From positions 1 to 31,206 of IMG/VR virus record IMGVR_UViG_3300028412_000017: a DNA stretch of 31,206 bases; one strand, 5' to 3'. Below the pieces are notes generated by a model. It did no database searches, had not been told where the DNA came from, and saw only the letters and a list, made by a program, of their open reading frames with translations. The position numbers and the translations under genes were made by a program. The stretch is from a virus. Positions within the stretch are counted from its first letter, which is position 1. Each line of letters begins with the position of its first letter. Below are positions 1-31,206 of this stretch, in pieces.

Positions 1-1
1 C

Positions 2-532
2 TCTTTAGAGATGTTCCTAAACCTGTTCCTATCATCAAAGGGAATCGATCAAGGAACAATCAAAACAAAAGAAGGCGGCTCATCATTCTCCTCTGGCATC
101 GAGCGCTTGCTTGCAATGCTTCAACGTTTCGAAGCCTCATCGGACGACATCGAGCAGTTTAGATATGCTGAGTATCGCTACTACGAGCTATTCAAGAAAT
201 GGCAATTAGCATCGTCAAACAATGACCTTCTAAACGAAGAGTTCAAGGTTCGAGGCATTCCTGACTCATCCGAAGTCAGTGTTCAATTTGAAGAGCCTGA
301 GATGATTCAAACTCAAACAGAACGTGAAGATTCTCAAATAAAACTCCTAGAGGCTGGCCTAACAACTAAGAAAGCGGCCATTGCAATTATTCACGGTATA
401 AACGACACAGCAGCAGAAGAGATGCTTGAGCAAATAGAAAAGGAAGAACTGCCCCCGCAGCCAATTCCGCTACCCCTGCCGCCCATGCAAGTGGAGACTC
501 CTGACGATGACAGTGAAGAAGATACTATCTAA
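2..532 (+). CDS. Portal protein, C-terminal part (cut by window edge)
   Basis: The frame is open to the left edge, so this is the last 176 residues of a longer protein. The visible part is helical and charged. The segment reading IKLLEAGLTTKKAAIAI is typical of the C-terminal region of SPP1/Gp6-like portal proteins, and is followed by a Pro-rich then acidic tail ending DDDSEEDTI. Portals form the dodecameric ring at one capsid vertex through which DNA is packaged and to which the tail attaches. The position directly before virion-morphogenesis, scaffold and capsid genes supports this. The defining portal core lies outside the window, so the call rests on the tail end and on gene order. The 3' end overlaps the next gene by 26 bases. 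Confidence 0.6.
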   Translation, partial: SLEMFLNLFLSSKGIDQGTIKTKEGGSSFSSGIERLLAMLQRFEASSDDIEQFRYAEYRYYELFKKWQLASSNNDLLNEEFKVRGIPDSSEVSVQFEEPEMIQTQTEREDSQIKLLEAGLTTKKAAIAIIHGINDTAAEEMLEQIEKEELPPQPIPLPLPPMQVETPDDDSEEDTI

Positions 533-977
533 AGACGACATTCGCCTTAAGATCAACATGAAGGATATACTTGGTAGAAACTTGCCAAACGATAGCGATG
601 TCATAGACGCGATTGGGCAAAAGGCCATTGATATGATCATTGAACGTACCCAAGACGGCAAGGCATTGAATGGCAGAAATTTCACACCTAAATACTCTGA
701 CGAATACAAGGCCAGTGACGAATTCAAAGCATTCGGAAAAACAAACAAGGTTAATATGACGCTCACTGGCGACATGCTTGGCCTAATGGACGTGGTTAAA
801 TCAACACGCAACACCTTTGACATCGGTTGGGATGACGCAGAAGAGAATGCAAAAGCATTCAACCATAACACGGGTGACACCGTTCATAAGAGACCCTTCT
901 TTGGCCTGCAGAAGCAAGAAATCAAACAACTGAAGAAATTCGCCGAGCGACTCATTAAGGATAAAGACGATGAGTAG
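507..977 (+). CDS. Mu gpG / P2 gpS-like virion morphogenesis protein, copy 1
   Basis: A 156-residue protein. The pairing of LTGDML (residues 86-91) and RPFFGL (129-134), followed by a basic helical end, is the signature of the P2 gpS/Mu gpG 'virion morphogenesis' family. Members act in head completion or head-tail joining. The ATG at 507 lies inside the portal gene, with GGAG about 11 bases upstream; a GTG at 513 is a possible alternative. The stop overlaps the start of the next gene, which belongs to the same family. The order portal, gpG-like, scaffold, capsid matches Mu-like head modules. The family call is fairly sure; the precise role is inferred from relatives. Confidence 0.65.
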   Translation: MTVKKILSKDDIRLKINMKDILGRNLPNDSDVIDAIGQKAIDMIIERTQDGKALNGRNFTPKYSDEYKASDEFKAFGKTNKVNMTLTGDMLGLMDVVKSTRNTFDIGWDDAEENAKAFNHNTGDTVHKRPFFGLQKQEIKQLKKFAERLIKDKDDE

Positions 978-1440
978 CGTAAAAGTGAACATCACAGCAG
1001 CTGAGCTTATAAAAAACATGAAGGTTTCTGCTCCTGTTCTCTATCAACTGTCAGAATTTTGGGCAAAACGGATTCAGCAATTCACTCGATCAGGCAAATC
1101 ACTCGTTACTGAGTCCAAGTTAAAGCCACTTTCAGCAGGTTATACTAAGTTTAGGCGCACATACAAAGGTGCCAAGGGCGAACTATTCAAACCAAATAAA
1201 TCAAACCTGACATTTACAGGGCAAATGCTCGCTTCTCTAAAAGGATATGCAAATTACAATACGCAAACCGTGCGAGTTACTCCAACCGGGTCACGAACTG
1301 GTGGGGGAAAGAACACAGACATTGCAGAATACGTTACTGAGCAAGGAAGACCATTCCTAGGACTAGACGAAAAGGGCAAGAAACGGATGAGTCAGATAAT
1401 CCTGCGCGACATACGCCGCAACTTTAAGAAAAGGAAATAA
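970..1440 (+). CDS. Mu gpG / P2 gpS-like virion morphogenesis protein, copy 2
   Basis: Also 156 residues, with the same two landmarks: FTGQML (82-87) and RPFLGLDEKGKKRM (from 127). It ends in a strongly basic tail, RRNFKKRK. It matches the gpG/gpS family better than copy 1. Its start overlaps the copy 1 stop (ATGAGTAG arrangement), so the two are probably translated together. Equal length, shared motifs and tandem placement point to an old duplication followed by divergence; between the motifs they are very different. One copy may serve the neck and the other the tail completion step, but the sequence does not say which. Confidence 0.7.
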   Translation: MSSVKVNITAAELIKNMKVSAPVLYQLSEFWAKRIQQFTRSGKSLVTESKLKPLSAGYTKFRRTYKGAKGELFKPNKSNLTFTGQMLASLKGYANYNTQTVRVTPTGSRTGGGKNTDIAEYVTEQGRPFLGLDEKGKKRMSQIILRDIRRNFKKRK

Positions 1441-1483
1441 TCCTGACACACAGGATGTTGATTAACGAAAGGAATAAGATACA

Positions 1484-2095
1484 ATGGAAGAAAGAAACGA
1501 GTCAGTTTCAGATACAGATCAGTCTGATCAAGGAACACAACAAGAACCTGCAATAGACGTGAAATTCACTGCCGAGGAATTAACTGAGCGCCTAATGGCT
1601 ACCTCATCCGAAGCTAAGAAATATCGTCAAGAAAAGGCGCTTCTAAAACAACAACTTGAAGCTATGAACGAGGAGCTTTCGACGATTAAGAAGTCTACCC
1701 TAGAGAGCCAAGGAAACTACAAAGCTCTTTATGAAAAACTTCAACAAGAACACAAGTCGTCCTCCGAGAAGTATAAAACTCAAGTTGGAAAATACGCACT
1801 GAACGTAATTCAGTCGTCTGTTAAAGAGCAACTTATGCAAGCGCAATGTCAAAGGCCAGACGCCGTCCTGAAACTTAGCGCAGATATGGTTCGCGGATTT
1901 GAACTGGATGAGAACTTCTCGCCTAACCCAGCTGAGGTTAAGCAATTAGTAGAAGGTGCTCAAAAGGAATATCCAGAATGGTTCCGAAAAGAAACGCCGA
2001 AAATAAAAGACGGCTTTCCCGTAGGCAAACAAGTCGAGAAGAAAGCCAACGAATTAACTAAAGAAGAAATTAAACGCCAACTAGGCGTAACTTAA
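1484..2095 (+). CDS. Capsid scaffold protein (GP20-like)
   Basis: A 203-residue, highly charged, helical protein. Residues about 28-95 (RLMATSSEAKKYRQEKALLK onward) form a long heptad-rich coiled coil. The C-terminal third carries KIKDGFPVGKQVEKKANELT and ends with a basic helix. This is the layout of phage scaffold proteins of the 'minor structural GP20' type, which guide procapsid assembly and then leave. It lies directly upstream of the major capsid gene, as expected. GAAAGGAATAAG upstream of the ATG provides the ribosome binding site. No protease domain is visible in it or next to it. Confidence 0.75.
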   Translation: MEERNESVSDTDQSDQGTQQEPAIDVKFTAEELTERLMATSSEAKKYRQEKALLKQQLEAMNEELSTIKKSTLESQGNYKALYEKLQQEHKSSSEKYKTQVGKYALNVIQSSVKEQLMQAQCQRPDAVLKLSADMVRGFELDENFSPNPAEVKQLVEGAQKEYPEWFRKETPKIKDGFPVGKQVEKKANELTKEEIKRQLGVT

Positions 2096-2111
2096 TTAAG
2101 GAGATTACAAA

Positions 2112-2957
2112 ATGGCTTCAAACAACTTAGTCAACACTAAACAAGACCTAATCGCAGCGTTGGTTCAACGCGAGCTTTTAGAATCTGCTTCACTTGTACC
2201 TTTGTGTACAAACTATTCTAACCTAGCTGTTAAAGGTGCGAAATCTATTTCAATCCCTAAACTGTCTAGCTTCACTGTTCAAGATCGTGCTTTCGGAGCT
2301 GCTGCTACTGAAAACACTCCTTTGACTGACAGCATCGACACTATCGATCTAGACAAGAACAAAATTGTTCTATTCGGATACGATGCGGCTGATGAGCAAC
2401 AATCAACTATCAATTATTTGACTGCTGCTATCACTCGCGCTTCACGCGCACATGGACGTCAAGTTAACTCTGACATCCTAACTGAGTGGGAAGCTGTTGC
2501 TGGATTGAACCAAGCTGCCGCTGGTGACATCACTGTTGATGACATCCTCGACATGCGTGAGTTCTTGATGGTTAACTTTGCTGACATGGGAACCGCAAGA
2601 CTCGTTCTAGCTGCTGACCAAGAAAAAGCTATGCTCAAGATTTCTGAATTCAGCAGATACGATTACCGTGGTGACGGAACTTCTCCAATCATCAACGGTC
2701 AAATCGGTTCTGTCTACGGTGTGCCTGTAGTGATCAACCAACAAGTTAAAGCTGGTCAAGCATTCATGCTCGCACCAGAAGGTTCTGCAGTTGCGTTTCA
2801 ACGTAACCCTGCAGTAGCTGAGCAACCTGCTCTTGAGTACGGCACTGGTGGCAAGCAAGTCGCTGTTGACGTTCTTTACGGAGTTGGTGGTTTGCAATTA
2901 GGTGAAGGATCTGCAGCGGTTGGATTGTCTCCGCTCGTAACTAAACTTATTGCGTAA
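2112..2957 (+). CDS. Major capsid protein (HK97 fold)
   Basis: A 281-residue protein with a strong ribosome binding site (AAGGAG, 7 bases before the ATG). It has the usual elements of an HK97-fold coat protein: a helical N-terminus, an E-loop-like stretch around ISIPKLSSFTVQDRAFG (48-64), a long spine helix region around INYLTAAITRASRAHGRQVN, the P-domain VDDILDMREFLM, and the A-domain segment PIINGQIGSVYGVPVVINQQV. It sits directly after the scaffold gene and its codons look highly biased, as in a strongly expressed gene. There is no N-terminal delta domain or protease site, in line with a separate scaffold. The stop TAA overlaps the next ATG by one base. Confidence 0.88.
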   Translation: MASNNLVNTKQDLIAALVQRELLESASLVPLCTNYSNLAVKGAKSISIPKLSSFTVQDRAFGAAATENTPLTDSIDTIDLDKNKIVLFGYDAADEQQSTINYLTAAITRASRAHGRQVNSDILTEWEAVAGLNQAAAGDITVDDILDMREFLMVNFADMGTARLVLAADQEKAMLKISEFSRYDYRGDGTSPIINGQIGSVYGVPVVINQQVKAGQAFMLAPEGSAVAFQRNPAVAEQPALEYGTGGKQVAVDVLYGVGGLQLGEGSAAVGLSPLVTKLIA

Positions 2958-3175
2958 TGAACCATAGCTTGAAGGTACGCGATTTTGTCACGGCGGATTC
3001 ACTAAACGGTCTCCGCCGAAAACAACGGCTCTTGAATGCTAGAGCTAGTGCCTTCTATCGCTTTGAGAATGAACAGCAATACACGTCACCCAGTGGAAAG
3101 CTCCGCTGGGTGGCTTTTTATTACATAGAGCTAAGCGCAAACGCTTTTACTGAGGATACGGACGGTGAAGAATGA
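2957..3175 (+). CDS. Small protein of unknown function overlapping structured RNA
   Basis: A 72-residue frame, basic in the first half and acidic at the end. I do not recognise a family. Both ends fit a real gene: the ATG shares a base with the capsid stop (TAATG), and the stop overlaps the next start (ATGA). There is no independent ribosome binding site, so translation would be coupled to the capsid gene. However, the same DNA holds a strong intrinsic terminator and two further hairpins. The frame could therefore be a by-product of a structured intergenic RNA. Coding status is uncertain. Confidence 0.45.
   Translation: MNHSLKVRDFVTADSLNGLRRKQRLLNARASAFYRFENEQQYTSPSGKLRWVAFYYIELSANAFTEDTDGEE
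2991..3018 (+). other. Inverted repeat forming a 7-bp hairpin
   Basis: CGGCGGA at 2991-2997 is complementary to TCCGCCG at 3012-3018, with a 14-base loop. No T-run follows, so this is not a terminator alone. It is the first of three hairpins in the 220 bases after the capsid gene. It may protect the 3' end of the capsid mRNA from exonucleases or slow ribosomes before the terminator. Confidence 0.45.
3087..3119 (+). terminator. Intrinsic terminator downstream of the capsid gene
   Basis: CACCCAGTGGA (3087-3097) pairs with TCCGCTGGGTG (3102-3112): an 11-bp stem with one G-U pair and an AAGC tetraloop, followed by GCTTTTTATT. This is a textbook rho-independent terminator. A weaker hairpin, AAGCG-CAAA-CGCTT with four Ts, follows at 3133-3148. 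Because more structural genes follow without an obvious promoter, partial read-through is likely. That would make it a device giving more capsid than decoration and tail mRNA. Confidence 0.8.
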
Positions 3176-3450
3176 CAATCCCATGCTCGGTTAAAGATCT
3201 AGAGCTTAAGAAGTTCGTTGAGTCACCACCCGATTCAAGCGACACCGCAGTACGAGTTAAAATAAGTGGTGGTAGTGGTTCACTAATCTCAGGTATTGAG
3301 TACGATTCTATATCGGTTACATACCCGAACGCACTGACTGAAATCTTTTCATATTACATTAATGGCCTCACTGGTACGCTTGTTGCCACAGTGACGGTTG
3401 GATACACAGACGCAACAAAAGAAGACATATCGACAGTGGTTAAAACTTAA
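3172..3450 (+). CDS. Small beta-rich phage structural protein, unknown
   Basis: A 92-residue protein with an ATGA overlap to the gene before and GGTGAAG upstream. It is rich in alternating hydrophobic/polar strands (YDSISVTYPNALTEIFSYYI, then GTLVATVTVGYTDATKEDI), as in small Ig-like or decoration proteins. It resembles short proteins often found in front of virion fibre genes in siphophages, but I cannot name a family. It opens a cassette of beta-rich genes lying between the capsid and connector genes, which suggests a role on the head surface. Confidence 0.55.
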   Translation: MTIPCSVKDLELKKFVESPPDSSDTAVRVKISGGSGSLISGIEYDSISVTYPNALTEIFSYYINGLTGTLVATVTVGYTDATKEDISTVVKT

Positions 3451-3872
3451 TGGGCTGGATATATAACCCGTTTACATCTAACTTTGACAAGACAGGCACT
3501 GCTTCATTAACTGCGTCAACTGATAGGGTTATAGTTGAGAATATACCTGCCGCAATAGCACTATTAAGTGGGGATCTTTGCGTGTTTTCAGGCGGCGAGC
3601 TTGTCGCTGTATCGGATAACGCCAACACGACTATCCCCTTTGGTGTTGTTGGATTCGTTGACTCTAAACCAACTGGCGCATCTGCTAACGTAGTAGTAGC
3701 TGGCACCGTTACGGGGTTGAGCGGACTCACAGCTGGGGAGCCTGTGTTTGTTTCTTTACTCGGTGGACTTACTCATGCAGCGCCGCTTAGTGGGACTACG
3801 CAGCTATTGGGATTTGCAACGAGCGCGACAACGCTTGCACTTTCAATTAAACAACCTTTAAGGAGATCATGA
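3450..3872 (+). CDS. Putative head decoration/fibre protein, paralogue A
   Basis: A 140-residue protein. The N-terminus MGWIYNPFTSNFDKTG is a short anchor motif seen in many small phage virion proteins. The rest is a compact beta domain (about 30-140) containing GLSGLTAGEPVFVS (89-102) and ending in a basic tail. The same domain occurs in the gene at 4219 (GFSGLTPGSRYYLS), so the two are paralogous. The family is like decoration or head-fibre modules; attachment to head rather than tail is inferred from gene position. The start overlaps the stop of the upstream gene by one base. Confidence 0.55.
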   Translation: MGWIYNPFTSNFDKTGTASLTASTDRVIVENIPAAIALLSGDLCVFSGGELVAVSDNANTTIPFGVVGFVDSKPTGASANVVVAGTVTGLSGLTAGEPVFVSLLGGLTHAAPLSGTTQLLGFATSATTLALSIKQPLRRS

Positions 3873-4192
3873 TGGCTAAGAAAAAAGAAACACCTAAGCT
3901 CTCACCGGAGCAATACTGGCAATGGAGCAACGCGATAGCAGAAACTTTCGCTGCTAAAAACAAAGAAGAGTCAAGAAAATGGCAGCTAAAAAGTTTGCAG
4001 CAAGATGCAGAGATTGCATCATTGAAGGCGCACATCTTTAAATTTCAAGACTTAAACAACGCAATAACGGCTTTTTCTGATGCTGATAAACAGTATAAGG
4101 AACTTAAAAAAGAATTGGAAGATACACTAGGAATATCTCTTAATGGGGCTATCATAGATAGTGTGAACTTCGAAGTTAATCATGGGGATTAA
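3869..4192 (+). CDS. Small coiled-coil protein of the fibre cassette
   Basis: About 106-107 residues; two adjacent ATGs (3869 and 3872) follow AAGGAG, so either could be used. The N-terminus is Lys-rich. Residues 14-100 are almost wholly helical (KEESRKWQLKSLQQDAEIAS, KELKKELEDTLGI) and predicted to form a coiled coil. It lies between the two paralogous beta-domain genes. A role as chaperone or stem for the fibre proteins would fit the context, but no family is recognised. Confidence 0.5.
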   Translation: MMAKKKETPKLSPEQYWQWSNAIAETFAAKNKEESRKWQLKSLQQDAEIASLKAHIFKFQDLNNAITAFSDADKQYKELKKELEDTLGISLNGAIIDSVNFEVNHGD

Positions 4193-4218
4193 CTAAAAAA
4201 CTAGGGGGAAAATAAAAC

Positions 4219-4860
4219 ATGGCTCAAATTAAATTATTAAAAATCGCAGCGGACGGTGTGCCTTTAGAAATGGACACAGCAGCAGATGAGATCACTCTAT
4301 TAAGTGGTCAATTCGGCAATGTTCTTGCTTCTGGTAACTCGATTGTATCAACCGATACTGATGGCAATCTCATACTTACTCCAGACGGAGCAGGTGATTT
4401 GGTTCTTGATGGCGTTAATTGGCCACAAGCTGACGGTTCAGTTAACCAAGTCATTACTACTGATGGCGCAGGACAATTGTCTTGGGCGAATAACTTCGCA
4501 AACCAAGTATTCAACTCTTACACTGCTGACGAGACAATCGCTGCCGTTGATGCACTTTACATCTCTGCTGCTGACAATGTTTCTAAAGCATCAGCTACTG
4601 CAGGTGGAGCGGAGTCACGTTTGATGGGATTTGCATTAGCATCGGCTGCTGACACTGACCCAGTTGACGTTGTTTCTGAAGGTGTTCTAGATGGATTCTC
4701 TGGTCTAACTCCCGGTTCACGGTACTACCTAAGTGATACTGCTGGTCTTATCACTCCAACAATTCCAGTTGGAACAGGCAATACAGTGGTTCAAGCAGGG
4801 TATGCTAAAAATGCAACAAGTTTGCAAATTCACATAGAACAAATGGGCCGTAGAGCTTAA
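4219..4860 (+). CDS. Putative head/virion fibre protein, paralogue B
   Basis: A 213-residue protein with AGGGGGAAA upstream of the ATG. Residues 27-90 carry short repeats typical of trimeric phage fibres (DGNLILTPDGAGDLVLDG, then DGSVNQVITTDGAGQLSW). Residues about 100-213 form the same beta domain as the gene at 3450, with GFSGLTPGSRYYLS at 159-172 and a similar basic end (QMGRRA against KQPLRRS). Likely a trimeric, shaft-plus-head surface protein. A strong terminator follows. Fibre nature is fairly secure; the attachment site on the virion is not. Confidence 0.6.
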   Translation: MAQIKLLKIAADGVPLEMDTAADEITLLSGQFGNVLASGNSIVSTDTDGNLILTPDGAGDLVLDGVNWPQADGSVNQVITTDGAGQLSWANNFANQVFNSYTADETIAAVDALYISAADNVSKASATAGGAESRLMGFALASAADTDPVDVVSEGVLDGFSGLTPGSRYYLSDTAGLITPTIPVGTGNTVVQAGYAKNATSLQIHIEQMGRRA

Positions 4861-4879
4861 TTAGTTTTCGATACTAGAA

Positions 4880-4909
4880 GGGGGGCTGTAAAAAGCCCCT
4901 CACTTTTTA
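4880..4909 (+). terminator. Intrinsic terminator after fibre paralogue B
   Basis: GGGGGGCT (4880-4887) pairs with AGCCCCTC (4894-4901), an 8-bp stem with one G-U pair and a GTAAAA loop, followed by ACTTTTTAA. It separates the gene at 4219 from the one at 4923. As with the terminator at 3087, structural genes continue rightward, so partial read-through or an unseen promoter is needed. Confidence 0.75.
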
Positions 4910-4922
4910 ACAAGGATGTTAA

Positions 4923-5843
4923 ATGGTAGACAAAGTAAAACCTTTAAAAATTGAGTCGCCTTCAACTGGTGGAACTCAGGATGATATGTTTCCTACGGAG
5001 ACAAATCCATCTCAAGATTATGTTGCTGCAAAGGGTATTGCTTTCGAGGGAAGTGATACGCGTTTAGTTGGTACAGACGGTTCTGGGAATATTGAATTCC
5101 AAGATGTCATTCAAACCTCACCTTTCAGATTAAATAAATTAGTTAAAGACTTTGGAACTGTAGCGAATTCATTACTTGCCTCAACACAGGCCACGGCTGC
5201 ATCTACAAAAACACTTACTCTTTCTTCAAATACTATACAGATTTTCACAGGCACCACCGTTGGGCAAATTGTTAAACTTCCCGTTGCGACCACACTTGCG
5301 ATTGGACATCATTTTTACTTTATCAATAAATCAAATCAAAATATTTCAGTACAAACCCAAAATGGTGTTTTGCTTTTCACTATAGGCCTTACCTCTGTAG
5401 CAGAACTTTACTTAGATAATGCATCTACAGCGAATGGCACATGGACTTATTATCAGAGTTTTATATCAGGCACAGCTACCGGAATCCAAAATTATGTGGT
5501 TGCAAGTGGTACTAATTTTACAACCTCAAACGGTTCGGACACTTTGATCACTGGCTTTTCAGTCACCCCATTTGCTGGTAGATATGCCGTTTGGTTTTCT
5601 ACAGACCTTATAATTGAATCAAACAACAAAATAGCAGAGTGCACTCAATATTATGGTGGTATTGCCAATGCAAATACTGTGCGTGATTTACAAGGTACGG
5701 GCAGTAATTATAGAGGCTCAATAAACTCCATTGGAGAAGCTACTGTGAACGGCTCTCAAGCTGTAGATGTACGAGTGAAAGTAACAGGTGGCTCTGTAAC
5801 CATCGGACAAAGATCAATGTTTCTCATAAGGCTAGGTACATAA
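4923..5843 (+). CDS. Fibre protein with C-terminal TNF/C1q-like domain
   Basis: A 306-residue protein; AAGGATG lies ahead of the ATG. The N-terminus (KPLKIESPSTGGTQDDMFPT, then DYVAAKGIAFEGSD) is a recurrent leader module of phage virion fibres. The middle is Thr/Ser-rich beta structure. Residues from about 190 (VVASGTNFTTSNG) to the end look like a jelly-roll of the TNF/C1q type, a common trimeric head domain of receptor-binding fibres. It follows a terminator and precedes another fibre-like gene at 5845. It is probably a trimeric surface protein contacting host polysaccharide or protein. Confidence 0.6.
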   Translation: MVDKVKPLKIESPSTGGTQDDMFPTETNPSQDYVAAKGIAFEGSDTRLVGTDGSGNIEFQDVIQTSPFRLNKLVKDFGTVANSLLASTQATAASTKTLTLSSNTIQIFTGTTVGQIVKLPVATTLAIGHHFYFINKSNQNISVQTQNGVLLFTIGLTSVAELYLDNASTANGTWTYYQSFISGTATGIQNYVVASGTNFTTSNGSDTLITGFSVTPFAGRYAVWFSTDLIIESNNKIAECTQYYGGIANANTVRDLQGTGSNYRGSINSIGEATVNGSQAVDVRVKVTGGSVTIGQRSMFLIRLGT

Positions 5844-5844
5844 A

Positions 5845-6690
5845 ATGTCAGAATACAATTTCACAAAAGACCCTTTAAATATTCCACGTCTCACACAAGA
5901 GATTCAGGAAAGCTCCATCACAATAGCCCTTGATTATATAAATTACTTTGGCACTGCCCTTGATGTGTTTTTTAAAGCAGCATTGTCTGCTGGTGAAGAA
6001 ACGGTTCTTGGCGACCTGGTAACTGCTCACACGGGAGAGCCACTTGTTGAGAACGAAATCAAAACAGTTTCCATTGCACAATCAGACAGTGATACTGGTG
6101 GTATTAAAATCACAAGTAAATTCGCACCAGATGGTTGGTTGCAACGTATACACGAGATTGAATTCACAACCTCAATATTAGGCGGAGCAATACACGATAA
6201 GGATTACACAAACCAAGACACCGGCTGGAGTTATGTTTCTTTCTACGAGAACATTGCAGGTGTTGAGACTCTGATGGAGTCACCAACTCAAAGCGACCTT
6301 GATACTAAATGCATAAGGACAGACTTTAGTTGGATGCCGGACGTGGACTACATGATTCTATCTGGGGTTGTATCTCAATTAGAAATACCAAGTGATGAGG
6401 TTTACTTTTGGGGCATGTTCCTTGATGTTGATCCAGCGCTTAATGCTTATGGGATATTTCCCATTGAGGTGTTGGGCGGTGGTATGAATATGAGGTACGT
6501 TGAAAGCCGAGATAGAGTCGGGTTAAAAGGGGTGAGTGGTTCAAACGTTTACTATGCAGGTGTAATGTCACCCAATGGTTTCGTAGACCTCCCGCCGGGT
6601 CTTGGTACTAATCGCATTCGTTATATATTTAGACACCCATTAGGGTTGAATCACCGCATACAAAGTATCTTTGAGATATTCAGGCCATGA
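5845..6690 (+). CDS. Virion-associated fibre-like protein, unknown
   Basis: A 281-residue protein starting one base after the previous stop. The first 65 residues contain a fold often seen at the start of phage appendage proteins (YFGTALDVFFKAALSAGEET, then VTAHTGEP), followed by a beta-rich domain with many Gly and aromatic residues. No enzyme motif is seen. It closes the appendage cassette before the connector genes and its end overlaps the next start (ATGA). Probable structural role; the exact one is unknown. Confidence 0.5.
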   Translation: MSEYNFTKDPLNIPRLTQEIQESSITIALDYINYFGTALDVFFKAALSAGEETVLGDLVTAHTGEPLVENEIKTVSIAQSDSDTGGIKITSKFAPDGWLQRIHEIEFTTSILGGAIHDKDYTNQDTGWSYVSFYENIAGVETLMESPTQSDLDTKCIRTDFSWMPDVDYMILSGVVSQLEIPSDEVYFWGMFLDVDPALNAYGIFPIEVLGGGMNMRYVESRDRVGLKGVSGSNVYYAGVMSPNGFVDLPPGLGTNRIRYIFRHPLGLNHRIQSIFEIFRP

Positions 6691-6887
6691 GAAGAATAAC
6701 TATTATGCTGTTGGGCATAGCTGTCGCATTGCTAATATTGTGGGATTTGGTGGCTTATATAGCAGGTGAAAACGCGACAGTTTCTGTTATCATCACAGAC
6801 TGGGCGTACTATACCCCGTGGATGCCACTTGTATGTGGTTTTTTAATGGGACACTGGTTTTGGCCAGCTAAAGGGAGCGATGATTAG
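6687..6887 (+). CDS. Small membrane protein with two TM segments
   Basis: A 66-residue protein. Two hydrophobic segments are clear: residues 5-27 (IMLLGIAVALLILWDLVAYI) and about 47-61 (WMPLVCGFLMGHWFW), joined by a short polar loop. Similar small proteins with a C-terminal GHWFW-type helix are found in many siphophage and podophage structural blocks and are sometimes called holin-like. It overlaps the gene before and abuts the next one. It is far from the lysis module, so a holin role is only a possibility. Confidence 0.5.
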   Translation: MRRITIMLLGIAVALLILWDLVAYIAGENATVSVIITDWAYYTPWMPLVCGFLMGHWFWPAKGSDD

Positions 6888-7577
6888 ATGTTATTTCCAG
6901 TATTAAAATTAGAAAGTACCGTTCAAGTAGACGATCAAACGAGACTTGATGGTTCTAAATCATATGTCTCGCAAGATGAGGCGGCGCTCACAGTCATTGA
7001 AATAGATCCCGATGGGTCTGGATACATTGACGTGACCTCTACCGGATATCTAGATTACCAATACGCAACCGATGGAGACAAGACCGTCTCATTGCGAGTT
7101 GATAACGGCACCACCCCAGTTGTGAAAACGTACACAGTATCGGTTCTAAGTGTTGCAGACGACATGCTATTCTCAACAGACGAGACCTTAACGGCGTATG
7201 AGCCTGACATTCTTCTCTACGTGCGCGCTGGAAGAAACTCATACAAGGATATAGCTCGCAGGGTTCAAACTCTTATCGTTGATTGGCTAGATTATAACCG
7301 CTATTGGAAACAAGGCGGCCAGCGATACGTCAAAGCTGATCTAGTGGACATTCAAGACTTCGTTGAGTGGTCTGCATTCTGGACCCTACAACTCATATAT
7401 CAAGGCTTGTCAGACAAGGTAGACGACAAGTGGTCTGCACAAGCAACAGTTTATAGAACCTACGCACAAGAGGCGTGCGCGCGTGGCACTATTCGACTTG
7501 ATCACAATGGTGACGGTGAAATAGACAGCGCCAATGATTTGACTGATAACGTATCTAAAGGATTAATCAGAAGATGA
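6888..7577 (+). CDS. Head-tail connector with PKD-like domain and EF-type loops
   Basis: A 229-residue protein. Residues 14-90 fit a PKD/Ig-like domain (TRLDGSKSYV ... DGDKTVSLRVDNG ... TYTVSV). Residues 95-200 are helical and resemble gp6/gp36-like head-tail adaptors (DILLYVRAGRNSYKDIARR onward). Two loops match Ca2+-binding EF/dockerin patterns: DPDGSGYID at 40-48 and DHNGDGEIDSAN at 205-216. Adaptors form the ring beneath the portal. The next gene is a tail terminator, which fits. The Ig-like extension suggests a neck decoration or whisker. Adaptor identity is inferred from position and helix pattern. Confidence 0.5.
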   Translation: MLFPVLKLESTVQVDDQTRLDGSKSYVSQDEAALTVIEIDPDGSGYIDVTSTGYLDYQYATDGDKTVSLRVDNGTTPVVKTYTVSVLSVADDMLFSTDETLTAYEPDILLYVRAGRNSYKDIARRVQTLIVDWLDYNRYWKQGGQRYVKADLVDIQDFVEWSAFWTLQLIYQGLSDKVDDKWSAQATVYRTYAQEACARGTIRLDHNGDGEIDSANDLTDNVSKGLIRR

Positions 7578-8014
7578 GCATATCAAGCATCAAGCCATTC
7601 TTTCGCGCTCAGTTAAACGCTATTGGGTATACAAATGAGTGGACTGAGGCTTATCAATTCGATGACATACCATCGACAAAACGTGACAAGGCGTTCCACA
7701 TTTTGCTCGGTGATGCATTTTCAAATGGTCAAAATCAAACTGACCAAGAGATTTTAATCCCAGTAGGGGTTACAATATACTTTAAGGCAGGGAGAGTTGA
7801 AGAGGACGGGCGTCTGACATCAATGATTGCTGCCGAAGCTGTTATCAAACAAATTTGCTCACCCCAGATCCGTGTCACGCAGGCGAATGACGGGATCAAG
7901 GACGTGCGAATAAGTTCTTTTGAAGCTGTTCCGCTTTCAGAAGATCAAGATAACATTACAAGATTGAATCTCGCGTTTGAGGTTTATTACATCTTGGATT
8001 TCGCGGAACCGTAA
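7574..8014 (+). CDS. Tail terminator / tail completion protein
   Basis: A 146-residue alpha/beta protein with an ATGA overlap to the connector gene. Size, position directly before the tail tube gene, and strand pattern (ILIPVGVTIYFKAGR ... IKDVRISSFEAVPL ... RLNLAFEVYYILDF) fit the gpU-type tail terminators. These cap the tail tube and fix its length together with the tape measure. No single diagnostic motif is present. Confidence comes mainly from gene order. Confidence 0.6.
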   Translation: MSISSIKPFFRAQLNAIGYTNEWTEAYQFDDIPSTKRDKAFHILLGDAFSNGQNQTDQEILIPVGVTIYFKAGRVEEDGRLTSMIAAEAVIKQICSPQIRVTQANDGIKDVRISSFEAVPLSEDQDNITRLNLAFEVYYILDFAEP

Positions 8015-8074
8015 AACACTCTAGTCAGAGTACAAACTAAATTTTAAAATTACATACACTATGGAGGTGTTTTT

Positions 8075-8965
8075 ATGTCTCGTTCACAAGAGAATATTAA
8101 ACTAGAGCCTATGGAAGTGAAGTTCGCACAAGTACAGACTGACTGTATTATTGTTGAACCCGGCCTAGGACTAGACGATTTATATTGGACTTTTTCAAGT
8201 TCATCTACTGCTTATTATGTATGGTACAACGTTGATGCTGGTGGGGTTGATCCCGCTGTAGCTGCGTCTACTGGGATTGAAGTTGCTGTGCTAAGCACTG
8301 ACAACCAAGCTGCTGTTGCGACTAAGGTTGCCGCTGCTATCGTATTGGTTGCCGGACTCACTGCACTTGTTGACCCTAAAAACGATGGTCGAGTTATCCT
8401 TAAGGTACTCGAATACGCTGCTGGTGTTCACGCTGCTGCTGGTGATGTTACAGGCCACACGTTTGTTCCTGTTCACGATGGTTTCTTTCATGACTTCGGA
8501 TATACCGAAGGCGATTTGGAACTCACCATGGACCAACAACTTCTCGACATCACTGCACATCAAACAGGTACGGATATTTTGACCTCGCTTGTTACTGGTA
8601 TGAACGTTGAACTTGGAGTTGCGTTAAAAGAGATTTCTGATTCAAACATCGAGAGACTGATTGACCTAACAACTGGTGGTTCATTCACTCCCGGCGCTGG
8701 CACTAAACTTCAAGGATATGGCTTCGGTCAGAACAACTTGAATGTGCTTGATAAGTCAGGACGATTGATTCTACACCCAGCACGTTTGGCAGATACCGAT
8801 ACTTCAGAAGATTTCTGTTGCTGGTTGTCATACCCAAAAGTTGATTCTTTTGCTTTCTCAGGTGAAAACCCAGAACTCATTAACGTGACGTTCCGAGTAT
8901 TCACTGACGATTTTATCGATGAAGCTGTCAATAAAGTGGCAATTGGGGATCATACTCAGGTATAA
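8075..8965 (+). CDS. Major tail (tube) protein with inserted beta domain
   Basis: A 296-residue protein with a very strong ribosome binding site (GGAGGTG) ahead of the ATG, as expected for an abundant product. The core is the tail-tube fold: the N-terminal strand region, then DFGYTEGDLELTMDQQLLDI, a long central helix, and the closing strands ELINVTFRVFTDDF. Residues 36-125 are an insertion containing TAYYVWYNVDAGGVDPA and ends IEVAVLSTDNQAAVATKVAA. That domain recurs in unrelated phage virion proteins and probably projects from the tube. The gene is followed directly by the tail assembly chaperones. Confidence 0.75.
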   Translation: MSRSQENIKLEPMEVKFAQVQTDCIIVEPGLGLDDLYWTFSSSSTAYYVWYNVDAGGVDPAVAASTGIEVAVLSTDNQAAVATKVAAAIVLVAGLTALVDPKNDGRVILKVLEYAAGVHAAAGDVTGHTFVPVHDGFFHDFGYTEGDLELTMDQQLLDITAHQTGTDILTSLVTGMNVELGVALKEISDSNIERLIDLTTGGSFTPGAGTKLQGYGFGQNNLNVLDKSGRLILHPARLADTDTSEDFCCWLSYPKVDSFAFSGENPELINVTFRVFTDDFIDEAVNKVAIGDHTQV

Positions 8966-8973
8966 AGGTCGTT

Positions 8974-9240
8974 ATGGATTTAAAAATAACTGAACAAAAG
9001 ATTAGAATGATTGACGAGAACGGTACGGAGCTATTTTGTATCGATCCTTTGACAGTTTTTGAGGCTAGAAAGCTAAAAAAGATGTCTAAAGATATAGATG
9101 ACGAGGACCAGTCTTTAGACATAATCTTTGACATACTTGTGTCTAAAGGGATTGATAAGGATTGGTTAGAAAAACGCACCATCCCTCAATTCCAATCTAT
9201 TGTTGAGGGGTTAGCTAATCCAAACGCTGGAAAAAAGTAA
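8974..9240 (+). CDS. Tail assembly chaperone (gpG analogue)
   Basis: An 88-residue acidic protein between the tail tube and tape measure genes, the fixed position of lambda G-type chaperones. The C-terminus reads NPNAGKK, encoded over the slip site A AAA AAG immediately before the TAA stop. Slippage back by one base continues into the next gene, giving a G-T fusion of 184 residues. The chaperone binds the tape measure protein and recruits tube subunits during tail assembly. Sequence similarity to lambda G is not visible; the call rests on place, size and recoding signal. Confidence 0.72.
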   Translation: MDLKITEQKIRMIDENGTELFCIDPLTVFEARKLKKMSKDIDDEDQSLDIIFDILVSKGIDKDWLEKRTIPQFQSIVEGLANPNAGKK

Positions 9241-9278
9241 GTAATATGGATCTAGCCATCGCTAGGGTGGCTAGGTTC
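9231..9278 (+). promoter_or_regulatory. Programmed -1 ribosomal frameshift site
   Basis: A AAA AAG spans 9231-9237, in phase with the upstream chaperone and right before its stop at 9238. It is the same heptamer used by E. coli dnaX. A -1 slip continues through GTA AGT AAT into the ATG at 9246, with no stop between. A downstream stem starts 10 bases later: GGATCTAGCCA (9248-9258) pairs with TGGCTAGGTTC (9268-9278), 11 bp with two G-U pairs and a 9-base loop. This matches the layout of known stimulators. Confidence 0.8.
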
Positions 9279-9527
9279 TATTCTTTCGGTCATAATGAAC
9301 TTATGACTATGCCAATAGAGGATTTTAACAATTATCTATCATGCATGGAGAAAATTACAGCAATAGAAATGCTAGACGGTATAGCAGTTACTTCTTTTCC
9401 ACACAGCGACAAAAACTCAAGGAATAAAACCTTAAGAACTTTGAACTCTAAGTTGGCTAACGCAAACGAAAGAAAGCAAATGACCTTAAGGCAACTTGCA
9501 GCTAGAACGGCTGGGGGGATAAAATAG
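9246..9527 (+). CDS. Tail assembly chaperone, T domain (made by -1 frameshift)
   Basis: The 93-codon frame is entered by the -1 slip at 9231-9237, so its main product is the C-terminal half of a G-T fusion covering 8974-9527. It also has an ATG at 9246, but no convincing ribosome binding site. It is helical (FNNYLSCMEKITAIEMLDGI) with a very basic, Arg-rich end that would suit binding to the tape measure protein. The stop overlaps the GTG start of the tape measure gene. Independent initiation cannot be ruled out. Confidence 0.7.
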   Translation: MDLAIARVARFYSFGHNELMTMPIEDFNNYLSCMEKITAIEMLDGIAVTSFPHSDKNSRNKTLRTLNSKLANANERKQMTLRQLAARTAGGIK

Positions 9528-12298
9528 TGGCTGATGATATTGTCTTGGTAATTTCGTTAGATGATTCGTCAATAGACGGTACTTATAGAAAAATAGAGGA
9601 TTCTGCGAAAGACGCTGCACAGAGTAGTGAGAAGTCATTCAAGAAATCTTTTCAACAAACAGAAAAAGACGCTAAGTTCTCTTTTAAAGAAATAGGAGTC
9701 GCCGCTTCTGCTGGGTTATTAATTGCTGCTGGTTCAGTTTCTAAGCTAGACTTTGGTTTAAAGGCGTTAAGGTCTGGTTTTGTTGCTAGTACCGAGTTAA
9801 GCACTAGATTCGCGTCTAGGGTTACGGATCTGTCAAGGCTTTTTAGTGGCATAACTGAGGTATTCAAAAAAAGTAGTAAAAACATTTTTGGTTTAGCTGA
9901 GATACTTGGTATTACAAGTGCGGGGCTTCTTACTCTATCACAAGCATTAAAAGAATCAGATTCTAAGCTTTTAAGATTCGCAGGAACAGTGTCTTTAGTC
10001 GCTGGTTTAATTACTGGTGGTCTCAGCATAGCCATATTTAAACTTGTGTCTTTAGTTGGTGACTTATCAATAAAGATTGGTACTGAGTTAGTTGGGTTTA
10101 ACTTAAAAGCAGTTGAGTCATTTGCGAAGCTTGAAAAATCAACAGTTATTTTTACAAGAACACTTGAGGGATTTCAGAGGGTATTCCAGTCAAGCCTAGG
10201 AACTGCTAACGAGTGGAACGACGCAATAAGTGATATTAGTGATCGAACTGGCATAAGTATTTCAGATTTAAGGAAGTCGGTCGCTGAGCTTGTCGCTGCA
10301 GGCGCACAACTTGATTTATCAAGGGGTCAGATTAGAGAATTGTTAGATGTTGTTGTTGATTACAGCACTATAACTGGCGATGTTTTTCAGACAACAGTTG
10401 ACTTTGTTGGTGGATTACAAGGCAACACACAAGCTCTTGTGAAGTACGGAATAAAATTAAATGAAGCATCTGTTCAGCAAGCTCTTTACAAAAATGGTAT
10501 TGAAGCAAGCGTCAAGCAACTTGATGAGGGCAGTTTATCCCAAGCAAGGTTGTTAAAAGTTCTAACTCTTTATCCTACAATTGCCGGTAAAGCTGCCGCT
10601 GTCAGTAATACTTTAGCAGGGTCTCAAGAGAAACTTAATAACCAAATAGAAAGATTTAGATTTGCTTTTGGTGAAGGCGCTGCTGTTATTGAAAACGTTG
10701 ACATTGCTTACTTTGGTTTAACTAAGGTTTTGGATAATGTAAACGTTGGTTTTATTAAATTCGCAGGGCTTATATCTGGTATAACTGGTCGATTGTTGCA
10801 ACTTATAGGACTTGGATTGAAGCTATCTTTTATCTTTGTAGCTATTACAAAAGCTGTTGCTTTAATGAATGTTGTTTTAGCAAGCTCCACAATTCAAGGG
10901 TTTATTGATTTCCAAATACCATTTTTAAATAAATCTTTAAGACAAACCTTAGTTTTACTTGGTGCAACCAATGTATCGTTGGCCAGCACAAAAGATGTTT
11001 TATTGTCTGTCGGGTCTCTTCTAAAGAATTTAGTAACAACTGCAATTAGTGGCCTGTTGGGAATAGCTGGTCAAACATTAAGTTTAAGCAGTATTTTGAG
11101 CGGTATTTTTAAACGCTCTTTTCAAATCGCATCTTTAGCCGCTAGAGCATTTGGCGCATCTCTTAGGTTTTTATTTACTAATCCGATAGGAATAGCAATT
11201 ACCGCAGCGATTGCTGCGCTTGTATTGTTAAAGAATGCTTTTCAATTTATAGAAGCCAGAACTGGGGCGTTCTCACGCACATGGCAAATAATGCTAAATA
11301 TTTTTAAAGAAACATCTAGTGTTTTAGAACCAATTTATAAATTATTCCAAACAATAGGAAACTTTTTAGCCACGGTGTTTTTTAAAGCTATCGGCTTGAC
11401 TGTTGTTGGAATTAATAAATTATTTTCTACTATATTGCTTCTCGTTGAGAAAAATCCATTCGGGGTTTTCTCACAAAAGACTGTAATGGATGTCCGTGCA
11501 GTAAAAGCCGAGCTTGATGAGTTGAGTAGCGCCATAATAGGGGTTGGTTTTGACATAAGGGGCATAAGAGATATTGCATCGGCTGACGGTGATCCGCTGA
11601 AAGATACAAGAGATAGCATTAGGCTTACAAAGCTAGAGTATATTTCGTTAGGCGATGAAATAGGTAGAGCTGTATCATCTGAGCAGTACAAAGAAGCTTT
11701 TGATGCAATTAAAGAGGGATCACTGACTGCTGAAGATGCAGTCAAAAGAGGTCTTGGAACAGCAGTTGATCTTATAAAACAGCAAGCAAGAGCTGTTTCA
11801 CAAGTTGTTAACACATTAGTGGTTGAGGGGTTTAGTCGATTAGGTGCAGCGTTAGTTCAGGGTGAAAAGGGATTTGCGGGTTTTGCTAAAACAGTTGCAG
11901 GAATCTTGGGTGATTTCTTTATTCAAATGGGCTTAACAATTATAGCCGCGGATTCTGCAATTATAGCACTAAAAGCATCTCTTGTATCTTTCTTCGGTGG
12001 TGCTGGTATAGCCACAGGGATTGGGCTCGTTGTTGCGGGTGGTGCGCTTAAGGCGCTTTCGGGTGGCCCTGCTGGGACTGCTACTAGCACAGCTTTAGGT
12101 GGGGCTGGTGGTGGCGATGATTTCTCATCTATAGGAGCGCCAACAACTGATTTAAACAACGAAGACTTAGTTGCTCAAGGCCCACAAGTTAACGTGAACA
12201 TTCAAGGGAACATTCTTGATCGTCGTGAAACAGGACTTGAAATAGCAAATATAATCAGAGAATCTTTCGATGGAAACGCGGTGGTATTTAACACATGA
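9527..12298 (+). CDS. Tape measure protein
   Basis: A 923-residue protein, the second longest of the window. It starts at GTG just inside the preceding stop, after GGGGGGATA. The N-terminus is a charged coiled coil (SIDGTYRKIEDSAKDAAQSS), followed by long helical stretches with hydrophobic segments around residues 140-180, 400-460 and 555-580, and a Gly/Ala-rich hydrophobic stretch near 800-870. This is the standard layout of tape measure proteins, which fill the tail tube, set its length and leave first during DNA entry. At about 0.15 nm per residue it predicts a tail near 140 nm. No peptidoglycan-cutting domain was recognised. Confidence 0.88.
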   Translation: MADDIVLVISLDDSSIDGTYRKIEDSAKDAAQSSEKSFKKSFQQTEKDAKFSFKEIGVAASAGLLIAAGSVSKLDFGLKALRSGFVASTELSTRFASRVTDLSRLFSGITEVFKKSSKNIFGLAEILGITSAGLLTLSQALKESDSKLLRFAGTVSLVAGLITGGLSIAIFKLVSLVGDLSIKIGTELVGFNLKAVESFAKLEKSTVIFTRTLEGFQRVFQSSLGTANEWNDAISDISDRTGISISDLRKSVAELVAAGAQLDLSRGQIRELLDVVVDYSTITGDVFQTTVDFVGGLQGNTQALVKYGIKLNEASVQQALYKNGIEASVKQLDEGSLSQARLLKVLTLYPTIAGKAAAVSNTLAGSQEKLNNQIERFRFAFGEGAAVIENVDIAYFGLTKVLDNVNVGFIKFAGLISGITGRLLQLIGLGLKLSFIFVAITKAVALMNVVLASSTIQGFIDFQIPFLNKSLRQTLVLLGATNVSLASTKDVLLSVGSLLKNLVTTAISGLLGIAGQTLSLSSILSGIFKRSFQIASLAARAFGASLRFLFTNPIGIAITAAIAALVLLKNAFQFIEARTGAFSRTWQIMLNIFKETSSVLEPIYKLFQTIGNFLATVFFKAIGLTVVGINKLFSTILLLVEKNPFGVFSQKTVMDVRAVKAELDELSSAIIGVGFDIRGIRDIASADGDPLKDTRDSIRLTKLEYISLGDEIGRAVSSEQYKEAFDAIKEGSLTAEDAVKRGLGTAVDLIKQQARAVSQVVNTLVVEGFSRLGAALVQGEKGFAGFAKTVAGILGDFFIQMGLTIIAADSAIIALKASLVSFFGGAGIATGIGLVVAGGALKALSGGPAGTATSTALGGAGGGDDFSSIGAPTTDLNNEDLVAQGPQVNVNIQGNILDRRETGLEIANIIRESFDGNAVVFNT

Positions 12299-13074
12299 GC
12301 TTAACTACATTCTCTAAATTCTATTACGGTCAAATCATTAACACAGATAACTATAGCTTAGACTTCTCCGAGGGTGGTCCAGAGCTAGAGGCATCGGTTT
12401 CCATAGGTGATTACACGCTCTCCACGCTTCCCGTTGCGGTTAAAACTCAACTTGATGCGCTAGGGTCTCAAGAATATGATGTGAGCGTAGACAGGGACAC
12501 AAGGCGCATCACGATATCTTCTGTTGCTGATTTTGAATTACTTGTTTTTTCTGGTCCTCGGTCCGGTGTGTCAGTATTTTCTCTTCTCGGGTTTACAGGC
12601 GCTGATCGCACCGGATCGAATTCGTATACTGGAGACTCTCCTAGTGGATTCGAATACAGCCCTCAGTTTATATTGCAGGATCATGTTCCCACGGCGAACT
12701 ATAAGAACTTCATCGACCCATCGGTTAACGTATCAAGTAATGGCGAGGTTGAGGTTGTTAAGTTCGGCGTTCAAAGGTTTCTACAAGCCAACATCAAGTA
12801 CGCTACAAACGAACAGCATCCAGCCGTTGGACCAATAGAGAATAACCCTACAGGCGTAGATGATCTAATCTCGTTTATGGACTACTGCATCGAAAAGAAT
12901 AAGATCGAGTACATGGCAAACAGGAATGATGCAGGAACTTATGAGATAGTGCTGCTAGAGGACTCCGGTTCGAATGGCAAAGAGGGCACTGGATATAAAC
13001 TAAAAGAACTATATACTGAAAGCCTACCGTTTCACTTTGAAACTGGGGTTTTGAAATTCAGGAAGGCAGATTAA
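12295..13074 (+). CDS. Distal tail / minor tail protein
   Basis: A 259-residue protein overlapping the tape measure stop by four bases (ATGA). Residues 25-115 (ELEASVSIGDYTLSTLPVAV, then SLLGFTGADRTGSNSY) form a beta domain of a type common in siphophage tail-tip proteins. The second half carries VEVVKFGVQRFLQANIKY and the end GTGYKLKELYTESLPFHFET. Position after the tape measure is that of the distal tail protein, which joins the tube to the tip complex. It is likely a tip component; Dit function itself is inferred. Confidence 0.6.
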   Translation: MSLTTFSKFYYGQIINTDNYSLDFSEGGPELEASVSIGDYTLSTLPVAVKTQLDALGSQEYDVSVDRDTRRITISSVADFELLVFSGPRSGVSVFSLLGFTGADRTGSNSYTGDSPSGFEYSPQFILQDHVPTANYKNFIDPSVNVSSNGEVEVVKFGVQRFLQANIKYATNEQHPAVGPIENNPTGVDDLISFMDYCIEKNKIEYMANRNDAGTYEIVLLEDSGSNGKEGTGYKLKELYTESLPFHFETGVLKFRKAD

Positions 13075-13076
13075 AC

Positions 13077-16000
13077 ATGGCAATTGTTGACGGATTAAAA
13101 GCGAATGCGGCGAACACGAACGCAAGGCTTATGAGTAGAACGGTTGATACAAGCACAGTTGGTAGAGTTGATTTAGAAAACCCCGGAACTACAACCGTTA
13201 ACGATGCTCAGAACTTATTGAATGCGTTAAGAACGTACATCGGTCAGATTCTAGATACGAATAACGAGGGTGATACACCTGATTGGGTAACGCTTGATGC
13301 GAATGCGAACATAGTTGGTACTGCATCGGACACTATACTTGATAAGATTGTTGCAGTTGTTTTGTTGTTCCTTGGAACAGGAGGGCATAATCATGACGGA
13401 ACAGATGGAAACGGTACTAAGGTTGATCTTGTTAACGCTATTGATGGTATATTGCTCCCTGCGAATGGCGGGACGGGGCTAAACGCTTCTCTTGCCGCAA
13501 ACGGAGAGATACTCATAGGCAACGGAGCAGGGTTTACGCTTGCCACTATAGCGGGCACTGCTGACCAGGTTGTTGTCACCTCTGGCGCTGGATCAATCAC
13601 GTTATCACTGCCGCAGGATATTGCGACAGGATCACAGCCCACGTTTGCACAGATCACACTCGCTGCTGATCCAACTGCTGCACTTGAGACAGCCACTAAG
13701 CAGTATGTTGATAACCTTTTGAATGGTTTGAAATGGAAGGAACCTGTACGGGTTGCGACTACCGCAGCTGGCACATTGGCTACCGACTTTGAGGATGCTG
13801 ACTCTATTGATGGTGTTAGTTTGGTAACTGGCGATAGGATTCTTATAAAGGATCAAGCAAGTGCGGATGAGAACGGTATATACATCGTTCAAGCAACTGG
13901 CGCGCCTGTTCGTTCGGTTGATGCTGATACGTTTGAAGAGCTGAATGGTGCTTCTGTTTTTGTAAACGAAGGAACAGTAAACGGCGACAAGGGCTTTACT
14001 CAAACAGCAGAACTAACCGTTATAACCGATCCACAAGCATGGGTGCAGAACTTTGGCACTGGTACATATGCCGTTGATGGTAATGCGCTACAAGATCTTT
14101 CGGCTAATGTGTTCTCGCTTGTTATTGATGGTGCCACGCTCACGCAATCAGCCTCAGGGTTAAAGGTTGCAGACGGTGCATTTGCATCACTCACAGCGGC
14201 GCAAACATTCAGTGGCGACAATACATTCTCAGGCACGTTACTTGTAGCTGCTGAGCTTTGTTTTGGAACTGCGGTTGATGCCGCATCTACAGGCGCTTCG
14301 GCAGATCTGACTCCCACGACTCCGGTTGTGGAGTTAACCAATGCAAGTTTAACTTCGGTTGCTAGCTTGCTTGGCGTTGCTCCCACAGAAGCGTGCGTTT
14401 ACATACTCATAAACAGAACAGGCGCTGAGATAGATCTTGAACACGATAATGGAACACCTGCTGCGAATGGGTTTCAACTCATAGATGGTGTTGCACTACC
14501 GATTGCGAACGATCAAGCTGTTATGGCTGTTTATTCTCTTGATGCTGATAGATGGATAATCGTTGGTGGTACTGGTAGCGGAACAGGCGGCAGTGGTTCT
14601 GGCGGTATAAATTATATTTTGAATCCTGATGCTGAAGTAGATTTAACTGGTTGGATAAAATATACCAACACACCACCAGCAAGTCCAAACGAATGGAAGC
14701 CGGTTGATGGTACTGGTGGAGCAGTTACAATTATTTTCTCTTTAGATACCACAAGTTTATTGCGTGGGGTTAATTGTTTTAGGTTGGCAAAAGCTGCAGG
14801 TTTGAACAGACAGGGCGCTGGTGTTTCTTATGATTTTACAATAGATCCAGCAGACAAGGCTAAAGTCCTTAGAGCTTCTTTTGACTATACAACTTTGTCA
14901 GCAAATTTTGAATTTAACTCTGGAACTCCTACCGATCCGTCTGACGTTGTTATTTTTGTTTATGATGTTACCAATGGAGTTTTAATTGAAACCACAAACC
15001 CGTTTTTAGATGGTTCTGGTAGATACATAACTGAGTTTCAAACTTCAGCAGATTCCGTAGAATATAGGCTTATTTTAAACGTAGCCACCACTAACACTTT
15101 GTCGTGGGAATTCTTTTTCGACAATATTCAAGTTGGCCCGAGGGATATAGCTAAAGGGTATTCGCCTAATAAGTTCTCTACTAAATACCTATCGGCAGAC
15201 GTAACAACGAATATCACAGACATTGCAGACTTAAGGTTCACAAACTTAATTGTTGGGAAAACATACAGAGCAACTCTGCAAGCTAGAATGCGCATCGAAG
15301 ATGGTGATGCTGCGGTTATGCGAGCGAACCATGACGGAAATCTTATTTTAATTGCCAATGTTGACCTAGGCGCAGCGGCAACAGACGATGGTGATTTCTG
15401 GGTAACACCAAGCGGGCTTTTCGTGGCCACAACAAATACACTTACGTTTGATACACTTAGTTTAACCTCTAGTTTTGTATACGGTGACGGTACTAACTTA
15501 GAAACACATGTTGTTCTTGAGGAGCTGAATGATTATGAAGGCGGCACTACGGTGTCTCAATCCACAGACTTCGGAAGTAGGGTGATTGCTGGTAACTTTT
15601 ACAGAAATGCAGTTCAATCTATACCAGACGCTACAGACACTACTGTAATTTTAGACTCAACTACTTTGAATACAGGCGGTCTGTCTTTAAACACAGGAAC
15701 AGGTGTAGTCACAATACAAGAGATAGGTCTTTATAATCTTATAGGTCAAACTCGCGTAGACAACTTAGACGATCTTGATAGAAATATCTGCAGAATTCGA
15801 GTGAATGGAGTATATGTTGCTGAGTTTACTTCATATTCTGCAAATGCAAACGATGCACCTACTTCAACAACTAGCACTATTTCTCAATTAATGGCGGGTG
15901 ATGAAGTTGCATTAGTTGTTTATCAGAATAGTGGGGCATCAAAGAACTTGTCCAATAACTCAGTTAGAACATTCTTGGCTATAAATAAAATCCAATCACC

Positions 16001-16421
16001 TCAGACTCTAATGGGCGGTGAGGTTGTGGCTTTTGAAGGGACTAATACAGCAGGAACTGCAATCACTAATACCTTATTATCGTTTATTGCTGATAGAGAC
16101 ACGATGGGTGCATGGGATGGAACAACTTATACTGTTCCTGTTTCAGGGACATATAGAATAACAGCTGCAATATTGACCGTTGCGGTTAACAATACAACCA
16201 ATCAAGCTGTATACGTAGAATTAAAGGTAAACGCTACGAATATCCTAAATGGTTTGTTGTCCTACGGTATAGGAAGTGGAAGATCAGCAAGCTCAAATTT
16301 GGCCACTGAGATTTATTTAACCCAAGGACAAACTGTACAATTGTACGGTCGAAGTTCAAATTCTGTGGCACTAAATACTTCCACAACGTCTAATAGATTT
16401 ACAATTTCAAAGGTGAATTAA
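13077..16421 (+). CDS. Large modular tail fibre protein
   Basis: 1114 residues. The N-terminal 110 residues would attach it to the tail. Residues about 103-110 contain GGHNHDGTDG, an HxH motif of the sort that binds metal in trimeric fibres. Shaft-like repeats (GNGAGFTLATIAGTADQVVV) follow to about 495. A Gly/Ser linker near 497-511 leads into a carbohydrate-binding-like jelly-roll that begins NPDAEVDLTGW and closes with FFFDNIQVGP (about 513-690). Two TNF/C1q-like domains end the protein (about 700-970 and 975-1114). The half after the linker is visibly richer in A and T at codon ends, suggesting module exchange. It probably recognises the host surface. Confidence 0.75.
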   Translation: MAIVDGLKANAANTNARLMSRTVDTSTVGRVDLENPGTTTVNDAQNLLNALRTYIGQILDTNNEGDTPDWVTLDANANIVGTASDTILDKIVAVVLLFLGTGGHNHDGTDGNGTKVDLVNAIDGILLPANGGTGLNASLAANGEILIGNGAGFTLATIAGTADQVVVTSGAGSITLSLPQDIATGSQPTFAQITLAADPTAALETATKQYVDNLLNGLKWKEPVRVATTAAGTLATDFEDADSIDGVSLVTGDRILIKDQASADENGIYIVQATGAPVRSVDADTFEELNGASVFVNEGTVNGDKGFTQTAELTVITDPQAWVQNFGTGTYAVDGNALQDLSANVFSLVIDGATLTQSASGLKVADGAFASLTAAQTFSGDNTFSGTLLVAAELCFGTAVDAASTGASADLTPTTPVVELTNASLTSVASLLGVAPTEACVYILINRTGAEIDLEHDNGTPAANGFQLIDGVALPIANDQAVMAVYSLDADRWIIVGGTGSGTGGSGSGGINYILNPDAEVDLTGWIKYTNTPPASPNEWKPVDGTGGAVTIIFSLDTTSLLRGVNCFRLAKAAGLNRQGAGVSYDFTIDPADKAKVLRASFDYTTLSANFEFNSGTPTDPSDVVIFVYDVTNGVLIETTNPFLDGSGRYITEFQTSADSVEYRLILNVATTNTLSWEFFFDNIQVGPRDIAKGYSPNKFSTKYLSADVTTNITDIADLRFTNLIVGKTYRATLQARMRIEDGDAAVMRANHDGNLILIANVDLGAAATDDGDFWVTPSGLFVATTNTLTFDTLSLTSSFVYGDGTNLETHVVLEELNDYEGGTTVSQSTDFGSRVIAGNFYRNAVQSIPDATDTTVILDSTTLNTGGLSLNTGTGVVTIQEIGLYNLIGQTRVDNLDDLDRNICRIRVNGVYVAEFTSYSANANDAPTSTTSTISQLMAGDEVALVVYQNSGASKNLSNNSVRTFLAINKIQSPQTLMGGEVVAFEGTNTAGTAITNTLLSFIADRDTMGAWDGTTYTVPVSGTYRITAAILTVAVNNTTNQAVYVELKVNATNILNGLLSYGIGSGRSASSNLATEIYLTQGQTVQLYGRSSNSVALNTSTTSNRFTISKVN

Positions 16422-16422
16422 T

Positions 16423-16974
16423 ATGATCAAAGTAGAAATCAAAAACAAAGCAACTGAAATCATAACTCACGGAGCAACGTTCGATACACAAGAACTAGCT
16501 AACGCGTGGATAGATTCACAAGTCGCAAAGGGATCTGCATGTCCATTCGGTAGACCTGCTTGGACTGAGAAAATAGAAATAGGAAAAGACAAAAACGGTG
16601 AACCAACTTATAAAACAGTGGAACACCAAGATCAGTTCGAAGTCATCATGAGCGACATCACATCCTCCTATCAAATGGAGCTTGGCAAGGCGCAATACGC
16701 AGCAGCTAAGAACTTCGGGAATAACCTAGTGGCAGAGTTCACCATTGAAAACTCAATGATGGGCATAACCACATCAAAATCTGAGGTTGTGATCAACAAG
16801 CTAGCCTTTGTTCTCACAGCACTGCAGAATGGCTATCTAGAGACAGCCGTGCTTAGAACCAAGGCAATCGACTCAGCGCTCTATGATGACAAGTACGTTA
16901 CTGCAACGCGCTTGCTTTCGTATGTAAATAAAATAGAGGCGTATTTAGGTATGCCGTTATCTGATAATCTGTAA
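16423..16974 (+). CDS. Conserved phage protein next to tail fibre, unknown
   Basis: A 183-residue protein starting two bases after the fibre stop. The N-terminal half is mixed alpha/beta with Lys-rich stretches; the C-terminal half is helical, with FVLTALQNGYLETAVLRTKA and RLLSYVNKIEAYLGMPLSDN. I have a sense of similar C-terminal ends in other phages but cannot name the family. A role as fibre chaperone or tip protein would fit the placement. It directly precedes the lysis module. Confidence 0.5.
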   Translation: MIKVEIKNKATEIITHGATFDTQELANAWIDSQVAKGSACPFGRPAWTEKIEIGKDKNGEPTYKTVEHQDQFEVIMSDITSSYQMELGKAQYAAAKNFGNNLVAEFTIENSMMGITTSKSEVVINKLAFVLTALQNGYLETAVLRTKAIDSALYDDKYVTATRLLSYVNKIEAYLGMPLSDNL

Positions 16975-16986
16975 TTGGGGTGGCAA

Positions 16987-17295
16987 ATGGACTTTAAACT
17001 AAACACTGAGAACTTGTTTCATGTCATAATGACTGCGCTTGGTTCGTTTGCGTTGTTCTATGCCTCGCAGCTTATAAGCACTATGGACGACTTGTCTAAG
17101 GCCGTGACAAAGCTAGCCATCACAACCGAGGTTATTGATTCAGTGGTGGCCAGACATGATGTAGACATCGAAGCGCTAAAAAAAGGTACTAAGGACAACT
17201 GGACTCGCATGGAGCAAATTGAATACAAGGAATACATGGACGAGAGAGTCAAACGTATTTGGGAAGAGATTAACAAAGCAAGGGCGGTACAATGA
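16987..17295 (+). CDS. Single-TM coiled-coil protein of the lysis module (holin-like)
   Basis: About 102 residues if the ATG at 16987 is used, with GGGGTGG just upstream; a TTG at 16975 would add four residues but lacks such a site. One TM segment lies near residues 11-30 (HVIMTALGSFALFYASQLI), followed by a charged coiled coil to the end. Proteins of this layout precede endolysins in many phages and are called holin-like, although the same layout also suits an inner-membrane spanin. The stop overlaps the next ATG. Confidence 0.5.
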   Translation: MDFKLNTENLFHVIMTALGSFALFYASQLISTMDDLSKAVTKLAITTEVIDSVVARHDVDIEALKKGTKDNWTRMEQIEYKEYMDERVKRIWEEINKARAVQ

Positions 17296-17360
17296 GTAAC
17301 TTTATAATTTGGATAATGAGTTTATTTGAGCGCAAGTCTGATAGGAAGTGGCGCAAATGA
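17292..17360 (+). CDS. 22-residue hydrophobic/basic minigene
   Basis: A tiny frame linked to both neighbours by ATGA overlaps: at 17292-17295 with the gene before and at 17357-17360 with the endolysin. The peptide has a hydrophobic half (MSNFIIWIMSLF) and a very basic half (ERKSDRKWRK), as in small membrane-active peptides. Its role could be in lysis, or simply to couple translation of the endolysin to the upstream gene. Only size and layout support it. Confidence 0.45.
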   Translation: MSNFIIWIMSLFERKSDRKWRK

Positions 17361-18598
17361 GCTTCTGCGGTTGGTTAAAAAAGATGTTCTCACAACCTGT
17401 TGAAACGCCCATGCTGCAGACTGATATCTCCGAGTGCTTCACTAAGGTGCATAACCGTGGGGTAATTCCATTCGATGTTATGCAAGAAATTATAGAGCAT
17501 GTAAAAAAGGAACCTGATTCCGTTTTCGCAGTAAACGACAAAAAAGATATCTATTCAAACGTTTTTAAAGAACTTGGCCCTTGGACTGGCATAGCTCATA
17601 GAAAAGCTGTTATGTGTGAAGTGCTTCGCGTGCTTGGTGGTTTCGAGAGTTCTTGGAACTGGCTAGAGGGTAGGGACATGTCGGCTGATAACACATCCGT
17701 GGATACACAAGAGACTGGGATGTTTCAATGCTCATACAACTCTACGTACTTCACTGGCAAAGAATACATGGAATCATTGCTAGGAAAGACAGACGGTAAA
17801 ACGTTCATAGCCGACACCAAGACAAACCATGAGTTCGCAATCGGCCACGTGATACGAGTGCTTAGAAACACAGTGAACCATCATGGGCCAGTTAAGAGAA
17901 AAGAAATCAACAAGTGGCTTAAAAGAAGCGCAGTTGAGCAAATACAAAAACAACTAGGCGCGTATGACAAAAGACCAAGCCCTTCAACTCCAGCCTCTAA
18001 GTTAAAGCGGTGCCCGTTTGCGATCAATGGCACTGGTATGAAAGCGCAAGGTAGTTATAGAAAAGGATATCCAGAAGGTGCCATAGTGCATTTTACAGCT
18101 GGGTCATCTATTGAATCATCACTTAGCTGGGGACATAAACAAGGTTACATGTTCTTTGGTATTGGCCGTGACGGAAAACTGTATCAGAATTTTGACTTAG
18201 ACAAATGGGGATATCATGCAGGTTCAAGCTCATGGCCTTCACTTGGCAGGGGAGTATCTCGTTATCTTGTTGGGATTGAAATAGCTAGTGCAGGAAAACT
18301 TTCATACAAGAATGGAAAGTGGACTTCTTATTTTGGAAGCACTCCAGATAAAACGCGTACGATAAAAACAAAAAGATACAATCAAGAGCAAACGGGAACG
18401 TATGAGGCTTATACGGATGCTCAGGAAAAAACTCTTATAGAATTGTTAACTTGGTTAAAGCACAACAATCCAGAAGTGTTTAGTTGTGATTTAATACTCG
18501 GGCACGACGAAGTTAGTCCGGGTAGAAAAAATGATCCTGGAGGCGCTCTATCAATGAGTATGCCTAAACTTAGAGAAACAATGAAGGGGAAAGTATAA
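17357..18598 (+). CDS. Two-domain endolysin: glycosidase-like plus amidase_2
   Basis: 413 residues from the ATG at 17357, chosen because GGAAG lies 8 bases upstream; a GTG at 17348 is less well placed. Residues 45-190 resemble lytic transglycosylase/lysozyme-like domains: GGFESSWNW contains the likely catalytic Glu (E97), and ETGMFQCS follows. Residues 215-410 are an N-acetylmuramoyl-L-alanine amidase of the PGRP/T7 lysozyme type. The zinc ligands are H245 (AIVHFTAG), H383 (LGHDEVS) and D393 (KNDPGG), with H287 (YHAGSS) also conserved. It would cut both glycan and peptide bonds of the wall. There is no signal peptide, so release needs a holin. Confidence 0.82.
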   Translation: MSFCGWLKKMFSQPVETPMLQTDISECFTKVHNRGVIPFDVMQEIIEHVKKEPDSVFAVNDKKDIYSNVFKELGPWTGIAHRKAVMCEVLRVLGGFESSWNWLEGRDMSADNTSVDTQETGMFQCSYNSTYFTGKEYMESLLGKTDGKTFIADTKTNHEFAIGHVIRVLRNTVNHHGPVKRKEINKWLKRSAVEQIQKQLGAYDKRPSPSTPASKLKRCPFAINGTGMKAQGSYRKGYPEGAIVHFTAGSSIESSLSWGHKQGYMFFGIGRDGKLYQNFDLDKWGYHAGSSSWPSLGRGVSRYLVGIEIASAGKLSYKNGKWTSYFGSTPDKTRTIKTKRYNQEQTGTYEAYTDAQEKTLIELLTWLKHNNPEVFSCDLILGHDEVSPGRKNDPGGALSMSMPKLRETMKGKV

Positions 18599-18801
18599 TG
18601 GCAATTGATACAAAGAAACTATTACTTAACATGGCAGAAGAAAACGTAAAGCTCATTGTGGATCAAATTTTGATTCCATACGCTGAGCAATTCGTTAAAG
18701 AGTCAGACAACAAATGGGATGATGCTATCCTTCCGTTCTTGCCTGCATTGCAAGCGTTCATCTTAAAGCAAGCTGACTTGATAGACGGCGAAGAAGGTTA
18801 G
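18598..18801 (+). CDS. Small helical protein of the lysis module, unknown
   Basis: 67 residues, starting on the last base of the endolysin stop (TAATG). It is helical and acidic (VKLIVDQILIPYAEQFVKES, then DDAILPFLPALQAFIL), with no membrane segment strong enough to call. I do not know the family. It lies between the endolysin and the spanin-like pair and is probably part of the same translation unit. Confidence 0.5.
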   Translation: MAIDTKKLLLNMAEENVKLIVDQILIPYAEQFVKESDNKWDDAILPFLPALQAFILKQADLIDGEEG

Positions 18802-18822
18802 TTAAACCAAAGGGGTGGCATT

Positions 18823-19047
18823 ATGTGGAATAAATTAATTGAATATGCTTTTAAATTTCTCATAATGCCGCTTGCTACCAAGTTGCTAGATTTGATTTGG
18901 AAATTTTTTAAAGATTCCAAAGAAGACAATGTTCGAAACGAAAAAATAGACGATGCAACAAATAAGATTAAGGAGGCAGCCGCCGATGAAGGACGTAAGA
19001 AAGCTCTTAAAGACCTTGTTCGTGGTGTTGGTTCTTTGCACCCTTAG
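18823..19047 (+). CDS. Putative inner-membrane spanin (Rz-like)
   Basis: 74 residues, with AAAGGGGTGG before the ATG. A hydrophobic segment near residues 7-27 (EYAFKFLIMPLATKLLDLIW) is followed by a charged helix. The last third overlaps, in another frame, the start of a lipoprotein gene at 18986. One-TM protein plus embedded lipoprotein downstream of an endolysin is the Rz/Rz1 arrangement, which joins inner and outer membranes for the last step of Gram-negative lysis. It is shorter than most Rz proteins, so the function is probable, not certain. Confidence 0.5.
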   Translation: MWNKLIEYAFKFLIMPLATKLLDLIWKFFKDSKEDNVRNEKIDDATNKIKEAAADEGRKKALKDLVRGVGSLHP

Positions 19048-19255
19048 TGGTTGTAAGACGACTCCGCCTCATTATGATTTGTGTGTGTTTTATAACTCAC
19101 TTGATAAGATTTACTGTGAGTCAACGGATACAAAAATTGCACCATATGATGCAAAACCAAGCACTGATTACTTGTTGTTGCATGTAGATGATTACGGGAA
19201 AATAATCAAGTACGCAAAACAAGTTCAAAAAGAATTAGAGCGATGTAAAAAATGA
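18986..19255 (+). CDS. Outer-membrane lipoprotein, putative o-spanin (Rz1-like)
   Basis: 89 residues. The ATG at 18986 is chosen because a perfect AAGGAGG lies 9 bases upstream, inside the preceding gene. The N-terminus is a type II signal peptide: MKDVRKLLK, then a hydrophobic stretch, then the lipobox LSGC with Cys23 as the lipidated residue and Lys at +2, which favours the outer membrane. The mature part holds three further Cys and a helical C-terminus (KIIKYAKQVQKELERCKK). It is not Pro-rich like lambda Rz1. It implies a Gram-negative host. The stop overlaps the hub gene start. Confidence 0.65.
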   Translation: MKDVRKLLKTLFVVLVLCTLSGCKTTPPHYDLCVFYNSLDKIYCESTDTKIAPYDAKPSTDYLLLHVDDYGKIIKYAKQVQKELERCKK

Positions 19256-21468
19256 GTTTCGAGTTTACAGAAAATGCCCTGCGCGCATCTCAAAAGGTTA
19301 ACATTGAACCTACTTATTCGTTTTGCATCGAGGGCCTCGACTATTGCTTCACAGCAGTGGCCATTCAATCATATATAAGGTGGGGCGATCCTGGTTTATA
19401 CTTCGGTGATGATTGGGTATATGGCGGCGTTCGCGACATCGACGGTCAAAAGACTTTAGTTTCACTTGATGGTTCATCAAAAAGAATCACACAACAGCTA
19501 TACCCAGACAAGGGCTCAATAAGCTCGGTGTCAAGCGTGACGGTTCGCCTTGTAGACAAGAATCAAGAAGTATCGCAGATCATAACTCCGGGCCTTGATC
19601 TAAACGAGATCCTTGGAAAGCGAGCAGATTTGTGGATGGGTTTTCTAGGCACCTCGTATCCAGAAGATTACCTGAAAATATTCTCAGGGATTATATCTGA
19701 CATAGTTTCCGGTGCGGGTTGGGTTGAGTTCACTGTGAATCATCCCGATGAGAAAAAACGACAACGATTATATGAGAAGTTCGACACAACTTTAACAAGT
19801 GCAATTAGTGCAGTTACAACAACCATACAGCTTGATGATACCAGTGGGCTTTACACACCATCGGATGATATTCGTGCGTTTGTTCGTATTGACGATGAGT
19901 TTATAGAATACACAAGTAAAAGTGCAACTCACATTCTCGGGGTAACTCGTGGCGCTCTCAATGGAATTGATCCCCGTGCCGTTGGCGCAGCACATGACGA
20001 CGAGGCGACAGTTGAAAGCTTTTATATTCTAGAGGGTGACGCTATAGAGCTTGCACTTAAGCTGATGTTATCTGGCAGTGGTAATTACGCCACTGGTGTT
20101 GAGGTTGCGAACTTCAAACTCACAGAGAACCTTGTGCAGGTTAACGGAGCAATATACTTTCAAGGCGTGAATCTAAACCGTGATTACGGATTGACCGTTG
20201 GGGATTTCATCACTGTTACGGGTGCATCAAGCGGCGTGAACAATGTCACCTCTGCGCCCATACTAACGATAGTTGTCGGGATTGATGGTTCGTATCTGAC
20301 GGTGGCGAATGCGGTTGTTCTAGAAGCTGATTCTGCTGCTGTAGCATCTTTTGCAAGTCAGTACGATGTTTTGCCAGACGGTTTAGGAATGGACCCACGC
20401 GATGTTGATGTTGATGAGCATAACTTTATTCGTGAGACTTTCCTTGCTGGGTTTAATCTTAGGTTTTACCTAAAGGATACAATCGATGTTGGTAAAGAGT
20501 TCATAGAAAAGCAACTTTACGTTCCATTCGCAGGATACGCACTACCGCGTGGAACAAGATCTAGCTTAGGCATTCACATAGCGCCGTTTCCTTTTAATGA
20601 TATACAAACGCTTGATGAGAACACGATTAAGAACCCAAGCTCTTTGAAGCTGAGAAGAAACTACGCTCGGAACTTTTATAACTCTATTGTTTTTAGATAC
20701 GACGAGGACTTGTTTGAAGAGAAGTTTGATCGTGGAACAGTCACGGTAAACCCTGCTTCTATAACCGAAACAGATAGAAGAAAAGATCTTGTTGTGGACG
20801 CCAAGGGGATGCGATCAGACCTACAGGCGCAAACAAGAGCAGTGAACGCTGCCAATAGATTACTCGATAGGTACAAGCGTGGTGCTGAGTTCTTAGAGGG
20901 TGTGAAGATATTCTTTGGGCAAGGCACTCTGCTAGAGCCGGGCGATGTTGTTATTTTTGATCCTACTAATTTACAGATAACCAATACGCTTGACGGTACA
21001 CGTGTGAAAGAAGCTAAGTTCTTTGAGGTATCGAACAAGGATTATGATCTAAGCGGTCAAGTCACTGTTACGCTAACAGATACAAGTTTCGATGGTGCAC
21101 AAAGATACGCGCTATTTAGCCCAGCTTCTTATGTGGAGTTCGGCACCACCTCTAGCGTTGTAATCAAGGCGTCATTCACTGCTCCATATGGTGTGAATGA
21201 GTTCCAGAAGTGGACTGATTTTGTTGGTGCAAACGTGCAGATACGAAATGCAGATTATACGGTTATAGGTTATTCAAAGATAGCTGGTATTAGTGCTAAC
21301 ACGATCACACTTAACCCACCGCTAGCGTTCACTCCGCTTGTGGATTATGTGATGGAATTTGCCCCGTATGATTTACAAACAAGTGATAGAGTGAAATTAT
21401 TATACACACATAACAGTGATGGGACGAACCCATTTGCGGACGGAAAAGATCCGTATGTTTACTTATAG
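19252..21468 (+). CDS. Tail hub / baseplate-type tail tip protein
   Basis: 738 residues, ATGA overlap with the lipoprotein gene. The first 170 residues hold strands typical of siphophage tail hub proteins (VSSVTVRLVDKNQEVSQIIT, then FSGIISDIVSGAGWVEFTVN). Residues about 175-265 are an inserted domain (TTIQLDDTSGLYTPSDDIRA through GVTRGALNG). The middle and end are mixed alpha/beta with another insertion near 305-360. Hub proteins form the trimeric ring at the tail tip and carry the receptor-binding proteins. It lies after the lysis genes, not next to the distal tail gene. No lytic motif was seen. Confidence 0.6.
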   Translation: MSFEFTENALRASQKVNIEPTYSFCIEGLDYCFTAVAIQSYIRWGDPGLYFGDDWVYGGVRDIDGQKTLVSLDGSSKRITQQLYPDKGSISSVSSVTVRLVDKNQEVSQIITPGLDLNEILGKRADLWMGFLGTSYPEDYLKIFSGIISDIVSGAGWVEFTVNHPDEKKRQRLYEKFDTTLTSAISAVTTTIQLDDTSGLYTPSDDIRAFVRIDDEFIEYTSKSATHILGVTRGALNGIDPRAVGAAHDDEATVESFYILEGDAIELALKLMLSGSGNYATGVEVANFKLTENLVQVNGAIYFQGVNLNRDYGLTVGDFITVTGASSGVNNVTSAPILTIVVGIDGSYLTVANAVVLEADSAAVASFASQYDVLPDGLGMDPRDVDVDEHNFIRETFLAGFNLRFYLKDTIDVGKEFIEKQLYVPFAGYALPRGTRSSLGIHIAPFPFNDIQTLDENTIKNPSSLKLRRNYARNFYNSIVFRYDEDLFEEKFDRGTVTVNPASITETDRRKDLVVDAKGMRSDLQAQTRAVNAANRLLDRYKRGAEFLEGVKIFFGQGTLLEPGDVVIFDPTNLQITNTLDGTRVKEAKFFEVSNKDYDLSGQVTVTLTDTSFDGAQRYALFSPASYVEFGTTSSVVIKASFTAPYGVNEFQKWTDFVGANVQIRNADYTVIGYSKIAGISANTITLNPPLAFTPLVDYVMEFAPYDLQTSDRVKLLYTHNSDGTNPFADGKDPYVYL

Positions 21469-21477
21469 GAGAATGAT

Positions 21478-22161
21478 ATGCCAGACGTAATAGGTTCATT
21501 AGTAGCAATGCTCACAGAAGAGCTTGATCAAAACAGCGCGAACAGCGAAGCGGTTCAAACAAAGATAGGCGCGAATATAAACGGGCTTATTGCTTTAGGC
21601 CTTGTTATGGAAAGGAAAACAACGTCTGGTAGCTGGGTCTGCCCATCAAATGTAAAATCTATCATTGTTGTCGGCATTGGTGGTGGCGGTGGTGGCGGTG
21701 AAGGCGGGAACCAAACCTTTGTAAGCATTGGTGATGATGGTGACAACGGAACACCTACAACGTTTAACGCACTCACTGTCGGTATTGGTGGTGGCGGTGG
21801 TTCTGGCGGCGGCCCCAATCCTGGGTCTGCGGGCATTGGAGGTTCTGGTTCATCTAACGGTGGTACTGGGGCAAAATTTGGCGGTCGTGGTGGAGCTGGT
21901 ATAACTATTAACGGAAATGTTTATGGTTCTGGTGGTAATGGATCTTTTTTTGGTACTAATCCAGAGGATGCACAAAACGGCGGTGGTGGCGGTGGTTCTG
22001 GCTATATGGGTTTCAGATATTTAGCAGTAACACCAACCACATCATATCCTTATGTTATTGGCGCGGGTGGTAATGGCGGTGAAGGCGGGTCGAATGCTCC
22101 CGCCGGCAATGGCGGAATAGCAGGCGCTTTGGCTATCATCTACTCAGACAAGTCTGTTTAG
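21478..22161 (+). CDS. Glycine-rich tail adhesin
   Basis: 227 residues, with AGGAGAATGAT before the ATG. A helical N-terminal 50 residues (attachment) is followed by SGSWVCPSNVKSIIVVGIGG and then a domain with many poly-Gly runs (GGGGGGGEGG, GGGGGSGGGP, GGGGGGSG). This is the type of glycine-rich sandwich seen in phage adhesins such as those of S16/T2 gp38, in which Gly-rich helices pack together and loops touch the receptor. Being the last gene of the rightward tail block fits a receptor-binding tip. Its stop overlaps the convergent gene by four bases. Confidence 0.65.
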   Translation: MPDVIGSLVAMLTEELDQNSANSEAVQTKIGANINGLIALGLVMERKTTSGSWVCPSNVKSIIVVGIGGGGGGGEGGNQTFVSIGDDGDNGTPTTFNALTVGIGGGGGSGGGPNPGSAGIGGSGSSNGGTGAKFGGRGGAGITINGNVYGSGGNGSFFGTNPEDAQNGGGGGGSGYMGFRYLAVTPTTSYPYVIGAGGNGGEGGSNAPAGNGGIAGALAIIYSDKSV

Positions 22162-22370
22162 AACTCTACCCCTAGACGTTTCATCTTCTGATGCACTGTT
22201 GTACGATTAAGCCGCAGCAGTGTAGCAAGATCGCCTTTTGTATACGCGTACTCTTTGAAATACCGCAACACCTCTGCTTCTAACTCAGTGAAGAGCTTAT
22301 AGAACCCTATGGATCGTATATTGTACTGTCGTAGTATCACGATGAATTCCTTGGCTAATTCTTTTTCCAC
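22158..22370 (-). CDS. Fis-type helix-turn-helix regulator
   Basis: 70 residues, GTG start with AGGGA just upstream. Residues 30-70 (LEAEVLRYFKEYAYTKGDLA, then LLRLNRTTVHQKMKRLGVEF) match the Fis/HTH_8 helix-turn-helix that ends NtrC-type activators; the N-terminal 30 residues form a helix that could dimerise. Alone, such a domain acts as a nucleoid-type DNA-bending protein or a late gene regulator. It faces the end of the tail block and is divergent from the small gene at 22394. Confidence 0.65.
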   Translation of the reverse strand: MEKELAKEFIVILRQYNIRSIGFYKLFTELEAEVLRYFKEYAYTKGDLATLLRLNRTTVHQKMKRLGVEF

Positions 22371-22393
22371 AATCCCTATGCTACCATTAAAGT

Positions 22394-22585
22394 ATGAAGC
22401 TTTTCACAGGGTTTAGATTCGATGTGATGATTCTTGACGATGCAAACACTAATCCAGAAGAGCTAAAACAATGGGTTGAAGAGGCCATTGTGATTCATGT
22501 CGAGGCAAGGCACGTGAAGGTGGTTTTAAAAGAGATTAAAGAGGATTACTTGGCTAGTCCTGACTGTGAATTTGCGGAGGCTTAG
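22394..22585 (+). CDS. Small acidic protein, unknown
   Basis: 63 residues, mixed alpha/beta (FTGFRFDVMILDDANTNPEE, then EAIVIHVEARHVKVVLKEIK). It is one of two rightward genes in a leftward region, starting only 23 bases from the divergent Fis-like gene and overlapping the convergent gene at 22554 by 32 bases. No clear ribosome binding site. The composition looks coding, but expression is uncertain and no family is recognised. Confidence 0.4.
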   Translation: MKLFTGFRFDVMILDDANTNPEELKQWVEEAIVIHVEARHVKVVLKEIKEDYLASPDCEFAEA

Positions 22586-22787
22586 AGGCGAACCCGCCGT
22601 TTTTTAACCGTGCTTCTAACCCTTCTTGTCTTGTCCTGCTAAGTCCCTCGTCTTTTAGCAGTCGAAGCACTGGACCACCACTCACACAAAGAAGGCGTGC
22701 GATTGTTGACCCGCCATATCCTTTATGGAACATGTCTATGACGATTTGTTTTTCATTTTCTTCTAGTTTGTTTCTTAGTTTTGCCAT
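22554..22787 (-). CDS. Homeodomain-like HTH DNA-binding protein
   Basis: 77 residues. Residues 10-45 (EKQIVIDMFHKGYGGSTIAR, then LLCVSGGPVLRLLKDEG) match the helix-turn-helix of resolvase/transposase type regulators (Hin-like, HTH_29). The C-terminal part is basic and polar and may extend DNA contact. No catalytic domain is attached, so it is a regulator or a nuclease remnant. A terminator-like hairpin lies just ahead of the start codon, and a pair of palindromes lies about 180 bases upstream. Both suggest tight control, perhaps by its own product. Confidence 0.6.
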   Translation of the reverse strand: MAKLRNKLEENEKQIVIDMFHKGYGGSTIARLLCVSGGPVLRLLKDEGLSRTRQEGLEARLKNGGFASKPPQIHSQD

Positions 22788-22793
22788 AATAAT

Positions 22794-22813
22794 AAAAAGC
22801 CCCCAGCGAGGCC
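22794..22813 (-). terminator. Leftward terminator or attenuator before the HTH gene
   Basis: Read leftward: GCCTC (22812-22808) pairs with GGGGC (22803-22799), one G-U pair, four-base loop, followed directly by TTTTTATTATT and then the ATG of the HTH gene. It works only on this strand, because the wobble pair becomes C-A on the other. There is no space for a promoter between hairpin and ATG, so it would act as an attenuator or limit read-through. The stem is short. Confidence 0.5.
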
Positions 22814-22894
22814 AACACCCACAACTTGTTTGTAACGTAAAGACATCGAGGAGATGTTTTTGTTTATATCACGCATGTGGCGCGCAATTCTTAT

Positions 22895-22951
22895 TTAATG
22901 TTGGTAGTGTTGAATCAATCCAAGGGTTAATATTAGTAATAGTTTTTTCAT
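22895..22951 (-). CDS. 18-residue leader-type ORF
   Basis: A very short frame with a good ribosome binding site (AAGGAAG, 6 bases ahead of the ATG). The peptide begins MKKLLLILTLGLIQ, like the start of a signal peptide, and ends soon after. It lies between the palindromic sites and the attenuator-like hairpin before the HTH gene. It may be a regulatory leader or the relic of a small exported protein. Confidence 0.35.
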   Translation of the reverse strand: MKKLLLILTLGLIQHYQH

Positions 22952-22964
22952 AATGTTCTTCCTT

Positions 22965-22980
22965 TATCACGTTTATGATA
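22965..22980. promoter_or_regulatory. Operator-like site 1 (imperfect palindrome)
   Basis: TATCACGTTTATGATA: outer five bases on each side are complementary (TATCA/TGATA). It lies inside a 23-bp sequence (22963-22985) repeated with three mismatches at 22996-23018, both ending GATATTGCT. The repeat spacing of 33 bp is close to three helical turns, so bound dimers would sit on the same face. Confidence 0.55.
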
Positions 22981-22997
22981 TTGCTGCGTAGGGTCTT

Positions 22998-23013
22998 TAT
23001 CACATATGTGATA
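22998..23013. promoter_or_regulatory. Operator-like site 2 (perfect 16-bp palindrome)
   Basis: TATCACATATGTGATA is its own reverse complement over 16 bases. It is the perfect version of the site at 22965 and sits 33 bp from it. A weaker third copy (TATCACGCATGTGGCG) is at 22867-22882. Such sites usually bind a dimeric helix-turn-helix repressor; the leftward HTH genes at 22554 and 22158 are the nearest candidates. Confidence 0.6.
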
Positions 23014-23021
23014 TTGCTCAT

Positions 23022-23213
23022 TCACAACTCGCCTATTTCTATTAATTCATCGTGTGTTCTTGGGAAGATAGTCCAGATAAAGTCTTTGTGTGTTTTAACT
23101 ACAATATGTGGACATTCAAAAACAAATCTACCGTCTGGGCATTCATATCCTTCAAGTAGTAATTCATCATACCTTGGCCAGTAATAAACCTTTAAGCCCT
23201 CATCGTCACTCAT
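23022..23213 (-). CDS. Small acidic protein, unknown
   Basis: 63 residues, rich in aromatic and acidic residues (LKVYYWPRYDELLLEGYECP, then FECPHIVVKTHKDFIWTIFP). ATGA overlap with the gene upstream, GATAAGGG ahead of the ATG. Two short CP motifs are present but not enough for a zinc site. No family recognised. Part of a leftward chain of overlapping small genes. Confidence 0.5.
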   Translation of the reverse strand: MSDDEGLKVYYWPRYDELLLEGYECPDGRFVFECPHIVVKTHKDFIWTIFPRTHDELIEIGEL

Positions 23214-23479
23214 CCCTTATCTACCTCTACCTGCGCTCGCATCCAAGCTGCGCCAACTATAAAACCCCTGTAACGTTCATAAGAATGAGCATCACTATTA
23301 ACAGCAATGTCTTTCTTAGCAGCATTAATAACCTGCTCTTTTGTCGGCCACTTCACAGTCCGAGTTTCTACTAGGGCTTCGACTATGTGTTCTTTTTCTT
23401 TTTTCTCCGTATAACAATTGCTGCAACAACATCCATTTAGAAATAAAAAGCCGTGTGGACATATTTCTCCATCTCTCAT
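23210..23479 (-). CDS. Cys-rich small protein, unknown
   Basis: 89 residues if the ATG at 23479 is used (TGATG overlap with the upstream stop, GGGG ahead); an ATG at 23497 would add six residues. The N-terminus has a cluster of five Cys and one His (ICPHGFLFLNGCCCSNCYTE), which could hold a metal ion. The C-terminus (VINAAKKDIAVN ... YERYRGFIVGAAWMRAQV) is helical, and its GFIVGAAWMR end resembles that of many small phage proteins. Function unknown. Confidence 0.5.
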   Translation of the reverse strand: MRDGEICPHGFLFLNGCCCSNCYTEKKEKEHIVEALVETRTVKWPTKEQVINAAKKDIAVNSDAHSYERYRGFIVGAAWMRAQVEVDKG

Positions 23480-23610
23480 CACAAAACCCCATTCCATAAT
23501 TTAGCAATACGCTCTTTGACCCATAATTTAGAACAAACAAGGCACAGCCCATGAGTACAAGATTCCCAAGACCTGCACCTTTGGCACCACCCCTTATGGG
23601 TTTTCGACAT
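23479..23610 (-). CDS. Small zinc-ribbon protein
   Basis: 43 residues from the ATG at 23610; the frame is open further upstream to an ATG at 23694, but that part overlaps the neighbouring gene heavily. WCQRCRSWESCTHGLCLVC carries two CxxC pairs plus an extra Cys and a His, giving a likely zinc site. The C-terminal helix is basic (LWVKERIAKLW). No strong ribosome binding site. Possibly a small nucleic-acid or protein-binding adaptor. Confidence 0.4.
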   Translation of the reverse strand: MSKTHKGWCQRCRSWESCTHGLCLVCSKLWVKERIAKLWNGVL

Positions 23611-23932
23611 GGAAGCCACGCTTTCGCATCTCTTTGTCGTAGATTGTAAGGTCACGTTTTGCGTCTGCGATTCGTTCTGCCCATTCGAGTACATCGTCTG
23701 AGTAGAGAATACATTCTTTCAGGTATTGTTCTGGGTCACGTTTTGTACTGCCCCCCTCTGGTTCAAAGGGCTTGTGTAGGCGTACATAACTTTCAAGAAT
23801 TTTAAAGGTGGTTTCGTCTATGGCAATTTTGTCGCCCTCATTTGTCCATAGCCACATTAGGAGCCCATCGCTTCCCACATACACACCGTCTGCTAGGTAT
23901 TTCTTCCTATCTAGTTCGCTAATACTTCTCAC
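23594..23932 (-). CDS. Small phage protein, unknown
   Basis: 112 residues, starting at GTG with AAAGGA six bases upstream. The first half is beta-rich (YLADGVYVGSDGLLMWLWTN), the second helical and charged (PEQYLKECILYSDDVLEWAE, then DAKRDLTIYDKEMRKRG). No family recognised. It follows directly after the 46-residue membrane protein gene and overlaps the zinc-ribbon gene. Confidence 0.5.
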   Translation of the reverse strand: MRSISELDRKKYLADGVYVGSDGLLMWLWTNEGDKIAIDETTFKILESYVRLHKPFEPEGGSTKRDPEQYLKECILYSDDVLEWAERIADAKRDLTIYDKEMRKRGFHVENP

Positions 23933-23953
23933 TTGATTCCTTTAACATTCTCA

Positions 23954-24094
23954 TCATATCCCCAAAACAATCCCGATTAAGATAAGCATCCCAACCAAAA
24001 CAAGTCCCATTGCAACGCATGATATTCTAGACCTTTTATAATATTGTGATTCTTCTCTTAGCTTTTCAGCCAGTGCACGTCTTCCAGTTTTCAT
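23954..24094 (-). CDS. 46-residue C-tail-anchored membrane protein
   Basis: A short gene with a clear ribosome binding site (GGAGG, 4 bases ahead of the ATG), overlapping the end of the gene at 24066. The N-terminal 24 residues are charged (MKTGRRALAEKLREESQYYK), the remaining 20 are one hydrophobic helix (GLVLVGMLILIGIVLGI) ending at the stop. This is a cytoplasmic basic head with a C-terminal membrane anchor. Many phages make such peptides early to act on the host membrane or to exclude other phages; none can be named here. Confidence 0.6.
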   Translation of the reverse strand: MKTGRRALAEKLREESQYYKRSRISCVAMGLVLVGMLILIGIVLGI

Positions 24095-24284
24095 AGTTCC
24101 TCCGTATTTGTTTATATCCCTCTTTGATTGCATTCTCTAAAGTATACACGTCATTATTCCATGCTGGGTTCAGGTTCACCTCGCGGTTGCTCATAATCTT
24201 CACCGTATAATTTCCAGCGTACGGTTTGATATGAGCTGTGAAAGTGTTCCTTCCCTTGGTTATTCTAAGCATCATGGAGTCCAT
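24066..24284 (-). CDS. Small protein, unknown
   Basis: 72 residues; ATGs at 24284, 24275 and 24272 are possible starts and none has a good ribosome binding site. The first half is beta-rich (RNTFTAHIKPYAGNYTVKIM), the second helical (LENAIKEGYKQIRRNYENWK). It is divergent from the HTH gene at 24335, with 50 bases between them that hold repeated TTGACA boxes. No family recognised. Confidence 0.45.
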   Translation of the reverse strand: MDSMMLRITKGRNTFTAHIKPYAGNYTVKIMSNREVNLNPAWNNDVYTLENAIKEGYKQIRRNYENWKTCTG

Positions 24285-24288
24285 AATG

Positions 24289-24329
24289 TTGACAAGGTAA
24301 TTGACATATTTGACAAATACAAGTACAAA
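24289..24329 (+). promoter_or_regulatory. Rightward promoter with repeated TTGACA boxes
   Basis: TTGACA occurs at 24289-24294 and 24301-24306, and TTTGACA at 24309-24315. The second box with a 17-bp spacer leads to TACAAA (24324-24329), a fair sigma-70 -10 element. The 15-mer TTGACATATTTGACA (24301-24315) is repeated exactly, on the other strand, in the promoter near 30901. A start at about 24336 would make the mRNA of the HTH gene leaderless or nearly so. Confidence 0.6.
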
Positions 24330-24334
24330 ATGGC

Positions 24335-24565
24335 GTGAGAAAAGTTACAGTAAAACAAGTTGATTCGTGTTTATTTAAAAACAACGTGTTGTCTTTAGAG
24401 CTAGCAGAACAACTAGGAATCAAACCATCAGCACTATCTAGATGGCGTCAGCGAAATACTATCCCAAAGAAATACTGGGAAACCATTCTTCAAACAATTC
24501 TTTTACTTGCTCGACAGAGTTCACAACAGCAGAATGCCCGCCACAAGAGTGAATTTTTTCTATAA
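24335..24565 (+). CDS. Cro/YdaS-like HTH regulator
   Basis: 76 residues, GTG start without a ribosome binding site, only six bases after the predicted -10 element. Residues 5-50 form a helix-turn-helix of the Cro/YdaS type (CLFKNNVLSLELAEQLGIKP, then SALSRWRQRNTIPKKYWETI). The remaining 25 residues are Gln/Ser-rich and encoded on DNA that is also the antisense end of the VRR-NUC gene (107 bases of overlap). It faces against the recombination operon, so its transcript could reduce that operon's expression. Probably a repressor acting on the TTGACA-repeat promoters; this is inferred from position. Confidence 0.6.
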   Translation: MRKVTVKQVDSCLFKNNVLSLELAEQLGIKPSALSRWRQRNTIPKKYWETILQTILLLARQSSQQQNARHKSEFFL

Positions 24566-24821
24566 AGATCTTCTGTTGAGCGCTAGCCCTACCATTCAAG
24601 GCCTTCACCTCTAGCGCGATAAACTTACCATCAAACACGCCGAGAATATCACTTGTGCCATTAATAGAATAAGGTGATGAATGCTTCCTAAATCTTGTGC
24701 CATCATAAAAACCCGCTGTGTTGTTCTTCCAAAAGAACCCGCCCTGAGACCTAAGAGCAAGACTCAAATATTCTAAAATCTTTATCTCTATTTGTGCTTC
24801 ACTATCCGATGACTTTGACAC
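24459..24821 (-). CDS. VRR-NUC type PD-(D/E)xK nuclease
   Basis: 120 residues. The catalytic pattern is visible: E8 in the first helix, D58 in SINGTSDILGVFDG, then E71 and K73 in FIALEVKALNG, followed by SAQQKIFIEKIHSCGG. This is the VRR-NUC fold, a family of structure-specific nucleases that cut branched or flapped DNA, often next to SF2 helicases in phages. The helicase gene upstream overlaps it by 20 bases. It probably trims or resolves recombination intermediates during replication. Confidence 0.75.
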   Translation of the reverse strand: MSKSSDSEAQIEIKILEYLSLALRSQGGFFWKNNTAGFYDGTRFRKHSSPYSINGTSDILGVFDGKFIALEVKALNGRASAQQKIFIEKIHSCGGHSAVVNSVEQVKELFEEWFPSISLG

Positions 24822-26361
24822 GATAAAACCCCTTGTTGTTCTGAGATAGCTTAACTTTAATCATAGGTGTGAAATCTTGTATAATAGGGTCTTTTTTAAG
24901 GTCATCAAATACTTCCTGAAACTCTTTATTGTGAAAATCACGTTTTCTAAAGCTCCACATTCTTTTTGTAATATATTCTTTGTGCGGTTCTCCGTGATCA
25001 AAAACCCACGTTAGCTTAATTGACTTGTTGTTACTAGACTTAGCTACATGTGAATTGAAAAGTAACGTCTTGCAGTTGAACGCGCCGGTGGCCTCTCTGC
25101 CTAAAATAATATCATCATAAGACGCTGCTGTTTCCGTGGTGTTCTTAACCACGTCTCGCTCTTCAACTGGCTTCTCATAGCCACAATCAAGACACTGCTT
25201 ATCCTTAAGATCATTTGGTGATAAACACTTTGGACACACCCACGTCTCATAAGCAACCTTAACCTTTGACAAACCGCTACCATCATTAGACACAATCTTA
25301 GGCGCTCCCAGTGGTCCGCAGTTCTCAAGCACTCTTCCATAGTCAAGCACAAGCGCATCTTCTTTCCCCTGGTAAAGCCTAAGCGCTCTACCTATAACCT
25401 GAGTAAACAGAGTGGCCGACTTGGTTGGTCTCATAAAACAAACAGCGTCAATAGCGGGGTAATCATATCCCTCGGTTGCCATCATCACACAACACATGTG
25501 CCTATACTCTGGGAACTTCTCAAACGATTGCTTATTGAAGTCTTGAAATGCTGTTGGGAGTTTTGAGTGCAAGACCTGCGCCTTTTCTCCAACCTTCTTT
25601 AAGTAATAATAAATCTTCTCAGCGTGCTTTATCGAGGCACACACCCAAAGAATCTTCTTTCTATGCTTCAACCTAGGAAGCGCATCAAGGATCTGATTAG
25701 ATATCTTAACCGTGTCAAGCACCGCTCTGTCTACATCCTCATTTGCATAGTCACCCAAACGTGTCCGAAGCACGCTAGTATCAATTTGATGTGGCGGGCA
25801 CTTAAAAGATGGCTTCACAATATACCCATCGTCAATCAGCTTCTTCAAGCTTATCTGGTAGTCGATAACATCAAAGAACTTGCCTTCACCGTAAATTCGT
25901 TTGTTGTTTGACCACGGTGTAGCTGTAAAACCTATGACCTTCGCATGATCATGATTGTCTAAAAACTGCGAATACATCCCAGACTCAGATGAAAAATTAT
26001 GAGCTTCGTCTATCACAATGCCAGCAACATCATTAACTTTGTTCCTGTATACACTTTGGATAGAGGCAACAATGATTGCCCCTGTGGTGCTTTTCTCGCC
26101 ATAGGATGCAGAGAATGCGCTCACGTCTGCACCTAGCTGCTTTAACCGCTTAACGGTTTGATCAACAAGCTCAGTCCTATTCACAAGAATTATGAACTTC
26201 CTATTAGGACGAACCCACTTTTTAAGAAGCTCAATAAAGATAAGCGTCTTTCCGCTTGCAGTGGGTGCCCAAACAAGAACACTCTTCTTAACCAAGAGAG
26301 CGCGCTCAACAACCTGAACGCACTCAGATTGATAGTCTCTTAACTTAAACGAATGGGTCAT
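24802..26361 (-). CDS. SF2 DNA helicase with zinc ribbon
   Basis: 519 residues. Motif I APTASGKT (32-39), motif II DEAH (118-121), motif III TAT (146-148) and motif VI QVIGRALR (321-328) are all present, the pattern of UvsW/RadD-type SF2 helicases. After the second RecA-like domain, C376, C379, C390 and C393 form a zinc ribbon (CPKC ... CLDC). The C-terminal 120 residues are a further DNA-binding or partner domain. It lies between an SSB-like gene and a VRR-NUC gene, with overlaps on both sides, so it likely remodels forks or branches for recombination-dependent replication. Confidence 0.85.
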   Translation of the reverse strand: MTHSFKLRDYQSECVQVVERALLVKKSVLVWAPTASGKTLIFIELLKKWVRPNRKFIILVNRTELVDQTVKRLKQLGADVSAFSASYGEKSTTGAIIVASIQSVYRNKVNDVAGIVIDEAHNFSSESGMYSQFLDNHDHAKVIGFTATPWSNNKRIYGEGKFFDVIDYQISLKKLIDDGYIVKPSFKCPPHQIDTSVLRTRLGDYANEDVDRAVLDTVKISNQILDALPRLKHRKKILWVCASIKHAEKIYYYLKKVGEKAQVLHSKLPTAFQDFNKQSFEKFPEYRHMCCVMMATEGYDYPAIDAVCFMRPTKSATLFTQVIGRALRLYQGKEDALVLDYGRVLENCGPLGAPKIVSNDGSGLSKVKVAYETWVCPKCLSPNDLKDKQCLDCGYEKPVEERDVVKNTTETAASYDDIILGREATGAFNCKTLLFNSHVAKSSNNKSIKLTWVFDHGEPHKEYITKRMWSFRKRDFHNKEFQEVFDDLKKDPIIQDFTPMIKVKLSQNNKGFYRVKVIG

Positions 26362-26752
26362 CGCCTTTTAAGGGATCATTCGGAGCTGCTTTGTAGCTAG
26401 TTATTGAGCGTTGCTCGCCCCACTTGTCATCTTCAGTTACCTTGATCTTAGCCAATACACTAAGGCCAATCATTTTATTCACATCGTTGAATGTTTTTTC
26501 TTTGTATCCGGCTTTAGTTAGGAACGCTTTGAATTGTTGCCGTCCAATCTTCTGGGCTATTTCAGAATCATTCTTAACATTGTAATTCTCCCAATGCTTT
26601 TGACCATTGTCTGCGGTGAACTCAACCTTATAATACATACCAGTACCGGACTTAGTCTCCTTAAGCTCAGCCTTAGCCACTGTTAGCAAATGCTCACCGG
26701 CCTTAAGCCCGCCTGCAACTTCTTCGATACCATCTAAATCTAAATCAAACAT
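26345..26752 (-). CDS. SSB-like single-strand DNA-binding protein (DUF669-like)
   Basis: 135 residues. A beta-rich domain (HLLTVAKAELKETKSGTGMY, then VEFTADNGQKHWENYNV) with a C-terminal part FKAFLTKAGYKEKTF matches the DUF669 type found next to Sak4-like ATPases. The tail ends KGDDPFV, much like the acidic DDxPF tip of bacterial SSB that recruits partners. It lies one base after the Sak4-like gene, so both are made together. It probably coats ssDNA for annealing and replication. Confidence 0.65.
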   Translation of the reverse strand: MFDLDLDGIEEVAGGLKAGEHLLTVAKAELKETKSGTGMYYKVEFTADNGQKHWENYNVKNDSEIAQKIGRQQFKAFLTKAGYKEKTFNDVNKMIGLSVLAKIKVTEDDKWGEQRSITSYKAAPNDPLKGDDPFV

Positions 26753-26753
26753 A

Positions 26754-27482
26754 TTATTTCTTACCTTCCTTTTTATAAATCTTTAACATTACTTGGCTTA
26801 GGTCAGCCGGCATGCGTGCATCAAGCTTGCCGGATCTATCCTTCGCCCCTACGGTTTCTGTCTTGTTCGTGATAAGCACTCGCTCAGACTCGGGAGTGAC
26901 ATGTAGATATAAAACTAAATCAAAGTACTGGGGAATCTTCTTTCCAATCTTCCCACTTATATCAAAAGTTATAAACCGCTTGTTGTTCTCATCCTTGTCC
27001 ACTTCAGAGAGTGCTGTCATGAATACATTGTAATTCGGCAAGTCTCTAAACGCTTTGACAATTCTCTGCATACGCTTGTTGTACTCTCCCCACATAGGGA
27101 AAGAATCCTTGCGGTCTGGGAACTCCTTCTCAACAATGGCAAGAATAATTTCATATATCTCACTCAAAGAATCAATGAAGATGTTATCCCAACGCGGTGT
27201 CTTATCAGCAACAAGCATAGAGTAAACCTGCGTGAGTCGCTGAAGCCTAAGTGCAGGTTCACGAATAAGAGCGCCATCTTCGTCGCGAGTTATATCAACA
27301 AAGTCTATGTCCTTACCCATCAAAGAAAGGTGCCCACTCTCTGCAGAAATAAGCAGTGTTTTCCCGCTTAGCGTTCCAGCTAAACTTGTTTTCCCTGACC
27401 CATATTCTCCAAGGATTACACACTTGATTTTTTGAATAGTCGTGTCATTGGTGTTTTGAATTTTTATCTTATCGTTCGACAT
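26754..27482 (-). CDS. Sak4-like RecA-family ATPase (AAA_24)
   Basis: 242 residues. Walker A GEYGSGKT (25-32) and a Walker B strand WDNIFIDSLSE (D104) are clear. The layout is the minimal RecA-like core of the phage AAA_24/Sak4 family, which anneals or exchanges strands with an SSB-like partner. That partner is the next gene. It opens the leftward recombination operon, divergent from the PrimPol gene across 74 bases. Confidence 0.78.
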   Translation of the reverse strand: MSNDKIKIQNTNDTTIQKIKCVILGEYGSGKTSLAGTLSGKTLLISAESGHLSLMGKDIDFVDITRDEDGALIREPALRLQRLTQVYSMLVADKTPRWDNIFIDSLSEIYEIILAIVEKEFPDRKDSFPMWGEYNKRMQRIVKAFRDLPNYNVFMTALSEVDKDENNKRFITFDISGKIGKKIPQYFDLVLYLHVTPESERVLITNKTETVGAKDRSGKLDARMPADLSQVMLKIYKKEGKK

Positions 27483-27556
27483 GTTGAACTTTTCGTATAA
27501 ACCTTCGCACTTGTCAATTCATATTAAAAATAAAGTCAAAGGGGAAACAACGCACC

Positions 27557-29779
27557 ATGCATCAAAAGTATTTAGATCAAGGATACCTAACACTTCCAGT
27601 CAAACCACGTTCCAAAGCAAGCGCATTAAAAGCAGGTTACTCCCTATATGAATGGGCAACGGAGGGAATGAGTGAAGAGCTTATACAATCCTTTGATGAG
27701 AACTACCCTCTAGAAAAGGGTTACGGTGTGGCACTTATATGTGGCATCAAGTCAGGGGTCATTGCTGTTGACATGGACACCGACGACAAGAACGTGCATG
27801 ACATTATCCCGTGGTCTCCATGCGAAAAGGTAGGCAAGCAATCAACTCGTTTCTTCCGTTACTCCGATGCGTTCAAGACAAAGATAAACATAGGTAAAAA
27901 CGAGGGCAAGCTAAAGGACCATGTTGAGATACTAACATCGGGCCAGTATTGCATACTCCCACCATCGATTCATCCTGATACGAAAAAAGCATATTACTGG
28001 ACAAGTGAAGAAAACCTATTGTGGATTCCAAGTGAAGAGCTGCCAGAGTTAGACCCTCTCGTAGTTGAAGAGCTAACAAGCTACTACAATAGGAAATACA
28101 AGATAACAGGTGCGCAGGCTCAGCGAATCGACTTCAACAAGATCCACGTTAGTGATGAGAGTCGCTGTCCTCATGGCTCACACGATAGGCTAAAGCAGCT
28201 GGCGGCAACACTCATACGTCATGAGCGCCCAATAGATGAGGCGATCAGAGAGCTATACGATTACGACAATGAGAACCACACACCCACTGGATACTTCTTG
28301 GACAAGACCCGAGGCGCGGACTCTAGGTTAGACCCTGAGACAAACGCGGCTCGCTTCTACGTTCAACAGCTGCAGTTCATAAACGCCAAACGAATGCGCG
28401 AGGGTGAAGAACCTCATCGCGTGATCACACCCGACATAGTTCTAGAGTTACCCGATGGTGGCGAGTTCAAGGTCAACGTATCTAAGCTAAAGCCGTATCC
28501 AAAGACGAGAGGTTCAATGGCGCTTGTTCAAGAATACATAGAGCTTGTGACACCTTTCAAGCAAGACGCCATAAGTCTAGGCGCTGCGCTATCTCTTATG
28601 AGTATCCTTTGCGCAAACAAGTTCCGTACTCATGCTGGAAGCTTCGATATTCGGCCTAACCTATACGTACTGAACCTAGCCAAGTCAGGGGCTGGCAAGG
28701 AGACGGCCCAATCGCTTGTCATGGACCTTATCTCTGGCACGAAAATGCTAGGATCAGGTGGCTATAAATCAGGCACCTCAATCGTCAAAGGTCTTCCTGA
28801 TCAACAAGAGCGTCTAAACGTGATCGATGAGGCAGGTGCTTGGCTCAAGTCGATTGGCAATGGTGAGGGTTTTCAACAAGAGATGAATGATATTCTCTCT
28901 GGGATTTTCACAAGGTCCAATGCCTTTTACCCAGGCCTATCGTTTGCTGGGGAGCGCGGAGACAAGCTAGGGGCTTGTTGGAACCCCTCTCTTAGTATAT
29001 TGGCCTCAACAACCGTGCATGCGTTTAAATCAAGTGTGAATCAATCAATGGGCGCTAAGGGGCTTATGCCTCGGTTCCTAACCTTCTGGCAGCATAGCCT
29101 CGGGAAGTACAAGATTCCTAAAAGGTCAGATATTCTAAAGGCAAGTGAGATAAAGAAGCAAATCACAAGCTTTGTAAAGCTCTTTCTAATGAATGAGAAG
29201 CGCCTTCACCCTGACTTCGACATGGGTTCAATGATCACAGTGGACCTAGAGGCTAGTGGAGAAGAGCAGGTCCAGAACTTCGGCAAGCGATATGACCCTG
29301 TTCTAATCCCAATGACCGATGAGGCAGAAGACCGCTACTTTCAATATGCGATGAAGAAAGCCCCGCCGGATACATTACAAGATGCGTTTGATGACCCGTT
29401 TCTAAACCGTCATGCTGAGCTTGCAGGCAAAGTAGCCCTGCTAGACGCAGCCTCGCGTGGAGCGCGTGAGATAGACCTAGAGTGCATGGGATGGGCTATT
29501 GGGGTTGTGGATGTGTGCTGGCAGAACTCTGAGGGGCTGTTTCAACATACAGCGGCTGAGAACGTTACTGAGAAGAATGTCTTGAGGATTTTAGATGTCA
29601 TTAAATCTTGTAAAGAAGTCTGGGTCTCAAAGAAACATATCTCTGATAAGACAAATTGGCTTAAGCCCCATGAAAGGGATCAGGTTCTTGGCCAGTTGAT
29701 TGACTCTGAGAAGATTGAACGCACTGATATGAAGTTAAATGGGTCTAGAAAGGCCAGCAAAGTCTACAAAGCCCTTTGA
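27557..29779 (+). CDS. PrimPol-helicase replication protein
   Basis: 740 residues, with AAAGGGG before the ATG. The N-terminal 170 residues are a bifunctional primase-polymerase domain: VIAVDMDTDD supplies the acidic triad (D72, D74, D76) and PPSIHP the conserved His (H139). A middle helical region is followed by a P-loop ATPase of the DUF3987 kind, with AKSGAGKET (375-383) where the usual Ser/Thr after GK is Glu, and NVIDEAG (D424, E425) as Walker B. A winged-helix-like end (about 670-740) may bind the origin. It would prime and help unwind phage DNA. It lies right next to the repeat region at 29773. Confidence 0.8.
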   Translation: MHQKYLDQGYLTLPVKPRSKASALKAGYSLYEWATEGMSEELIQSFDENYPLEKGYGVALICGIKSGVIAVDMDTDDKNVHDIIPWSPCEKVGKQSTRFFRYSDAFKTKINIGKNEGKLKDHVEILTSGQYCILPPSIHPDTKKAYYWTSEENLLWIPSEELPELDPLVVEELTSYYNRKYKITGAQAQRIDFNKIHVSDESRCPHGSHDRLKQLAATLIRHERPIDEAIRELYDYDNENHTPTGYFLDKTRGADSRLDPETNAARFYVQQLQFINAKRMREGEEPHRVITPDIVLELPDGGEFKVNVSKLKPYPKTRGSMALVQEYIELVTPFKQDAISLGAALSLMSILCANKFRTHAGSFDIRPNLYVLNLAKSGAGKETAQSLVMDLISGTKMLGSGGYKSGTSIVKGLPDQQERLNVIDEAGAWLKSIGNGEGFQQEMNDILSGIFTRSNAFYPGLSFAGERGDKLGACWNPSLSILASTTVHAFKSSVNQSMGAKGLMPRFLTFWQHSLGKYKIPKRSDILKASEIKKQITSFVKLFLMNEKRLHPDFDMGSMITVDLEASGEEQVQNFGKRYDPVLIPMTDEAEDRYFQYAMKKAPPDTLQDAFDDPFLNRHAELAGKVALLDAASRGAREIDLECMGWAIGVVDVCWQNSEGLFQHTAAENVTEKNVLRILDVIKSCKEVWVSKKHISDKTNWLKPHERDQVLGQLIDSEKIERTDMKLNGSRKASKVYKAL

Positions 29780-29855
29780 ATCTAATAATCGGTGGGTTTG
29801 AATAGGTTATTCACCTTTGAATCGAATAATCGGTATAGGGGTGAATAGGCTGACT
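29773..29855. repeat. Two imperfect tandem repeats of about 41 bp (iteron-like)
   Basis: CCTTTGAATCTAATAATCGG starts at 29773 and CCTTTGAATCGAATAATCGG at 29814, with one mismatch. Each is followed at the same distance by GAATAGG (29800 and 29843). AATCTAATAAT returns at 29910-29920. The first copy covers the stop codon of the PrimPol gene. Repeated short sites beside a replication initiator gene are typical of origins. Confidence 0.6.
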
Positions 29856-30030
29856 TTAAGTTTTTGAGATAAACATCCGAATTTACAGGGGTATGTACTC
29901 TATATGAATAATCTAATAATTATAAGGGTATATATATATAAAGAGAGAAAGAAAGAGAGAGTAGTAAATACAGGCACTTAGGAGAGAGGGGGTTTAAAAG
30001 AGAGAGAGGTGGGTATAATTATTCAACTAT
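29780..30030. other. Candidate replication origin region
   Basis: The longest stretch without a gene. In order it holds the tandem repeats, AT-rich DNA, a third iteron copy (29910-29920), a 12-base TA run (29929-29940), a homopurine mirror repeat (29942-29960) and two further purine tracts (29981-29992, 29996-30009). It lies between two convergent genes and shows no clear terminator. Iterons plus an easily melted region beside a PrimPol-helicase gene are the usual ingredients of an origin. Confidence 0.45.
29942..29960. repeat. Homopurine mirror repeat (possible triplex DNA)
   Basis: AGAGAGAAAGAAAGAGAGA reads the same in both directions around G29951, a perfect 19-base mirror repeat within a 22-base all-purine run (29940-29961). 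Such mirror repeats can fold into intramolecular triplex (H-DNA). A run of alternating TA lies directly upstream. Confidence 0.7.
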
Positions 30031-30672
30031 TCATCTTCTAGATAAATTACAAGCCGAGTGAACACACCTAAGAACAGCTTCACCTAAATGGAAAAGACAC
30101 CAAGCACGACTAAACTGCCAATCATCAGACAAAAAAACAACACCCTCGCCTGAACGATCAAACACAACAGGCACAGGATAATGATCAGCATTCAAAAACG
30201 AATCCCTAATCTCTCTAAATGGCTTCACATGATCTATATGTAAATCATCTCTTGATATCGGCTGTCCACACAACTCACAATTCATTAACTCAATGAAATT
30301 CGAATCCCTAAAGTCAACCACCTGAGCAACAACAGCTTTTCTCATCGCTGCGCTTAAATCATTCAAAACACTTGGCTTCGAACCCAAACACTTCTTATAT
30401 GAAAAATCTGTGAAATGATTCACATAACAACCAAGAGAACCACCCAAACCAATTTTAACAACAAATGAGCTTACAGTGCCATTAGACTTCACATAAGCGT
30501 CAGGATGCCTCAAAAACAACGAGAGCAAAAATAACCAATCATCATGACCAGGCACAATAACCTCGCCTTCACAACGCTTGTAAACGCTCCTTATGGCTTC
30601 TGTTGCCGCAACCTTAGACGCGTAAACAACTCCGCCTAGCTCAACACTAATAGCTGGCATTATTAGACTCAT
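30031..30672 (-). CDS. DCL/DUF3223-type HNH endonuclease
   Basis: About 213 residues from the ATG at 30672; ATG 30660 and TTG 30678 are other possible starts. The N-terminal half resembles DCL/DUF3223 domains (VVYASKVAATEAIRSVYKRC, then HDDWLFLLSLFLRHPDAY). The C-terminal part is an HNH nuclease: CELCG, then DLHIDHV with the DH pair, then CLFHLGEAVLRCVHSACN. These nucleases nick or cut DNA and act as homing enzymes or in packaging. It lies at the candidate origin and far from the late genes, which favours a mobile or replication-linked role. Confidence 0.7.
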   Translation of the reverse strand: MSLIMPAISVELGGVVYASKVAATEAIRSVYKRCEGEVIVPGHDDWLFLLSLFLRHPDAYVKSNGTVSSFVVKIGLGGSLGCYVNHFTDFSYKKCLGSKPSVLNDLSAAMRKAVVAQVVDFRDSNFIELMNCELCGQPISRDDLHIDHVKPFREIRDSFLNADHYPVPVVFDRSGEGVVFLSDDWQFSRAWCLFHLGEAVLRCVHSACNLSRR

Positions 30673-30859
30673 CGCCAAACAACACTATCTTCACACCATT
30701 AGGGATCAACGTCACAAAACCATCAAAAGCACCGCTAGCCTTCATACCCATAATGGCATTCAACAACGTATTCCGGTCCTCAGCGTAAACCTCAATCCAA
30801 TCATCACCCCTATGACTCTTGTACGTGTAATCCTCAAATATCCTCTGTAAATTATGCAT
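30647..30859 (-). CDS. Small protein ahead of the HNH gene, unknown
   Basis: About 70 residues from the ATG at 30859, 7 bases after TAAAGG; ATGs at 30862 and 30880 are also in frame. The predicted promoter at 30887-30915 would start RNA near 30880, which fits the inner start. The protein is mixed alpha/beta (DDWIEVYAEDRNTLLNAIMG, then GFVTLIPNGVKIVLFGDES). No family recognised. It is translated together with the HNH gene, which begins inside it. Confidence 0.5.
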   Translation of the reverse strand: MHNLQRIFEDYTYKSHRGDDWIEVYAEDRNTLLNAIMGMKASGAFDGFVTLIPNGVKIVLFGDESNNASY

Positions 30860-30886
30860 CATGTAACCTTTATTACTCATAAATGA

Positions 30887-30915
30887 CTTATAGTGTTAAA
30901 TGTCAAATATGTCAA
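30887..30915 (-). promoter_or_regulatory. Leftward sigma-70-type promoter with TTGACA repeats
   Basis: Read leftward: TTGACA (30915-30910), 17-bp spacer, TATAAG (30892-30887). The -35 is part of TTGACATATTTGACA, identical to 24301-24315, with the same distance to the -10 box. RNA would start near 30880, giving about 20 bases ahead of the ATG at 30859. Confidence 0.7.
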
Positions 30916-30991
30916 ATGAATGTCGTAGCTAAAGGGAATAATCGAGCTGCAATAGCCACCTTTTTGCACGCAATTTGTATTGACAACAAAA

Positions 30992-31020
30992 TAGACTAAA
31001 CGTCACTTTGTTGGCATACT
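30992..31020 (+). promoter_or_regulatory. Possible rightward promoter of the ParB-domain gene
   Basis: TAGACT (30992-30997), 17-bp spacer, CATACT (31015-31020) preceded by TG, an extended -10 form. Matches to consensus are partial. If used, transcription would begin almost at the GTG of the gene at 31028, which has no ribosome binding site. Confidence 0.35.
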
Positions 31021-31027
31021 CCCTCTA

Positions 31028-31206
31028 GTGAATACCGAGATTGTCATAAAATGGGTTGACCCTAAAACTCTAAAACCAAGCCCAGACAATCCAAACGATC
31101 ACACTCAAGAACAAATAGAACGATTAGCTGAAATACTCCTATACCAAGGGTTTAGATCACCCATCGTCGTATCAAACCAAACTGGAAACATCACCACAGG
31201 ACACGG
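31028..31206 (+). CDS. ParB-like domain protein, N-terminus (cut by window edge)
   Basis: The first 59 residues of a gene running off the right edge, starting at GTG. The sequence (VIKWVDPKTLKPSPDNPNDH, then QIERLAEILLYQGFRSPIVV, then ITTGHG at the cut) is the beginning of a ParB/Srx-type domain: a linker, a helix, and a strand leading to the GHG/R motif. In phages such a domain often precedes a DNA methyltransferase or acts as a nuclease or regulator. Which one applies cannot be seen here. There is no ribosome binding site, so the start is uncertain. Confidence 0.65.
   Translation, partial: MNTEIVIKWVDPKTLKPSPDNPNDHTQEQIERLAEILLYQGFRSPIVVSNQTGNITTGH

Follow-up and report, generated by a model that had tools for sequence, protein, structure and literature searches.

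A candidate replication origin directly downstream of the PrimPol-DUF3987 gene in a 31-kb phage record

Introduction

To our knowledge, few PrimPol-driven phage origins have been mapped. The closest described systems are the Sulfolobus plasmid pRN1 and P4. In pRN1 an essential stem-loop of about 100 bp begins 54 bp downstream of the PrimPol gene, with a small hairpin in between, and is predicted at 75 °C to form a 21-nt stem with a 58-nt loop; one change in the stem was tolerated only alongside the matching change in its partner (PMC4234260). In the same 2014 paper a stem-loop rule was proposed with one phage group as the phage example, a like stem-loop being suggested for phage BIP-1 (PMC4234260). 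The P4 annotation lists 16 type 1 repeats, ten in crr, directly downstream of the alpha primase gene, and six in a distinct ori some 4.5 kb away from crr; alpha binds these type 1 repeats. In both P4 and pRN1 a hairpin, either a terminator or terminator-like, stands between the gene and the replication site.

Here we describe a site directly 3′ of the PrimPol gene of an uncultured phage, IMG/VR record IMGVR_UViG_3300028412_000017 (31,206 nucleotides, the window from here on). Like pRN1, the window combines an AEP primase with an ATPase and has a small hairpin followed by a large stem-loop directly behind the gene. The geometry is not identical, with the stem-loop starting at +125 rather than +54 and having 21-nt arms around an 89-nt loop, and whereas pRN1 is reportedly without iterons, the window site carries purine tracts and a TA run besides its direct repeats. 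The helicase domain is DUF3987 in the window and SF3 in pRN1, the replication protein of pRN1 has a C-terminal winged helix, and the stem in the window has three mismatches and folds weakly. The likeness to P4 lies in repeats of both orientations directly downstream of a primase-helicase gene, though no significant sequence similarity between P4 alpha and the window's PrimPol was detected with hhalign or BLASTP.

Results

The features of the site are collected in Table 1.

Table 1. Positions in the window of the PrimPol gene and of the elements that follow it.
Feature	Positions	Strand	Remarks
PrimPol-DUF3987 gene	27557-29779	+	primase/polymerase, predicted helicase ATPase, presumed origin-binding initiator
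Direct repeat copy 1, CCTTTGAATCTAATAATCGGT	29773-29793	+	overlaps last PrimPol codons; core AATCTAATAAT at 29779-29789
Small hairpin	29803-29852	+	24 bp past PrimPol stop; 21 pairs in RNA; carries the half-sites
Half-site GGTGAATA	29808-29815	-	reads TATTCACC on +; identical to 2 of 16 annotated P4 type 1 ori repeats
Direct repeat copy 2, CCTTTGAATCGAATAATCGGT	29814-29834	+	core AATCGAATAAT at 29820-29830
Half-site GGTGAATA	29840-29847	+	inverted partner of 29808-29815
Left arm, large inverted repeat	29904-29924	+	begins 125 bp past PrimPol stop
Iteron core copy 3, AATCTAATAAT	29910-29920	+	exact 11-mer
TA run, 12 bases	29929-29940		within loop; presumed melting element
Purine tract, 22 bases	29940-29961	+	in loop; includes a purine mirror repeat of 19 nt starting at 29942, with potential for triplex formation
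Second purine-rich stretch	29980-30009	+	in loop; interrupted by TTT
Right arm, large inverted repeat	30014-30034	-	overlaps stop of leftward ORF 30031-30678
Possible iteron core copy 4, AGTTGAATAAT	30018-30028	-	inverted; 2 mismatches; in right arm

The product of the PrimPol gene matches the Pfam families Prim-Pol (E 3e-11) and DUF3987 (E 4e-12) and a DNA primase among the PHROGs (E 4.7e-47), and a profile of 22 primases matches solved primase structures only over its opening part, as far as profile position 287. The C-terminus has no match in Pfam. From an HTH-like pattern that we read in the C-terminal alignment it looks winged-helix-like, a reading that also rests on a published account of related primases (PMC5862659). 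A structure model of the C-terminus (127 residues, computed without an alignment) was discarded, its mean pLDDT being 42.5. According to Pfam and PHROGs the neighbouring genes form a replication and recombination module, which includes leftward-encoded SSB-like and Sak4-like proteins and a helicase; no nickase of the rolling-circle kind was named by general family scans of the window's proteins. Some small phage proteins have weak HTH-like matches, all below the curated cut-offs. As the preliminary description had stated, the site follows the replication gene and is flanked by convergent genes, the leftward ORF ending at 30031.

The tandem repeat of about 41 bp put forward in that description holds in part: two copies, 95% identical, are spaced 41 bp apart, but the conserved part is 21 bp and not the whole 41 bp. 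Allowing up to three mismatches, the pattern TTTGAATCKAATAATCGG has only these two sites in the window (shuffle mean 0.07, with none of 100 shuffles reaching two). The pair is absent from the output of Tandem Repeats Finder even at a score of 30. An exact 11-mer confirms the third, partial copy, and the exact core AATCKAATAAT is found in the window at 29779, 29820 and 29910 only; three cores with at most one mismatch arose in 1 of 500 local shuffles. The window has 23 matches with two mismatches, of which the possible fourth core is one, so that alone it is not beyond chance. By a stricter measure, which counts pairs of exact 10-mers, the region is ordinary (matched by 21 of 461 background windows).

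The third core lies in the left arm of a large inverted repeat, 131 bp overall (+125 to +255 from the PrimPol gene), whose 21-bp arms are complementary at 18 of 21 positions. It is the sole inverted repeat at this threshold in the window and the strongest long-loop inverted repeat of the 31-kb record; none of 484 background windows scores as high, and an 18/21 repeat appeared in 2 of 40 whole-window shuffles and in none of 1000 local ones. As folded single-stranded DNA the stem reaches -3.6 kcal/mol on one strand and -4.2 kcal/mol on the other, values no better than those of shuffles. The TA run and long purine tracts noted earlier were also found: the former is the only TA run of at least 8 bases in the window, the 22-base tract is the longer of two purine or pyrimidine runs of at least 18, and the most purine-rich 74-bp stretch (84%) begins with it at 29940.

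Between the gene and this repeat lies the small hairpin, which is possibly a terminator or mRNA 3′ end; the RNA fold of 29765-29880 has an energy of -31.6 kcal/mol (z -3.0, equalled by 1 of 200 shuffles). The two half-sites within it are the top two matches of a P4-repeat matrix in the whole window, a match that was not blind, P4 having been picked partly for the likeness of GGTGAATAGG to its repeat GGTGAACAG. Local shuffles held at least one P4-type site in 50 of 3000 cases and two in none, and the pair in the window forms a single hairpin. While P4 has 16 repeats of the TGTTCACC type, the window has two, both of the variant TATTCACC and arranged as an inverted pair.

To compare the site with those of other phages we used an incomplete set of 25 homologous primase loci of named phages, of which 18 came from searches with the window's PrimPol and six (L029-L032, L039 and L042) with the VpKK5 primase as the query; Bhz54 (L037) was added because its gap resembles the one in Baskent_P4_1 and is not independent. 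The set includes three pairs of near relatives (L002/L004, L003/L005 and L006/L010). Among 22 aligned comparator primases 16 match DUF3987 and seven match Prim-Pol in Pfam, and the match to Mcat10 spans query residues 310-508 only, that is the ATPase part and not the primase domain. Gap sizes follow each record's own annotation, and the gap of L009 resembles an unannotated ORF.

All seven comparators (six independent) whose downstream gap measures 250 bp or more (about 255-587) have an inverted repeat there that beats all same-length background windows. The 250-bp limit was chosen after the first 21 loci; L039-L042 were fetched later, and the three of them with a gap agreed. Background windows as good within the phage's own locus numbered 0 of 98 in VpKK5, 0 of 66 in Baskent_P4_1, 0 of 52 in pCB2051-A, 0 of 58 in Bhz54, 0 of 85 in phiAxp-1, 0 of 32 in Mcat10 and 0 of 139 in RHph_TM3_3_14B. 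Its start lies at +10 in Mcat10 and between +70 and +83 in the other six. In this strength relative to background the window is like these phages, three of which also have TA runs. Private iterons of both orientations are present in several of them, for example GTGTTTTCGGT/ACCGAAAACAC in phiAxp-1 and CGCAGACAA/TTGTCTGCG in Mcat10. Each has a repeat word of its own, six of the seven have more exact repeats than the window does, and in phiAxp-1 and pCB2051-A the anatomy is stronger. In all seven the next annotated gene is co-directional with the primase gene, which shows that a structure of this kind can do without convergence.

An outstanding inverted repeat was found in none of the six comparators with gaps of 94-201 bp (lowest background share 6 of 127, in L026), and 12 of the 25 have no usable downstream gap. 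A site directly after the primase gene is therefore not universal. BPP-1, compared over 605 bp, has its best inverted repeat away from the gene, at +467, with a 20-nt loop. P4-type sites were found in none of the downstream gaps of the 21 comparators scanned (all loci except L039-L042).

Close relatives usable for conservation or covariation were found neither by blastn of the window's 3′ end nor by searching with the repeat pattern or the helicase, and the PrimPol searched in viral and genome contigs gave nothing usable for conservation of the site. Seven contigs, of uncertain completeness and in five cases below 16 kb, encode a major capsid protein with 64-76% identity; they gave no match to the PrimPol or Sak4, which does not amount to proof of absence. 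Two weak blastn matches to about 29892-29927 of the window (E 0.006 and 0.08), both from Vibrio autographiviruses, of which that in R25D lies upstream of a gene and the other is in an unannotated record, were set aside as chance or an unrelated promoter; the remaining 10 of the 12 records had E values of 0.9 or more.

Discussion

It would seem probable (roughly 0.6), judging from the sequence, that 29773-30034 is the phage's main cis-acting replication site, either the origin or an essential part of it, and that it is bound by the C-terminal domain of PrimPol. The "likely origin" of the preliminary description is thus the best-supported reading, if unproven, because the inverted repeat is unique in the window, its placement recurs in six independent phages and matches that in pRN1 and P4, the best P4-repeat matches sit here, and the neighbouring genes form a replication and recombination module. 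GC skew, which had been suggested as a check, is uninformative and gives no support: the cumulative skew peaks near 22.5 kb and tracks gene direction, and the third-position skew, taken over 28 genes, does not switch cleanly at 29.8 kb. The record lacks about 3.7-4.2 kb, and the origin may instead lie there.

We infer binding, melting, priming and initiation at this site in the following manner. PrimPol, made from the gene just upstream, would bind through its C-terminal domain to the AATCKAATAAT iterons, to the GGTGAATA half-sites or to both, and would thereby load the ring of the DUF3987 helicase. The block of inverted arms around the TA run and the 22-base purine tract would be extruded or melted, and the AEP domain could then prime the exposed strands, with the leftward-encoded SSB-like and Sak4-like proteins and helicase aiding fork start and recombination.

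The main rival is a bidirectional terminator between convergent genes, in which the small hairpin forms the end of the PrimPol mRNA or shields it, and the leftward RNA across 30012-29939, C/U-rich, G-poor and rut-like, perhaps loads Rho and so keeps the leftward transcript out of PrimPol. The gene ends do converge, the RNA hairpin is strong, pyrimidines make up 82% of the leftward strand of 29939-30012, which the predicted fold leaves largely unpaired (the purine-block region folds no better than shuffles), and the hairpins of P4 and pRN1 are similarly placed. We nevertheless hold a terminator to be unlikely as the explanation, as canonical intrinsic sites, in which a U tract directly follows a GC-rich stem, number zero in 27400-31206 against a shuffle mean of 3.1, and as it leaves the three exact iteron cores and the 21-bp inverted repeat with its 89-nt loop unexplained. 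A terminator and an origin may both be true of the same site.

That the repeats form an operator array, bound by a phage regulator of early transcription, with the AT-rich and purine-rich DNA incidental, is a good deal less likely again. Repeated words in two orientations are operator-like and the small proteins with weak HTH-like matches could be put forward as regulators, but no promoter-like site was found in the gap, where both flanking genes end, the exact core is found nowhere else in the window, and it is a different exact 15-bp word, TTGACATATTTGACA, that marks two of the divergent promoter regions. We give as little credence to ordinary 3′-intergenic filler, an AT-rich, purine-biased spacer with chance repeats: the ordinary density of exact 10-mer pairs and the weak single-stranded DNA stem would fit it, while the rarity of the three cores and the absence of an 18/21 inverted repeat in local shuffles, together with the like placement in six independent phages, argue against it. 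An attachment, resolution or packaging site (attP, dif-like, pac/cos), which can likewise consist of repeats flanking an AT-rich core, is scarcely credible, given that an integrase was named by Pfam or PHROGs for none of 34 window proteins (a scan that left out several small ORFs) and that the packaging genes of relatives sit beyond the ParB-methyltransferase gene.

A broader grouping can be suggested, though doubtfully: PrimPol-type phages, PrimPol plasmids and P4-like satellites may have in common a single kind of origin immediately 3′ of the initiator gene, in which private iterons of two orientations surround an AT-rich centre and long inverted arms bound it. The phage in the window would then be an intermediate, having the pRN1 geometry plus iterons and keeping a P4 word though the proteins are unrelated in sequence. 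The stem-loop rule of pRN1 is in any case extended, with exceptions, to six independent phages plus the window phage. In phages of this type, a search just 3′ of the PrimPol-DUF3987 gene for an AT-rich centre flanked by iterons and inverted arms would give testable origin predictions, and such sites are small cassettes for the biochemistry of origin recognition by primase-polymerases.

The large inverted repeat and the small hairpin with its inverted pair TATTCACC/GGTGAATA are additions to the features listed in the preliminary description.

Structure of the site downstream of the PrimPol gene

The repeats and tracts that follow the PrimPol gene are best explained as a cis-acting replication site. 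This agrees with the likely origin proposed in the preliminary description, but the repeats are few and the density of exact 10-mer pairs is ordinary (21 of 461 windows were equally good). The tandem repeat of about 41 bp with a third copy is real, but the conserved unit is 21 bp, with two copies (95% identity) spaced at 41 bp and an exact third copy of 11 bp. The core common to all three copies, AATCKAATAAT, has no other exact occurrence in the window. Three cores with at most one mismatch were obtained in 1 of 500 local shuffles. An inverted fourth copy has two mismatches and, as the window holds 23 such matches, is not alone beyond chance. For 12-mer pairs with at most one mismatch the site ranks second in the window, behind a glycine-rich coding repeat at ~21.8 kb, yet its count of exact 10-mer pairs does not set it apart. 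The repeats are thus genuine, but there are not many of them. Six of the 26 occurrences of the hexamer TGAATA/TATTCA in the window fall within 29799-30033, a clustering exceeded only by AGAGAG/GAGAGA of the purine tract and CCACCA of the glycine-rich gene. The 12-base TA run and long purine tracts were borne out. The former is the only TA run of at least 8 bases in the window, and the latter include its longest purine or pyrimidine run (22 bases), the start of the record's most purine-rich 74-bp window and its only purine mirror repeat with arms of at least 8.

Positions of features in the window
Feature	Position	Strand or direction
15-mer TTGACATATTTGACA, first copy	24301-24315	+
Small HTH-like protein	24335-24565	
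PrimPol-DUF3987 gene	27557-29779	rightward
21-bp repeats	29773 and 29814	
Hairpin	29803-29852	
Two top scores of the P4 repeat matrix	29808 and 29840	
Inverted repeat, arms	29904-29924/30014-30034	
Third repeat copy	29910	
TA run	29929-29940	
22-base run; richest purine window	29940	
19-nt purine mirror repeat	from 29942	
Inverted core copy	30018	minus
Two small ORFs	30031-30880	leftward
15-mer TTGACATATTTGACA, second copy	30901-30915	-

Two features had been overlooked. An inverted repeat with 21-nt arms, 18/21 complementary and 89 nt apart, has the third and the inverted fourth core copies within its arms and the TA run and purine tracts as its loop. It is unique in the window at the 18/21 threshold with a gap of up to 160; 2 of 40 whole-window shuffles and none of 1000 local shuffles gave its like, and 0 of 484 same-length windows of the record matched it. 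Since the large stem is weak as single-stranded DNA, a role of the arms in melting or protein binding is likelier than spontaneous extrusion. The second feature is a hairpin 24 bp past the PrimPol stop, which contains the 8-mer TATTCACC plus an inverted partner and is strong as RNA, the fold of 29765-29880 having -31.6 kcal/mol (z -3.0).

Primase loci of other phages

Searching with the window's PrimPol (tblastn) gave 45 phage records at E ≤1e-5, the best 20 of these at ~22-34% identity, and 95 at E ≤1e-3. The 25 comparator loci (L002-L010, L023-L033, L037 and L039-L042) comprise 18 among the best 20 of the 45 and best 60 of the 95, six retrieved with the VpKK5 primase as query and one found via its gap DNA, the gap being the annotated intergenic DNA downstream of the primase gene. 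In 12, POR1 among them, the next annotated gene follows within less than 90 bp, and six with gaps of 94-201 bp have no outstanding gap inverted repeat. In all seven with gaps of ~255-587 bp the best gap inverted repeat exceeds every same-length background window of its own locus. Because the Baskent_P4_1 gap is homologous to that of Bhz54 (76% over 69% of the query), these are six independent cases rather than seven.

Best inverted repeats in the seven large primase gaps
Locus	Best gap inverted repeat	Loop (nt)
VpKK5	25/31	38
Baskent_P4_1	18/23	69
pCB2051-A	38/41	64
Bhz54	19/20	77
phiAxp-1	18/18	136
Mcat10	33/40	147
RHph_TM3_3_14B	14/14	131

In six of the seven, no background window has as many exact 10-mer pairs as the gap, though in Bhz54 a 77-bp tandem duplication inflates the number; for VpKK5, 2 of 98 windows do as well. 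phiAxp-1, Mcat10, RHph_TM3_3_14B and the Baskent pair carry short iterons that occur in both orientations, and TA runs are present in the gaps of VpKK5, Baskent_P4_1 and Mcat10. Both of the top two inverted repeats of the pCB2051-A locus lie within the gap.

The duplication in Bhz54, a Stenotrophomonas phage, is exact and occupies 3671-3824 at the end of the primase gap; it may be genuine or have arisen in assembly. In the Loktanella phage pCB2051-A a second long inverted repeat of the primase gap (5073-5206) has 56-nt arms and a 22-nt loop.

Replication site or terminator

At a replication site, the PrimPol would bind the iterons that follow its own gene. Between the inverted arms, the AT-rich block with its purine bias would be melted and primed. 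The chief rival is a terminator between convergent genes. Transcribed leftward, the purine block gives an RNA rich in pyrimidines and no more folded than shuffles, as expected of a Rho site, but no canonical intrinsic terminator was found. In all seven large-gap loci the gene past the gap is co-directional with the primase gene; convergent transcription is therefore no explanation for the structure. In both P4 and pRN1 the gene is separated from the replication site by a terminator or a hairpin resembling one, which makes a double role plausible.

Likeness to P4 and pRN1

P4 resembles the window in having repeats directly downstream of a primase gene, alpha, although alpha has no detectable relationship to the window's PrimPol. 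In the P4 record, crr is annotated directly downstream of alpha and contains ten type 1 ori repeats; ori has six more. Two of the 16 (4366 and 4546) are TATTCACC, while 14 differ from the window's word. A matrix built from the 16 gives its two top scores in the window within the hairpin. This match is suggestive only, because both sites come from one hairpin, at least one such site arose in 50 of 3000 local shuffles, the choice of P4 was not blind to the motif, none of 21 scanned comparator gaps holds such a site, and alpha is not detectably related.

The minimal replicon of pRN1 is described as requiring a ~100-bp stem-loop that begins 54 bp past the PrimPol gene, with a small, dispensable terminator-like hairpin between them (PMC4234260). 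The window's site has a similar geometry but with iterons, which pRN1 lacks according to its authors, who also state that there is no direct proof that the stem-loop site is the origin (PMC4234260). The same source proposes that AEP-helicase-winged-helix proteins, that of phage BIP-1 included, recognise stem-loops 3' of their own gene, and describes BPP-1 as nearly identical to BIP-1 (PMC4234260). By the measure used here, the best inverted repeat in BPP-1 is not beside the gene; it is found 467 bp after it (loop 20). Among mobile-element primases, DUF3987 domains are predicted to act as helicases, and C-terminal winged helices are suggested to recognise origins (PMC5862659), in a family that may include the window's PrimPol. 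A PrimPol origin 3' of its own gene is of a kind already proposed, and pRN1-like stem-loop geometry together with iterons is a variant; nothing nearer than PMC4234260 appeared among the matches listed in searches of open-licence PMC papers.

Gene layout of the record

The window is the whole of an IMG/VR virus record, 31,206 bases long and classed linear. Its first base lies within a portal gene and its last within a ParB-like ORF, which by comparison with relatives sharing the capsid protein is the start of a ParB-methyltransferase; in L011, one such contig, a terminase gene stands between ParB-methyltransferase and portal genes. From this gene order ~3.7-4.2 kb is absent between the ends, suggested to be the remaining methyltransferase, the terminase and the portal start. 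Late genes run rightward up to 22.2 kb, followed by leftward genes including a VRR-NUC protein, a helicase, a DUF669/SSB-like protein and a Sak4-like protein. The contigs whose capsid protein is 64-76% identical (L011-L017), most of them too short to prove absence, gave no match to the window's PrimPol or Sak4, which hints at replication-module exchange within the phage group.

Among 28 genes measured, the highest coding-strand third-position skews belong to the two small ORFs to the right of the site (GC 0.53 and 0.44, AT -0.49 and -0.79), of which the larger has a weak HNH match, below cut-off. The 15-mer TTGACATATTTGACA occurs exactly, in opposite orientations, in two divergent promoter regions and at no third place in the window, even allowing 3 mismatches. 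It may be an operator or early promoter element common to both regions, and perhaps belongs to the small HTH-like protein.
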